A program made the position numbers and the translations under genes. Shown piece after piece: positions 1 to 41,144 of a DNA stretch of 41,144 nucleotides. The stretch lies in contig JAGCZA010000134.1 in assembly GCA_017960525.1 (NCBI GenBank), positions 1 through 41,144 on the forward strand, in the 5' to 3' direction. This DNA is from Prevotella sp. (lineage in GTDB: Bacteria > Bacteroidota > Bacteroidia > Bacteroidales > Bacteroidaceae). Under the pieces are notes generated by a model, which saw nothing but the letters and a program-made list of their open reading frames with translations, did not search any database and was not told where the DNA came from. Every line of letters begins with the position of its first letter. Positions within the stretch are counted from its first letter, which is position 1.

Positions 1-170
1 TAGAGCATTTCCCATTCACCAAGGTACTCAATCGTGCTTTTCAGACTGAGCCAACGGAAGATGATGTGCTCCTGTAACTGACTACGAGCCATATCTGTCA
101 ATGATATGTAGTCATCGTCATTATGAGAAACGACGGTTATCTCTGTATTCTGGACATTAATCTTTGCCAT
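1..170 (-). CDS. KilA-N domain protein, N-terminal fragment cut by window edge
   Basis: Reading the minus strand from the ATG at 170 gives 56 codons without a stop, beginning MAKINVQNTEITVV and continuing through SHNDDDYISLTDMAR and FRWLSLKSTIEYLGEWEML. The DDYISLTDMAR and TIEYLGEWE segments are typical of the KilA-N DNA-binding domain, known from phage proteins and from stand-alone bacterial genes that often sit near mobile DNA. Function in the host is not known. The gene runs off the left edge, so length and C-terminal domain cannot be judged. A good Bacteroidetes -7 box (199-207) lies about 30 bases upstream of the start, which supports the chosen ATG. The family call is by motif memory only. 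Confidence 0.78.
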   Translation of the reverse strand, partial: MAKINVQNTEITVVSHNDDDYISLTDMARSQLQEHIIFRWLSLKSTIEYLGEWEML

Positions 171-198
171 AGTGATATATCTGTTATGAATTATGTGT

Positions 199-207
199 GC
201 AAAGGTA
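199..207 (-). promoter_or_regulatory. Promoter -7 box for the KilA-N gene
   Basis: The minus strand reads TACCTTTGC, matching the Bacteroidetes sigma-ABfr -7 consensus TAnnTTTG. It lies about 29 bases upstream of the KilA-N ATG. No clear -33 TTTG is seen at the usual distance. Confidence 0.55.
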
Positions 208-356
208 GTAAAATAATTCGAAACATAAGAAAAATCAGCATATTATTTCGATAGAAGGACGTAGCCTAATACGCACTTTTCTGGCAGGTGCCACAAAAGA
301 TGCCGCAATCAGTTCAAAAGCGTTGAGCAAGCTCAGAACAAAAAATTGAGTCTGGA

Positions 357-389
357 TTTGGTTCTTTCATAAGAAATGATTACCTTTGC
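357..389 (+). promoter_or_regulatory. Orphan plus-strand promoter
   Basis: TTTG at 357-360 and TACCTTTGC at 381-389 are separated by 20 bp, a near-ideal Bacteroidetes promoter. The only frame it could directly drive is a 19-codon ORF starting ATGATG at 395. Beyond that the next genes are on the opposite strand. It may drive a small RNA, an antisense transcript or a decayed gene. Confidence 0.5.
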
Positions 390-542
390 ACCCGATGATG
401 AGTCATAAATGGTTGCAGGCTCAGCATCAGGTGTTCATTGAAAGCAATTCATAGCAGAATGTGGAAATGAGTACGGTTGCCAATTCGTAACCCTGATTTT
501 CCTCAATCCCCCAGACAGCCTTTATACAAAGAAAAGCTGAGA

Positions 543-594
543 AATCTTCCAATGTTAAGAAAAAGTTGTAACTGGTAACGGATTTTGGAAGATT
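543..594. repeat. Inverted repeat downstream of the esterase
   Basis: AATCTTCCAA (543-552) is repeated as its exact complement TTGGAAGATT (585-594) with a 32-base spacer. It lies just past the end of the minus-strand operon, so it may act as a 3' end structure. It lacks a tight loop and a clear T run, so it is not called a terminator. Confidence 0.4.
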
Positions 595-622
595 AACGCA
601 ATTCGGCCTAAAATAAAGGTTC

Positions 623-1912
623 CTATTTTTTGCTCTGCATTGTTTCGGCAGGCTCTATGGTGACTTTTGTCTCGTCAATCATAGCGCGGTCGAGACCAAA
701 CACGTCGGCGAAGAACTCGTAGACGGCCTGCCGCTTGTTCGGACCGAAGTCGTGACGCTCGTTGGGCAGATGGACGTTGCGCACGTTTTCTTTCGCTCCG
801 TAGAAGGAGAAGATGCGCTGGATGAAGGGGTATTCCAATTCAGGATTGGTTGAGGTCCAGTCGCCGCCGTCGCTGACGAGCAGCAGGGGCTTGGGGGCGA
901 TGATGGCGGCCAGTTCGGCTTCGCAAGTGCCGCCACCGGCCAACTGGATAGGCATGCCGCTCTCGCAGGGGCAGCCACCATCGAAATGACTGGCCACATG
1001 GACAACGGGAGCCGAACAGGTGATGCGTGGGTCGAGGATGGTGAGCAGCACGGTGTGGGTGCCGCCACCACTACCACCGTTGGCGGCGATGCGGGTGGTG
1101 TCGATGTCTTTGCGATTCGTCAGCATCCAGTCGAGCAATTTCAGGCCACAGGCGGCCTGAAAGATGTGGGCGCGAGCGGTGTGGTGGTCGCCCACCTCGT
1201 CCTTCGACTGGCTGTAGCCGTAGAGGTCGAAGTCCACGCAGACAGCGCCCATACGGGCCAGGGTGGCGAGGCGCTGTTGCTCGTCGTCACGATAGCGCGA
1301 GGGCCAGTGGCCGTCAGGACAGACAATAAGGGGTTTCTTTCCTTTCTTCAGCGAGGCATAGATGGTGCCAAAGGCGTGCTGTCCGGGCGTCAGTTCCAGA
1401 CAGATGTTCTGGGTGGTGTAACCGTCGTGCTTCCTTATCTTGGACAGGATGACTGGTTGGTCCTTCACGCAAGAGTCGAGGAAGGCATCTATCTGCAACC
1501 TTTCACGTACCTCTTTTATCAATAAGGCACGGCGCTGCTCCCACTGCTCCTTATTGCTATACTTGGCGGAAAGCCAGTCGAGCATCTGCCGGCCCTCGTT
1601 CTCGTGGCGGCGCGGGTATTCGTAGAGTTTAATCTTATAGGTTTTCTCGTTCTGCTTCCACCAGTTCCAGTCATAGTGCTTGCAGATGTTGTCGAGCGTC
1701 TGCTCCAACGAATAGGGGCGCACGCGGAAGTCGGCGTAAGGCAGCATCACCCCCGCAGTATCGACATTGCTGTCGAACTTGAATTTCACGCCAAACATCG
1801 TGGCCACGTTCTCCATCACGTCGTGAACAGGGCGGGCGTAATGGGTCTCGTAGGTCTGTGCCTGTGCGCTGACGCTAAAGATAAATAATAATGCTATCCA
1901 GGATTTTTTCAT
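623..1912 (-). CDS. Secreted alpha/beta-hydrolase esterase with STN-like N-terminal domain
   Basis: 429 aa with a signal peptide ending at AQA (about residue 19). Residues about 28-95 look like a secretin/TonB short N-terminal (STN) fold: a VMENVATMFGVKFKF stretch, then a conserved SLEQTLDNIC helix and a YKI strand. The rest is an alpha/beta hydrolase related to acetyl-xylan or carbohydrate esterases, with nucleophile Ser281 in the GGSGGG elbow, a likely acid in LVSDGGDW (near 350), and His387 in ERHDFG. It probably removes ester groups from a polysaccharide in the periplasm or at the surface. It is the last gene of the minus-strand operon, 41 bases after the 1443-aa hydrolase, and the gap contains CGTnATAA-type repeats. 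The substrate is unknown. STN plus esterase in one chain is unusual, and the STN call is by pattern only. Confidence 0.72.
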   Translation of the reverse strand: MKKSWIALLFIFSVSAQAQTYETHYARPVHDVMENVATMFGVKFKFDSNVDTAGVMLPYADFRVRPYSLEQTLDNICKHYDWNWWKQNEKTYKIKLYEYPRRHENEGRQMLDWLSAKYSNKEQWEQRRALLIKEVRERLQIDAFLDSCVKDQPVILSKIRKHDGYTTQNICLELTPGQHAFGTIYASLKKGKKPLIVCPDGHWPSRYRDDEQQRLATLARMGAVCVDFDLYGYSQSKDEVGDHHTARAHIFQAACGLKLLDWMLTNRKDIDTTRIAANGGSGGGTHTVLLTILDPRITCSAPVVHVASHFDGGCPCESGMPIQLAGGGTCEAELAAIIAPKPLLLVSDGGDWTSTNPELEYPFIQRIFSFYGAKENVRNVHLPNERHDFGPNKRQAVYEFFADVFGLDRAMIDETKVTIEPAETMQSKK

Positions 1913-1925
1913 TGCTGTCTTCTTT

Positions 1926-1953
1926 ATTTTGTCGTTATGACGTTATCACGTTA
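1926..1953. repeat. CGTnATAA-type short tandem repeats
   Basis: The gap between the giant hydrolase and the esterase carries octamer-like units (minus strand: GTAATAAC, GTGATAAC, GTCATAAC). The same units fill 17040-17075, 23846-23895 and 27556-27627. Confidence 0.6.
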
Positions 1954-4900
1954 TTACTTCTCGTCCCGCGAAAGCGTTAATCTCCCGATGTCGGGGCGGT
2001 TGGTTGCCGGGCGGCCGTCGATGAGGAGGGTGAGGCCGACGCCTTGGTGGTAACGTTGGCCGTCACGATCCCAGATGATGGTGAGGATGTGGTTGCGATA
2101 GTTGATGCCATCGAGGCAGAAGTAATCCCATTGGTCTTTGGGTAGAAGCGGATTGATGGTGATGCTGCCGTCAATCTGGGGACGCAGGCCGCAGATGCCG
2201 GTGATGATAAGGTCGTTGTAGGTGGAGTGGTTGTAGTAGCGGCTTCGCTCACGGTCGCCCATCAGCCAGGCGCCAGTCTTTTCGTCGAGGTACTCGCCGA
2301 TGTAGGGGCGGCCACGGTGGTGCTGGCTCTCGGTGTAGAGTTGCATCTGGCGGAAAAATTGATAAATGAAAGATGATAGGTCAGAAATATGATCAGATTT
2401 TTCATTTGTCATTTCTAATTTCTCATTTATATAATTGGCCAATGCCGTGAGCGTCTGACTGGTGGCGAAGGGCCAGATGGCTCCGTCCCACTCGCACTTG
2501 CCAACGCCGTGAGAACGGAATTGCGGATGGCGACGCTCGGCAGTAGTCAGGCCGTATGGGGCGGAGAAACCTTGCTCATCAAGAAGTTGCTCCCAAGCCA
2601 CATCGTATTTCGCCCCAGTCCACATATCGAAATACCAAGGTAAGTAGCCGATGGCCTCGCGTACCTGTGCCAGCGTGTCGCCAACATCGCCGCGACGGGT
2701 CTCAAAGAACTGATGGTCGGGGTTCCAAAGGTGCTCACATATAAGTTGTCGTAATGTCCTGGCTTTCTTTTTGTAGAGGCGGGCTTTTTCCACTTCGTAG
2801 TCCAAAGCGTTCAACCAGGCAAGGGCCTCAGCATTGCCATACATATAACTGTTGATGGTGGGGCGGGCGTACTGCTTCTTGCGGCCACCGCTGATGCTTT
2901 CTTCCATACCGTCCTGCACGTCACCCTGCCAGTAGAGGCCGGAGGGCAGGCGGTTGGTCTGCTCCCAGCGAGCGTACTCCTCCTCGAGACGGGGTTTTAG
3001 GGAAAGGAGGAAAGCGGTGTCGCCCTGCACTTTGAAAAGTTCCTGCACGGCGTAGGGGTTCCAGGATGAGAACTTGTTCATCTTCGCCATAGGCTGGCCG
3101 TCGTTGCCGAAATACCAGGTGCGAAGGATTTGGTGGAGGTAAGTGGTGTCGCGCAGCCAGCGGGTTTCCATAATGTGGTGGCCGATGGCGCAGGCGATGA
3201 GGTTGTAGCGGTCGGCGTAGGAGCGGTCTACAAGGAATTCGGTCATACCGTAGCCCACGGGCGTGCGCTTGATGTGCTTGCGGAGGGTCCACCAGCGATA
3301 GTAGTACATTTCGCGCATCTGCTCGTCGGGGCAGTCGAAGAGGGGGATATTATTGTGCATCCACTCCGAGGCCTGGGCGTTGGGGATGGTGGTGACGATG
3401 TTCTCGTCCTCCATTGTGTTGAAGCGGTCAGCGTAGTGGGAGAAGGTGTCGTAGGAGAGGAGGGCGGGGACTGCGCTGCTTGCGCAGTCTATGGGACGGC
3501 TAGTTATGTTGGCGAGGAAGTAGCGGGCCTGGGGGAGATGGGTGTCGGCGAGGGGCTGGTCGAAATCCTGGTCGGCGGGGGTGTCGGTATTTGGCTCAGT
3601 AAAGAGAGGGCCGGTGCGGAAGACGAGGCGGGAAATGCTCTCCAAGGGGGTGTCGAACTGGCGGGTGCATTTGCCGACGGGAGTACCATCGGCCGTAGTG
3701 ACGGTGAAGGTGGCGCGGTGGAGGGCGCAGGAGAGAGTGGCACTGATGTGATAGGCCTTGCCCGACTCGTACTTCTTCAGAAGGGTGCCGTAGCGGGCGC
3801 CGCCTTTTACACGGATGACGCTGGTGCTGTCGGCGACGATGCGGGAGCAGACAGTGCCCGCGTCATCGACGAACTCGATGTCCAGTTCGCCGTGGTCGGC
3901 CTGGTCGAAGCGGAGGTCGAACTCCACCTGCAGTTCCTTCGTGTTGGGGATGATGCGTTCTGCCTTGGCGTAGTCGTAAGGATCGCTGTCGCTGAGTGTA
4001 AGCCACTGGCCGTCAAGAGCGACAGGAGCGAGGAGAGGGGAATAGAGGTTCCAGTCGGTCATATCGGCCAACTTAACATACTGCGAGAACGAACCGCCGG
4101 CGTGGGTAGTGGCATCGAGGCGCACGGGCACGGGGATGCGGCTCACCCACATATCCTCCTTATTATTACTATAGGTCACCCAGAGGTCCTTTTCCAACAG
4201 TAATCTTTCATTTTGTTCGATGCCGCGCACGTACTGCGGGCCGTAACTCTTGTACTGGCCACCGTGGCGCAGGGGCGTCACTTCGCCGTTGATGAGCGAG
4301 AGGGTGGTATAGTCCAGACCGTCGGCAGAGAGACTGATGGCTAGCGGCCAACGGTATTCCGAAGGATTATAGACGGTGGCGTAAGTGCTGTCGGAGAGAC
4401 GCTGACCCCAAATCTTCGCATTGCTGTTGACGAACCCAGGAGCACGGTCGCAGCCCGGACGCCCGCTCTCGGGCACGGTGACCAAGCGCCAGGTGTTGCC
4501 GCCGTCGGCAGAGAGGCTCGTCACGGCGTGCTTCCACAGCGCCACCTTCCGCCCGTCGGGCAGGGTGTAGCCACAGAAGGCCTTGTAGGGCTTGTCGAGG
4601 GGAATGAGTTTGTCGCCACGGTCGGCCTCCTCCACCCATTGCATACGCTGCATAGGGTCGGCCAGCATCTGGTCGACGGCCTTTACAAAAGCCTTGTCCT
4701 TGCTCTTCTTATAGTAGGGATAGATGGTGTTCTTCTCTGAGAAGCCGTGGTTGTAGTAGACGAAGTGGATGGGGCCGAGGGTGCCGTCGTCGAAGACACG
4801 GCGCACCACGCGACCGATGCCGTTGCCGTCGTTGGGGTCGTCCTTGATGGTGAGGCAGATGCCGTAACTGCCGGTGGCGAGAAGAACATTAGAAGATACA

Positions 4901-6285
4901 TACCACCCTACCCGCTGGTGCATCACGGCCTTGAGGTTATGGGCGGGAGGGAAGTCCTTGCCCTCCTTGGTCCAGCCTTCGGGAACGGGGTATTCAGGGA
5001 AAAGTTCCGTAGGGGCGGTCCAGGTGTAGCCGTCGACAGAAGTCTGGAGCATAGTCTTGCCTGGAGCCTCGTGCTCGTGGCGCGGGTCGGTGAGGTAGTG
5101 CATCCAAAAGCGGTTCTGCCAATAGGTAAGCATCGGCTGGTGGTTGTAAGTCCAAGGCTTTTCGCCGCGCATAGTCTGTATGGAATGTGCGCCGACCACG
5201 GGCTTCAGGCCACCATCGTGACGTTCGGGACGGGCAATGGTCTTACCGCTGTAGTGAACGACATCGCGGTTGTACTTGACAAGGCCCTCCACCAGTTCTT
5301 CAGGAGCCATAAAGACGGTGCCGTGCTTATGGCCGACAGGGAAGGACACCGCCCCCGTCTGGTCTTGGAAAGTCTTGAAGTCCTTGGTGCGATGGGCACC
5401 GTAAATCTTGTGGCGATAGGAGTCGTAGTAGATGTACCACCAGTCGCCCACCTTGGCAGTCGAAGGCCCTTCGGTGAAACTCTCGGTGAACGGCTCCGAG
5501 GCCGCGCTCCACGGGCCATAGGGCGACTGCGCGAAAGCCACCTTGATGTTGCGCATGGGGCGGGTGTTGTCTTTTACCACCATCACATACTCGAAATTTG
5601 AATTGAAAGATGAGAAATGAGAAATATGATTACTCTTGTTGGCTGAATTCCCAGAAGGTTTCCCACCACCAGAGTTATCATATTTTTCATTTCTCATTTC
5701 TAATCTCTCCCTTTTAACAATTGTGGCGTCGATGGCCGAGAAGCCCGGCTCGTAGAACAGCCGGGGCTTGGAGAAGGAACGGAAGTCGCGGGTGGTGAGA
5801 CAGTACAGGCGGTGGTTGTTCAGGTGGTCTTCCTGCCCGTCGGGGAAACGGCCCGGCACGCAGGAGGCCCACACAACGAGGAACTGCCGGCGCACATCGT
5901 CGTAGAACAGCTCCGGTGCCCAAGTGTTCACCGTGGCGGTGTCCATGCCCGTAGGGATGAAGCGCTGGGGCGTCCAGTGGATGAGGTCACGCGACGATGA
6001 GTAGCCGAAGCCTTGATCGCCGCGCCACGACGATGTCCACACGAGGTGGAAGGTGCCGTCGGGGCCGCGCACGATGGAGGGGTCGCGCATCACCTTCTGC
6101 CGGCCCACCTCCGGTCGCAGGAAGACGCCCTCGATGCTGTCCCACCGCAGGCCATCGTGGCTGTAGATGAAGCGCAGCCCCTCGGTGGCCGGTTCGCGGA
6201 ACGAAGTGGAAACAAAGATGTCTTTTGCCCATCCGCAGGCGCAGAAAAAGGCCAGGGAGAGCAACGTTAGTAGCCTCTTATTCAT
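1954..6285 (-). CDS. Giant multidomain glycoside hydrolase (GH43-like and BNR propellers plus MGH1/GH63-like barrel)
   Basis: 1443 aa with a signal peptide (about 1-20). Residues about 20-370 resemble a GH43/GH117-type five-bladed propeller (MRDPSIVRGPDGTFHLVW, WAPELFYDD). About 370-760 is a second propeller with sialidase/BNR-like blades (TSLSADGGNTW, ISLSADG). About 770-930 is a beta-rich lectin or laminarin-like segment (VEFDLRFDQADHGELDIEF). About 970-1440 resembles the (alpha/alpha)6 MGH1-like/GH63 family (SSWNPYAVQELFK, CEWDGAIWPFATSQTL, YNHSTYNDLIITGICGL). It probably degrades a plant or host glycan. It sits 15 bases after the lipoprotein gene in a five-gene operon. Two in-frame palindromic repeat insertions (around residues 192-231 and 1281-1311) interrupt otherwise conserved sequence. 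The specific activity cannot be assigned. Fusion of propeller and barrel hydrolases on one chain is uncommon. Confidence 0.75.
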   Translation of the reverse strand: MNKRLLTLLSLAFFCACGWAKDIFVSTSFREPATEGLRFIYSHDGLRWDSIEGVFLRPEVGRQKVMRDPSIVRGPDGTFHLVWTSSWRGDQGFGYSSSRDLIHWTPQRFIPTGMDTATVNTWAPELFYDDVRRQFLVVWASCVPGRFPDGQEDHLNNHRLYCLTTRDFRSFSKPRLFYEPGFSAIDATIVKRERLEMRNEKYDNSGGGKPSGNSANKSNHISHFSSFNSNFEYVMVVKDNTRPMRNIKVAFAQSPYGPWSAASEPFTESFTEGPSTAKVGDWWYIYYDSYRHKIYGAHRTKDFKTFQDQTGAVSFPVGHKHGTVFMAPEELVEGLVKYNRDVVHYSGKTIARPERHDGGLKPVVGAHSIQTMRGEKPWTYNHQPMLTYWQNRFWMHYLTDPRHEHEAPGKTMLQTSVDGYTWTAPTELFPEYPVPEGWTKEGKDFPPAHNLKAVMHQRVGWYVSSNVLLATGSYGICLTIKDDPNDGNGIGRVVRRVFDDGTLGPIHFVYYNHGFSEKNTIYPYYKKSKDKAFVKAVDQMLADPMQRMQWVEEADRGDKLIPLDKPYKAFCGYTLPDGRKVALWKHAVTSLSADGGNTWRLVTVPESGRPGCDRAPGFVNSNAKIWGQRLSDSTYATVYNPSEYRWPLAISLSADGLDYTTLSLINGEVTPLRHGGQYKSYGPQYVRGIEQNERLLLEKDLWVTYSNNKEDMWVSRIPVPVRLDATTHAGGSFSQYVKLADMTDWNLYSPLLAPVALDGQWLTLSDSDPYDYAKAERIIPNTKELQVEFDLRFDQADHGELDIEFVDDAGTVCSRIVADSTSVIRVKGGARYGTLLKKYESGKAYHISATLSCALHRATFTVTTADGTPVGKCTRQFDTPLESISRLVFRTGPLFTEPNTDTPADQDFDQPLADTHLPQARYFLANITSRPIDCASSAVPALLSYDTFSHYADRFNTMEDENIVTTIPNAQASEWMHNNIPLFDCPDEQMREMYYYRWWTLRKHIKRTPVGYGMTEFLVDRSYADRYNLIACAIGHHIMETRWLRDTTYLHQILRTWYFGNDGQPMAKMNKFSSWNPYAVQELFKVQGDTAFLLSLKPRLEEEYARWEQTNRLPSGLYWQGDVQDGMEESISGGRKKQYARPTINSYMYGNAEALAWLNALDYEVEKARLYKKKARTLRQLICEHLWNPDHQFFETRRGDVGDTLAQVREAIGYLPWYFDMWTGAKYDVAWEQLLDEQGFSAPYGLTTAERRHPQFRSHGVGKCEWDGAIWPFATSQTLTALANYINEKLEMTNEKSDHISDLSSFIYQFFRQMQLYTESQHHRGRPYIGEYLDEKTGAWLMGDRERSRYYNHSTYNDLIITGICGLRPQIDGSITINPLLPKDQWDYFCLDGINYRNHILTIIWDRDGQRYHQGVGLTLLIDGRPATNRPDIGRLTLSRDEK
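2354..2440. repeat. In-frame palindromic repeat inside the giant hydrolase (copy 2)
   Basis: Two imperfect inverted arms, built on TTTCTAAT/TTTCTCAT and AATGAAA-type heptamers, meet near 2391 around GATC. The minus strand encodes an insertion of about 30 residues (KLEMTNEKSDHISDLSSF) within the (alpha/alpha)6 domain. It shares arms and the encoded pattern LEM-NEK-HIS-SSF with copy 1 at 5594-5710. Confidence 0.7.
5594..5710. repeat. In-frame palindromic repeat inside the giant hydrolase (copy 1)
   Basis: The left arm GATGAGAAATGAGAAATATG (from 5610) is mirrored by the right arm CATATTTTTCATTTCTCATT (from 5679). Together they encode about 40 residues (LEMRNEKYDN...SNHISHFSSFNSN) between propeller strands DATIVK and YVMVVKDN. 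Low-complexity composition and the match to copy 2 indicate an inserted repeat that kept the frame. Confidence 0.72.
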
Positions 6286-6300
6286 AAGTAAATTAGGTTG

Positions 6301-8463
6301 TTACAGGATGTCCACGGAGAGCACTTCGGATGCAGCCCCACGGTAGAGCACCTCGGCACGGAAGTTGGCGGCATCGCTGTAGATGAAGAGCTGCAGGTGC
6401 TCCTCGTATTGAGGCTCACGGTCGAAGACCAGTCGGATGCAGGTGCCGTAAAGTTCGTTTTCGACGGGCGATAGAGCATCCTCGCCGTCGATGGCACCCA
6501 GGGTGAACACGGGGTCGGCCATGATGAGTACGCGGGGCAACTCCACCTTGAGCCGATTGTCGGGAGCCGAAATCCAGCCCGTGGCCTTCTGCCACCAACT
6601 GCGCTCGGCGGTCGGTTCCTCTTCGGGCGGCAGCACGCGCAGGCCCTCGGCGATGGTTCGCTTCAGTTTGGCAGGCTCCAGCGAGTAGTGGTTCAAATAC
6701 TTCTCGTGGCTGGTACCGGCAGCATTGCCCCGACTCAGGGCGTCGAGTATGCGGTTGTGCTTATACTTCACGTTGTCCACCCAGCACAGGGCGTTGTCGG
6801 TCATAGCAATGGCGCGGATGTGGGCAATGTCGCCGTAACCCTTGCCGGGATAGGCGAGCGTCAGCGTGTCCAGGTCGACGGTCGAGTGCTTCTCGATGCG
6901 GTTGGCCGTCCGGGGCACCTTTACGACATCGTACTCGTCCTTGTACATATCAGTATAGTGGATGCAGAGGAAGATGCGCACGTTCTCCAGGTCTTTGTCC
7001 GAGCGGTTGCGCACTTTCACCTCCATCGTGTTGTCGCTGCGCCAGAAGAACCATTCCGTCTGCGGACTTACCTCGACGTCCAGATAGTCGTGCTCCAGCA
7101 GGAGGCTGCGGAAGGGGGCATAGAGGTTTTCCTCACAGAACTGCATATCGCTCAACAACTCGTCGTAGATGCCTTGGTTGCCGCGACGGAAGAAGTGGTT
7201 GTAGATTTCTTCCCTGGCTTTCTCCATTTCTCCTTGGTTGGCATAGTGGCGGGCCTTCAGCAGATTGGGGCTGAACAGCCCGTAACCCTCCATCGTCGAG
7301 GCGTAAAGACGGCGCAGATACTGGCCTTCAGGCGTCTTGGTCAGATAGTTGCGCGTGTTGTAGGCGTCGAGCATATCGGTGAGTTGTGCCGCCTGGCGCG
7401 GATACTCTATCGAGGCCTGCTGGAAGCGGCTCAACGCAGTCTGCTCGTCGCCCAGTTGCTGGCACATCAGACCTTCGAGCACCAGCGCCGGAGCGGTGCG
7501 CCCAGGAAAGGCCTGCTTATAGTCCTGAAGCGTAGCGTAAGCCTGTGCCAGTCTGGGGCTTAGTGGCGGTGTCGGCGATTGCTGGAGCGTATCGGCGGTC
7601 TCACCCATCGGGCGCAGCACATCGGCCTCGAAAGGCTCACCGCTGGCCAGCAGAATCTGCGCCATCGACTTAATCAGCATTGCTTCGGCGTTGCGGGGAT
7701 ATTGCTTCAAGATGGACTGGGCGTGCCGAAGGGCCTGCTCTGTGCGACCGGCATAAAGGTCGAGATAAGCCTGGTCTTTCTCCACACACAGGCGGTCGTA
7801 CTCGTCCATATAGCGTTTGTAGATGGGTGCATAGTCCTCCAAATACTGGCGATAACTGGCCTTCAGCCGGCCCAAGTCCTTCTGTATGTCGGCTTTCAGT
7901 TGCTTGTCTTTCTCGTACTGGGCGAAGGCTTCGTTGGTGGAGCGGATGCCGTCCTCGCCGGCGGCAATGCCTAAGAGGGCAAAGATGTCGCCGTGGGCAA
8001 TCCGGAAGAGTTCGCTGGTCGATGTGTTGCGCACCAGCGTCTGGCCGCCACGGGCCGCCCCTCTGAGGAGCATCCACACGTCGGAGAGTTGCTTGTCGCG
8101 GGCCTGCAACTTATAGGTGTACTCCAAGACGGGGAACAACTTGCGCTTGGCCTCCAGCACATCAGGAGCCACACCCGTATAGTCCTGGCGGGCCATCAGG
8201 TCGAGGAACTCCTCGAAACTGCCCGCCTGTGCCTGCGCCAACTCCAGGGCGTTCACCACGCGGATGGTCTGCTCCAGGTCGTAGTCACGGCCCGAAGCCA
8301 ACTTCGCCTGATTCTCAATGGCCTCGTAGGCCGGCACAAACTGGTCGACAGGCTCATAACTGCCCAGGTCGAGCGACAGCAGGTCGATGGCCTCGCCGCC
8401 TTTCTGGCAGGCTACCACAGTAAAAACGATGGCAAGCCTGCATAAAAATTTCAATTCAGCCAA
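6301..8463 (-). CDS. Large lipoprotein with TPR-like helical repeats, function unknown
   Basis: 720 aa. The N-terminus has a type II signal peptide with lipobox VVAC (Cys19), so it is a lipoprotein. Residues about 40-420 are helical with degenerate TPR-like units (QALRHAQSILKQYPRNAEAMLIKSMA; GDEQTALSRFQQASIEYP). About 470-560 are beta-rich (EWFFWRSDNTMEVKVRNRSDKDLENVRIFL), like an Ig-fold or CARDB-like segment on bonds between conserved polar residues. The C-terminal part is unrecognised. It lies 13 bases after the dockerin/FISUMP gene and 15 bases before the giant hydrolase, so it is co-transcribed with them. It may serve as a scaffold or assembly partner of the operon's secreted proteins, which is inference. 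No catalytic motif is seen. Confidence 0.65.
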   Translation of the reverse strand: MAELKFLCRLAIVFTVVACQKGGEAIDLLSLDLGSYEPVDQFVPAYEAIENQAKLASGRDYDLEQTIRVVNALELAQAQAGSFEEFLDLMARQDYTGVAPDVLEAKRKLFPVLEYTYKLQARDKQLSDVWMLLRGAARGGQTLVRNTSTSELFRIAHGDIFALLGIAAGEDGIRSTNEAFAQYEKDKQLKADIQKDLGRLKASYRQYLEDYAPIYKRYMDEYDRLCVEKDQAYLDLYAGRTEQALRHAQSILKQYPRNAEAMLIKSMAQILLASGEPFEADVLRPMGETADTLQQSPTPPLSPRLAQAYATLQDYKQAFPGRTAPALVLEGLMCQQLGDEQTALSRFQQASIEYPRQAAQLTDMLDAYNTRNYLTKTPEGQYLRRLYASTMEGYGLFSPNLLKARHYANQGEMEKAREEIYNHFFRRGNQGIYDELLSDMQFCEENLYAPFRSLLLEHDYLDVEVSPQTEWFFWRSDNTMEVKVRNRSDKDLENVRIFLCIHYTDMYKDEYDVVKVPRTANRIEKHSTVDLDTLTLAYPGKGYGDIAHIRAIAMTDNALCWVDNVKYKHNRILDALSRGNAAGTSHEKYLNHYSLEPAKLKRTIAEGLRVLPPEEEPTAERSWWQKATGWISAPDNRLKVELPRVLIMADPVFTLGAIDGEDALSPVENELYGTCIRLVFDREPQYEEHLQLFIYSDAANFRAEVLYRGAASEVLSVDIL

Positions 8464-8476
8464 TGGTCAATTCCGT

Positions 8477-9697
8477 TTATTGTTTCTTCTGGACGGGGCG
8501 GATGGTCTTTCCTATGTAGCGAACACTAAAGCCCCAAGTGCTCATACTTTGAGTGAAAATCAAGTGGACGGCATCGCTTGAAGAGTAAGGATTGATGGAC
8601 TTTGTCCAGAACTCGCACCTCCTACCCTCATTGCTGATTGTCATATAGCGGCGCTGACCGGCAGCCGGCATAAATATGGACTTCCCATTAAATTTGCTGG
8701 TCAGACGGCAGCCATAGACATCGTTCTGGATGGTCCATTCAGATGTAGTGCAAGTGAGCAGTTCCTCGATGTCTCCATCGGTTGGCATACCCCAGTCGCC
8801 GCCCCACAGGACGACGGCTGCGTCATCCTCAGCGTCGAGCACGGACTTGCCGTCGCCAATGAAATTGCCATCAGCATCATACCAGCAACACTCTGTATAA
8901 CCGTCTTCAATCTGGTACTTGGCATAGTACTTGTTTTCCGTTTGGCCTTCAGCCGTCCACCTGTAGTTAGGAATATCAAACAGGCGGCCGTCGCTGGTAT
9001 AGCCGGTGTAGCCGGTGGTCTCGCCCCAGGCAAAGTAGAGACCATAGCCTTCGGGCGTGAGGGCACCGATGTTCATATTGGCCCAAAGGGTGCCGGAGGG
9101 CAGGCCAAGGTCCACAGCCTCCACACCTTCGTGCAGCCTGCCTGTGGCGTCGGTGTTGTGGCTGACGTTGTTTTTGATGATGTTGATAATGCTCAAAATG
9201 TCAGCGGCATCAACTGTTCCGTCTCTGTTCACGTCGGCATTGGGCACCAAATTGTTTGCTGCATTGATGCTTGTGGTAATGTTGATGAAACTGATAATGT
9301 CGGCTGCATCAACTTTCCCGTCATAGTTCAGGTCGCCATTTCGCGCCTGAATGGTTACGGTATAGATTACAGCCTCTGGCTTTTTGAATTTCCAAGTCTC
9401 CGTGCCAATGATGGTAATGGTAGCCGTTCCAGGACTTTTGGCGGTGAGTTGGCCGTCATCGTCCACTTCCACGACATCTTCGTTGTCCGACTCGTAGATG
9501 AGTTCTCCGTCATAGCCTTCTGTAGTTTCCACCGAAGGGGCGATGACGGGGTCGCCCCAAAGGGCAATGACGCTGTTGTATGCAAGGAAAATCTCGCACT
9601 GCTGGCGCTGCAAGCCAGTCACCACAGGGCGGTTGTCGGCTGCAACACTCAGGAGAGCAAGCATCAAAACGGTTAATGAAAGCACTGCTCTTTTCAT
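8477..9697 (-). CDS. Secreted Big2/dockerin/FISUMP-domain protein
   Basis: 406 aa with signal peptide (about 1-20). Residues about 30-117 look like a Big2/Ig-like domain (SDNEDVVEVDDDGQLTAKSPGTATITI). About 121-175 contain two dockerin type I calcium-binding repeats, GDLNYDGKVDAADIISFIN and ADVNRDGTVDAADILSIIN, each with the DxNxDGxVDAAD loop. About 193-403 form a FISUMP (Fib_succ_major) domain, starting with the typical AVDLGLPSGTLWANMNIGA. FISUMP proteins of Bacteroidetes are surface or secreted and of unknown role. No cohesin is encoded in this window, so the dockerin-like pair may be an intramolecular calcium-binding module. It is 21 bases downstream of the S41 peptidase gene and 13 bases upstream of the lipoprotein gene. 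Confidence 0.8.
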   Translation of the reverse strand: MKRAVLSLTVLMLALLSVAADNRPVVTGLQRQQCEIFLAYNSVIALWGDPVIAPSVETTEGYDGELIYESDNEDVVEVDDDGQLTAKSPGTATITIIGTETWKFKKPEAVIYTVTIQARNGDLNYDGKVDAADIISFINITTSINAANNLVPNADVNRDGTVDAADILSIINIIKNNVSHNTDATGRLHEGVEAVDLGLPSGTLWANMNIGALTPEGYGLYFAWGETTGYTGYTSDGRLFDIPNYRWTAEGQTENKYYAKYQIEDGYTECCWYDADGNFIGDGKSVLDAEDDAAVVLWGGDWGMPTDGDIEELLTCTTSEWTIQNDVYGCRLTSKFNGKSIFMPAAGQRRYMTISNEGRRCEFWTKSINPYSSSDAVHLIFTQSMSTWGFSVRYIGKTIRPVQKKQ

Positions 9698-9718
9698 AGT
9701 AATTGCTGTTTTAAGTCG

Positions 9719-11428
9719 TTATTTGGATGGTTTCAGGATGTTGCGATACTCGTCTGGCGACTTCAGCAGGCGCACGGCCTCCCGCATCTGTTTGTCGGTG
9801 GCCAGGCCGGCCTCGATGCTGCCGCCCTGATAGTAGTGGGCGGCAATGATGTCCAGTTCGATGGTCTGCTGGATGGCCTCTCGGTGCTTGTCCAGGTCGT
9901 GGGCCACATCGTGGCGCAACTTCTGCTCAAGGGCGTCGAAGGCTTCGCGGGCCTCGTCGTAATAGCCCTCGAACTTGGCCGTCTTTACCAGTTCGGCAAA
10001 CTGCTTTTTCGACACGGGGTCGTAGGTAAAGCCGCTGTCGATGACCCGCTGGCGGAACTCCTGCCAGTCCTGCTCAGTAAGGTGGAACTCCCGTGCAGGG
10101 GCAATCTGCGGATGGCGGGCCAGGTAGTCCACCTCGTAGTCGAACATCACTTCGGTGGAGTCCATTCCGCTGGCCGACAGATAGTAGGTGATGTTGGCCA
10201 TTGTGTCGTTTCTCAGTTCCACATCGGGCTTGATGCCGCCACCGTCGCGCACCTCACGGCCTCCGCGAGTGTGGAAGACATTGGTCAGCGAGTCGGGCAC
10301 GCGGTCGGAGTAGCCGGCCTCGCCGCTCTCCTCACGCCGTTTCTTGTAGTTGATGGCTTGGATGCAGCGGCCGCTGGGAATGTAATAGTGCGAGGTGGTA
10401 ATCTTGACATTGGCATTGTAGGGCAGGTCGAGTGGCACCTGTACGAGGCCCTTGCCGTAAGTGCGCGTGCCCAAGACCACGGCGCGGTCGAGATCCTGCA
10501 GGGCACCGCTGGTGATTTCGCTGGCCGAGGCCGTCTCGCCGTTCACCAGCACCACCAGAGGCATCACCGTATCGACCGGCTCCAGGCGCGTCTTGTACGT
10601 GCGGTTGGCCTGGCGCACCTTGCCTCGGTTCTCGACCACCACCTGCTCCTGCGGCACCCAGATGTTCACGATGTCTACGGCCTCCATTTCAGAGCCGCCG
10701 CCGTTGCTGCGCAAGTCGAACACCAGACCCTTGGCACCCTGCTTCTTCAGTTCGATAAAGGCGCGGCGCACTTCCTTGGCGCAGCCCTCGGTGAACTGGT
10801 TCAGGTTGATGTAGCCGATAGAGTCGGCGCGCATCCCATAGTAGGGCAGTTCGGGCAACTTGATGTTGCGGCGCGTAATCTTGAACAGCATCTCCTTGCC
10901 CGTTGAGGGGCGGCGCACCTTCAGCACAAAGGTGGTGCCCGGGTCGCCGCGCAGGCGCGAACTGACGTAGTTGACGGGCTTGCCAATCATCGTCGAGTCG
11001 TCGATGGACAGGATGACGTCGCCTTTCTTCAGCCCCACCTCGGCGGCAGGCATCCCCTCGTAGGGTTCGTCCACCACCACGTTTTTCAGTTTCGAGTGGT
11101 ATTTCACCAGCGCGCCGATGCCGGCATACTTGCCTGTGAGCATCATCTCCAGTTTCTTGCTATCCTCCTCGGGGTAGTACTCGGTGTAGGGGTCGAGCGA
11201 GCGCAGCATACCCCTGATGGCCGCCGTCATTGTAGGTGCCGGCGCCAGCGTGTCGACGTAGAACAGGTCGAGGTTGCTGTAGAGCGAGTTGAAGATGTCC
11301 ATCTGCTTGCCCACCTCCAGCAGGTGGTTGCTCTGGCAACTGGCGCCGAGGGGCAGGAGCATCATCAGGCAGAGAGGCACGACAGGGAACAGCCGCCGTG
11401 CCGCCTTGGTCCATATTCTTTTCATCAT
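9719..11428 (-). CDS. S41 family C-terminal processing peptidase (CtpA/Prc type)
   Basis: 569 aa, exported (hydrophobic N-terminus to about residue 30). A PDZ domain spans about 85-180 (GIGALVKYHS, GMPAAEVGLKKGDVILSIDD), followed by the peptidase core. The Ser-Lys dyad is visible: Ser301 in ETASASE and Lys326 in TRTYGKG, 25 residues apart as in CtpA/Prc enzymes. A helical C-terminal region follows. Family members cleave periplasmic proteins near their C-termini. It is the first gene of the minus-strand operon, so it could process the secreted dockerin, lipoprotein and hydrolase products encoded downstream, which is inference. Only a weak promoter-like site (TTAATTTGC on the minus strand, 11467-11475) is seen upstream. 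Confidence 0.9.
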   Translation of the reverse strand: MMKRIWTKAARRLFPVVPLCLMMLLPLGASCQSNHLLEVGKQMDIFNSLYSNLDLFYVDTLAPAPTMTAAIRGMLRSLDPYTEYYPEEDSKKLEMMLTGKYAGIGALVKYHSKLKNVVVDEPYEGMPAAEVGLKKGDVILSIDDSTMIGKPVNYVSSRLRGDPGTTFVLKVRRPSTGKEMLFKITRRNIKLPELPYYGMRADSIGYINLNQFTEGCAKEVRRAFIELKKQGAKGLVFDLRSNGGGSEMEAVDIVNIWVPQEQVVVENRGKVRQANRTYKTRLEPVDTVMPLVVLVNGETASASEITSGALQDLDRAVVLGTRTYGKGLVQVPLDLPYNANVKITTSHYYIPSGRCIQAINYKKRREESGEAGYSDRVPDSLTNVFHTRGGREVRDGGGIKPDVELRNDTMANITYYLSASGMDSTEVMFDYEVDYLARHPQIAPAREFHLTEQDWQEFRQRVIDSGFTYDPVSKKQFAELVKTAKFEGYYDEAREAFDALEQKLRHDVAHDLDKHREAIQQTIELDIIAAHYYQGGSIEAGLATDKQMREAVRLLKSPDEYRNILKPSK

Positions 11429-11466
11429 TGTTTCTTCTCTCTTACGGTTTTGTTGTTATGTCGGTT

Positions 11467-11475
11467 GCAAATTAA
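11467..11475 (-). promoter_or_regulatory. Possible promoter -7 box upstream of the S41 operon
   Basis: The minus strand reads TTAATTTGC, one mismatch from TAnnTTTGC, about 40 bases before the S41 start. No convincing -33 box is seen, so the operon could also be read from the toxin-antitoxin promoter. Confidence 0.3.
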
Positions 11476-11499
11476 TGGTAGAAACTACTCTTTAGTTCG

Positions 11500-11841
11500 T
11501 TATTCGAGTCCGTTCTTCATCATCAGTTTAAGCAGGTCACGGTTGGAGATGCTGGCCTGGTCGGACTTGTCGTAAATGGTGACGAGCGTGATGTCTGCTC
11601 CGTCGGTCTCTACGAGCACAGTATGGGTAATGACCCTTGCGCCACCGCGCTTGCCCTTGGCCTTCGAGGCGATGGGGAAGCGAACCTTGCGCAGATGCTT
11701 GCCAAGCGGTTCTCCCTGAAGCGGCGACTTGCGCAGGGCATCGAGGAAATCACGGAAGTCGTCTTTCATCGAAGGATAACGCTTGGCGAGTTGTTTCAGT
11801 TCGCGGGCGAAGTCGGGAGTGGTTTCGATCCTACAGTTCAT
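11500..11841 (-). CDS. RelE/ParE-family toxin
   Basis: 113 aa, small and basic, with the RelE/ParE-superfamily pattern: MNCRIETTPDFARELKQLAKRYPS (first strand and helix), LGKHLRKVRFPI, GGARVITHTVL, DITLVTIYDKSDQASIS. Members are ribosome-dependent mRNA interferases or gyrase inhibitors; the sequence alone does not decide which. It overlaps the preceding antitoxin gene by 11 bp, the usual tight coupling of such pairs. The order is antitoxin first, then toxin. The product probably acts in the cytoplasm and is neutralised by the protein encoded at 11831-12055. Confidence 0.8.
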   Translation of the reverse strand: MNCRIETTPDFARELKQLAKRYPSMKDDFRDFLDALRKSPLQGEPLGKHLRKVRFPIASKAKGKRGGARVITHTVLVETDGADITLVTIYDKSDQASISNRDLLKLMMKNGLE

Positions 11842-12055
11842 TTAGCAATTCCTCCGCATTGACACCTTGGAGCCGGCCGTCCTTCATTTGGCGAACCTGG
11901 CCGAAGGCGTGGTCAATCTTTGCAAGGGCCTGCTCCTGTGCTGTGGCTTTCTGACGCACCACATCGGCCTCGCTATAAGTCCACCCCATCTTGGAGACAA
12001 TCTTCTTGAAGAAACTGACCTCGTGGTTGGGAATGTTGATTGTAATTGCCGTCAT
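11831..12055 (-). CDS. Antitoxin partner of the RelE/ParE toxin
   Basis: 74 aa if started at the ATG at 12055 (MTAITINIPNHEVSFFKK). The sequence has a short beta strand (ITINIPN) like ribbon-helix-helix or Phd-type antitoxins, a predicted helix (SFFKKIVSKMGW), and a C-terminal acidic toxin-binding tail (LQGVNAEELLNEL). An upstream in-frame ATG at 12085 is rejected because it would lie inside the promoter -7 box at 12082-12090. The gene overlaps the toxin start by 11 bp. As for other antitoxins it probably represses its own promoter. The exact DNA-binding class is uncertain. Confidence 0.75.
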   Translation of the reverse strand: MTAITINIPNHEVSFFKKIVSKMGWTYSEADVVRQKATAQEQALAKIDHAFGQVRQMKDGRLQGVNAEELLNEL

Positions 12056-12081
12056 ATCAGTTATATTACTATGATTCGGAT

Positions 12082-12114
12082 GCAAAAGTACAACAAATTA
12101 TTTAATCTACCAAA
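12082..12114 (-). promoter_or_regulatory. Toxin-antitoxin promoter
   Basis: On the minus strand TTTG (12111-12114) is followed after exactly 20 bp by TACTTTTGC (12082-12090), a full Bacteroidetes promoter. It sets the transcription start near 12075, which fixes the antitoxin start at 12055. Confidence 0.75.
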
Positions 12115-12148
12115 CTATTTCAGATTATTTCACCAGTCTGGGCATTTA

Positions 12149-12163
12149 CCACAAAAGATGCCG
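12149..12163. repeat. 15-bp sequence shared with 291-305
   Basis: CCACAAAAGATGCCG occurs here and at 291-305, in both cases preceded about 10 bases earlier by TCTGG. Both copies are in intergenic DNA. Confidence 0.5.
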
Positions 12164-12200
12164 GGAAAAGCGACGTTTGCCCGCACCTCTTGCGTTGGAA

Positions 12201-12307
12201 GGCCGGAGGTAAAGTTAAATCAATGACGTTGAACGTTAAATCAATGACATTGAATGATAAATCAAAGGCATTGAACGTTAAATCAATGTCATTGTTTTAA
12301 CTTTTTT
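12201..12307 (+). repeat. Modular GTTAAAT repeat array, copy A (four units)
   Basis: After GGCCGGA-nnn-AAA come three 21-bp units, GTTAAAT + 11-bp core + AAC/AAT, at 12214, 12235 and 12256, then a 25-bp near-palindromic closing unit (12277-12301) and CTTTTTT. Cores are CAATGACGTTG, CAATGACATTG and a variant; the closing core CAATGTCATTG is the exact complement of the second core. The same layout with a different core is at 40517-40581. It lies between the antitoxin promoter and the GH35 promoter. Confidence 0.85.
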
Positions 12308-12330
12308 GTTTCAAAATGGTGACCGTTTTA

Positions 12331-12363
12331 TTTGTCAGTTCATTTTTTTTGTTGTATCTTTGC
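12331..12363 (+). promoter_or_regulatory. GH35 promoter
   Basis: TTTG (12331-12334), 20 bp, TATCTTTGC (12355-12363): a textbook Bacteroidetes promoter. The GH35 ATG is at 12399, giving a leader of about 30 bases. Confidence 0.85.
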
Positions 12364-12398
12364 AGCACTAAAGCAAATACAGTACAAACCAAACAACT

Positions 12399-14762
12399 AT
12401 GAAAACCAAACAATTATTGAAGACTTTGCTGCTGGCCACAGCCCTGACGACCACCGCCACGCTTGGTGCGCAAGCAGCCCCACAGCGCCCAGGCTCTTTT
12501 ACCGTGGGCGACAAGACTTTCCTGCTCAACGGCCAGCCCTTCGTGGTGAAGGCCGCCGAGGTTCACTATCCCCGCATCCCACGCCCCTACTGGGAGCACC
12601 GCATCCAGATGTGCAAGGCACTGGGAATGAACGCCGTATGCATCTACATCTTCTGGAACATCCACGAGCAGCGCGAGGGCGAGTTCGACTTCACGGGCAA
12701 CAGCGATGTGGCTGAGTTCTGCCGACTGGCCCAGAAGAACGGCCTCTATGTCATCGTGCGTCCCGGCCCATACGTCTGCGCCGAGTGGGAGATGGGCGGT
12801 CTGCCCTGGTGGCTGCTGAAGAAAAAAGACATTCGCCTGCGCGAGCGCGACCCCTATTTTATGGAGCGCGTGAAGATATTCGAGCAGAAGGTGGGCGAGC
12901 AACTGAAGCCGCTGACCATCCAGAACGGCGGCCCCATCATTATGGTTCAGGTGGAGAATGAATATGGTTCCTACGGCGAGGACAAGCCATACGTCTCGGA
13001 GATTCGCGACTGTCTGCGCGGCATCTACGGCAAGGAACTGGCGCTGTTCCAGTGCGACTGGTCCAGTAATTTCGAGAAGAACGGCCTCGACGACCTCACT
13101 TGGACGATGAACTTCGGCACGGGCGCCAACATCGACGACCAGTTCCGCCGCCTCGGCCAACTGCGTCCCAATGCGCCGAAGATGTGCTCCGAGTTCTGGA
13201 GCGGCTGGTTCGACAAGTGGGGCGCCCGCCACGAGACGCGCCCCGCCAAGGATATGGTCGACGGTATGGACGAAATGCTCTCGAAGGGCATCAGTTTCTC
13301 GCTCTATATGACCCACGGCGGCACTTCCTTCGGTCACTGGGCAGGCGCCAACTCGCCCGGCTTCGCCCCCGATGTCACCTCCTACGACTACGACGCCCCC
13401 ATCAATGAATACGGCCTCGTTACCCCGAAATTCTGGGAACTGCGCACGATGATGCAGAAATACTCGGACAAGAAACTCCCAGCCGTTCCCAAGGCTCCGA
13501 TGGGCATTATCACCATTCCCAAGTTCGAGTTGAAGGAGTTTGCTCCGCTGATTACCGGCATCAGCCAAGTCGTTGTTTCACCTGAGCCAAAGACTTTTGA
13601 AGAAATGGATATGGGCTGGGGTACTATGTCCTACACGACAATCCTGCCTGAGTTCAAGAGCCAGAGCGTGCTTACTGGCGAGTTCCACGACTTCGCACAA
13701 GTGTTCATCGACGGCAAGTATATTGGCAAGATTGACCGTGTGAAGAACGAAAAGTCGCTCACCCTGCCCCCGATGAGGAAAGATGCAGAACTTTCCATCA
13801 TCGTTGAAGGTATGGGCCGCATCAACTTCGGGCGTGCCATCAAGGACTTCAAAGGCATTATTGGCAATGTGACGATTACCAGCGATTTGGAAAAATATGA
13901 GATGACGGTGAAACCTAAGACGTGGGTTAATGCCACTATTCCCGACGATTACCAAACCGCTGTAAAGGCATTTGAAACCAAAGTGCCTAAAACCACAAAG
14001 GGCGATTTCCTCAAAGCAGGCTACCATCGCGGCTACTTCACGCTGAAGAAGGTGGGCGACACCTTCCTGAACTTCGAGACTTGGGGCAAGGGTCAGGTCT
14101 ATGTGAACGGCCACGCTATGGGCCGCATCTGGAGCATCGGCCCGCAGCAGACGCTCTACGTGCCTGGCTGCTGGCTGAAGAAAGGCAAGAACGAAATCAT
14201 TGTCCTCGACATAGTCGGCCCTCGTGAGGCCGTGGTCTGGGGCCAGGCCGAGCCTGAACTGAACAAACTCCAACTGGAAAAGAGCAACAAGCACAACAAC
14301 ATCGGCGACAAGCCCGACCTCAACTCCGCCACCCCCTGTCCCGTAAACGGCGGTAAATCCGCCGTCACCGCAAAGCCAGGTAACGGCTGGCAGACCTTCC
14401 GCTTCACCACCCCGCAAAAGGGCCGCTACCTCGCCATCGAAGTTCTCTCCACCCAGAAGGACAACGACCGCGTCGCCATTGCCGAACTGTACCTGCAAGG
14501 CACCGACGGCAAACGACTGAGCCGCGAGCCGTGGACCACGAAGTACGCCAACAGTGAGGAGGAAAACGGCAACCACACCGGCGACAAGGTCTTCGACCTG
14601 CAGGAGTCCACCTACTGGCAGACGGAGCGCGGCGCCTCTGCGCCCCACCTCCTGGTCATCGACCTCGGCTCCGTCCAGACCGTCTCTGCCCTCGAATACC
14701 TGCCCCGCGCCGAACAAGGTGCCCCCGGCAGCATCAAAGACTTCAAGGTCTATCTCTATTAA
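12399..14762 (+). CDS. GH35 beta-galactosidase with C-terminal F5/8-type (discoidin-like) domain
   Basis: 787 aa with a signal peptide (cut near AQAA, residue about 27). The GH35 (beta/alpha)8 barrel covers about 32-360. The acid/base is Glu188 in QVENEYG and the nucleophile Glu265 in CSEFWSGWFDKWG. The TIM barrel is followed by the beta-sandwich domains usual in GH35, and the last about 130 residues resemble an F5/8 type C carbohydrate-binding module (LLVIDLGSVQTVSALEYLPR). It hydrolyses terminal beta-galactosides, probably from arabinogalactan or other plant side chains, in the periplasm. It is transcribed alone from the promoter at 12331-12363 and ends at the terminator at 14776-14816. The neighbouring GH43 genes fit a shared arabinose/galactose substrate, which is inference. 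Confidence 0.93.
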   Translation: MKTKQLLKTLLLATALTTTATLGAQAAPQRPGSFTVGDKTFLLNGQPFVVKAAEVHYPRIPRPYWEHRIQMCKALGMNAVCIYIFWNIHEQREGEFDFTGNSDVAEFCRLAQKNGLYVIVRPGPYVCAEWEMGGLPWWLLKKKDIRLRERDPYFMERVKIFEQKVGEQLKPLTIQNGGPIIMVQVENEYGSYGEDKPYVSEIRDCLRGIYGKELALFQCDWSSNFEKNGLDDLTWTMNFGTGANIDDQFRRLGQLRPNAPKMCSEFWSGWFDKWGARHETRPAKDMVDGMDEMLSKGISFSLYMTHGGTSFGHWAGANSPGFAPDVTSYDYDAPINEYGLVTPKFWELRTMMQKYSDKKLPAVPKAPMGIITIPKFELKEFAPLITGISQVVVSPEPKTFEEMDMGWGTMSYTTILPEFKSQSVLTGEFHDFAQVFIDGKYIGKIDRVKNEKSLTLPPMRKDAELSIIVEGMGRINFGRAIKDFKGIIGNVTITSDLEKYEMTVKPKTWVNATIPDDYQTAVKAFETKVPKTTKGDFLKAGYHRGYFTLKKVGDTFLNFETWGKGQVYVNGHAMGRIWSIGPQQTLYVPGCWLKKGKNEIIVLDIVGPREAVVWGQAEPELNKLQLEKSNKHNNIGDKPDLNSATPCPVNGGKSAVTAKPGNGWQTFRFTTPQKGRYLAIEVLSTQKDNDRVAIAELYLQGTDGKRLSREPWTTKYANSEEENGNHTGDKVFDLQESTYWQTERGASAPHLLVIDLGSVQTVSALEYLPRAEQGAPGSIKDFKVYLY

Positions 14763-14775
14763 GGAAACATCTATC

Positions 14776-14816
14776 ACGCAAAAGGGTGCTTCGCATTGCG
14801 AGGCACCCTTTTGCGT
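14776..14816. terminator. Bidirectional terminator between GH35 and the sugar transferase
   Basis: 19-bp stem ACGCAAAAGGGTGCTTCGC (14776-14794), loop ATT, complement GCGAGGCACCCTTTTGCGT (14798-14816), with one G-T pair. It lies 14 bases after the GH35 stop and 15 bases after the end of the convergent transferase gene, so it can serve both. Confidence 0.85.
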
Positions 14817-14831
14817 AGCAGGAATACAAGT

Positions 14832-15461
14832 TCAGAACTTCTTGCCGAACACAATATTGATGAAAGTGTTGAAAAGAATCTTAGTATCAAGCCACCACGA
14901 GCGATGCTCCAGATAGTAGAGATCCAGCTCCAGGCGGCGGAGCATCTTCTCTATCGTGTCGGTGTAACCATTGTAGAGAGTAGCGTAGCTGGTCACGCCA
15001 GGACGAATCTGGTAGAGATAGACATAGCGTGGGTCATGCTCCAGAATCTGCTTGATGAAGAACTCGCGCTCAGGACGGGGACCAATGAAGGCCATATCGC
15101 CCTTCCACACGTTCCACAATTGCGGCAGTTCGTCCAGATGGTGGTCGCGCAAGAATCGGCCAATCTTTGTCATTCGGTTGTCCTTCTCGTGCTGGTAGAG
15201 GGCAGGCCCGTCTTTCTCAGCGTCGACACGCATAGAACGGAACTTATAGATGTTGAATGGCCGCCCGAAACGCCCTATCCTCTCCTGCTTGAAGATGACG
15301 GGGCCTCCGTCTTCGCGCTTCACCAGAATATAGCAGATGAGGAACAGCGGAGAAAAGATGAGGAGGCAGAGAGAGGCAATGATAAAGTCGTTGATACGCT
15401 TGACATTCCTTTCAAACTCATTCATGCCATCCAGCACATATCCATTTTCAAGTTTTGTCAT
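14832..15461 (-). CDS. Bacterial sugar transferase (polyprenyl-phosphate hexose-1-phosphate transferase)
   Basis: 209 aa, short PglC-like form. One hydrophobic segment (about 24-47, FIIASLCLLIFSPLFLICYILV) precedes the catalytic domain. Diagnostic motifs are KREDGGPVIFKQERIGRFG, YKFRSMRVDA, DELPQLWNVWKGDMAFIGPRPE and RPGVTSYATL. Family members move a sugar-1-phosphate from a nucleotide sugar to undecaprenyl phosphate as the first step of capsule, O-antigen or glycoprotein glycan synthesis. It stands alone here, without other glycan-synthesis genes, and is separated from the GH43 gene by 108 bases. No promoter of the usual form was seen. The substrate sugar cannot be told from the sequence. 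Confidence 0.9.
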   Translation of the reverse strand: MTKLENGYVLDGMNEFERNVKRINDFIIASLCLLIFSPLFLICYILVKREDGGPVIFKQERIGRFGRPFNIYKFRSMRVDAEKDGPALYQHEKDNRMTKIGRFLRDHHLDELPQLWNVWKGDMAFIGPRPEREFFIKQILEHDPRYVYLYQIRPGVTSYATLYNGYTDTIEKMLRRLELDLYYLEHRSWWLDTKILFNTFINIVFGKKF

Positions 15462-15569
15462 ACTCTGTGGGTATTTTTACTTGAATAACGGATTTTAAGG
15501 AATATTATTATATTTATCCTAATAAATATGTAAACATTCCTAATGTGCCGCCCCGTATGCTCCTCGTAT

Positions 15570-17030
15570 TCAAGGTTTGCGGAAATTCCACTTTGAATTG
15601 TCACTCTTGAAATCGTAGGGTGCCAGCGTCGGTGTGCTGTCGCCTGCGGAATAGATACAGTAGCGCGTGTTGGTGCCAGGCATGCCCGGAATGGCCTTCG
15701 GCATGATGCGGAAGGTGCCGTCGGTGAGTTGCTCAATGCGCCAGAGTTGTTCGTCGCCGCCAGTGAAGGCGGGCACGGTGGTCAACTCTTTCTCTGCCGT
15801 AGCGGCAAGGGCGCGGTCGGTGCCATCGATGGTGATTTTGAAGTAGGGGTTGCTCAGGTAGCCGCCGGCCTTGTCAACGGGCGTCACCTTCCAGTGCTGG
15901 TGGGGACGGAACATATAGTCGCCACAGCGCAGGGCTATGTTGCCCTCAGGCCATTTGCCCTTCACCTCGTCGAGTGTCTGGACGGCGATGGGCTTCGGAG
16001 GCTCCTGTTGTGCCTGGTTGCGGTTGAACCAACCCTGACGAGCCACGTTCATGCGAACGAAGTCGACAGCCAGTTCCAGCGAGTAGCCACGACGCTCGCT
16101 CTCAATCTCGTAGGTGCCTTCTTTGAAACGCTCGCCAGCCACGGGCCAGTCGTTCTTCCACAGCAAGGGACGGACGGCCAATGTGGAGCGGCCGCTCATA
16201 TCGAAGTCAGCCTCCCAGTGGAACGACATCACCTCCACGCCCTCGTCGATGATGGTACGGCCAAAGTGTCCGGCACCCGTCTTACGGTCGCCAGCGGCAA
16301 CGACCATTTTGCCGCCGCCGTGGTACATATCGCGGCCCACATTATCTATATAGGGGCCCTGAACGCTCTTGGCACGTCCCACCACTATATTATATGTGGA
16401 GTTCACGCCGTCGCAGCAAGTGCCGTGGGTTCCCAAGAGATAATACCAGCCGTTGCGGAAGATGAGGTCGGTGGCCTCGCAGTCGATAGCAATGTCCTTC
16501 TCCTTGTTGCCGCTGACACGGAATCCCGTCTTCGGGTCAAGTTCTATGAGGCGGATGGTGCCGAAGTAAGTGCCATAACTGGCCCACAGGCGTCCTGTCG
16601 TCGGGTCGAGCAGCAGGCCTGGGTCGATGGCGTCCTGGTCTTCCATACCGTCAGAAGCGCAAACCTCCACGGCAGTTGTCCACTTGAAGTCGGGCGACTT
16701 CGGGTCGAGCGTCTTGTTCCACATGGTGAGGATGCGGCCGCTGTGACCGCCACCCAAGCCTCCGCCGGTAGCGCCATAGATGCAGAGGTAGCGGTCGCCA
16801 ATCTTCAGCACGTCGGGGGCGGCACCGCCACCCGGACGGTCAGCGCCACCGTGCCAGCTCCAGCCGTCAGCCGAAATCAGGCCTCCGCCGCCGGTACCGA
16901 AAGTATAATACTTGCCTTCGCACTCGGCGAGGGTCGAGGGGTCGTGGATATAAGGCTCGCCCACTTGCGCCCTCACAGGACTAAAGGATATAGAGGAAAC
17001 AATAAACAATAAACCTATCTTCGTTTTCAT
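15570..17030 (-). CDS. GH43 enzyme, endo-arabinanase type
   Basis: 486 aa with signal peptide (cut after VRAQ, about residue 22). A five-bladed GH43 propeller spans about 25-330. Likely catalytic residues are Asp in YIHDPSTL (base), Asp in QDAIDPGLL (pKa modulator) and Glu in DCEATDLIF (acid). The CCDGVNSTYNIVVGRAKSVQGPYID stretch is typical of arabinan endo-1,5-alpha-L-arabinosidases. The C-terminal about 130 residues (from PKPIAVQTLDEVKG) are a beta-rich accessory domain with a lipocalin- or lectin-like look. It lies 37 bases after the larger GH43 gene, so the two are probably co-transcribed. The gap carries octamer repeats. The substrate assignment is by family resemblance. Confidence 0.85.
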   Translation of the reverse strand: MKTKIGLLFIVSSISFSPVRAQVGEPYIHDPSTLAECEGKYYTFGTGGGGLISADGWSWHGGADRPGGGAAPDVLKIGDRYLCIYGATGGGLGGGHSGRILTMWNKTLDPKSPDFKWTTAVEVCASDGMEDQDAIDPGLLLDPTTGRLWASYGTYFGTIRLIELDPKTGFRVSGNKEKDIAIDCEATDLIFRNGWYYLLGTHGTCCDGVNSTYNIVVGRAKSVQGPYIDNVGRDMYHGGGKMVVAAGDRKTGAGHFGRTIIDEGVEVMSFHWEADFDMSGRSTLAVRPLLWKNDWPVAGERFKEGTYEIESERRGYSLELAVDFVRMNVARQGWFNRNQAQQEPPKPIAVQTLDEVKGKWPEGNIALRCGDYMFRPHQHWKVTPVDKAGGYLSNPYFKITIDGTDRALAATAEKELTTVPAFTGGDEQLWRIEQLTDGTFRIMPKAIPGMPGTNTRYCIYSAGDSTPTLAPYDFKSDNSKWNFRKP

Positions 17031-17039
17031 AATCTGTGT

Positions 17040-17075
17040 GTCGTTATTTCGTTATTACGTTTTGGCGTTATTTCG
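17040..17075. repeat. CGTnATTTCG/CGTTATT repeats between GH43 genes
   Basis: Units CGTTATTT, CGTTATTA, CGTTTTGG, CGTTATTT follow each other with an 8-bp period, the complement of the CGTGATAA/CGAAATAA units at 27556-27627. The array enters the last codons of the upstream GH43 gene. Confidence 0.6.
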
Positions 17076-19179
17076 TGACCGTTACCTTATAGTTCGTCAC
17101 GGGATTCCCCTTCTCATTGAGGAAGCGGACGCAGAAGTCGCTCATGCCCGGGCCGTTGATGATGGCGCCACGCAGGATGTTGCGTCCCTTCTTCAGCGTC
17201 AGTCGGGCCGACATGGCGTCGTCCTTCACCATACGGCGGTCGCCACTGAGCAGCAGGGCCTCCTGGCCGTTGAGCCACCACATGGAGGCGGAATTGGAGC
17301 CTACGGCCAAACGGACGTTCTCAATGTCCTCGTCGCAGTCGATGATGGTGACAGCCCAGAAGAGGACGCCATAGACCTTCTCGCCCCATTTCTCGGCGAA
17401 GCGGAACAACTTCACGTTGTAGTTCTCGCTGTCGAGGGCGTGCCAAGTGAGCGTCTGCCTGACGGTCTTCACCTCTGGCTGGGCGGGGGCTTGCTGCATA
17501 CCGCGTCCAAAGCCGGCAGGCGCCTGCTCCTGCTGGAACACAGCCTTCACCTTCTGGCCGTCCTTCGGCACGATGGTCTGCTGACCCTTGAAGTATTCCC
17601 TGTTGAAGTGCTCACGCAGATAACTGTCGGTAAAGACGGTATTGCCGCTGTTGGGCTTGTCGATAGGCTCCAAGAGCATCCAGCGGCGGATGAAGCCCTC
17701 GCCATCGGGCTGTGCCGATGCGGTGCTGACGGGCGAGAAGTACTTGGGACGGTTCTTGAACTGGACCCAGTCAACGCTGACTGCCCCAGCCCCCTCATTG
17801 GTGATTACCAAGTCGGTGACTCCCTTCGGCGTGTAGTCCAATGTGGCGGTCTGTGTGAGCCACTGGTTGCGCAAGTCGCGGTTGAAGCGGCCCATCATCG
17901 GATTGGCGGCAGCACCGGCGGGTGGCTCGGGCGGTCTTACCGCCATCTTGAAGCGGGCGATGACCTTGCCTTTGGCATTGCCTTCACGGATGCAGAACTC
18001 GGTATCGTCGCTGGCTTTGGCGGAAATCACCAGATAGCCATCGGTGATGCAGCCGAAGTCCACATCGGCATATCGCATCCAACTGCCCTTGGCAGGCAGG
18101 GTGACGCAGTCGCCGCTGAAGGCGCGAGTGGTGTCCACATGGGCGGTGGTCACTCCGTCGGAAGCATTGCTGTAGCGGTCAATCTGAATCTTCTCAGTAG
18201 CCTTGTTGATGCCTACGCCTCGCATCGTCTCCTTCACCTCCTGGATGGTGCCGTCGGCATTGAAGAACAGTTTCTCTATGCACACCGAGCGACGCTTGTC
18301 GTCACCAGGCGAGAAGAAGTTGGTGTGGTAGAACAGATACCACTGACCCTTGTAGTTGATGATACTGTGATGGTTAGTCCAGCAGCCGTTGGGGTGCTCG
18401 GCCATAATCAGACCCTTGTATTCGTAAGGTCCCATCGGATTCTTGCTCATGGCATAGCCAAGAACTTCGGTGTTCTCCCTCACGTAGGGGTAGGTGAGGT
18501 AGTACCAGCCGTTAGCCTCAAAGGCAAACGGGCCTTCGGCCTGACGGTTCGGAAGGTCTTTCAGGCAGTTGACGCCCATCATCTCAAACTCGCGCTCACG
18601 GAACTTGACGGTTTCCTTCGGCGTGTCGTCGGCCAGTTCCTTCATGTTCTCCTTGAGTTTGGCGCAACGGCCTGCACCCCAGAAGATATAGGCATTGCCG
18701 TCGGAAGCCTGGAGCACACACGGGTCGATGCCGTTGATACCCTTGATGGGTTCCGGCTCAGGAACGAATGGCCCCTCAGGACTGTCAGCAATTGCCACGC
18801 CGACAGCGAAGCCTCCCCTACCCGCAGCAGGAGCCGACGGGAAGTAGAAATAGTACTTCCCGTTCCTGTAGACACAGTCGGGCGCCCACATGGAATAGGA
18901 ATTAGGCCTCACCCAGGGCACCTTGTTCTGCGTGACAATCATACCATGGTCGGTCCAGTCGGTCAGGTTCTCCGACGAGAAGACGTGGTAGTCCTCCATG
19001 CAAAACCAGTCCTGGCGCTGGCCTTCCGGGGGCATAATGTCATGCGAAGGATAGACATACACCCTGTTGTTGAATACTCGTGCCGTAGGGTCGGCAGCAT
19101 ACTGGTCACGAATGACGGGGTTCTGCGCCTGTAACGACAGAGGCAGAACGGCAAGTAGCAGTATTGTCTTTCTGTTCAT
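17068..19179 (-). CDS. GH43 arabinosidase/xylosidase-type enzyme with CBM6-like and C-terminal domains
   Basis: 703 aa with signal peptide (cut near LQAQ, about residue 19). The GH43 propeller covers about 20-320: base Asp in YAADPTARVF, Asp in INGIDPCVL, acid Glu in RQAEGPFAFE. Residues about 325-470 form a CBM6-like module (EKIQIDRYSNASDGV, YADVDFGCITDGYLVISA, GAVSVDWVQF). The C-terminal about 220 residues (from EGFIRRWMLLEPI) look like a second beta-sandwich (SASMWWLNGQEALLLSGDRRMV) seen in some secreted carbohydrate esterases. It probably releases arabinose or xylose from plant polysaccharide. It is the first gene of a two-gene minus-strand unit with the endo-arabinanase, read from a -7 box at 19208-19216. 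Confidence 0.87.
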   Translation of the reverse strand: MNRKTILLLAVLPLSLQAQNPVIRDQYAADPTARVFNNRVYVYPSHDIMPPEGQRQDWFCMEDYHVFSSENLTDWTDHGMIVTQNKVPWVRPNSYSMWAPDCVYRNGKYYFYFPSAPAAGRGGFAVGVAIADSPEGPFVPEPEPIKGINGIDPCVLQASDGNAYIFWGAGRCAKLKENMKELADDTPKETVKFREREFEMMGVNCLKDLPNRQAEGPFAFEANGWYYLTYPYVRENTEVLGYAMSKNPMGPYEYKGLIMAEHPNGCWTNHHSIINYKGQWYLFYHTNFFSPGDDKRRSVCIEKLFFNADGTIQEVKETMRGVGINKATEKIQIDRYSNASDGVTTAHVDTTRAFSGDCVTLPAKGSWMRYADVDFGCITDGYLVISAKASDDTEFCIREGNAKGKVIARFKMAVRPPEPPAGAAANPMMGRFNRDLRNQWLTQTATLDYTPKGVTDLVITNEGAGAVSVDWVQFKNRPKYFSPVSTASAQPDGEGFIRRWMLLEPIDKPNSGNTVFTDSYLREHFNREYFKGQQTIVPKDGQKVKAVFQQEQAPAGFGRGMQQAPAQPEVKTVRQTLTWHALDSENYNVKLFRFAEKWGEKVYGVLFWAVTIIDCDEDIENVRLAVGSNSASMWWLNGQEALLLSGDRRMVKDDAMSARLTLKKGRNILRGAIINGPGMSDFCVRFLNEKGNPVTNYKVTVTK

Positions 19180-19207
19180 TTTTTGTGTTAATGGTAATTA
19201 TAACGCT

Positions 19208-19216
19208 GCAAAGGTA
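19208..19216 (-). promoter_or_regulatory. Promoter -7 box for the GH43 pair
   Basis: The minus strand reads TACCTTTGC, 29 bases before the GH43 start. The -33 region is weak, which may mean that an activator is needed. Confidence 0.6.
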
Positions 19217-19355
19217 CAGAAAATAGTCGTACCTGTTGCACATCATTTGTCTCAAACAGTTTCAGAAATGTAAGTATGGCAAGTGGTTAATCCATTTATA
19301 TGTTAAAATAGCATAAATATCGAACGTTTATAACTCGAATTTGAAATTATTGTCT

Positions 19356-19364
19356 TACCTTTGC
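19356..19364 (+). promoter_or_regulatory. Promoter -7 box for tRNA-Glu
   Basis: TACCTTTGC lies 31 bases before the tRNA 5' end. A TTTA/TTTG-like -33 is only weakly matched. Confidence 0.55.
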
Positions 19365-19395
19365 ACACGATTTGAGAGCTACGACTCTTTCTAAC

Positions 19396-19467
19396 GGTCG
19401 GTTCATCTAACGGTTAGGATACAAGATTCTCAATCTTGGCATAAGGGTTCGATTCCCTTACCGACTA
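19396..19467 (+). tRNA. tRNA-Glu (anticodon CTC)
   Basis: A 72-nt cloverleaf. The acceptor arm GGTCGGT pairs with ACCGACT (one G-T). The anticodon stem CAAGA/TCTTG encloses the loop TTCTCAA, giving anticodon CTC. The T arm is AAGGG-TTCGATT-CCCTT. CCA is not encoded. It reads GAG codons, which are frequent in the GC-richer genes of this window. It is flanked by a promoter and a strong terminator, so it is a single-tRNA unit. Confidence 0.93.
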
Positions 19468-19474
19468 CTAAAGC

Positions 19475-19514
19475 AAAGTGGGATTCCTTCGGGATTCCCA
19501 CTTTTGTTTTGTCA
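19475..19514 (+). terminator. Terminator after tRNA-Glu
   Basis: AAAGTGGGA (19475-19483) pairs with TCCCACTTT, with a smaller TTCC/GGGA inner stem, followed by TGTTTTGT. It begins eight bases after the tRNA 3' end. Confidence 0.8.
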
Positions 19515-19566
19515 GTCAGCCTGTCCTCTCTCTGGTTAGGGTTTGGTGTCCAAAACTGAGCCAATG

Positions 19567-19655
19567 GCTAAAAATGAAAAAGCCACGCTTCACAGCGCAG
19601 CTTTTCCTAGTTAATTAATCAACCATAAACCTTAACCATTAAAAAAATCTTTTTC
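19567..19655 (-). ncRNA. Candidate small RNA with own promoter and terminator
   Basis: On the minus strand a TACCTTTGC box (19662-19670) predicts a start near 19655. About 50 AT-rich bases follow, then a symmetric hairpin AAAAGC-TG-CGCT-GTGA-AGCG-TG-GCTTTT (19578-19605) and CATTTTT. No ORF of useful length lies between. The layout resembles the short promoter-to-terminator RNAs known in Bacteroidales, but no family match could be tested. A degenerate leader of a lost outer-membrane receptor gene is an alternative. Confidence 0.45.
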
Positions 19656-19661
19656 AGCGTT

Positions 19662-19670
19662 GCAAAGGTA
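19662..19670 (-). promoter_or_regulatory. Promoter -7 box for the candidate small RNA
   Basis: TACCTTTGC on the minus strand. The -33 element is not clear. Confidence 0.45.
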
Positions 19671-19816
19671 AGACATTTGTATACAAAACAGGTTCAATTA
19701 TTGAGATTTGAGGTTCAAAATTCGTTATTTGCCATATTTTAAACCCAAAATAACGCATTTTAAACCCATTTTGTCATTATTTTGCCATTTCTTTCGGTGT
19801 TTTGACGAAAAAAGTG

Positions 19817-19824
19817 TACCTTTG
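19817..19824 (+). promoter_or_regulatory. Promoter -7 box for the hybrid regulator
   Basis: TACCTTTG lies 27 bases before the ATG at 19851. A TTTG is present at 19801 but with 12-bp spacing, so the -33 element is uncertain. Confidence 0.55.
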
Positions 19825-19850
19825 TTGGCGAATTTTAAACCAAATAGAAG

Positions 19851-21527
19851 ATGAACATCCTGTTGAACCCTTACGTTATTATTTTAATAATAGTGGGCTT
19901 AGTGGCATTTGTGGCTTTTTGGGCTCTGATGCGGTATGTTTATCGTCGCAGTATGCGCATCAGGAGCCAGCTTCAGATGGGCCGTGTGTTCACCAATATT
20001 TCTCATGAGCTGCTCACTCCGCTCACCGTGATAGCCGCCCTGGTTGAGCGTTTGCGCGAAGAGGAGCCTCGCTTTGCCGCCGACTATACGCAGATGGAGC
20101 TGAACGTGGAGCGCATGACGCGCCTGCTACAGCAGATTCTGGAGACAAGCAAGTCACAGTCGGGCGAACTTCGCCTGCTGGTGAGCCATGGCGACGTGAT
20201 GGAGTACATCCGCCGCACGGCCTTGTGCATCGAGCCTCTGATGCACAAGCAGGGTGTTGAGTTCACCATTCAATGCACGCCGGCATCGATGATGGGCTGG
20301 ATAGACATCGACAAACTTGACAAAATCATCTACAATCTGCTGTCCAACGCTGCCAAATACACTTCTTCACCCGGCCATGTGCGCCTGCAGGTGCACACCA
20401 ACGACAATTTCGACCATATCACCATCAAAGTGATAGACGACGGCATCGGCATTTCCCCTGAGAAGATGAAGCACTTGTTCCACCGTTTCCACGACGGAGC
20501 CTACCGCCGTATGCAGGTAAGCGGCACTGGCCTGGGCCTTGCACTGACCCGCGACCTTGTCTTTCTGCACGGGGGCAACATCAGTTGCGAGAGTGAAGAG
20601 GGCAAGGGCAGCACATTCACCGTGGTTCTGCCTATCGCCAAGAAATCGTTCACCACGTCACAGATAGACGACAAGCACCCTATCGACCTCTCTACCCCTC
20701 GTACCACCATCAAGGACTTGAGCCACCTGACGCTGCCGGAAGAGCATCCCATCGTCGCCACAGAACTGCCCGACGACGCCTACCGCATCCTGCTGGTGGA
20801 GGACAACGTGGAGCTGCTTATGCTGATGGACACGCTGCTCTGCCACAAATATAAGATACTGACTGCCACCAATGGGCGCGAGGCACTCGATGTCATCAAA
20901 AATAATGAACTGGACCTCATTGTCAGCGACGTGATGATGCCCGAAATGGACGGCAACGAGCTGACGATGGCCATCAAAGGCGACCCGGAGCTGAGCCATC
21001 TGCCTGTCATCCTGCTCACGGCGAAAACAACTGAGGACGACCGCAAGGCATCGATGGTGATAGGGGCCGACGACTACGTGGTGAAGCCGTTTCACCTGAG
21101 CGACCTGACGCTGCGCATCAACAACATTATTGAGAACCGCAAGCGCATACGCTACGAGGCCCAATTGGCACAGAACACAGAAGACGACCGCCCACTCACT
21201 GCCGACGAACTGTTTCTGAAAAAGGCCACCGAGTGTGTGATGGAACATCTGTCCGACGCCGACTTCGACCGCGACGCCTTTGCCGCTGAGATGGGGGCCT
21301 CGCCTTCGACACTCTACAACAAGCTGCGCGCCCTGACTGGGCTGAACGTGAGCAACTTCATCCGCGACATACGTATGAAGGAGGCTCGACGGCTGGTCGA
21401 CTCGCTGCCCGACCTCCGCGTGTCGGACCTGGCCTACAAGGTGGGTTTCAGAGACCCAAAGTATTTTGCCACCTGTTTCAAGAAGGAGTTCGGCATCCAG
21501 CCCAGCGAACTGTTGAGAGGGAATTGA
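19851..21527 (+). CDS. Compact hybrid two-component regulator (histidine kinase, receiver, AraC-type HTH)
   Basis: 558 aa. One transmembrane helix (about 7-29) with almost no periplasmic part is followed by HisKA with His52 in FTNISHELLTPL. The HATPase domain (about 140-265) shows NLLSNAAKY, DDGIGIS and GTGLGLALTRDL. The receiver (about 312-425) has phospho-acceptor Asp360 in IVSDVMMPEMDG and Lys in LLTAKT. The C-terminal AraC-type HTH (about 450-558) has VSDLAYKVGFRDPKYFATCFKKEFGIQPSE. Classical Bacteroidetes hybrid regulators carry a large Reg_prop periplasmic sensor and are 1300 aa or more. Here that part is absent, so input must come through the membrane, the cytoplasm or a partner. Targets are unknown; adjacent glycan genes are candidates. 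A terminator follows at 21551. Confidence 0.92.
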   Translation: MNILLNPYVIILIIVGLVAFVAFWALMRYVYRRSMRIRSQLQMGRVFTNISHELLTPLTVIAALVERLREEEPRFAADYTQMELNVERMTRLLQQILETSKSQSGELRLLVSHGDVMEYIRRTALCIEPLMHKQGVEFTIQCTPASMMGWIDIDKLDKIIYNLLSNAAKYTSSPGHVRLQVHTNDNFDHITIKVIDDGIGISPEKMKHLFHRFHDGAYRRMQVSGTGLGLALTRDLVFLHGGNISCESEEGKGSTFTVVLPIAKKSFTTSQIDDKHPIDLSTPRTTIKDLSHLTLPEEHPIVATELPDDAYRILLVEDNVELLMLMDTLLCHKYKILTATNGREALDVIKNNELDLIVSDVMMPEMDGNELTMAIKGDPELSHLPVILLTAKTTEDDRKASMVIGADDYVVKPFHLSDLTLRINNIIENRKRIRYEAQLAQNTEDDRPLTADELFLKKATECVMEHLSDADFDRDAFAAEMGASPSTLYNKLRALTGLNVSNFIRDIRMKEARRLVDSLPDLRVSDLAYKVGFRDPKYFATCFKKEFGIQPSELLRGN

Positions 21528-21550
21528 GCTGCTCATCCACATCCTGCCCC

Positions 21551-21582
21551 AGCCAACGGAATATCCCGTTGGCTTCTTTTTT
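21551..21582 (+). terminator. Terminator after the hybrid regulator
   Basis: AGCCAACGG (21551-21559) pairs with CCGTTGGCT (21566-21574) across a 6-base loop and is followed by TCTTTTTT. It separates the regulator from the dcw cluster. Confidence 0.85.
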
Positions 21583-21593
21583 GGGGGCGAAAA

Positions 21594-21659
21594 GTTTGGA
21601 CGAACCAAACCTCTTGTTTGGACGAACCAAAGTCACAGTTTGGACGAACCAAATTTTCG
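21594..21659. repeat. Three 22-bp tandem repeats with palindromic core
   Basis: GTTTGGACGAACCAAA occurs at 21594, 21616 and 21638, exactly 22 bp apart, with six variable bases between copies. Each copy contains the inverted repeat TTTGG/CCAAA. Two DNA turns separate the copies, so a protein binding each would lie on one face of the helix. Confidence 0.85.
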
Positions 21660-21831
21660 GAGTCCCTGCCCCACCCTTTCCCCACCAAAGGCACTGACCG
21701 TTGATGGGGACTTTTGTGGAAGAGGAACAAATTGGAGGGAAAAAATGTTGCACAAAACATTAAAACTGTGTAAGAGAATGGGGGCTTACGGTCATAAATG
21801 CAAAAAAAATGGGGTTTTTTAGGAAAAAAAG

Positions 21832-21856
21832 TGGAGAATTGTGGGGGATTGTGGGG
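21832..21856 (+). promoter_or_regulatory. MraZ boxes (autoregulatory operator)
   Basis: TGGAG, TGGGG and TGGGG start at 21832, 21842 and 21852, separated by five bases each. MraZ is known to bind tandem TGGGN repeats with 5-bp spacers upstream of its own gene. The boxes overlap the -33 region, so binding would repress the cluster. Confidence 0.8.
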
Positions 21857-21864
21857 AAATTTTG

Positions 21865-21873
21865 TATCTTTGC
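21865..21873 (+). promoter_or_regulatory. mraZp: dcw cluster promoter -7 box
   Basis: TATCTTTGC ends only seven bases before the mraZ ATG at 21881, so the transcript starts at or next to the start codon. TTG at 21839-21841 is a possible -33 with a slightly long 23-bp spacer. Confidence 0.75.
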
Positions 21874-21880
21874 AAACGAT

Positions 21881-22330
21881 ATGAGATTTTTAGGCAACAT
21901 AGAGGCAAAGACCGACGCCAAGGGGCGTGTCTTTCTGCCTGCCACCTTTCGCAAGGTGCTGCAGACAGAAAGCGAAAACGTGCTTGTGCTTCGCAAAGAC
22001 ATCTTCAAGAAGTGCCTGGTTCTCTATCCGTGGAGTGTCTGGAACGACCGCATCGACGCGCTGCTGGCGCGTGTGAACGAGTTTGACGACGAAAGTCAGA
22101 TGGTGTTCAGGCAGTTTGTCTCCGAGGCCGAAGAGTTGACGCTCGACGGCAATGGCCGTTTCCTCATCCCGCGCCGCTTACTCCAGGTGGCAGGCATCGA
22201 GCAGTCGGTGCGCATCATCGGCGTGAACAACACCATAGAGATATGGGCAACCGCCGAGGCCGAGGCCACCTTCTTCCCGCAGGAAGAATTTGCGGCAAGG
22301 CTGAAAGCAATGATGGCGTCGCGCAGTTAA
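21881..22330 (+). CDS. mraZ: Transcriptional regulator MraZ
   Basis: 149 aa, the usual length. Two SpoVT/AbrB-like half domains are visible: DAKGRVFLPATFRKVL (about 13-28) and DGNGRFLIPRRLLQVAGI (about 90-107), each with the DxxGRxxxP motif that makes the DNA-contacting ring. The start MRFLGN is chosen over an upstream in-frame ATG at 21809 because that one would lie upstream of the promoter and MraZ boxes. MraZ represses transcription of the dcw cluster it heads. It is followed after 17 bases by rsmH. Confidence 0.95.
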   Translation: MRFLGNIEAKTDAKGRVFLPATFRKVLQTESENVLVLRKDIFKKCLVLYPWSVWNDRIDALLARVNEFDDESQMVFRQFVSEAEELTLDGNGRFLIPRRLLQVAGIEQSVRIIGVNNTIEIWATAEAEATFFPQEEFAARLKAMMASRS

Positions 22331-22347
22331 GACGGTCAGCAACGACA

Positions 22348-23319
22348 ATGATAACGACGGCAGCGGCATATCATATTCCCGTGCTTCGGCAGGAAAGCAT
22401 CGACGGGCTGGACGTCCAGTCCGATGGCATCTATGCCGACGTAACCTTCGGCGGTGGCGGCCACAGCCGCGAAATCCTGCAACGGCTGGGCAACAGGGGG
22501 CATCTCTACGCCTTCGACCAGGATGCCGACGCCGAGAAAAACATCGTCAACGACGACAGATTCACCTTCGTAAGAAGTAATTTCCGATACCTGAAGAACT
22601 GGATGCGCTACCATGGCGTGGAGCAGATGGACGGCATTCTGGCCGACCTGGGGGTGTCGTCGCACCATTTCGACGACGAGAGCCGCGGCTTCTCGTTCCG
22701 TTTCGACGCCCAGCTCGACATGCGGATGAACCGCCGAGGGGGCATCACCGCCGCCGAAGTGGTGAACACCTACGACGAACAGCGCCTGAGCGACGTGTTC
22801 TACCTCTACGGCGAACTGAAAAACGCCCGCCGCATCGCCGCAACGCTGGTGAAAGCGCGCCAGCAGCAACCCATCGACACCACGGGGCAACTGCTCCACG
22901 TGCTGGGCATCGACCTGAACGCCGAGGGCGAATGGACGGCAAGCAATGCCCAGTCCTCCATCTTCAATCTTCAGTCGAAGAAAGAAGTGACCCGCCTGTT
23001 CCAGGCGCTTCGCATAGAGGTGAACCACGAAATGGAGGCGCTGAAGGAAATGCTGACAGCAGCCACAGAACTGCTCAGGCCAGGAGGGCGGCTGGTGGTC
23101 ATCACCTACCACTCGCTGGAAGACCGGTTGGTGAAGAACATGATGCGCAGCGGCAACGTGGAAGGCCGCGCCGAACAAGACTTCTTCGGAAGGGTGGCGG
23201 CTCCGCTACGCGCTATATATAATAAGGTGGTGACGCCGTCGGAGGAAGAGTTGGCGGCTAATCCGCGAAGCAGGAGCGCAAAACTGAGAGTGGCAGAAAA
23301 AGTGATAAGTGATAAGTGA
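22348..23319 (+). CDS. rsmH: 16S rRNA (cytosine1402-N4)-methyltransferase RsmH
   Basis: 323 aa. RsmH (MraW) methylates C1402 of 16S rRNA with S-adenosylmethionine. Visible motifs are YHIPVLRQESIDGL at the start, the SAM-binding DVTFGGGGHSREIL and AFDQDADA, GILADLGVSSHHFDD, FSFRFDAQLDMRMN, and LFQALRIEVNHEMEAL. The start MITTAAAYHIPVL at 22348 follows the mraZ stop by 17 bases. An upstream in-frame ATG would overlap mraZ and add unrelated residues. Residues about 190-212 (SNAQSSIFNLQSK) are an extra low-complexity piece encoded by four CARTCTT heptamers. The C-terminal VISDK is encoded by GTGATAA repeats that continue into the intergenic gap. Confidence 0.95.
   Translation: MITTAAAYHIPVLRQESIDGLDVQSDGIYADVTFGGGGHSREILQRLGNRGHLYAFDQDADAEKNIVNDDRFTFVRSNFRYLKNWMRYHGVEQMDGILADLGVSSHHFDDESRGFSFRFDAQLDMRMNRRGGITAAEVVNTYDEQRLSDVFYLYGELKNARRIAATLVKARQQQPIDTTGQLLHVLGIDLNAEGEWTASNAQSSIFNLQSKKEVTRLFQALRIEVNHEMEALKEMLTAATELLRPGGRLVVITYHSLEDRLVKNMMRSGNVEGRAEQDFFGRVAAPLRAIYNKVVTPSEEELAANPRSRSAKLRVAEKVISDK
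22951..22978 (+). repeat. CARTCTT heptamer array inside rsmH
   Basis: CAGTCCT, CCATCTT, CAATCTT, CAGTCGA: four 7-bp units in frame, encoding QSSIFNLQS in a region where RsmH proteins normally have a short loop before LFQALRIEVN. Confidence 0.65.
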
Positions 23320-23335
23320 CAAGTGATAAGTGAAG
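23302..23335 (+). repeat. GTGATAA heptamer array at the rsmH-ftsL junction
   Basis: GTGATAA, GTGATAA, GTGACAA, GTGATAA, GTGAAG run through the last codons of rsmH, its stop codon and the whole gap up to the ftsL ATG. Confidence 0.8.
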
Positions 23336-23842
23336 ATGAAAGAGCCGGAACTGATTATTGAGAATGTAGCGGACGGGATTGTCGATGAAACCGACGATTT
23401 TGGCAAAGGGGCCAAGAAGAAAAAAGGGGAAGACTTCGATGAAACCGACGAAATCAAGCCCAAAGAGACTTCTACGCTACAGCAACTGAGAGAGCAAGCC
23501 AGTGAAGACGACAATGCGACGACGGGGACACAGACGCTGCGCCAGATAGTGGGCGGCGACTACCTGTTCTCCCTGGTTCGCAACCACATCTGGCTCATCG
23601 TGCTCGTGGTGCTGCTGATGTGCATCTACGTGGGCGTGCGCTACCAGTGCCAACAGGACACCATCGAAATCAGCCGGCTGGAGAAAGAACTGACCGACGC
23701 CAAATACCGCGCCATGTCAAGTTCGAGCAACCTCACGGAGATGTGCCGCCAGAGCAACGTGCTCCGCGTGCTCCACGAAAACGAGGACACGCTGCTGCAA
23801 ATGCCCGAACAGCCGCCGTTCATCGTGCCGGTGGAGGAGTGA
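23336..23842 (+). CDS. ftsL: FtsL-like cell division protein
   Basis: 168 aa (ATG at 23336; a GTG two codons earlier is possible). An acidic, lysine-rich cytoplasmic part of about 85 residues precedes one transmembrane helix (HIWLIVLVVLLMCIYVGV, about 87-104). A short periplasmic coiled coil follows (DTIEISRLEKELTDAKYRA...). This is the Bacteroidetes FtsL-like layout with a longer N-terminus than the E. coli protein. The call rests on topology and position between rsmH and ftsI; sequence conservation in FtsL is low. It is expected to act in the divisome with FtsQ and FtsI/FtsW. Confidence 0.85.
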   Translation: MKEPELIIENVADGIVDETDDFGKGAKKKKGEDFDETDEIKPKETSTLQQLREQASEDDNATTGTQTLRQIVGGDYLFSLVRNHIWLIVLVVLLMCIYVGVRYQCQQDTIEISRLEKELTDAKYRAMSSSSNLTEMCRQSNVLRVLHENEDTLLQMPEQPPFIVPVEE

Positions 23843-23845
23843 TGG

Positions 23846-23895
23846 CGTGATAACATAATGCCGTGATAACGTTATAACGTGATAACGACATAACG
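23846..23895 (+). repeat. CGTGATAA-type repeats before ftsI
   Basis: Units CGTGATAA, CGTTATAA, CGTGATAA, CGACATAA with one irregular interruption fill the 94-bp ftsL-ftsI gap. It is the same family as at 27556-27627. Confidence 0.7.
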
Positions 23896-23936
23896 ACTAC
23901 AGAACAACAACGAGAAAACGAGATAACAAGACAGAT

Positions 23937-26078
23937 ATGAGCAAGTTCAATAAAGAAAAGGTTTTGCCGCGCTATATGGCCATTGCCGGGCTGCTGACGG
24001 TGGTGGGCTTGGCAGTCATTGCCAAGGCTGGCTACACCATGACCGCCAAGAAGAGCTACTGGGAGGTGGTGGGCAACAGCCAGAAGAGCCACACCGACAG
24101 CGTGCGGCCCAACCGTGGCAACATCCTGAGCAGCGACGGCCAACTGCTGGCCAGCAGCATCCCTGAGTACAAAATCTTTATGGACTTCCAGTCGGGCGAC
24201 CGAGGCGACACGGCCTGGGTCCACAAGCGCGACTCGGTGTGGCTCAGTCTGCTCGACAGCCTGTGCGACGGCCTGCACCGCATCTTCCCCAGTTGGACGG
24301 CACAGCAGTTCCGCGATCGTCTGGAGGAGGGCCGCCACAAGGTAATCACCGGCAAAAACGGCGAAAAGACCGTCGGCGCCCGCCACTGGTGGGTATGGCC
24401 GCGCCGCATCAACTTCAGCACCTACTGCGAGGTGATGCAACTGCCCTACTTCAATCTTCCCAAGAACAAATACGGCTTCCACTCTGAGAAGTTCGAGGCC
24501 CGCCGCCGTCCCTTCGGCTCCCTGGCCGAGCGCACCATCGGCGACATCCGCTCGTTTGAGGGCGGCAAAGACACGGCCCGCTTCGGCATCGAACTGAGTT
24601 ACGACAGCATCCTGCGCGGCAAATACGGCATTGAGCGCAAGGAGAAAGTGCTGAACAAGATGGTGCCCTTCACCGTGACGCCGCCAGTCGACGGCGCTGA
24701 CATCGTGACCACCATCGACGTGGGTATGCAGGATATGGCCGAACAGGCCCTGATAGAGGGTCTGAAGAAATGGGACGCCTCGATGGGCGTCACCATCCTG
24801 ATGGAGGTGAAGACCGGCGACGTGAAAGCCATCGTCAATATGCGCCGCAGCGACAACGGCGAATACTATGAGCGCTTCAACGACGCCATCAGTTACCGCT
24901 GCGAGCCTGGCTCGGTATTCAAGGTGGCCTCCTTCCTCGTGGCCCTCGACGACGGCGTGGTGGACACGAGTTACGTCATCCACACCGGAAGCGGCATCAT
25001 GCCCATGCATGGCGCCAAGATGAAGGACCACAACTGGCACCGTGGCGGCTATGGCGACATCAATGTGGCACGGGCGCTGGAGGTCAGTTCGAACATCGGC
25101 GTGAGTTTCGTCATTGACAATTTCTACAGCAAAGACCCCCGCAAGTATGTGGAGGGCCTCCACCGCGTGGGCATCGGCGAAGACCTGCAACTGCCCATCG
25201 TGGGCTATCTGCCGCCTAATATCCGCTACCCCGACACCAAGACCACCAACCGCTCCAAATACTGGAGCAAGACCACGCTGCCCTGGATGTCGATTGGCTA
25301 CGAGACACAGATTGCGCCCATCAACACCGTGACCTTCTACAACGCCATCGCCAACAATGGCCGAATGATGCGGCCCCGCTTCGTCAAGGGCTTCACCAAG
25401 GAGGGCAATATGGTGCAAACGTTTGAGCCGCAGGTCATCAAGGAGCAGATAGCCAAGCCTCAGACCATCCAGACTATGCAGACCATCCTGCGCCACGTCG
25501 TCAGCCAAGGACTGGGAAAGAGGGCCGGCAGCCATTCGTTCCAGGTGTCGGGCAAGACGGGCACCGCCCAGGTGGCAAAGGCCGGCGGCTACAAGAGCGG
25601 CACCGTGGAGTACTGGCTGTCGTTCTGCGGCTACTTCCCTTCCGACGATCCACAGTACACCTGCATCGTCTGCATCAAGAAGTCGGGCCTACCCGCTTCC
25701 GGCGGACTGATGTCGGGCGGCATCTTCCACAATATCTCTGAGGGCGTGATGGCCAAGCGGCTGAAACTGGACGTGGAAGACGCCCGCGACTCCACCTCGT
25801 CGCCCGTCCCCGACGTGAAACTGGGCGATATGGCCGCTGCCGACTACGTGTTGGGCCATTTGGGTGTAGCCCGTAACGAGGTGCCCCTGCAGAAGTCCGT
25901 AGTGGACGAGAACTGTATGCCAAGCACCATCGGCATGGGTGCCCGCGACGCCGTCTATGCCGTGGAGCAGCAGGGGTTGAAGGCCCGTCTGCACGGCACG
26001 GGCCAGGTGGTGCGCCAGAGCATCGCCCCCGGCACGGCCATCAAGCCGGGCATGACCTGCGAACTGGAACTGAACTGA
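23937..26078 (+). CDS. ftsI: Division-specific penicillin-binding protein (peptidoglycan transpeptidase FtsI/PBP3) with PASTA domain
   Basis: 713 aa. One N-terminal transmembrane helix (about 11-32) anchors a periplasmic enzyme. The pedestal domain contains RPNRGNILSSDGQLLASS. The transpeptidase domain shows all three active-site motifs: S326-V-F-K329 in EPGSVFK, S384-S-N386, and K540-T-G542 in SGKTGTAQVA. The last about 90 residues (VPDVKLGDMAAADYVLGHLGV...) form a PASTA-like domain. It cross-links septal peptidoglycan together with FtsW. It lies 15 bases before murE. An antisense frame of 571 codons on the minus strand is a composition artefact. Confidence 0.95.
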   Translation: MSKFNKEKVLPRYMAIAGLLTVVGLAVIAKAGYTMTAKKSYWEVVGNSQKSHTDSVRPNRGNILSSDGQLLASSIPEYKIFMDFQSGDRGDTAWVHKRDSVWLSLLDSLCDGLHRIFPSWTAQQFRDRLEEGRHKVITGKNGEKTVGARHWWVWPRRINFSTYCEVMQLPYFNLPKNKYGFHSEKFEARRRPFGSLAERTIGDIRSFEGGKDTARFGIELSYDSILRGKYGIERKEKVLNKMVPFTVTPPVDGADIVTTIDVGMQDMAEQALIEGLKKWDASMGVTILMEVKTGDVKAIVNMRRSDNGEYYERFNDAISYRCEPGSVFKVASFLVALDDGVVDTSYVIHTGSGIMPMHGAKMKDHNWHRGGYGDINVARALEVSSNIGVSFVIDNFYSKDPRKYVEGLHRVGIGEDLQLPIVGYLPPNIRYPDTKTTNRSKYWSKTTLPWMSIGYETQIAPINTVTFYNAIANNGRMMRPRFVKGFTKEGNMVQTFEPQVIKEQIAKPQTIQTMQTILRHVVSQGLGKRAGSHSFQVSGKTGTAQVAKAGGYKSGTVEYWLSFCGYFPSDDPQYTCIVCIKKSGLPASGGLMSGGIFHNISEGVMAKRLKLDVEDARDSTSSPVPDVKLGDMAAADYVLGHLGVARNEVPLQKSVVDENCMPSTIGMGARDAVYAVEQQGLKARLHGTGQVVRQSIAPGTAIKPGMTCELELN

Positions 26079-26093
26079 TTAATCATATATCGT

Positions 26094-27551
26094 ATGAAAC
26101 TGAGCGAAATACTGAAGGAGATTGAGCCGAAGAGGCTGGAGGGCAATGCCGACACCGACATTACCAGCGTGTGTATAGACTCGCGCCAGGTCACACCGGG
26201 GGCGCTGTTTGTGGCTATCCGTGGCACGCAGACCGACGGCCACCAGTACATCCCCAAGGCCATCGAACTGGGCGCCGCCGCCATCCTCTGCGAAGAGTTG
26301 CCCAGCGGACTGGGCGACACGCCCGCCCTGGTCCAGGTGGAGAGCACCGAGGATGTGGTAGGCATCGTGGCCACCACCTTCTACGGCAAGCCGTCGGAGC
26401 AGTTGAAACTGGTGGGCGTGACCGGCACCAACGGCAAGACCACCATCGCCACCTTATTATATAATATGTTCCGGAAAATGGGCCACAAGTGCGGCCTGCT
26501 CTCCACCGTGTGCAACTACATCGAGGGCGAAGCCGTGGCCGCCACGCACACCACGCCCGACCCCATCGAACTGAACCAGTTGCTGCGCCGTATGGTCGAT
26601 GCCGGTTGCGAGTATGCCTTTATGGAATGCTCCAGCCATGCCATTGCCCAAAAGCGTATCGGCGGACTGAACTTTGCTGGCGGCATCTTCACCAACCTGA
26701 CCCGAGACCACCTGGACTACCACAAGACGGTGGAGAACTATCGCGACGCCAAGAAGGCTTTCTTCGACATGCTGCCCAAGGGCAGTTTCGCCATCACCAA
26801 TGCCGACGACAAGAACGGCCTCTTTATGATGCAGAACACGAAGGCCACGGTGAAGACCTACTCGACGCGCCAGATGGCCGACTACCGCGCCCGCATCATC
26901 GAGGCCCACTTCGAGGGTATGTACCTGGAGGTGGACGGCCACGAGGTGGGCGTGCAGTTCATCGGCAAGTTCAACGTGTCTAACCTGCTGGCCGTCTATG
27001 GTGCTGCCCGTATGCTGGGCAAGGCGCCTGAGGACATCCTGCTGGTGATGAGCACGCTGAAGAGCGTCGACGGGCGGCTGGAGCCAATCAGTTCGCCCGA
27101 TGGATGGACTGCCGTGGTCGACTATGCCCACACGCCCGACGCGCTGGATAATGTGCTCCGCGCCATCCATGAAGTGCTTGACGGCAAAGAGGGCAAGATC
27201 ATCACCGTCTGCGGCGCAGGCGGCAACCGCGACAAGGGCAAGCGCCCGCTGATGGCCCAGGAGGCCGTGCGCCAGAGCGACCGCGTCATCATCACCAGCG
27301 ACAACCCCCGCTTCGAGGAGCCGCAGGACATCATCAACGACATGCTGGCCGGACTGACACCGCAGCAGCTGAAGAAGGTGGTGACCATCGTCGACCGCCG
27401 CGAGGCCATCCGCGCCGCCGCCATGATGGCCCAGAAGGGCGACGTCATCCTCATCGCCGGCAAGGGCCACGAGGACTATCAGGAGATACGAGGCGTGAAG
27501 CACCACTTCGACGACCGCGAGGAGGTGAGGAAATGCCTGGCGGCAGGATAA
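26094..27551 (+). CDS. murE: UDP-MurNAc-L-Ala-D-Glu:meso-diaminopimelate ligase MurE
   Basis: 485 aa, full length. It adds the third stem-peptide residue to UDP-MurNAc-dipeptide in the cytoplasm using ATP. The P-loop VTGTNGKTT has Lys115, and the Mur-ligase middle domain contains [15 protein letters not shown] and [12 protein letters not shown]. The DNPR motif (residues 403-406) marks meso-DAP rather than lysine specificity, as usual for Gram-negative bacteria. It is followed by an 83-bp gap filled by octamer repeats before mraY. Confidence 0.97.
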
Positions 27552-27555
27552 ATGT

Positions 27556-27627
27556 CGTGATAACGTCATAACGTGATAACGTAATAACGTGATAACGAAA
27601 TAACGTGATAACGTGATAACGAAATAA
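27556..27627 (+). repeat. Nine-unit CGTGATAA octamer array before mraY
   Basis: Nine consecutive 8-bp units from CGTGATAA (27556) to CGAAATAA (27627), with only positions 3-5 varying (GTG, GTC, GTA, GAA). The array occupies nearly all of the murE-mraY gap. No promoter or hairpin is seen there. Confidence 0.85.
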
Positions 27628-27634
27628 CGAAACT

Positions 27635-28912
27635 ATGCTGTACTATCTGTTTCGATTCTTAGAGCAATTCAATATCCCGGGCAGCCACCTGTGGAGCTAC
27701 ATCTCGTTCCGCGCACTGCTGGCACTCATCCTCTCGCTGATTATCTCGGCCTGGTTCGGCGAGTTCTTCATCAAGTGGATGAAACGGCGCAAAATCTTCG
27801 AGACGCAACGGCCAGTCGACGAGGATCCCTTTGGCGTTGAGAAGAAAGGCGTGCCCACTATGGGCGGCATCATCATCATCGTATCGCTGCTGGTGCCCGT
27901 GTTGCTGCTGGGCCGCACCCGCAACATCTACCTCATCCTGATGGTCATTACCACCGTTTGGCTTGGTTTTCTGGGCTTTATGGACGACTACATCAAGATA
28001 TTCCGCCGTCACAAGGAGGGTCTGAAGGGCATCTACAAGATTATCGGCCAGGTGTCAATCGGCTTCATTGTGGGTCTGACGCTCTACCTAAGCCCCGACG
28101 TGGTGATGCGCGAGAACATCAGTGCGGAGCAGACTTCCGGGCTGACTACCACGGTGGTGAAGCACGAGGTCGAAGCCCACAAGAGCCTGCAAACCACCAT
28201 CCCCTTCACCAAGCACCACAACCTGAGTTATTCGGAACTGATGTCATTTGTGGGCAAGCACAAGGTGGCAGCCGGATGGATTGTGTTCGTGCTGATGACC
28301 ATTCTGGTGGTCACCGCCGTGAGCAATGGCGCCAACCTGAACGATGGTATGGACGGCATGTGTGCCGGCAACTCGGCCATCATCGGCGTGGCGCTGGGCA
28401 TCTTCGCCTACGTCAGCAGCCACATCGGCTACGCCTCCTACTTCGACATTATGTACATCCCCCATTCCGAGGAACTGGTCATCTTCCTGTCGGCCTTCGT
28501 GGGAGCGCTCATCGGCTTCCTGTGGTACAACGCCTATCCGGCACAGGTCTTTATGGGCGACACGGGGTCGCTCACCATCGGCGGCATCATCGGCGTCTGC
28601 GCCGTCATCATCCACAAGGAACTGATGCTGCCCATCCTCTGTGGCATCTTCTTCGTCGAGAGCCTGTCGGTCATCATCCAGACACAGTGGTTCAAGTGGA
28701 AAAAACGCAAGGGACAGCGCGTCCGCGTGTTCCGTGCCACGCCCATCCACGACAACTTCCGCAAACTGGACTCGCAACTCGACGCCACCTCGCGCTATCT
28801 GCTCAAGAATTGGCCTCACCGCCCGTTCCACGAGTCGAAAATCACCATCCGCTTCTGGATTACCACCATCATCCTGGCAGCATTAACCATCATAACCCTG
28901 AAGATAAGATAA
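27635..28912 (+). CDS. mraY: Phospho-N-acetylmuramoyl-pentapeptide transferase MraY
   Basis: 425 aa, about 65 longer than the E. coli enzyme because of an insertion around residues 160-215 (VVKHEVEAHKSLQTTIPFTKHH), common in Bacteroidetes. About ten membrane helices are seen. MraY joins UDP-MurNAc-pentapeptide to undecaprenyl phosphate to make lipid I. Conserved motifs are PTMGGIIII, GFMDDYIKI (catalytic Asp pair), NGANLNDGMDGM and MGDTGSLTIGG. The otherwise very conserved PIHHH motif reads PIHDN (H372-D373-N374). The rest of the C-terminus, FHESKITIRFWITTI, is normal, so a sequencing or frame error is unlikely. Confidence 0.96.
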   Translation: MLYYLFRFLEQFNIPGSHLWSYISFRALLALILSLIISAWFGEFFIKWMKRRKIFETQRPVDEDPFGVEKKGVPTMGGIIIIVSLLVPVLLLGRTRNIYLILMVITTVWLGFLGFMDDYIKIFRRHKEGLKGIYKIIGQVSIGFIVGLTLYLSPDVVMRENISAEQTSGLTTTVVKHEVEAHKSLQTTIPFTKHHNLSYSELMSFVGKHKVAAGWIVFVLMTILVVTAVSNGANLNDGMDGMCAGNSAIIGVALGIFAYVSSHIGYASYFDIMYIPHSEELVIFLSAFVGALIGFLWYNAYPAQVFMGDTGSLTIGGIIGVCAVIIHKELMLPILCGIFFVESLSVIIQTQWFKWKKRKGQRVRVFRATPIHDNFRKLDSQLDATSRYLLKNWPHRPFHESKITIRFWITTIILAALTIITLKIR

Positions 28913-28916
28913 ACGT

Positions 28917-30248
28917 ATGAAAAGAATAGTCATCCTTGGTGCTGGCGAGAGCGGTGCAGGAGCAGCCGTACTGGCCAAGAAAGAAGGGTTCGACGTGTTT
29001 GTGAGCGACATGTCGGCCATTGCTCCGCGCTACAAGCAGATGCTCGACGACCGACAGATTGCATGGGAAGAGAACCAGCACACGGAGAGCCTGATACTCA
29101 GTGCCGACGAAATCATCAAGTCGCCAGGCATTCCCGACACGGCACCAATGATGAAAAAGGTGAAAGCCGCTGGCATACCCGTCATCAGCGAGATAGAGTT
29201 TGCCGGACGCTACACCACGTCGAAGATGATTTGCATCACTGGCTCCAACGGCAAGACCACCACCACCTCACTAATTTATCACATCTTCAAGGCTGCGGGC
29301 TACGACGCCGGACTGGCCGGCAACATCGGTCATTCGCTGGCCCTGCAGGTGGCCGAAGAACCCCACGAATACTACATCATCGAACTCAGTTCGTTCCAAC
29401 TGGACAATATGTACCAATTCCGCGCCAACATCGCCGTGCTGCTCAACATCACGCCCGACCATCTGGACCGCTACGACAACCAGATGCAGAACTATGTGGA
29501 CGCCAAGATGCGCATTGTGCAGAACCAGACTCCAGAGGACGCTTTCATCTACTGGAACGACGACCCCATTATCCAGCGCGAACTGCAAAAATATCAGATT
29601 CCATCGATACATTACCCCTTCTCGGAACTGAAAGGTAAAGGTTGCATCGGCTACATTGAGCAGGGCCAGTACACTATAGAAAAGCCCACGCCTTTCAATA
29701 TGGAGTTGGAGCAGTTGAGTCTGACCGGCCGCCACAACATCTACAACTCGCTGGCCGCAGGCATCGCCGGCAACATTGCGGGCATCAAGAAAGAGATTAT
29801 CCGCCAGAGTCTGAGCGACTTCCCCGGCGTGGAGCACCGCCTGGAAAAGGTGTGCACCGTACGCGGCGTGCAATATGTGAACGACTCGAAGGCCACCAAT
29901 GTCGATGCCTGCTGGTACGCACTCGACTCGATGAAAACCAAGGTGGTGCTCATCTTGGGCGGCAAGGACAAGGGCAACGACTACACCCCCATCAAACCGC
30001 TCATCCGCGAGAAGTGCTCGGCACTGGTTTATCTGGGCGCCGACAACACCAAACTGCACCAAAACTTCGATGAAATGGGCATTTCTGTGCGCGACACCCA
30101 CTCTATGAAAGACTGCGTGGCCGCCTGCTACGAACTGGCCCAGCCCGGTGAAACGGTGCTTCTCTCCCCCTGCTGCGCCAGTTTCGACCTCTTCAAGAAC
30201 ATGGAGGACCGTGGCGAACAATTCAAGGAATTGGCAAGAAATCTATAG
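28917..30248 (+). CDS. murD: UDP-MurNAc-L-alanine:D-glutamate ligase MurD
   Basis: 443 aa, usual length. It adds D-glutamate to UDP-MurNAc-L-Ala in the cytoplasm. The N-terminal Rossmann-like domain begins RIVILGAGESGAGAAVLA. The P-loop ITGSNGKTTTT has Lys113; the central domain has ELSSFQLDNM and ITPDHLDRYDN; the C-terminal domain has GVEHRLEKV, VNDSKATNVDA and LILGGKDKGND. It lies four bases after mraY and 24 before ftsW. Confidence 0.97.
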   Translation: MKRIVILGAGESGAGAAVLAKKEGFDVFVSDMSAIAPRYKQMLDDRQIAWEENQHTESLILSADEIIKSPGIPDTAPMMKKVKAAGIPVISEIEFAGRYTTSKMICITGSNGKTTTTSLIYHIFKAAGYDAGLAGNIGHSLALQVAEEPHEYYIIELSSFQLDNMYQFRANIAVLLNITPDHLDRYDNQMQNYVDAKMRIVQNQTPEDAFIYWNDDPIIQRELQKYQIPSIHYPFSELKGKGCIGYIEQGQYTIEKPTPFNMELEQLSLTGRHNIYNSLAAGIAGNIAGIKKEIIRQSLSDFPGVEHRLEKVCTVRGVQYVNDSKATNVDACWYALDSMKTKVVLILGGKDKGNDYTPIKPLIREKCSALVYLGADNTKLHQNFDEMGISVRDTHSMKDCVAACYELAQPGETVLLSPCCASFDLFKNMEDRGEQFKELARNL

Positions 30249-30272
30249 TCTCCAGTCATTATATAAAAGTCA

Positions 30273-31544
30273 ATGAACAAGATAGGCAATCTCTTCAAGG
30301 GCGACAAGGGCATCTGGACGGTGTTCCTCTTCCTCTGCCTCATCAGCGTGGTTGAGGTCTTCTCAGCGTCGAGCACGCTGACCTACAAGACCCACAACTA
30401 CCTGGGGCCGCTCATCTACCATAGCGTCACCATCCTGGTCGGCGTAGTGGTGGCCATCGTCACGCTCAACATCCCCTGCCGCTACTTCAAACTCCTCACG
30501 CCCATCATGCTCATCGCCTCCTACGCCACCCTTTTGTGGGTGCTGCTTTGGGGCGAAAGCATCAATGGCGCCAACCGCGTCATCCAACTTCCGGGTTTCA
30601 CCTTCCAGCCGTCGGAGATTGCCAAGGGAACTATGGTACTCACGGCAGCACAGATACTGAGCGCCATGCAGCGCGAAGACGGCAGCGGCTCTGACCCCAC
30701 GGCCATGAAATACATTCTGTGGCTCTCGGTGCCAGCCATCTTGCTCATTGGACTGGAAAACCTGTCTACGGCAGTACTCCTCTTCACCGTCATCTACCTG
30801 ATGATGTTTTTCGCCCGTGTGCCGATGAAGCAGATTGGCAAACTCACAGGTGTGCTTGTGCTGTGCGTGGCTGTCTTCCTGGGCCTCGTCTTCGGTCTGG
30901 GCGGGATGGACAAGCAGGCCGAGCAAGAACTGGCCGACATTAAAGCAGGGGTGAAGACCGAACAGGTGGTCCAACCCGAAAAGACTGAGAAGAGCAGTTT
31001 CGAGAAACTGACCCACCGCTTTGGCACCTGGCGCAACCGTCTGCTGAAACCCGGCAAGCCCAGCGACCCCAAGGACTACAAGGTGGACGACAAGAACTAC
31101 CAGGTGACCCACGCCAACCTGGCCATCGCCTCCAGTGGCATCATCGGCAAGGGTCCGGGCAACTCGGTGGAGCGCGACTATCTGCCACAGGCTTTCAGCG
31201 ACTTCATCTATGCCATCATCATCGAGGAGATGGGTATCATCGGAGCCATCGCCGTGGTGTTCCTCTACGTCATCCTGCTCTTCAGGGCGGCACGCATAGC
31301 CGGACGTTGTGAAAACAATTTCCCTGCCTTCCTCGTACTGGGACTGGCACTATTACTGGTGTTCCAGGCGGCCATCAATATGGCTGTGGCTGTCGACTTC
31401 GGCATCGTCACGGGCCAACCCCTGCCATTAGTGTCGAAGGGTGGTACGTCCACCATCGTGAACTGTGCCTATATAGGAGTGATATTGAGCGTTAGCCGTA
31501 GTGCGAAACGCAGCGAAAAGTCCGTTAAAACCGTTGAAGTATGA
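30273..31544 (+). CDS. ftsW: Septal peptidoglycan polymerase FtsW (SEDS family)
   Basis: 423 aa with about ten membrane helices. SEDS glycosyltransferases polymerise lipid II with a partner class B PBP, here FtsI. Recognisable pieces are FQPSEIAKGTMVL, the periplasmic loop with the essential Asp in ERDYLPQAFSDFIYAIIIEEMG, and VTGQPLPLVSKGGTS near the C-terminus. A hydrophilic insertion of about 60 residues (KTEQVVQPEKTEKSSFEKL...) lies before the HANLAIASSGIIGKG segment. The end overlaps the murG start by four bases (ATGA), suggesting translational coupling. Confidence 0.95.
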   Translation: MNKIGNLFKGDKGIWTVFLFLCLISVVEVFSASSTLTYKTHNYLGPLIYHSVTILVGVVVAIVTLNIPCRYFKLLTPIMLIASYATLLWVLLWGESINGANRVIQLPGFTFQPSEIAKGTMVLTAAQILSAMQREDGSGSDPTAMKYILWLSVPAILLIGLENLSTAVLLFTVIYLMMFFARVPMKQIGKLTGVLVLCVAVFLGLVFGLGGMDKQAEQELADIKAGVKTEQVVQPEKTEKSSFEKLTHRFGTWRNRLLKPGKPSDPKDYKVDDKNYQVTHANLAIASSGIIGKGPGNSVERDYLPQAFSDFIYAIIIEEMGIIGAIAVVFLYVILLFRAARIAGRCENNFPAFLVLGLALLLVFQAAINMAVAVDFGIVTGQPLPLVSKGGTSTIVNCAYIGVILSVSRSAKRSEKSVKTVEV

Positions 31545-32653
31545 AGGAGTTAAGAGTCATTATCAGTGGAGGCGGAACAGGTGGCCACATTTTCCCCGCC
31601 GTGTCAATAGCGAATGCCATTCGCGAGTTGCGCCCTGACGCCAAGATTCTGTTCGTCGGCGCCGAAGGCCGTATGGAGATGCAGCGCGTACCGCAGGCAG
31701 GCTACGAAATCAAGGGTCTGCCCATTCGCGGCTTTTACCGCCCTCTGTGGAAACCCCAGAACATTGGCGTGGCCATCGACTATCTGAAGAGCAAGCGCAT
31801 GGCCAAGCAGATTCTGCGTGATTTCCAGCCACAAGTGGCCGTCGGCGTAGGCGGTTATGCCAGCAGCGCCGCCCTGGGAGCCGCTAACAGTATGGGCATC
31901 CCCACCCTGATTCAGGAGCAGAACAGTTTTGCCGGACTGGCCAACAAGCAATTGGCCGCCAAGGCCGCCAAAATATGCGTGGCCTACGAGGGGATGGAAC
32001 GCTTTTTCCCAGCCGACCGCATCCTGCTCACGGGCAACCCCGTGCGCCAGTCGCTCCTCGACACGAAGGTCACTCGTGAGGAAGCCCTGAAAACCTTTGG
32101 CCTCGACCCGCAGAAGAAGACCATCCTGCTGGTGGGCGGCAGTCTGGGCGCACGCACCATCAACGAGAGCGTGCTGGCTCATCTCAAGGAGATAGAGCAG
32201 TCGGGCCTGCAGTTCATTTGGCAAACAGGCAAGGTCTACAACCAACAAATCACCGATGAACTGAAACAAAAAGGCCAGCCCAAGTGCTTGGTGGTCTGCG
32301 ACTTCATTGCCGACATGGCCGCCGCCTACCGTGCCGCCGACCTGGTCATCAGCCGCGCCGGTGCCAGCAGCATCTCCGAGTTCTGCCTCATCGGCAAGCC
32401 CGTCATCCTGGTGCCCAGCCCCAACGTGGCCGAAGACCACCAGACAAAGAACGCTATGGCTCTGGTAAACCGCGACGCCGCCCTCTACGTGAAGGACGCC
32501 GAGGCCAAAGAGAAACTCATCCCCCTGGCCATTGAGACGGTAGCCGACAAGGCCAAGCTGGACTCACTAAGCAAAAACGTGCTGAAGATGGCTCTGCCCG
32601 ACTCAGCAAAGATAATAGCACAAGAAGTGCTGAAACTAACTTTAGCCCCCTAA
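31541..32653 (+). CDS. murG: UDP-GlcNAc:lipid I GlcNAc transferase MurG
   Basis: 370 aa, GT28 family. It adds GlcNAc to lipid I to make lipid II at the inner face of the membrane. Motifs are SGGGTGGHIFPAVSIA, VGVGGYASSAALGAA, QEQNSFAGLANK, LVGGSLGARTINE, SRAGASSISEFCLIGKPVILVPSP and EDHQTKNA. The last codons (LTLAP) and stop are made by the left arm of a 35-bp inverted repeat whose right arm lies within murC. Confidence 0.97.
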   Translation: MKELRVIISGGGTGGHIFPAVSIANAIRELRPDAKILFVGAEGRMEMQRVPQAGYEIKGLPIRGFYRPLWKPQNIGVAIDYLKSKRMAKQILRDFQPQVAVGVGGYASSAALGAANSMGIPTLIQEQNSFAGLANKQLAAKAAKICVAYEGMERFFPADRILLTGNPVRQSLLDTKVTREEALKTFGLDPQKKTILLVGGSLGARTINESVLAHLKEIEQSGLQFIWQTGKVYNQQITDELKQKGQPKCLVVCDFIADMAAAYRAADLVISRAGASSISEFCLIGKPVILVPSPNVAEDHQTKNAMALVNRDAALYVKDAEAKEKLIPLAIETVADKAKLDSLSKNVLKMALPDSAKIIAQEVLKLTLAP

Positions 32654-32767
32654 GTTAGGGGGGTAGGGGTCTGAACAAGACTCAAAACAATAAAAAATAT
32701 GGATATGGAAAAAATAACAAATAGTGTGGGTCGTTCAGACCCCCAACCCCCTAACTTAGGGGGCTTA
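32641..32767. repeat. Inverted repeat spanning the murG end and murC start
   Basis: The left arm (32641-32675, containing AGCCCCCTAAGTTAGGGGG) and right arm (32733-32767) are complementary with about three mismatches and a 57-bp spacer. Each arm is itself a small palindrome, CCCCCTAA-G-TTAGGGGG. The left arm contains the murG stop; the right arm encodes SDPQPPNLGG in murC. Confidence 0.88.
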
Positions 32768-34129
32768 CAAGCCATCTATTTCATCGGCATCGGCGGCATT
32801 GGCATGAGTGCCATTGCCCGCTATTTCATCCACCGAGGACTGGTGGTGGCCGGCTACGACAAGACACCCACAGAGCTGACCCTCCAGCTGGAGAAGGAAG
32901 GCGCACTGATACACTACGAGGAGAGCGTGGACGAGATTCCCCACGCCTGCAAGCAGAAGGACAGCTGCCTCGTGGTCTATACCCCCGCCATACCTGACGA
33001 CCACAAGGAACTGGTCTTTTTCCGCGAACAGGGATTCGAGCTGCAGAAGCGCGCACAGGTGCTGGGCACACTGACCCGGCAGATGAAGGGTCTCTGTGTG
33101 GCAGGCACCCACGGCAAGACCACCACCAGCTCGATGTGCGCCCACATCATGCACCAGAGCCATCAGGACTGCAATGCCTTCCTGGGCGGCATCACCAAGA
33201 ACTACGGCACGAACTACATCGTGTCCGACTCGGACTACGTGGTCATCGAGGCCGACGAGTTCGACCGCTCCTTCCACTGGCTCTCGCCCTGGATGACCGT
33301 CATCACCGCCACCGACCCTGACCATCTGGACATCTACGGCACCAAGGAGGCCTATTTAGAGAGCTTCCGCCACTACACCGAGCTTATCCAGCCGGGCGGT
33401 GCACTCATCATCCACCGTGGACTGGAGATGAAGGAGCATCTGCAGGAAGGCGTGCGCCGCTACGACTACGCGCTGAACGAGGGCGACTTCCACGCCGAGA
33501 ACATCAAGATTGAGAACGGCGACATCACCTTCGACTTCGTCTCGCCCATCGAGAGTGTCAGGGATGTGACGTTGGGCAATCCTATACCTATTAATATAGA
33601 GAACGGCATCGCCGCCATGGCCATGGCCCAGCTGGCCGGCTGCAACGCCGAAGAGCTGCGCTACGGCATGCGTACCTACGGAGGCGTGGACCGCCGCTTC
33701 GACTTCAAGATCAAGACCGACCGACTGGTGCTGCTCAGCGACTACGCCCACCACCCGAAGGAAATCTTCGAGAGTGCCCGCAGCATCCGCCAACTGTATC
33801 GCGACCGTCACATCACCGCCATCTTCCAGCCCCACCTCTACACTCGCACCCGCGATTTCTACCAGGAATTTGCCGACGCATTGAGCCAGTTGGACGAGGT
33901 CATCCTGACGGAAATCTACCCCGCCCGCGAACAGCCCATCGAAGGTGTCACCTCGCAACTCATCTACGACCGTCTGGCACCAGGCGTTGAGAAAAAACTC
34001 ATCCGCAAAGACGAAGTGCTCAACCTCGTCAAGAGCCGCACCTTCGACGTGCTCATCATCCTCGGTGCAGGCGACTTGGATGCACAGGTGCCGCAAATCA
34101 AGAAGATACTGGAAAAGACTGACAAATAG
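32699..34129 (+). CDS. murC: UDP-MurNAc:L-alanine ligase MurC
   Basis: 476 aa. It starts stem-peptide synthesis by joining L-alanine to UDP-MurNAc. The Rossmann motif AIYFIGIGGIGMSAIARYF begins at about residue 25, the P-loop CVAGTHGKTTTSS has Lys140, and further motifs are EADEFDRSFHWLSP, DPDHLDIYG, YGGVDRRFDF, LSDYAHHPKE and FQPHLYTRTRDF. Residues about 12-22 (SDPQPPNLGG) are encoded by the right arm of the palindromic element, so the N-terminus is about 12-20 residues longer than usual. The start at 32699 is chosen; an alternative ATG at 32705 would not remove the extension. Confidence 0.96.
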   Translation: MDMEKITNSVGRSDPQPPNLGGLQAIYFIGIGGIGMSAIARYFIHRGLVVAGYDKTPTELTLQLEKEGALIHYEESVDEIPHACKQKDSCLVVYTPAIPDDHKELVFFREQGFELQKRAQVLGTLTRQMKGLCVAGTHGKTTTSSMCAHIMHQSHQDCNAFLGGITKNYGTNYIVSDSDYVVIEADEFDRSFHWLSPWMTVITATDPDHLDIYGTKEAYLESFRHYTELIQPGGALIIHRGLEMKEHLQEGVRRYDYALNEGDFHAENIKIENGDITFDFVSPIESVRDVTLGNPIPINIENGIAAMAMAQLAGCNAEELRYGMRTYGGVDRRFDFKIKTDRLVLLSDYAHHPKEIFESARSIRQLYRDRHITAIFQPHLYTRTRDFYQEFADALSQLDEVILTEIYPAREQPIEGVTSQLIYDRLAPGVEKKLIRKDEVLNLVKSRTFDVLIILGAGDLDAQVPQIKKILEKTDK

Positions 34130-34159
34130 AAAATCGAAAATCCGTAAATCGAAAATAAC
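34130..34159 (+). repeat. AAAATCG heptamers at the murC-ftsQ junction
   Basis: AAAATCG, AAAATCC, GTAAATCG, AAAAT fill the 30-bp gap between the murC stop and the ftsQ ATG. Confidence 0.6.
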
Positions 34160-34909
34160 ATGTTGTGGAAGAAAATCTTATTTTATGGCTTTAACCTGGT
34201 GCTGGCCGTCTATCTGGTTCTTGCCATCATGGCTTTCAACAAGCCTGATGAGAAGATCGTCTGCCGCGACGTGCACATCACCATCGAGGAAGGCATCATG
34301 CCCGGCTTCCTCACCAGCGACGAGGTGAAGCAGATGCTCGTCACCAGCCACGTCTCGCCCATAGGCCAGTCGATGGAGTTCATCAACCTGCGCAATATGG
34401 AGGAGGCGCTGGAGAAAGAAGACCTCATAGAGAGTGCCGAGTGCTACAAGACACAGGACCGCACCGTGAACGTCAGCATCAGACAGCGCATACCCGTGAT
34501 TCGCGTCATGAACAACCGAGGCGATGACTACTACGTGGACACCCACGGCAAGCCTATGCCCCATACCAACTACTCCTGCAACCTCATCGTAGCCACGGGC
34601 AGCATCAGCAGCCAATACGCCGAGAAAGTGCTGGCACCGCTGACCAACATCATACTGAACGACCCGTTTTGGAAGAACGAAACAGTGCAACTCAACGTAC
34701 TGAACGACGGCTCTATCGAACTCATCCCCCGCGTAGGCAACCATGTGGCCTATCTCGGACAGCCAACTGGCATCGCCAAGAAGTTGCAGCGATTGCGAAA
34801 ATTCTACCGCTACGGACTGAACGTGGCAGGATGGAACCACTACAAGCGCATCAGCGTGGAGTTTGACAACCAGATTATCTGCAAACGAATGAAAACAACA
34901 AAAAAATAA
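34160..34909 (+). CDS. ftsQ: Cell division protein FtsQ
   Basis: 249 aa. A short cytoplasmic tail, one transmembrane helix (about 5-24, FYGFNLVLAVYLVLAIMAF) and a periplasmic domain that starts with a POTRA-like segment (EGIMPGFLTSDEVKQML...ECYKTQDRTVNVSIRQRIPVIRV). FtsQ conservation across phyla is weak. The assignment rests on topology, the RQRIPVIRV pattern and its place between murC and ftsA. It bridges early and late divisome proteins, with FtsL as probable partner. ftsA follows after six bases. Confidence 0.9.
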   Translation: MLWKKILFYGFNLVLAVYLVLAIMAFNKPDEKIVCRDVHITIEEGIMPGFLTSDEVKQMLVTSHVSPIGQSMEFINLRNMEEALEKEDLIESAECYKTQDRTVNVSIRQRIPVIRVMNNRGDDYYVDTHGKPMPHTNYSCNLIVATGSISSQYAEKVLAPLTNIILNDPFWKNETVQLNVLNDGSIELIPRVGNHVAYLGQPTGIAKKLQRLRKFYRYGLNVAGWNHYKRISVEFDNQIICKRMKTTKK

Positions 34910-34915
34910 AATATT

Positions 34916-36376
34916 ATGGCAACAAAAAATGAACTGAAAGACTTTATCGTGGCAATAGAACTCGGCTCATCGAAGGTGACGGGTATTGCCGGACAGAAAA
35001 TGCCTGATGGCAGCATCTCGGTGCACGCCGTGGTCAGGGAAGACTCGACATCGTTCATACGCAAAGGCGTGGTCTACAACATTGACAAGACGGCACAGTG
35101 TCTCACCAATGTGGTGAAGAAACTGGAAGCACAACTCAAGACGCGCATCACCCAGGTGTTCGTCGGCGTGGGAGGACAAAGCATTCGCAGTGTGCGTAAC
35201 ACCATCGTCAAAGACCTGGAAGAGAATGCCATCGTCACACAGGAGATGGTGGCAGAACTGATGGACACCAACCGCAACTTGGACTATCCCGACCAGAAGA
35301 TTCTCGACGTGGCCGAACAGGAGTACCGCGTGGACTCACAGTACCAGATGGACCCCGTGGGCATACGCGCCAACCGGCTGGAGGGCAACTTCCTCAACAT
35401 CCTGGAGCGCAAGTCGTTCTTCCAGAACCTGAACCGCTGCTTCGAGACGGCCAACATCAACGTGGCCGAGATGTACCTGGCCCCGCTGGCACTGGCCGAC
35501 GCCGTGCTGACCGAGACCGAGAAGCGCTCCGGCTGCGCACTTGTGGACATTGGTGCCGACACCACCACCGTCAGCGTCTATTGGAAGAATGTGCTGCGCC
35601 ACCTTGTGGTCATCCCCCTGGGCAGCAACAATGTGACCAAGGACATCGCCTCGCTCCAGATGGAGGAGAGCGACGCCGAGAAGATGAAGCTGAAATACGC
35701 CTCGGCCTACACTGACAACACCGACATCGACCCCACGCTGAAGTTCAGCATCGACCAGGAGCGACAGGTGGAAAGCCGCCGCTTCATAGAGATTGTGGAG
35801 GGGCGCATGGAGGAAATCATCGAGAACGTGCGCTACCAGATTCCCGCCGAATACTACGACAAGCTGCTCGGCGGCATCATCCTCACCGGCGGCGGCGCCA
35901 ACATGAAGAACATCGAGCGGGCCTTCACCAACAGCACACGCATTGAGAAGGTGCGCGTGGCCAAGTTCGTCACGGCAACCATCAACAGCAGCAACGACCA
36001 AATCAAGGCCAAGAACGGCATGTACAACACCGTGCTCGGCCTGCTCATCAAGGGCGACATCAACTGCGCCGGCAACGGCATCGACCCCAACGGCAACCTG
36101 TTCGAGAACGAGGAGAGCCAGAAGCCGGCACCCGGCATCGACCGCAAGCCGCGCCAGGCCCACGAGACCGACCCGGGCGTCATCCGCACCGCCCAGGAAG
36201 AGGAGAAGGCCGCCGAGGAGGCCCGCCGCAAGAAGGAGGAGGAAGACCGCCTGCGCCAGGAGGAAGAGGAGCGCCAGGCCGAGGAGGAGCGCAAGCGCAA
36301 GAAGGAGAACAGCTGGTGGAACCGCACCAAGCGCGGCCTGGGCCGCTGGGTGGACGACCTCACCAAGCCCGAATAA
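34916..36376 (+). CDS. ftsA: Cell division protein FtsA with long charged C-terminal linker
   Basis: 486 aa, against about 420 in E. coli. An actin-like ATPase that ties FtsZ to the membrane. The core has IVAIELGSSKVTGIAG (phosphate 1), GVGGQSIRS (1C domain), CALVDIGADTTTVSVY (phosphate 2) and GIILTGGGANMKNIE (adenosine). From about residue 400 a highly charged segment rich in Glu, Lys and Arg (EEEKAAEEARRKKEEEDRLR...) forms a predicted coiled coil. It ends in the amphipathic membrane-targeting helix WWNRTKRGLGRWVDDL. The linker is typical of some Bacteroidetes but its length varies. Confidence 0.96.
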   Translation: MATKNELKDFIVAIELGSSKVTGIAGQKMPDGSISVHAVVREDSTSFIRKGVVYNIDKTAQCLTNVVKKLEAQLKTRITQVFVGVGGQSIRSVRNTIVKDLEENAIVTQEMVAELMDTNRNLDYPDQKILDVAEQEYRVDSQYQMDPVGIRANRLEGNFLNILERKSFFQNLNRCFETANINVAEMYLAPLALADAVLTETEKRSGCALVDIGADTTTVSVYWKNVLRHLVVIPLGSNNVTKDIASLQMEESDAEKMKLKYASAYTDNTDIDPTLKFSIDQERQVESRRFIEIVEGRMEEIIENVRYQIPAEYYDKLLGGIILTGGGANMKNIERAFTNSTRIEKVRVAKFVTATINSSNDQIKAKNGMYNTVLGLLIKGDINCAGNGIDPNGNLFENEESQKPAPGIDRKPRQAHETDPGVIRTAQEEEKAAEEARRKKEEEDRLRQEEEERQAEEERKRKKENSWWNRTKRGLGRWVDDLTKPE

Positions 36377-36440
36377 CTCCCCCCCAACAGCAGTAAACGC
36401 AAAAACAAACGTCTGAACTACATTTAAAACCAACAAGACA

Positions 36441-37760
36441 ATGGACAACAACGAAATACTTGACTTCGGCATACCCGAAGAGAAACACAGCATCATCAAG
36501 GTCATCGGCGTAGGCGGCGGCGGCGGCAACGCTGTGAACCACATGTACAAGGAAGGCATCCACGACGTGACCTTCGTAGTGTGTAACACCGACAACCAGG
36601 CCCTCAACGACTCGCCTGTGCCCGTGAAGCTGCAGCTCGGCAAGGAGGGTCTCGGCGCCGGCAACCGTCCGGAGAAGGCCCGCGCAGCTGCCGAGGAGAG
36701 CCTGAGCGACATACACAACATGCTGAACGACGGCACACGCATGGCCTTCATCACGGCCGGCATGGGCGGCGGCACCGGCACCGGCGCAGCACCCGTCATC
36801 GCCCGCGTGTCGAAGGAGATGGACATCCTCACCGTGGGCATCGTCACCATCCCCTTCCGCTTCGAGGGCAACAAGAAGATTGACCAGGCCCTGGACGGCG
36901 TGGAGGAGATGTCGAAACACGTGGACGCCCTGCTCGTCATCAACAACGAGCGCCTGCGCGAAATCTACCCTGACCTGTCGTTCCTCGACGCTTTCGGCAA
37001 GGCCGACGACACCCTCTCGGTGGCCGCCAAGTCCATCGCCGAAATCATCACCCTCCACGGCACCATGAACCTCGACTTCAACGACGTGAAGACGGTGCTG
37101 CAGGACGGCGGCGTGGCCATCATGTCAACCGGCTACGGCGAGGGCGAGGACCGCGTGAAGAAGGCCATCGACGATGCCCTCAACTCGCCCCTGCTCAACG
37201 ACAACGACATCTTCAACTCGAAGAAGATTCTGCTCAACATCTCGTTCTCGCACCAGAAGGACTCGAAGGACAACTTCATGATGGAGGAGATGAACTACGT
37301 GCACGAATTCATGGACCGCTTCGGCAACGACTTCGTCTTCAAGTGGGGCGTGGCCGTTGACCCCGAGCTGGGCAAGCGCGTGAAGGTGACCATCCTGGCC
37401 ACGGGCTTCGGCATGCAGAACGTTGACGGCATGGAGGAGCGCCTGGCCAAGCAGCAGACCCGCGAGGAGGCCAACCGACTGGCCGAGGAGCAGGAGCTGG
37501 CCGCCAAGCGCGACGAGCGCCGAGGCCACTTCTACGGCGACACCGACACAGCCAAGCGCTACAAGCGCCGCCCCAACATCTACATCTTCGCACCCGAAGA
37601 CCTGGACAACGACGACGTCATCTCCAACGTGGAGCAGACGCCCACCTACAAGCGCACCAAGGAGATACTCAACAGCATCAGCAGCCAGAACAACACGCCC
37701 GAACCCCCGCATCAGGAGCAGCCCGACGTGGAGCAGCAGGGTGTCATCAGCTTTGTGTAA
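36441..37760 (+). CDS. ftsZ: Cell division GTPase FtsZ
   Basis: 439 aa. The tubulin-like GTPase that forms the Z ring. The tubulin signature GMGGGTGTGAAPV is at about residues 107-119, and the T7 synergy loop reads NLDFNDVKTVL. The N-terminal GVGGGGGNAVNHM binds the nucleotide. A charged stretch (RLAKQQTREEANRLAEEQELAAKRDERRG) precedes a C-terminal linker with YKRRPNIYIFAPEDLD and a final PDVEQQGVISFV tail that may bind FtsA. A secreted GH43 gene follows only five bases downstream. Confidence 0.97.
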   Translation: MDNNEILDFGIPEEKHSIIKVIGVGGGGGNAVNHMYKEGIHDVTFVVCNTDNQALNDSPVPVKLQLGKEGLGAGNRPEKARAAAEESLSDIHNMLNDGTRMAFITAGMGGGTGTGAAPVIARVSKEMDILTVGIVTIPFRFEGNKKIDQALDGVEEMSKHVDALLVINNERLREIYPDLSFLDAFGKADDTLSVAAKSIAEIITLHGTMNLDFNDVKTVLQDGGVAIMSTGYGEGEDRVKKAIDDALNSPLLNDNDIFNSKKILLNISFSHQKDSKDNFMMEEMNYVHEFMDRFGNDFVFKWGVAVDPELGKRVKVTILATGFGMQNVDGMEERLAKQQTREEANRLAEEQELAAKRDERRGHFYGDTDTAKRYKRRPNIYIFAPEDLDNDDVISNVEQTPTYKRTKEILNSISSQNNTPEPPHQEQPDVEQQGVISFV

Positions 37761-37765
37761 CGACT

Positions 37766-38728
37766 ATGAAGAACATCCTCATCACGGCACTCGTGGCCCT
37801 GGCAGGGCTCACAGCCAACGCGCAGCACAACCCCATCCTGCCCGAAATGCACGCCGACCCGGAAGTGCTGGCCGACGGCGGACGCTACTACATCTACTCC
37901 ACCACCGACGGCGCACCCGGATGGGGAGGCTACTACTTCACCTGCTACTCGTCGAAAGACCTGAAGCGGTGGCAGTACGAGGGCATCATCCTCGACCTGA
38001 AGAAGGACACCCGCTGGGCCAAGGGCAACGCCTGGGCACCCGCCATTGAGAAGAAGAACGGCAAGTTCTACTTCTACTACAGCGGCGACCAGGGAGAGCG
38101 CAAGGCCATCGGCGTGGCCATAGCCGACTCGCCCACAGGGCCGTTCAAGGATTTCGGCAAACCCATCGTGGACAAGCGTCCAGAAGGACAGAAAAACGGA
38201 CAGCAGATAGACGTCGACGTCTTCACCGACGACGACGGGCAGAGTTACCTCTACTGGGGCAACGGCTATATGGCCGGCGCAAAACTCAACCCCGATATGA
38301 CCTCCATCGACACGACCACCATCGTCCGGATGACGCCCCGAGGAGGCACCCTGCAGGACTATGCCTACCGCGAGGGAACCTACGTCTTCAAGCGCAACGG
38401 CATCTACTACTTCCTCTGGAGCGTCGACGACACCGGTTCGCCCAACTACCACGTGGCCTACGGCACCAGCAACAACCCGCTGGGTCCCATCAAGGTGGCC
38501 GACGAACCCGTCATCCTGCAGCAGCGCCCCGACCAGCACATCTACGGCCCGGCCCACAACAGCGTGCTGCAGATTCCCGGCAAGGACAAGTGGTACATCG
38601 TCTATCACCGCATCAACCCCGCCTATATTGACAAGAAAGACGGCCCAGGCTTCCACCGCGAAGTCTGTATCGACCCTATGGAGTTCGAGAAAGACGGACG
38701 CATCAAGCCCGTCACCCCGACCAACTAA
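37766..38728 (+). CDS. Secreted GH43 glycoside hydrolase attached to the dcw cluster
   Basis: 320 aa with a clear signal peptide (cut after ANAQ, about residue 20). A single GH43 propeller domain without accessory module. Catalytic residues are likely Asp in MHADPEVLA (base), Asp in DVDVFTDDDG (pKa modulator) and Glu in YREGTYVFKR (acid). By family resemblance it acts on arabinan, xylan or a related glycan as an exo-enzyme. It begins five bases after ftsZ with no visible promoter between them and ends at a good terminator, so it is very probably transcribed with the division genes. That is an odd place for a glycan-degrading enzyme. Role in cell-wall or capsule trimming is possible but untested. 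Confidence 0.9.
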   Translation: MKNILITALVALAGLTANAQHNPILPEMHADPEVLADGGRYYIYSTTDGAPGWGGYYFTCYSSKDLKRWQYEGIILDLKKDTRWAKGNAWAPAIEKKNGKFYFYYSGDQGERKAIGVAIADSPTGPFKDFGKPIVDKRPEGQKNGQQIDVDVFTDDDGQSYLYWGNGYMAGAKLNPDMTSIDTTTIVRMTPRGGTLQDYAYREGTYVFKRNGIYYFLWSVDDTGSPNYHVAYGTSNNPLGPIKVADEPVILQQRPDQHIYGPAHNSVLQIPGKDKWYIVYHRINPAYIDKKDGPGFHREVCIDPMEFEKDGRIKPVTPTN

Positions 38729-38734
38729 AGACAC

Positions 38735-38770
38735 GCCCTCGAAGCCAATGAGCAACGAGGGCTTTTTTTT
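38735..38770 (+). terminator. Terminator of the dcw cluster
   Basis: GCCCTCG (38735-38741) pairs with CGAGGGC (38756-38762), followed by eight T. It lies seven bases after the GH43 stop. Confidence 0.9.
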
Positions 38771-38800
38771 CTCCTGAAATAAAAAAAATAGGGGCATTTC

Positions 38801-38831
38801 TTGCGAGTTTTAGTTTTTTTCGGTACTTTTG
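38801..38831 (+). promoter_or_regulatory. Fumarase promoter
   Basis: TTG (38801-38803), 20 bp, TACTTTTG (38824-38831). The fumarase ATG at 38858 lies 27 bases downstream. Confidence 0.75.
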
Positions 38832-38857
38832 TCGGCGAAATACTAAATCGAAATATT

Positions 38858-40510
38858 ATGGCAACAACACCCACATTCAAGTACGCCCCAATGTTCCAGT
38901 TGGGCGAAGACAAGACAGAGTATCGGCTTTTGACCAAGGAGGGCGTGAGCACTTCTTCATTCGAGGGCAAGGAAATCATCAAGGTGTCGAAAGAGGCACT
39001 CACGCTGCTGGCACAGCAGGCTTTCCACGACGTGGAGTTTATGCTGCGCCGTGAGCACAACCTGCAGGTGGCCGCCATCCTGGCCGACCCGGAGGCCTCG
39101 GAGAACGACAAGTACGTAGCCCTGCAGTTCCTGCGCAACGCCGAAGTGGCCGCCCGTGGCATCCTGCCTTTCTGCCAGGACACCGGCACGGCCATCATCC
39201 ACGGAGAGAAAGGCCAGCAGGTGTGGACAGGCTTCGAGGACGAAGAGGCTCTGTCGCTTGGTGTCTTCAACACCTTTACGCAGGACAATCTGCGCTACTC
39301 GCAGAATGCACCTCTTAATATGTACGACGAGGTGAACACACGCTGCAATCTGCCCGCACAGATTGACATCGAGGCCACCGAGGGCGCCGAATACCGCTTC
39401 GTGTTCGTGGCCAAAGGCGGCGGCTCGGCCAACAAGACCTATTTCTATCCAATGACCAAGGCCACCATCCAGAACGAGGGCACGCTCATCCCGTTCCTCG
39501 TGGAGAAGATGAAGAGCCTGGGCACGGCTGCCTGCCCGCCCTATCACATCGCCTTCGTCATCGGCGGCACGTCGGCAGAGAAGAACCTGCTGACGGTGAA
39601 ACTCGCCTCCATCAAATATTACGACTCGCTGCCCACCACAGGCGACGAGACGGGTCGTGCCTTCCGCGACATCGACCTGGAGCAGAAACTCCTGAAGGAA
39701 GCCCACAAGATTGGCCTCGGCGCCCAGTTCGGCGGCAAGTACCTGGCTCACGACATCCGCGTCGTCCGCCTGCCGCGCCACGGTGCATCGTGCCCCATCG
39801 GTATGGGTGTCTCCTGCTCGGCCGACCGCAACATCAAGGCAAAGATTAACGCACAGGGCGTATGGCTGGAGAAGATGGACACGAACCCCTCTGAACTGAT
39901 TCCTGCCGAATACGCCAAGGCTGGCGAGGGACAGAACACCATCACCATCGACCTGAACGAGGGCATCGACGCCGTCCGCAAGGAACTGTCGAAGTATCCC
40001 GTCTCGACCCGCGTCAACCTGAAGGGCACCATCATTGTGGCCCGCGACATTGCCCACGCCAAGCTGAAGGCCCGCATCGACGCAGGCGAGGCAATGCCCG
40101 ACTACTTCAAGAAATATCCTGTGCTCTACGCCGGACCCGCCAAGACCCCGGAGGGCTACCCCTGCGGCTCGATGGGCCCCACCACTGCCAACCGCATGGA
40201 CCCCTACGTGGACGAGTTTCAAAGCCTGGGCGCCTCATTGGTGATGATTGCCAAGGGCAACCGCAGCGACGTGGTGACCGAAGCCTGCAAGAAGCATGGC
40301 GGCTTCTACCTGGGCAGCATCGGCGGCGTGGCTGCCGTACTGTCGCAGTCGAGCATCAAGTCGATTGAGTGCGTAGAGTATCCTGAATTGGGTATGGAAG
40401 CCATCTGGAAGATTGACGTGGAAGACTTCCCCGCCTTCATCCTGGTAGACGACAAGGGCAACGACTTCTTCAAGACCCTCAAGCCCTGGGCCCCGTGTGG
40501 GGTCAAATAG
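38858..40510 (+). CDS. Class I fumarate hydratase (iron-sulfur, FumA/FumB type)
   Basis: 550 aa, usual length. It interconverts fumarate and malate in the reductive (succinate-forming) branch typical of fermenting Bacteroidales. Cysteines able to hold the [4Fe-4S] cluster are Cys106 in PFCQDTGTA, Cys226 in [19 protein letters not shown], and Cys312/Cys320 in [17 protein letters not shown]. The C-terminal beta domain contains [18 protein letters not shown] and ends WAPCGVK. The start [13 protein letters not shown] is preferred over an in-frame ATG at 38801, which would lie inside the promoter. A modular repeat and T run follow six bases after the stop. Confidence 0.95.
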
Positions 40511-40516
40511 ACAAGT

Positions 40517-40581
40517 GGCCGGAAACAAAGTTAAATCCTCGACGTGGAACGTTAAATCCACGTCGAGGATTTAACTTTTTT
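40517..40581 (+). repeat. Modular GTTAAAT repeat, copy B (also a likely terminator)
   Basis: GGCCGGA-nnn-AAA, then a 21-bp unit GTTAAAT + CCTCGACGTGG + AAC (40530-40550), then the 25-bp closing unit GTTAAAT + CCACGTCGAGG + ATTTAAC (40551-40575) and CTTTTTT. The two cores are exact complements, giving an 18-bp stem GTTAAATCCTCGACGTGG. The same frame with a different core is at 12201-12307. Placed just after the fumarase stop, it can terminate its transcript. Confidence 0.88.
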
Positions 40582-40729
40582 GATAGATGCTATATGTCAT
40601 CCTCTCCCTCCCCTTGATTCTATGTTGTTTTTGTTGTCCCTGTTGTCTTTAAAACAAACGTCTTCTGTTTTAAGACAACTTGAACAACATGGACCGCTCG
40701 ACCTATGGTCGCTTGCAAGGCAAGAACAT

Positions 40730-40751
40730 AAAACGGTCAAACGACCGTTTT
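40730..40751. terminator. Hairpin AAAACGGTC/GACCGTTTT
   Basis: Perfect 9-bp stem with a 4-base AAAC loop. It ends in TTTT and could terminate transcription in either direction, but no nearby gene clearly uses it. Confidence 0.35.
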
Positions 40752-40931
40752 GCGAATGTTTCGTGAATTTATAATTATTTACGAGTATTTACGTGTCATT
40801 CGCGTGTATTCGCGTTGCGCCGCAGGCATTCAAAAATAAGATTATTTTTCTAATTCTTGGACGTAATTCTTTCTAATTCTTTTCCATAAGAAATTAACGC
40901 CCAAAATGATACGGGATTACAGAAAAATTCG

Positions 40932-40955
40932 TATCTTTGCACGCGAAACGCGTGC
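40932..40955 (+). promoter_or_regulatory. Promoter -7 box followed by a perfect palindrome
   Basis: TATCTTTGC (40932-40940) overlaps GCACGCG-AAA-CGCGTGC (40939-40955). The palindrome would form the 5' end of the transcript or an operator at the start site. It points toward the convergent partial gene at 41020, so the transcript it makes is unknown. Confidence 0.45.
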
Positions 40956-41019
40956 GAGAATAAAAAAACATAGAACATCAACAATAATAAAATCGAACAA
41001 GACTATTCTGAGTTTTAAT

Positions 41020-41144
41020 TTATTTTGTAACGATAATGCCTGCCTCTGTATTTTTGCGGGGTCTGCCCCGCTTCCTTCCAGCCTTTCTTGACTTGTAGCC
41101 AGGCTCGCAGCCCTTGGGTACTTCAAAGCCGAAGGCCCTGCATA
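41020..41144 (-). CDS. C-terminal end of an unidentified basic protein, cut by window edge
   Basis: On the minus strand a frame stays open from the right edge to a TAA at 41020-41022, giving 41 codons. It includes RAFGFEVPKGCEPGYKS and a very basic KAGRKRGRPRKNTEAG with an AT-hook-like RGRPRK, and ends IIVTK. The codon pattern and the DNA-binding-like tail favour a real gene over the overlapping frames. The family cannot be named from this fragment; a transposase, recombinase or nucleoid protein are possibilities. A GCGGGG/CCCCGC hairpin (41057-41072) lies inside it. Confidence 0.4.
   Translation of the reverse strand, partial: CRAFGFEVPKGCEPGYKSRKAGRKRGRPRKNTEAGIIVTK

Follow-up and report, generated by a model that had tools for sequence, protein, structure and literature searches.

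What kind of element are the two intergenic repeats of this Prevotella contig, and what keeps their form? The window, by which we mean the whole stretch of 41,144 nucleotides analysed, carries two copies, both on the plus strand. Copy A consists of a left lead GGCCGGAGGTAAA (12201-12213), which in other copies of the same genome (G000) reads CGGAGGCAAA and variants thereof, an array of four 21-bp units spanning 12214-12297 (12214-12234, 12235-12255, 12256-12276 and 12277-12297) and a right end TAACTTTTTT (12298-12307); Tandem Repeats Finder reports it as 12214-12294 with a period of 21, 3.9 copies and 85% matches. Copy B, with the left lead GGCCGGAAACAAA (40517-40529) and the right end TAACTTTTTT (40572-40581), has two units only (40530-40550 and 40551-40571; together 40530-40571) and thus departs from the four-unit architecture that recurs elsewhere. 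The original prediction described both copies as a constant frame around exchangeable, complementary cores. The repeat and the complementarity stand, as units 1 to 3 of copy A have near-palindromic cores centred on A, A and G with unit 4 as the T-centred complement, and the copy B cores CCTCGACGTGG and CCACGTCGAGG are perfectly complementary. The frame also varies, as AAT ends unit 2 of copy A and GATAAAT opens unit 3.

Copy A precedes a beta-galactosidase gene (PF01301; 12399-14762, plus strand) and by manual reading is flanked by ORFs that face away from it (11834-12085, minus, and 12399-14762, plus), the mechanical ORF caller having chosen an overlapping plus-strand ORF instead of 11834-12085. 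To its left, two small ORFs on the minus strand (11503-12085) are perhaps a toxin-antitoxin pair; one of them resembles RelE, though its score of 20.8 bits stays under the Pfam cut-off of 27. Copy B starts 6 bases past the stop codon of a fumarate hydratase gene (38801-40510; PF05681, PF05683). Elsewhere the window contains intergenic 8-bp repeats CGTGATAA (23846-23895 and 27556-27629), and related genomes contain heptamer repeats (GTGATAA, GTTAAAT), some of them directly past a fumarase stop codon; in G172, four perfect 22-bp repeats GTGCTAAATGCCATACTTACGA (L090) lie upstream of a fumarase-like gene.

The repeat is real and exceeds chance. In its own genome the exact word AACGTTAAATC occurs 17 times as compared to once for the reversed control, and AAAGTTAAATN11AACGTTAAAT with up to three mismatches 35 times as compared to 5. 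At least 18 arrays were read in G000, and 15 of the 18 have exactly four 21-bp units. Among 100 distinct arrays from 15 genomes, 83 have four units in register, seven have three, six two, three five and one, the false hit L172, a single unit; among 28 arrays retrieved with patterns demanding only two units the corresponding numbers are 20 with four, five with two, two with five and one with three. A sequence-only model found matches in at least 23 of 37 related genomes, with at least 30 rows, both strands counted, in the best genome; the loci fetched for reading were the best-scoring rows among its matches listed. Copies in G000 and in its relatives bear out the notion of a modular element that is dispersed and whose frame is constant while the core can be exchanged. 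Many further copies exist in Prevotella, and the two loci of the window are no coincidental terminators. A pattern scan of GTDB genomes, which may omit the window's own genome, returned 17 stretches, every title being Prevotella or Prevotellaceae and many referring to the gut of sheep, red deer or roe deer; a strict whole-element pattern matched one of 200 genomes of the genus and was too strict.

Relatives keep the architecture of four 21-bp units but with different sequences. Across 13 genomes the unit consensus is approximately G-W-T-A-A-A-W-C-N-N-Y-G-N-C-R-N-N-G-W-W-Y, a dyad about position 13 (C8-NN-Y-G-N-C-R-NN-G18) with anchor frequencies of 0.96 for C8, 0.98 for G12, 0.99 for C14 and 0.95 for G18. 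The turnover of cores between lineages was seen in several distinct cores (CAATGACATTG, CGCCGACGGTG, CCTCGACGAGG, TGCGTCATTG and others), copy B being close to the CCTCGACGAGG subfamily found in G400, and subfamilies differ in frame as well as in core (GATAAAACTGCGTCATTGTTT in G172, GTAGAAACCACGACGGCGTTT in G343 and ATTCCACGTCGATGAAC in G083). Orthologous arrays of G072 and G312, whose flanks match, differ by whole units (4 versus 2; 5 versus 4). On sequence alone, we discarded the idea that the units code for protein.

Is it then a hairpin that is conserved? Six elements fold with z-scores of -4.2 to -8.8; three four-unit arrays of G000, a genome in which units 1 and 4 form inverted ends, fold into one long hairpin and two arrays from sheep or deer into two hairpins. 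Arrays of G000 and G312 fold strongly and those of G083 weakly (-2.1); in G172 the mean z of -1.0 is close to chance. Complementarity of the cores was compared within and between elements of the same genome, using 79 arrays from the ten genomes with at least three arrays each (84 of 94 distinct arrays had been kept after those with low scores or broken register were dropped), and within elements it was hardly above the between-element draws. Uncorrected P values for the six unit pairs were 0.016, 0.02, 0.04, 0.05 and twice above 0.5, and the two arms of unit 4 gave P 0.014 (79 arrays); neither G000 (10 arrays) nor G312/G072 (7 arrays) alone shows within-element covariation of the cores. The units of one element stand out from the shuffle to a greater extent by their identity (z up to 5.5), a result that local duplication or homogenisation would produce. 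Selection for a hairpin, as originally proposed, hence does not hold as a general rule: cores barely covary and some lineages barely fold.

These findings also bear on the view that the elements are intrinsic transcription terminators, that is, hairpins with a T-run whose cores are exchanged by compensatory change. Copy B agrees with it, as its first unit lies 19 bases past the fumarase stop codon and combines a perfect stem with T6, so that its hairpin and T-run may double as an intrinsic terminator of that gene, and the z-scores of the six folded elements are in its favour too. However, the ORFs on either side of copy A diverge from it, all kinds of gene orientation occur around the arrays (29 loci, mechanical gene calls), and 14 of 18 G379 arrays among the matches listed lack a run of four Ts at the right end. 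Given in addition the near-chance folds of G172 and the lack of covariation within G000 or G312/G072, we consider it unlikely that termination accounts for the family.

What does persist across arrays is the period and the dyad. The constancy of the 21-bp spacing, of the unit number four and of the anchors C8, G12, C14 and G18 suggests protein binding, and directs attention to a gene that accompanies the arrays and lies outside the window. When the flanks of the arrays were blasted against each other, the same gene was found behind arrays of G000, G072, G312 and G379 and behind three of G083. In G000, G072, G312, G379 and G172 an array lies immediately 5' of orthologs that are of the HU-HIG type, as it does at three paralogs in G083, and the sole array row of G097 among the matches listed is directly upstream of a divergent paralog. 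In the window's genome the partner gene is located outside the window (G000:C15:6946-7566, 208 amino acids). Copy A is identical to the array of this gene at 73 of 84 bases, and at the right end the first 9 of 9 bases are the same.

All three of the proteins scanned match Pfam PF18291 (HU-HIG, a family reportedly named by Burroughs in 2017) with E values of 2e-9 to 3e-14 and scores of 37.9, 49.0 and 53.3 bits as compared to the curated cut-off of 26.2, while the partner protein scores below the cut-off of TIGR01201 (HU_rel). The name HU-HIG is broad, since PF18291 is above its cut-off in 9 of 14 control genomes too, E. coli included; three genomes have 11, 6 and 10 matches, respectively. AlphaFold2 (AF2) models the whole protein poorly (mean pLDDT 45.7) and residues 138-209 with a mean pLDDT of 75.8 and a predicted H-H-H-E-E order. 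Foldseek returned no match at E<=0.001 with the whole-protein model, and the top matches of the C-terminal domain are of the MarR/ArsR type (best E 0.03, none at E<=0.001). The C-terminal domain is tentatively predicted to be a winged helix, and we refer to this histone-like protein, with its HU domain, as HU-winged-helix.

At E<=1e-12 a profile of this protein matched 17 of 21 array-bearing and none of 8 array-free genomes (P 1e-4), the 17 including divergent relatives and a fragment; with the close clade only, the count is 11 of the 21 (P 0.01). The search covered 29 of the 37 genomes of the array survey; the other eight are six that lack any array row, one that has a single row, and G398, whose rows duplicate those of G083. 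Divergent relatives only are present in G097, G204, G399, G400 and G401, and G022 has a C-terminal fragment only. At the same threshold no match was found in G059, which has at least 23 array rows among the matches listed, or in G156, G286 and G101, with one array row each among the matches listed, two of them weak. As to a viral origin, an IMG/VR pattern scan gave 0 viral contigs, none of 109 contigs that matched peptide patterns of the HU protein encodes a relative, and the search found no phage record.

The association extends to HU-HIG-type genes at large. Of 44 distinct genes, comprising the loci from the HU-winged-helix profile search and the PF18291 search, 28 have an array of period 20-23 upstream (self-match of at least 28/42 at lag 20-23) as compared to 6 of 90 control ORFs (Fisher P 4e-12), and 19 of 35 are periodic when the nine genes whose array was known beforehand are removed (P 2e-8); the other 16 of the 44 have no clear upstream array. 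Inspected by eye, the six control positives include two short-repeat runs, one GATAAGTG array and one 22-bp repeat. The lag is 21 in the winged-helix and divergent classes, bar one gene at 22 from a second minisatellite, and 22 in four short HU genes and L360. In G312 and G072 (L076 and L080) the HU-gene array adjoins on its left another minisatellite, which is CTTTGCCGTAATCTTTCTTATA-like and has a period of about 22.

Moreover, the array of the HU gene occupies a fixed position relative to the promoter of that gene, as is expected of an autoregulatory operator. With 14 of 18 genes of the winged-helix class placed and array ends set by eye, the motif TAnnTTTG, which we take to be the Bacteroidetes -7 box, starts 20-22 bp past unit 4 in 12 of 14 genes and at 43 bp, one unit further, in the remaining 2. 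By contrast, none of 78 dispersed Prevotella arrays has such a box at 18-26 bp (P 3e-13). In the divergent-class paralogs the array follows the promoter and lies in the leader, as judged by eye. The position of the array in 12 of the 14 winged-helix genes, upstream of the -7 box, weighs against a structured small RNA or an RNA-protein binding platform, because transcription from the HU promoter would probably not include it. Structure is predicted in several lineages, as such an RNA would require, but window positions 12100-12450, the region searched, gave no Rfam match (best E 0.074, with a score well short of the gathering threshold), and we give this explanation very little credence.

The dispersed arrays also resemble the HU array of their own genome. 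For 60 dispersed arrays from seven genomes with a close-clade HU array, the best match was the HU array of the same genome in 45, and the true pairing of genomes and arrays was the best of 5040 label permutations, a procedure that leaves shared ancestry in place. The proportion is lower in G379 (10 of 17) and G072 (1 of 3), and the HU gene array of G382 is of the TTACGACGTAA type, unlike the few GTTAAAT arrays of that genome. Protein and array similarity are weakly correlated among 11 genes (rho 0.24, P 0.051), the C-terminal part giving rho 0.37 (P 0.013).

Could the arrays instead be non-autonomous repeats of the BrickBuilt or REP kind (MITE), spread by a transposase or other machinery, their location at HU genes merely reflecting insertion or ancestry? 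Their dispersal, the occurrence of all gene orientations and the lineage-specific expansions are what such an element would show, and the P. gingivalis BrickBuilt element does have 23-nt tandem repeats (PMC4596501). In G382, the nearest relative found (89% by the fumarase gene), the GTTAAAT array is missing at all four alignable intergenic sites of seven G000 loci queried, which also favours mobility. Then again, flanks between these genomes are too diverged for a target-site duplication or an empty site to be demonstrated, and mere insertion or ancestry would not readily explain the phasing to the promoter at HU genes and its absence at dispersed Prevotella arrays, the possession of individual array sequences by HU paralogs, or the co-occurrence of array and gene. 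A Y1 transposase (RAYT), the kind of transposase searched for, was rejected as the partner, as none of 22 Y1 loci has an array within about 1.5 kb and G379 and G296 have no Y1 match. We therefore regard the MITE explanation as improbable, if less so than termination.

All in all, we think it probable that both elements of the window are dispersed copies of the cognate, promoter-phased operator array of the HU-winged-helix protein. HU-fold proteins are dimers, and the symmetry of the unit is compatible with a dimer. We propose that dimers of the protein would bind the unit dyads through the winged helix, and as 21 bp correspond to two helical turns, four dimers would come to lie on one face of the DNA. 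At the HU promoter the array, just upstream of the core promoter, would serve as an autoregulatory operator. It may have been copied around the genome, and the dispersed copies, if they have a role at all, would be bound as architectural (nucleoid or partition-like) sites or as local regulators.

Arrays of this kind also precede such genes in other gut Bacteroidales. When plasmid records, which we guess to be chromosome pieces of draft assemblies, were searched with the protein, seven HU-HIG-type relatives emerged, and the upstream DNA of four of them, from Parabacteroides, Bacteroides and Phocaeicola, contains an array in 4 of 4 cases (lag 21, 21, 21 and 22). These genes were found from the protein alone; the HU-winged-helix protein is WP_005856492.1 in Parabacteroides distasonis and WP_022275387.1 in Bacteroides finegoldii. 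Of the four arrays, two recur in further records from their own species. That of P. distasonis is present at 15 places in 9 records, counting the one at the HU gene, all six records whose description was read being of strain TSDC17.2-1.1, and that of B. finegoldii at 24 places in 9 records, its own, the only one read, included; units being near-palindromic, such places may count both strands. The five dispersed P. distasonis copies read are situated between unrelated genes (recR, valS or relA, for example), and a hypothetical gene covers one further match. In 2 of the 5 copies the -7 box is retained at the equivalent place, so that there the copied stretch exceeds the array. In the collection searched, the Phocaeicola array matched only itself, and the matches of a second B. 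finegoldii array were confined to two places of the record that holds it. With two intergenic sequences as control queries, nothing but self-matches and one 35-base match was obtained.

Does each HU paralog have an array of its own? In G382 an unrelated array of three 22-bp units (GATAAGTG family) occupies 2 of 5 sites orthologous to G000 sites, with 178 sites in G382 and one in G000; at the sites of L008 and copy B it is a three-unit 22-bp array with the last unit inverted, GATAAGTGCCACTTATCTCCGA. The GATAAGTGCCACTTATCTCCGA word occurs at 178 sites in G382, at a single site in G000 and at between 0 and 5 sites in twelve other genomes, and 28 of the first 34 loci listed have exactly three units, the 34 being distributed over the orientations ++ (9), -- (10), +- (8) and -+ (6) with one unassigned. 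We note that the GATAAGTGSCACTTATC arrays of G382 (L284-L317; three 22-bp units, 178 sites per strand) are expanded in one species and near-absent from its nearest relative. The GATAAGTG sequence also precedes a different HU gene, the short HU gene L348 of G382, and the G000 counterpart L349 lies behind an array of three 22-bp units of AGTTATATACCTTCTAACTGGG, a word also arrayed beside another G000 element. Less firmly, this would be a second array-gene pair, as with 178 GATAAGTG sites in G382 the pairing at L348 could be due to chance. Window positions 21594-21654 hold three 17-bp palindromes GTTTGGACGAACCAAAC at an exact spacing of 22 bp, and GTTTGGACG, present twice at a spacing of 44 bp, precedes the 128-amino-acid HU-type gene L357 of G000; these are possibly a third pair. 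Two short HU genes of G059, L361 and L367, have GGCAAATGGCGGCGTTTCCAAG-like 22-bp arrays upstream.

It is tempting to generalise, though we do so tentatively and with somewhat more doubt than belief, that Bacteroidales possess many parallel, mutually insulated 'private address' systems in which HU-HIG-type paralogs would each have a helically phased array of their own (four 21-bp units for HU-winged-helix, three 22-bp units for some short HU proteins), the promoter copy sensing the protein level, the scattered copies acting as architectural or partition sites and the address changing between species. If arrays are HU-HIG targets, binding sites could be read directly from the genome. Intergenic repeats of gut bacteria that are orphans at present, BrickBuilt perhaps among them, would then gain a protein and a function, and the protein-DNA pairs would form a natural series in which spacing and copy number are retained as the sequence of the site changes.

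Of the known elements, BrickBuilt of P. gingivalis (19 copies, 23-nt units, 1 to 22.8 repeats per element, with leader, tail and IS5-type terminal repeats; PMC4596501) shares with our arrays the dispersed intergenic tandem arrangement in a Bacteroidales genome and units of about two helical turns. It differs in having units of 23 nt rather than 21 bp and variable copy numbers, and in the sections consulted no link with HU is claimed (PMC4596501). According to Table 1 of that source, its shortest element, BrickBuilt_14 (84 nt), adjoins the PF00216 DNA-binding gene PGN_0872 (PMC4596501), which would fit the rule that such arrays accompany HU genes. Our gene resembles the HU-HIG family (PF18291; TIGR01201, HU_rel) in scoring above the PF18291 cut-off, whereas searches of the open-licence literature gave no description of a cognate operator array, of dispersed copies or of a target site for HU-HIG proteins. 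REP/BIME elements with their RAYT resemble our arrays in being palindromic, in their dispersal over intergenic regions and in their link to one gene, but here the partner is HU-winged-helix, a Y1 link is missing and the units are four direct 21-bp repeats. Finally, in ParB-parS and KorB-type systems repeated sites for one DNA-binding protein occur both at the promoter of its gene and at scattered places of the chromosome; our arrays likewise comprise repeated sites at the promoter of one candidate protein and dispersed copies, but differ in that this protein has an HU fold and that the sequence of its site turns over between species.
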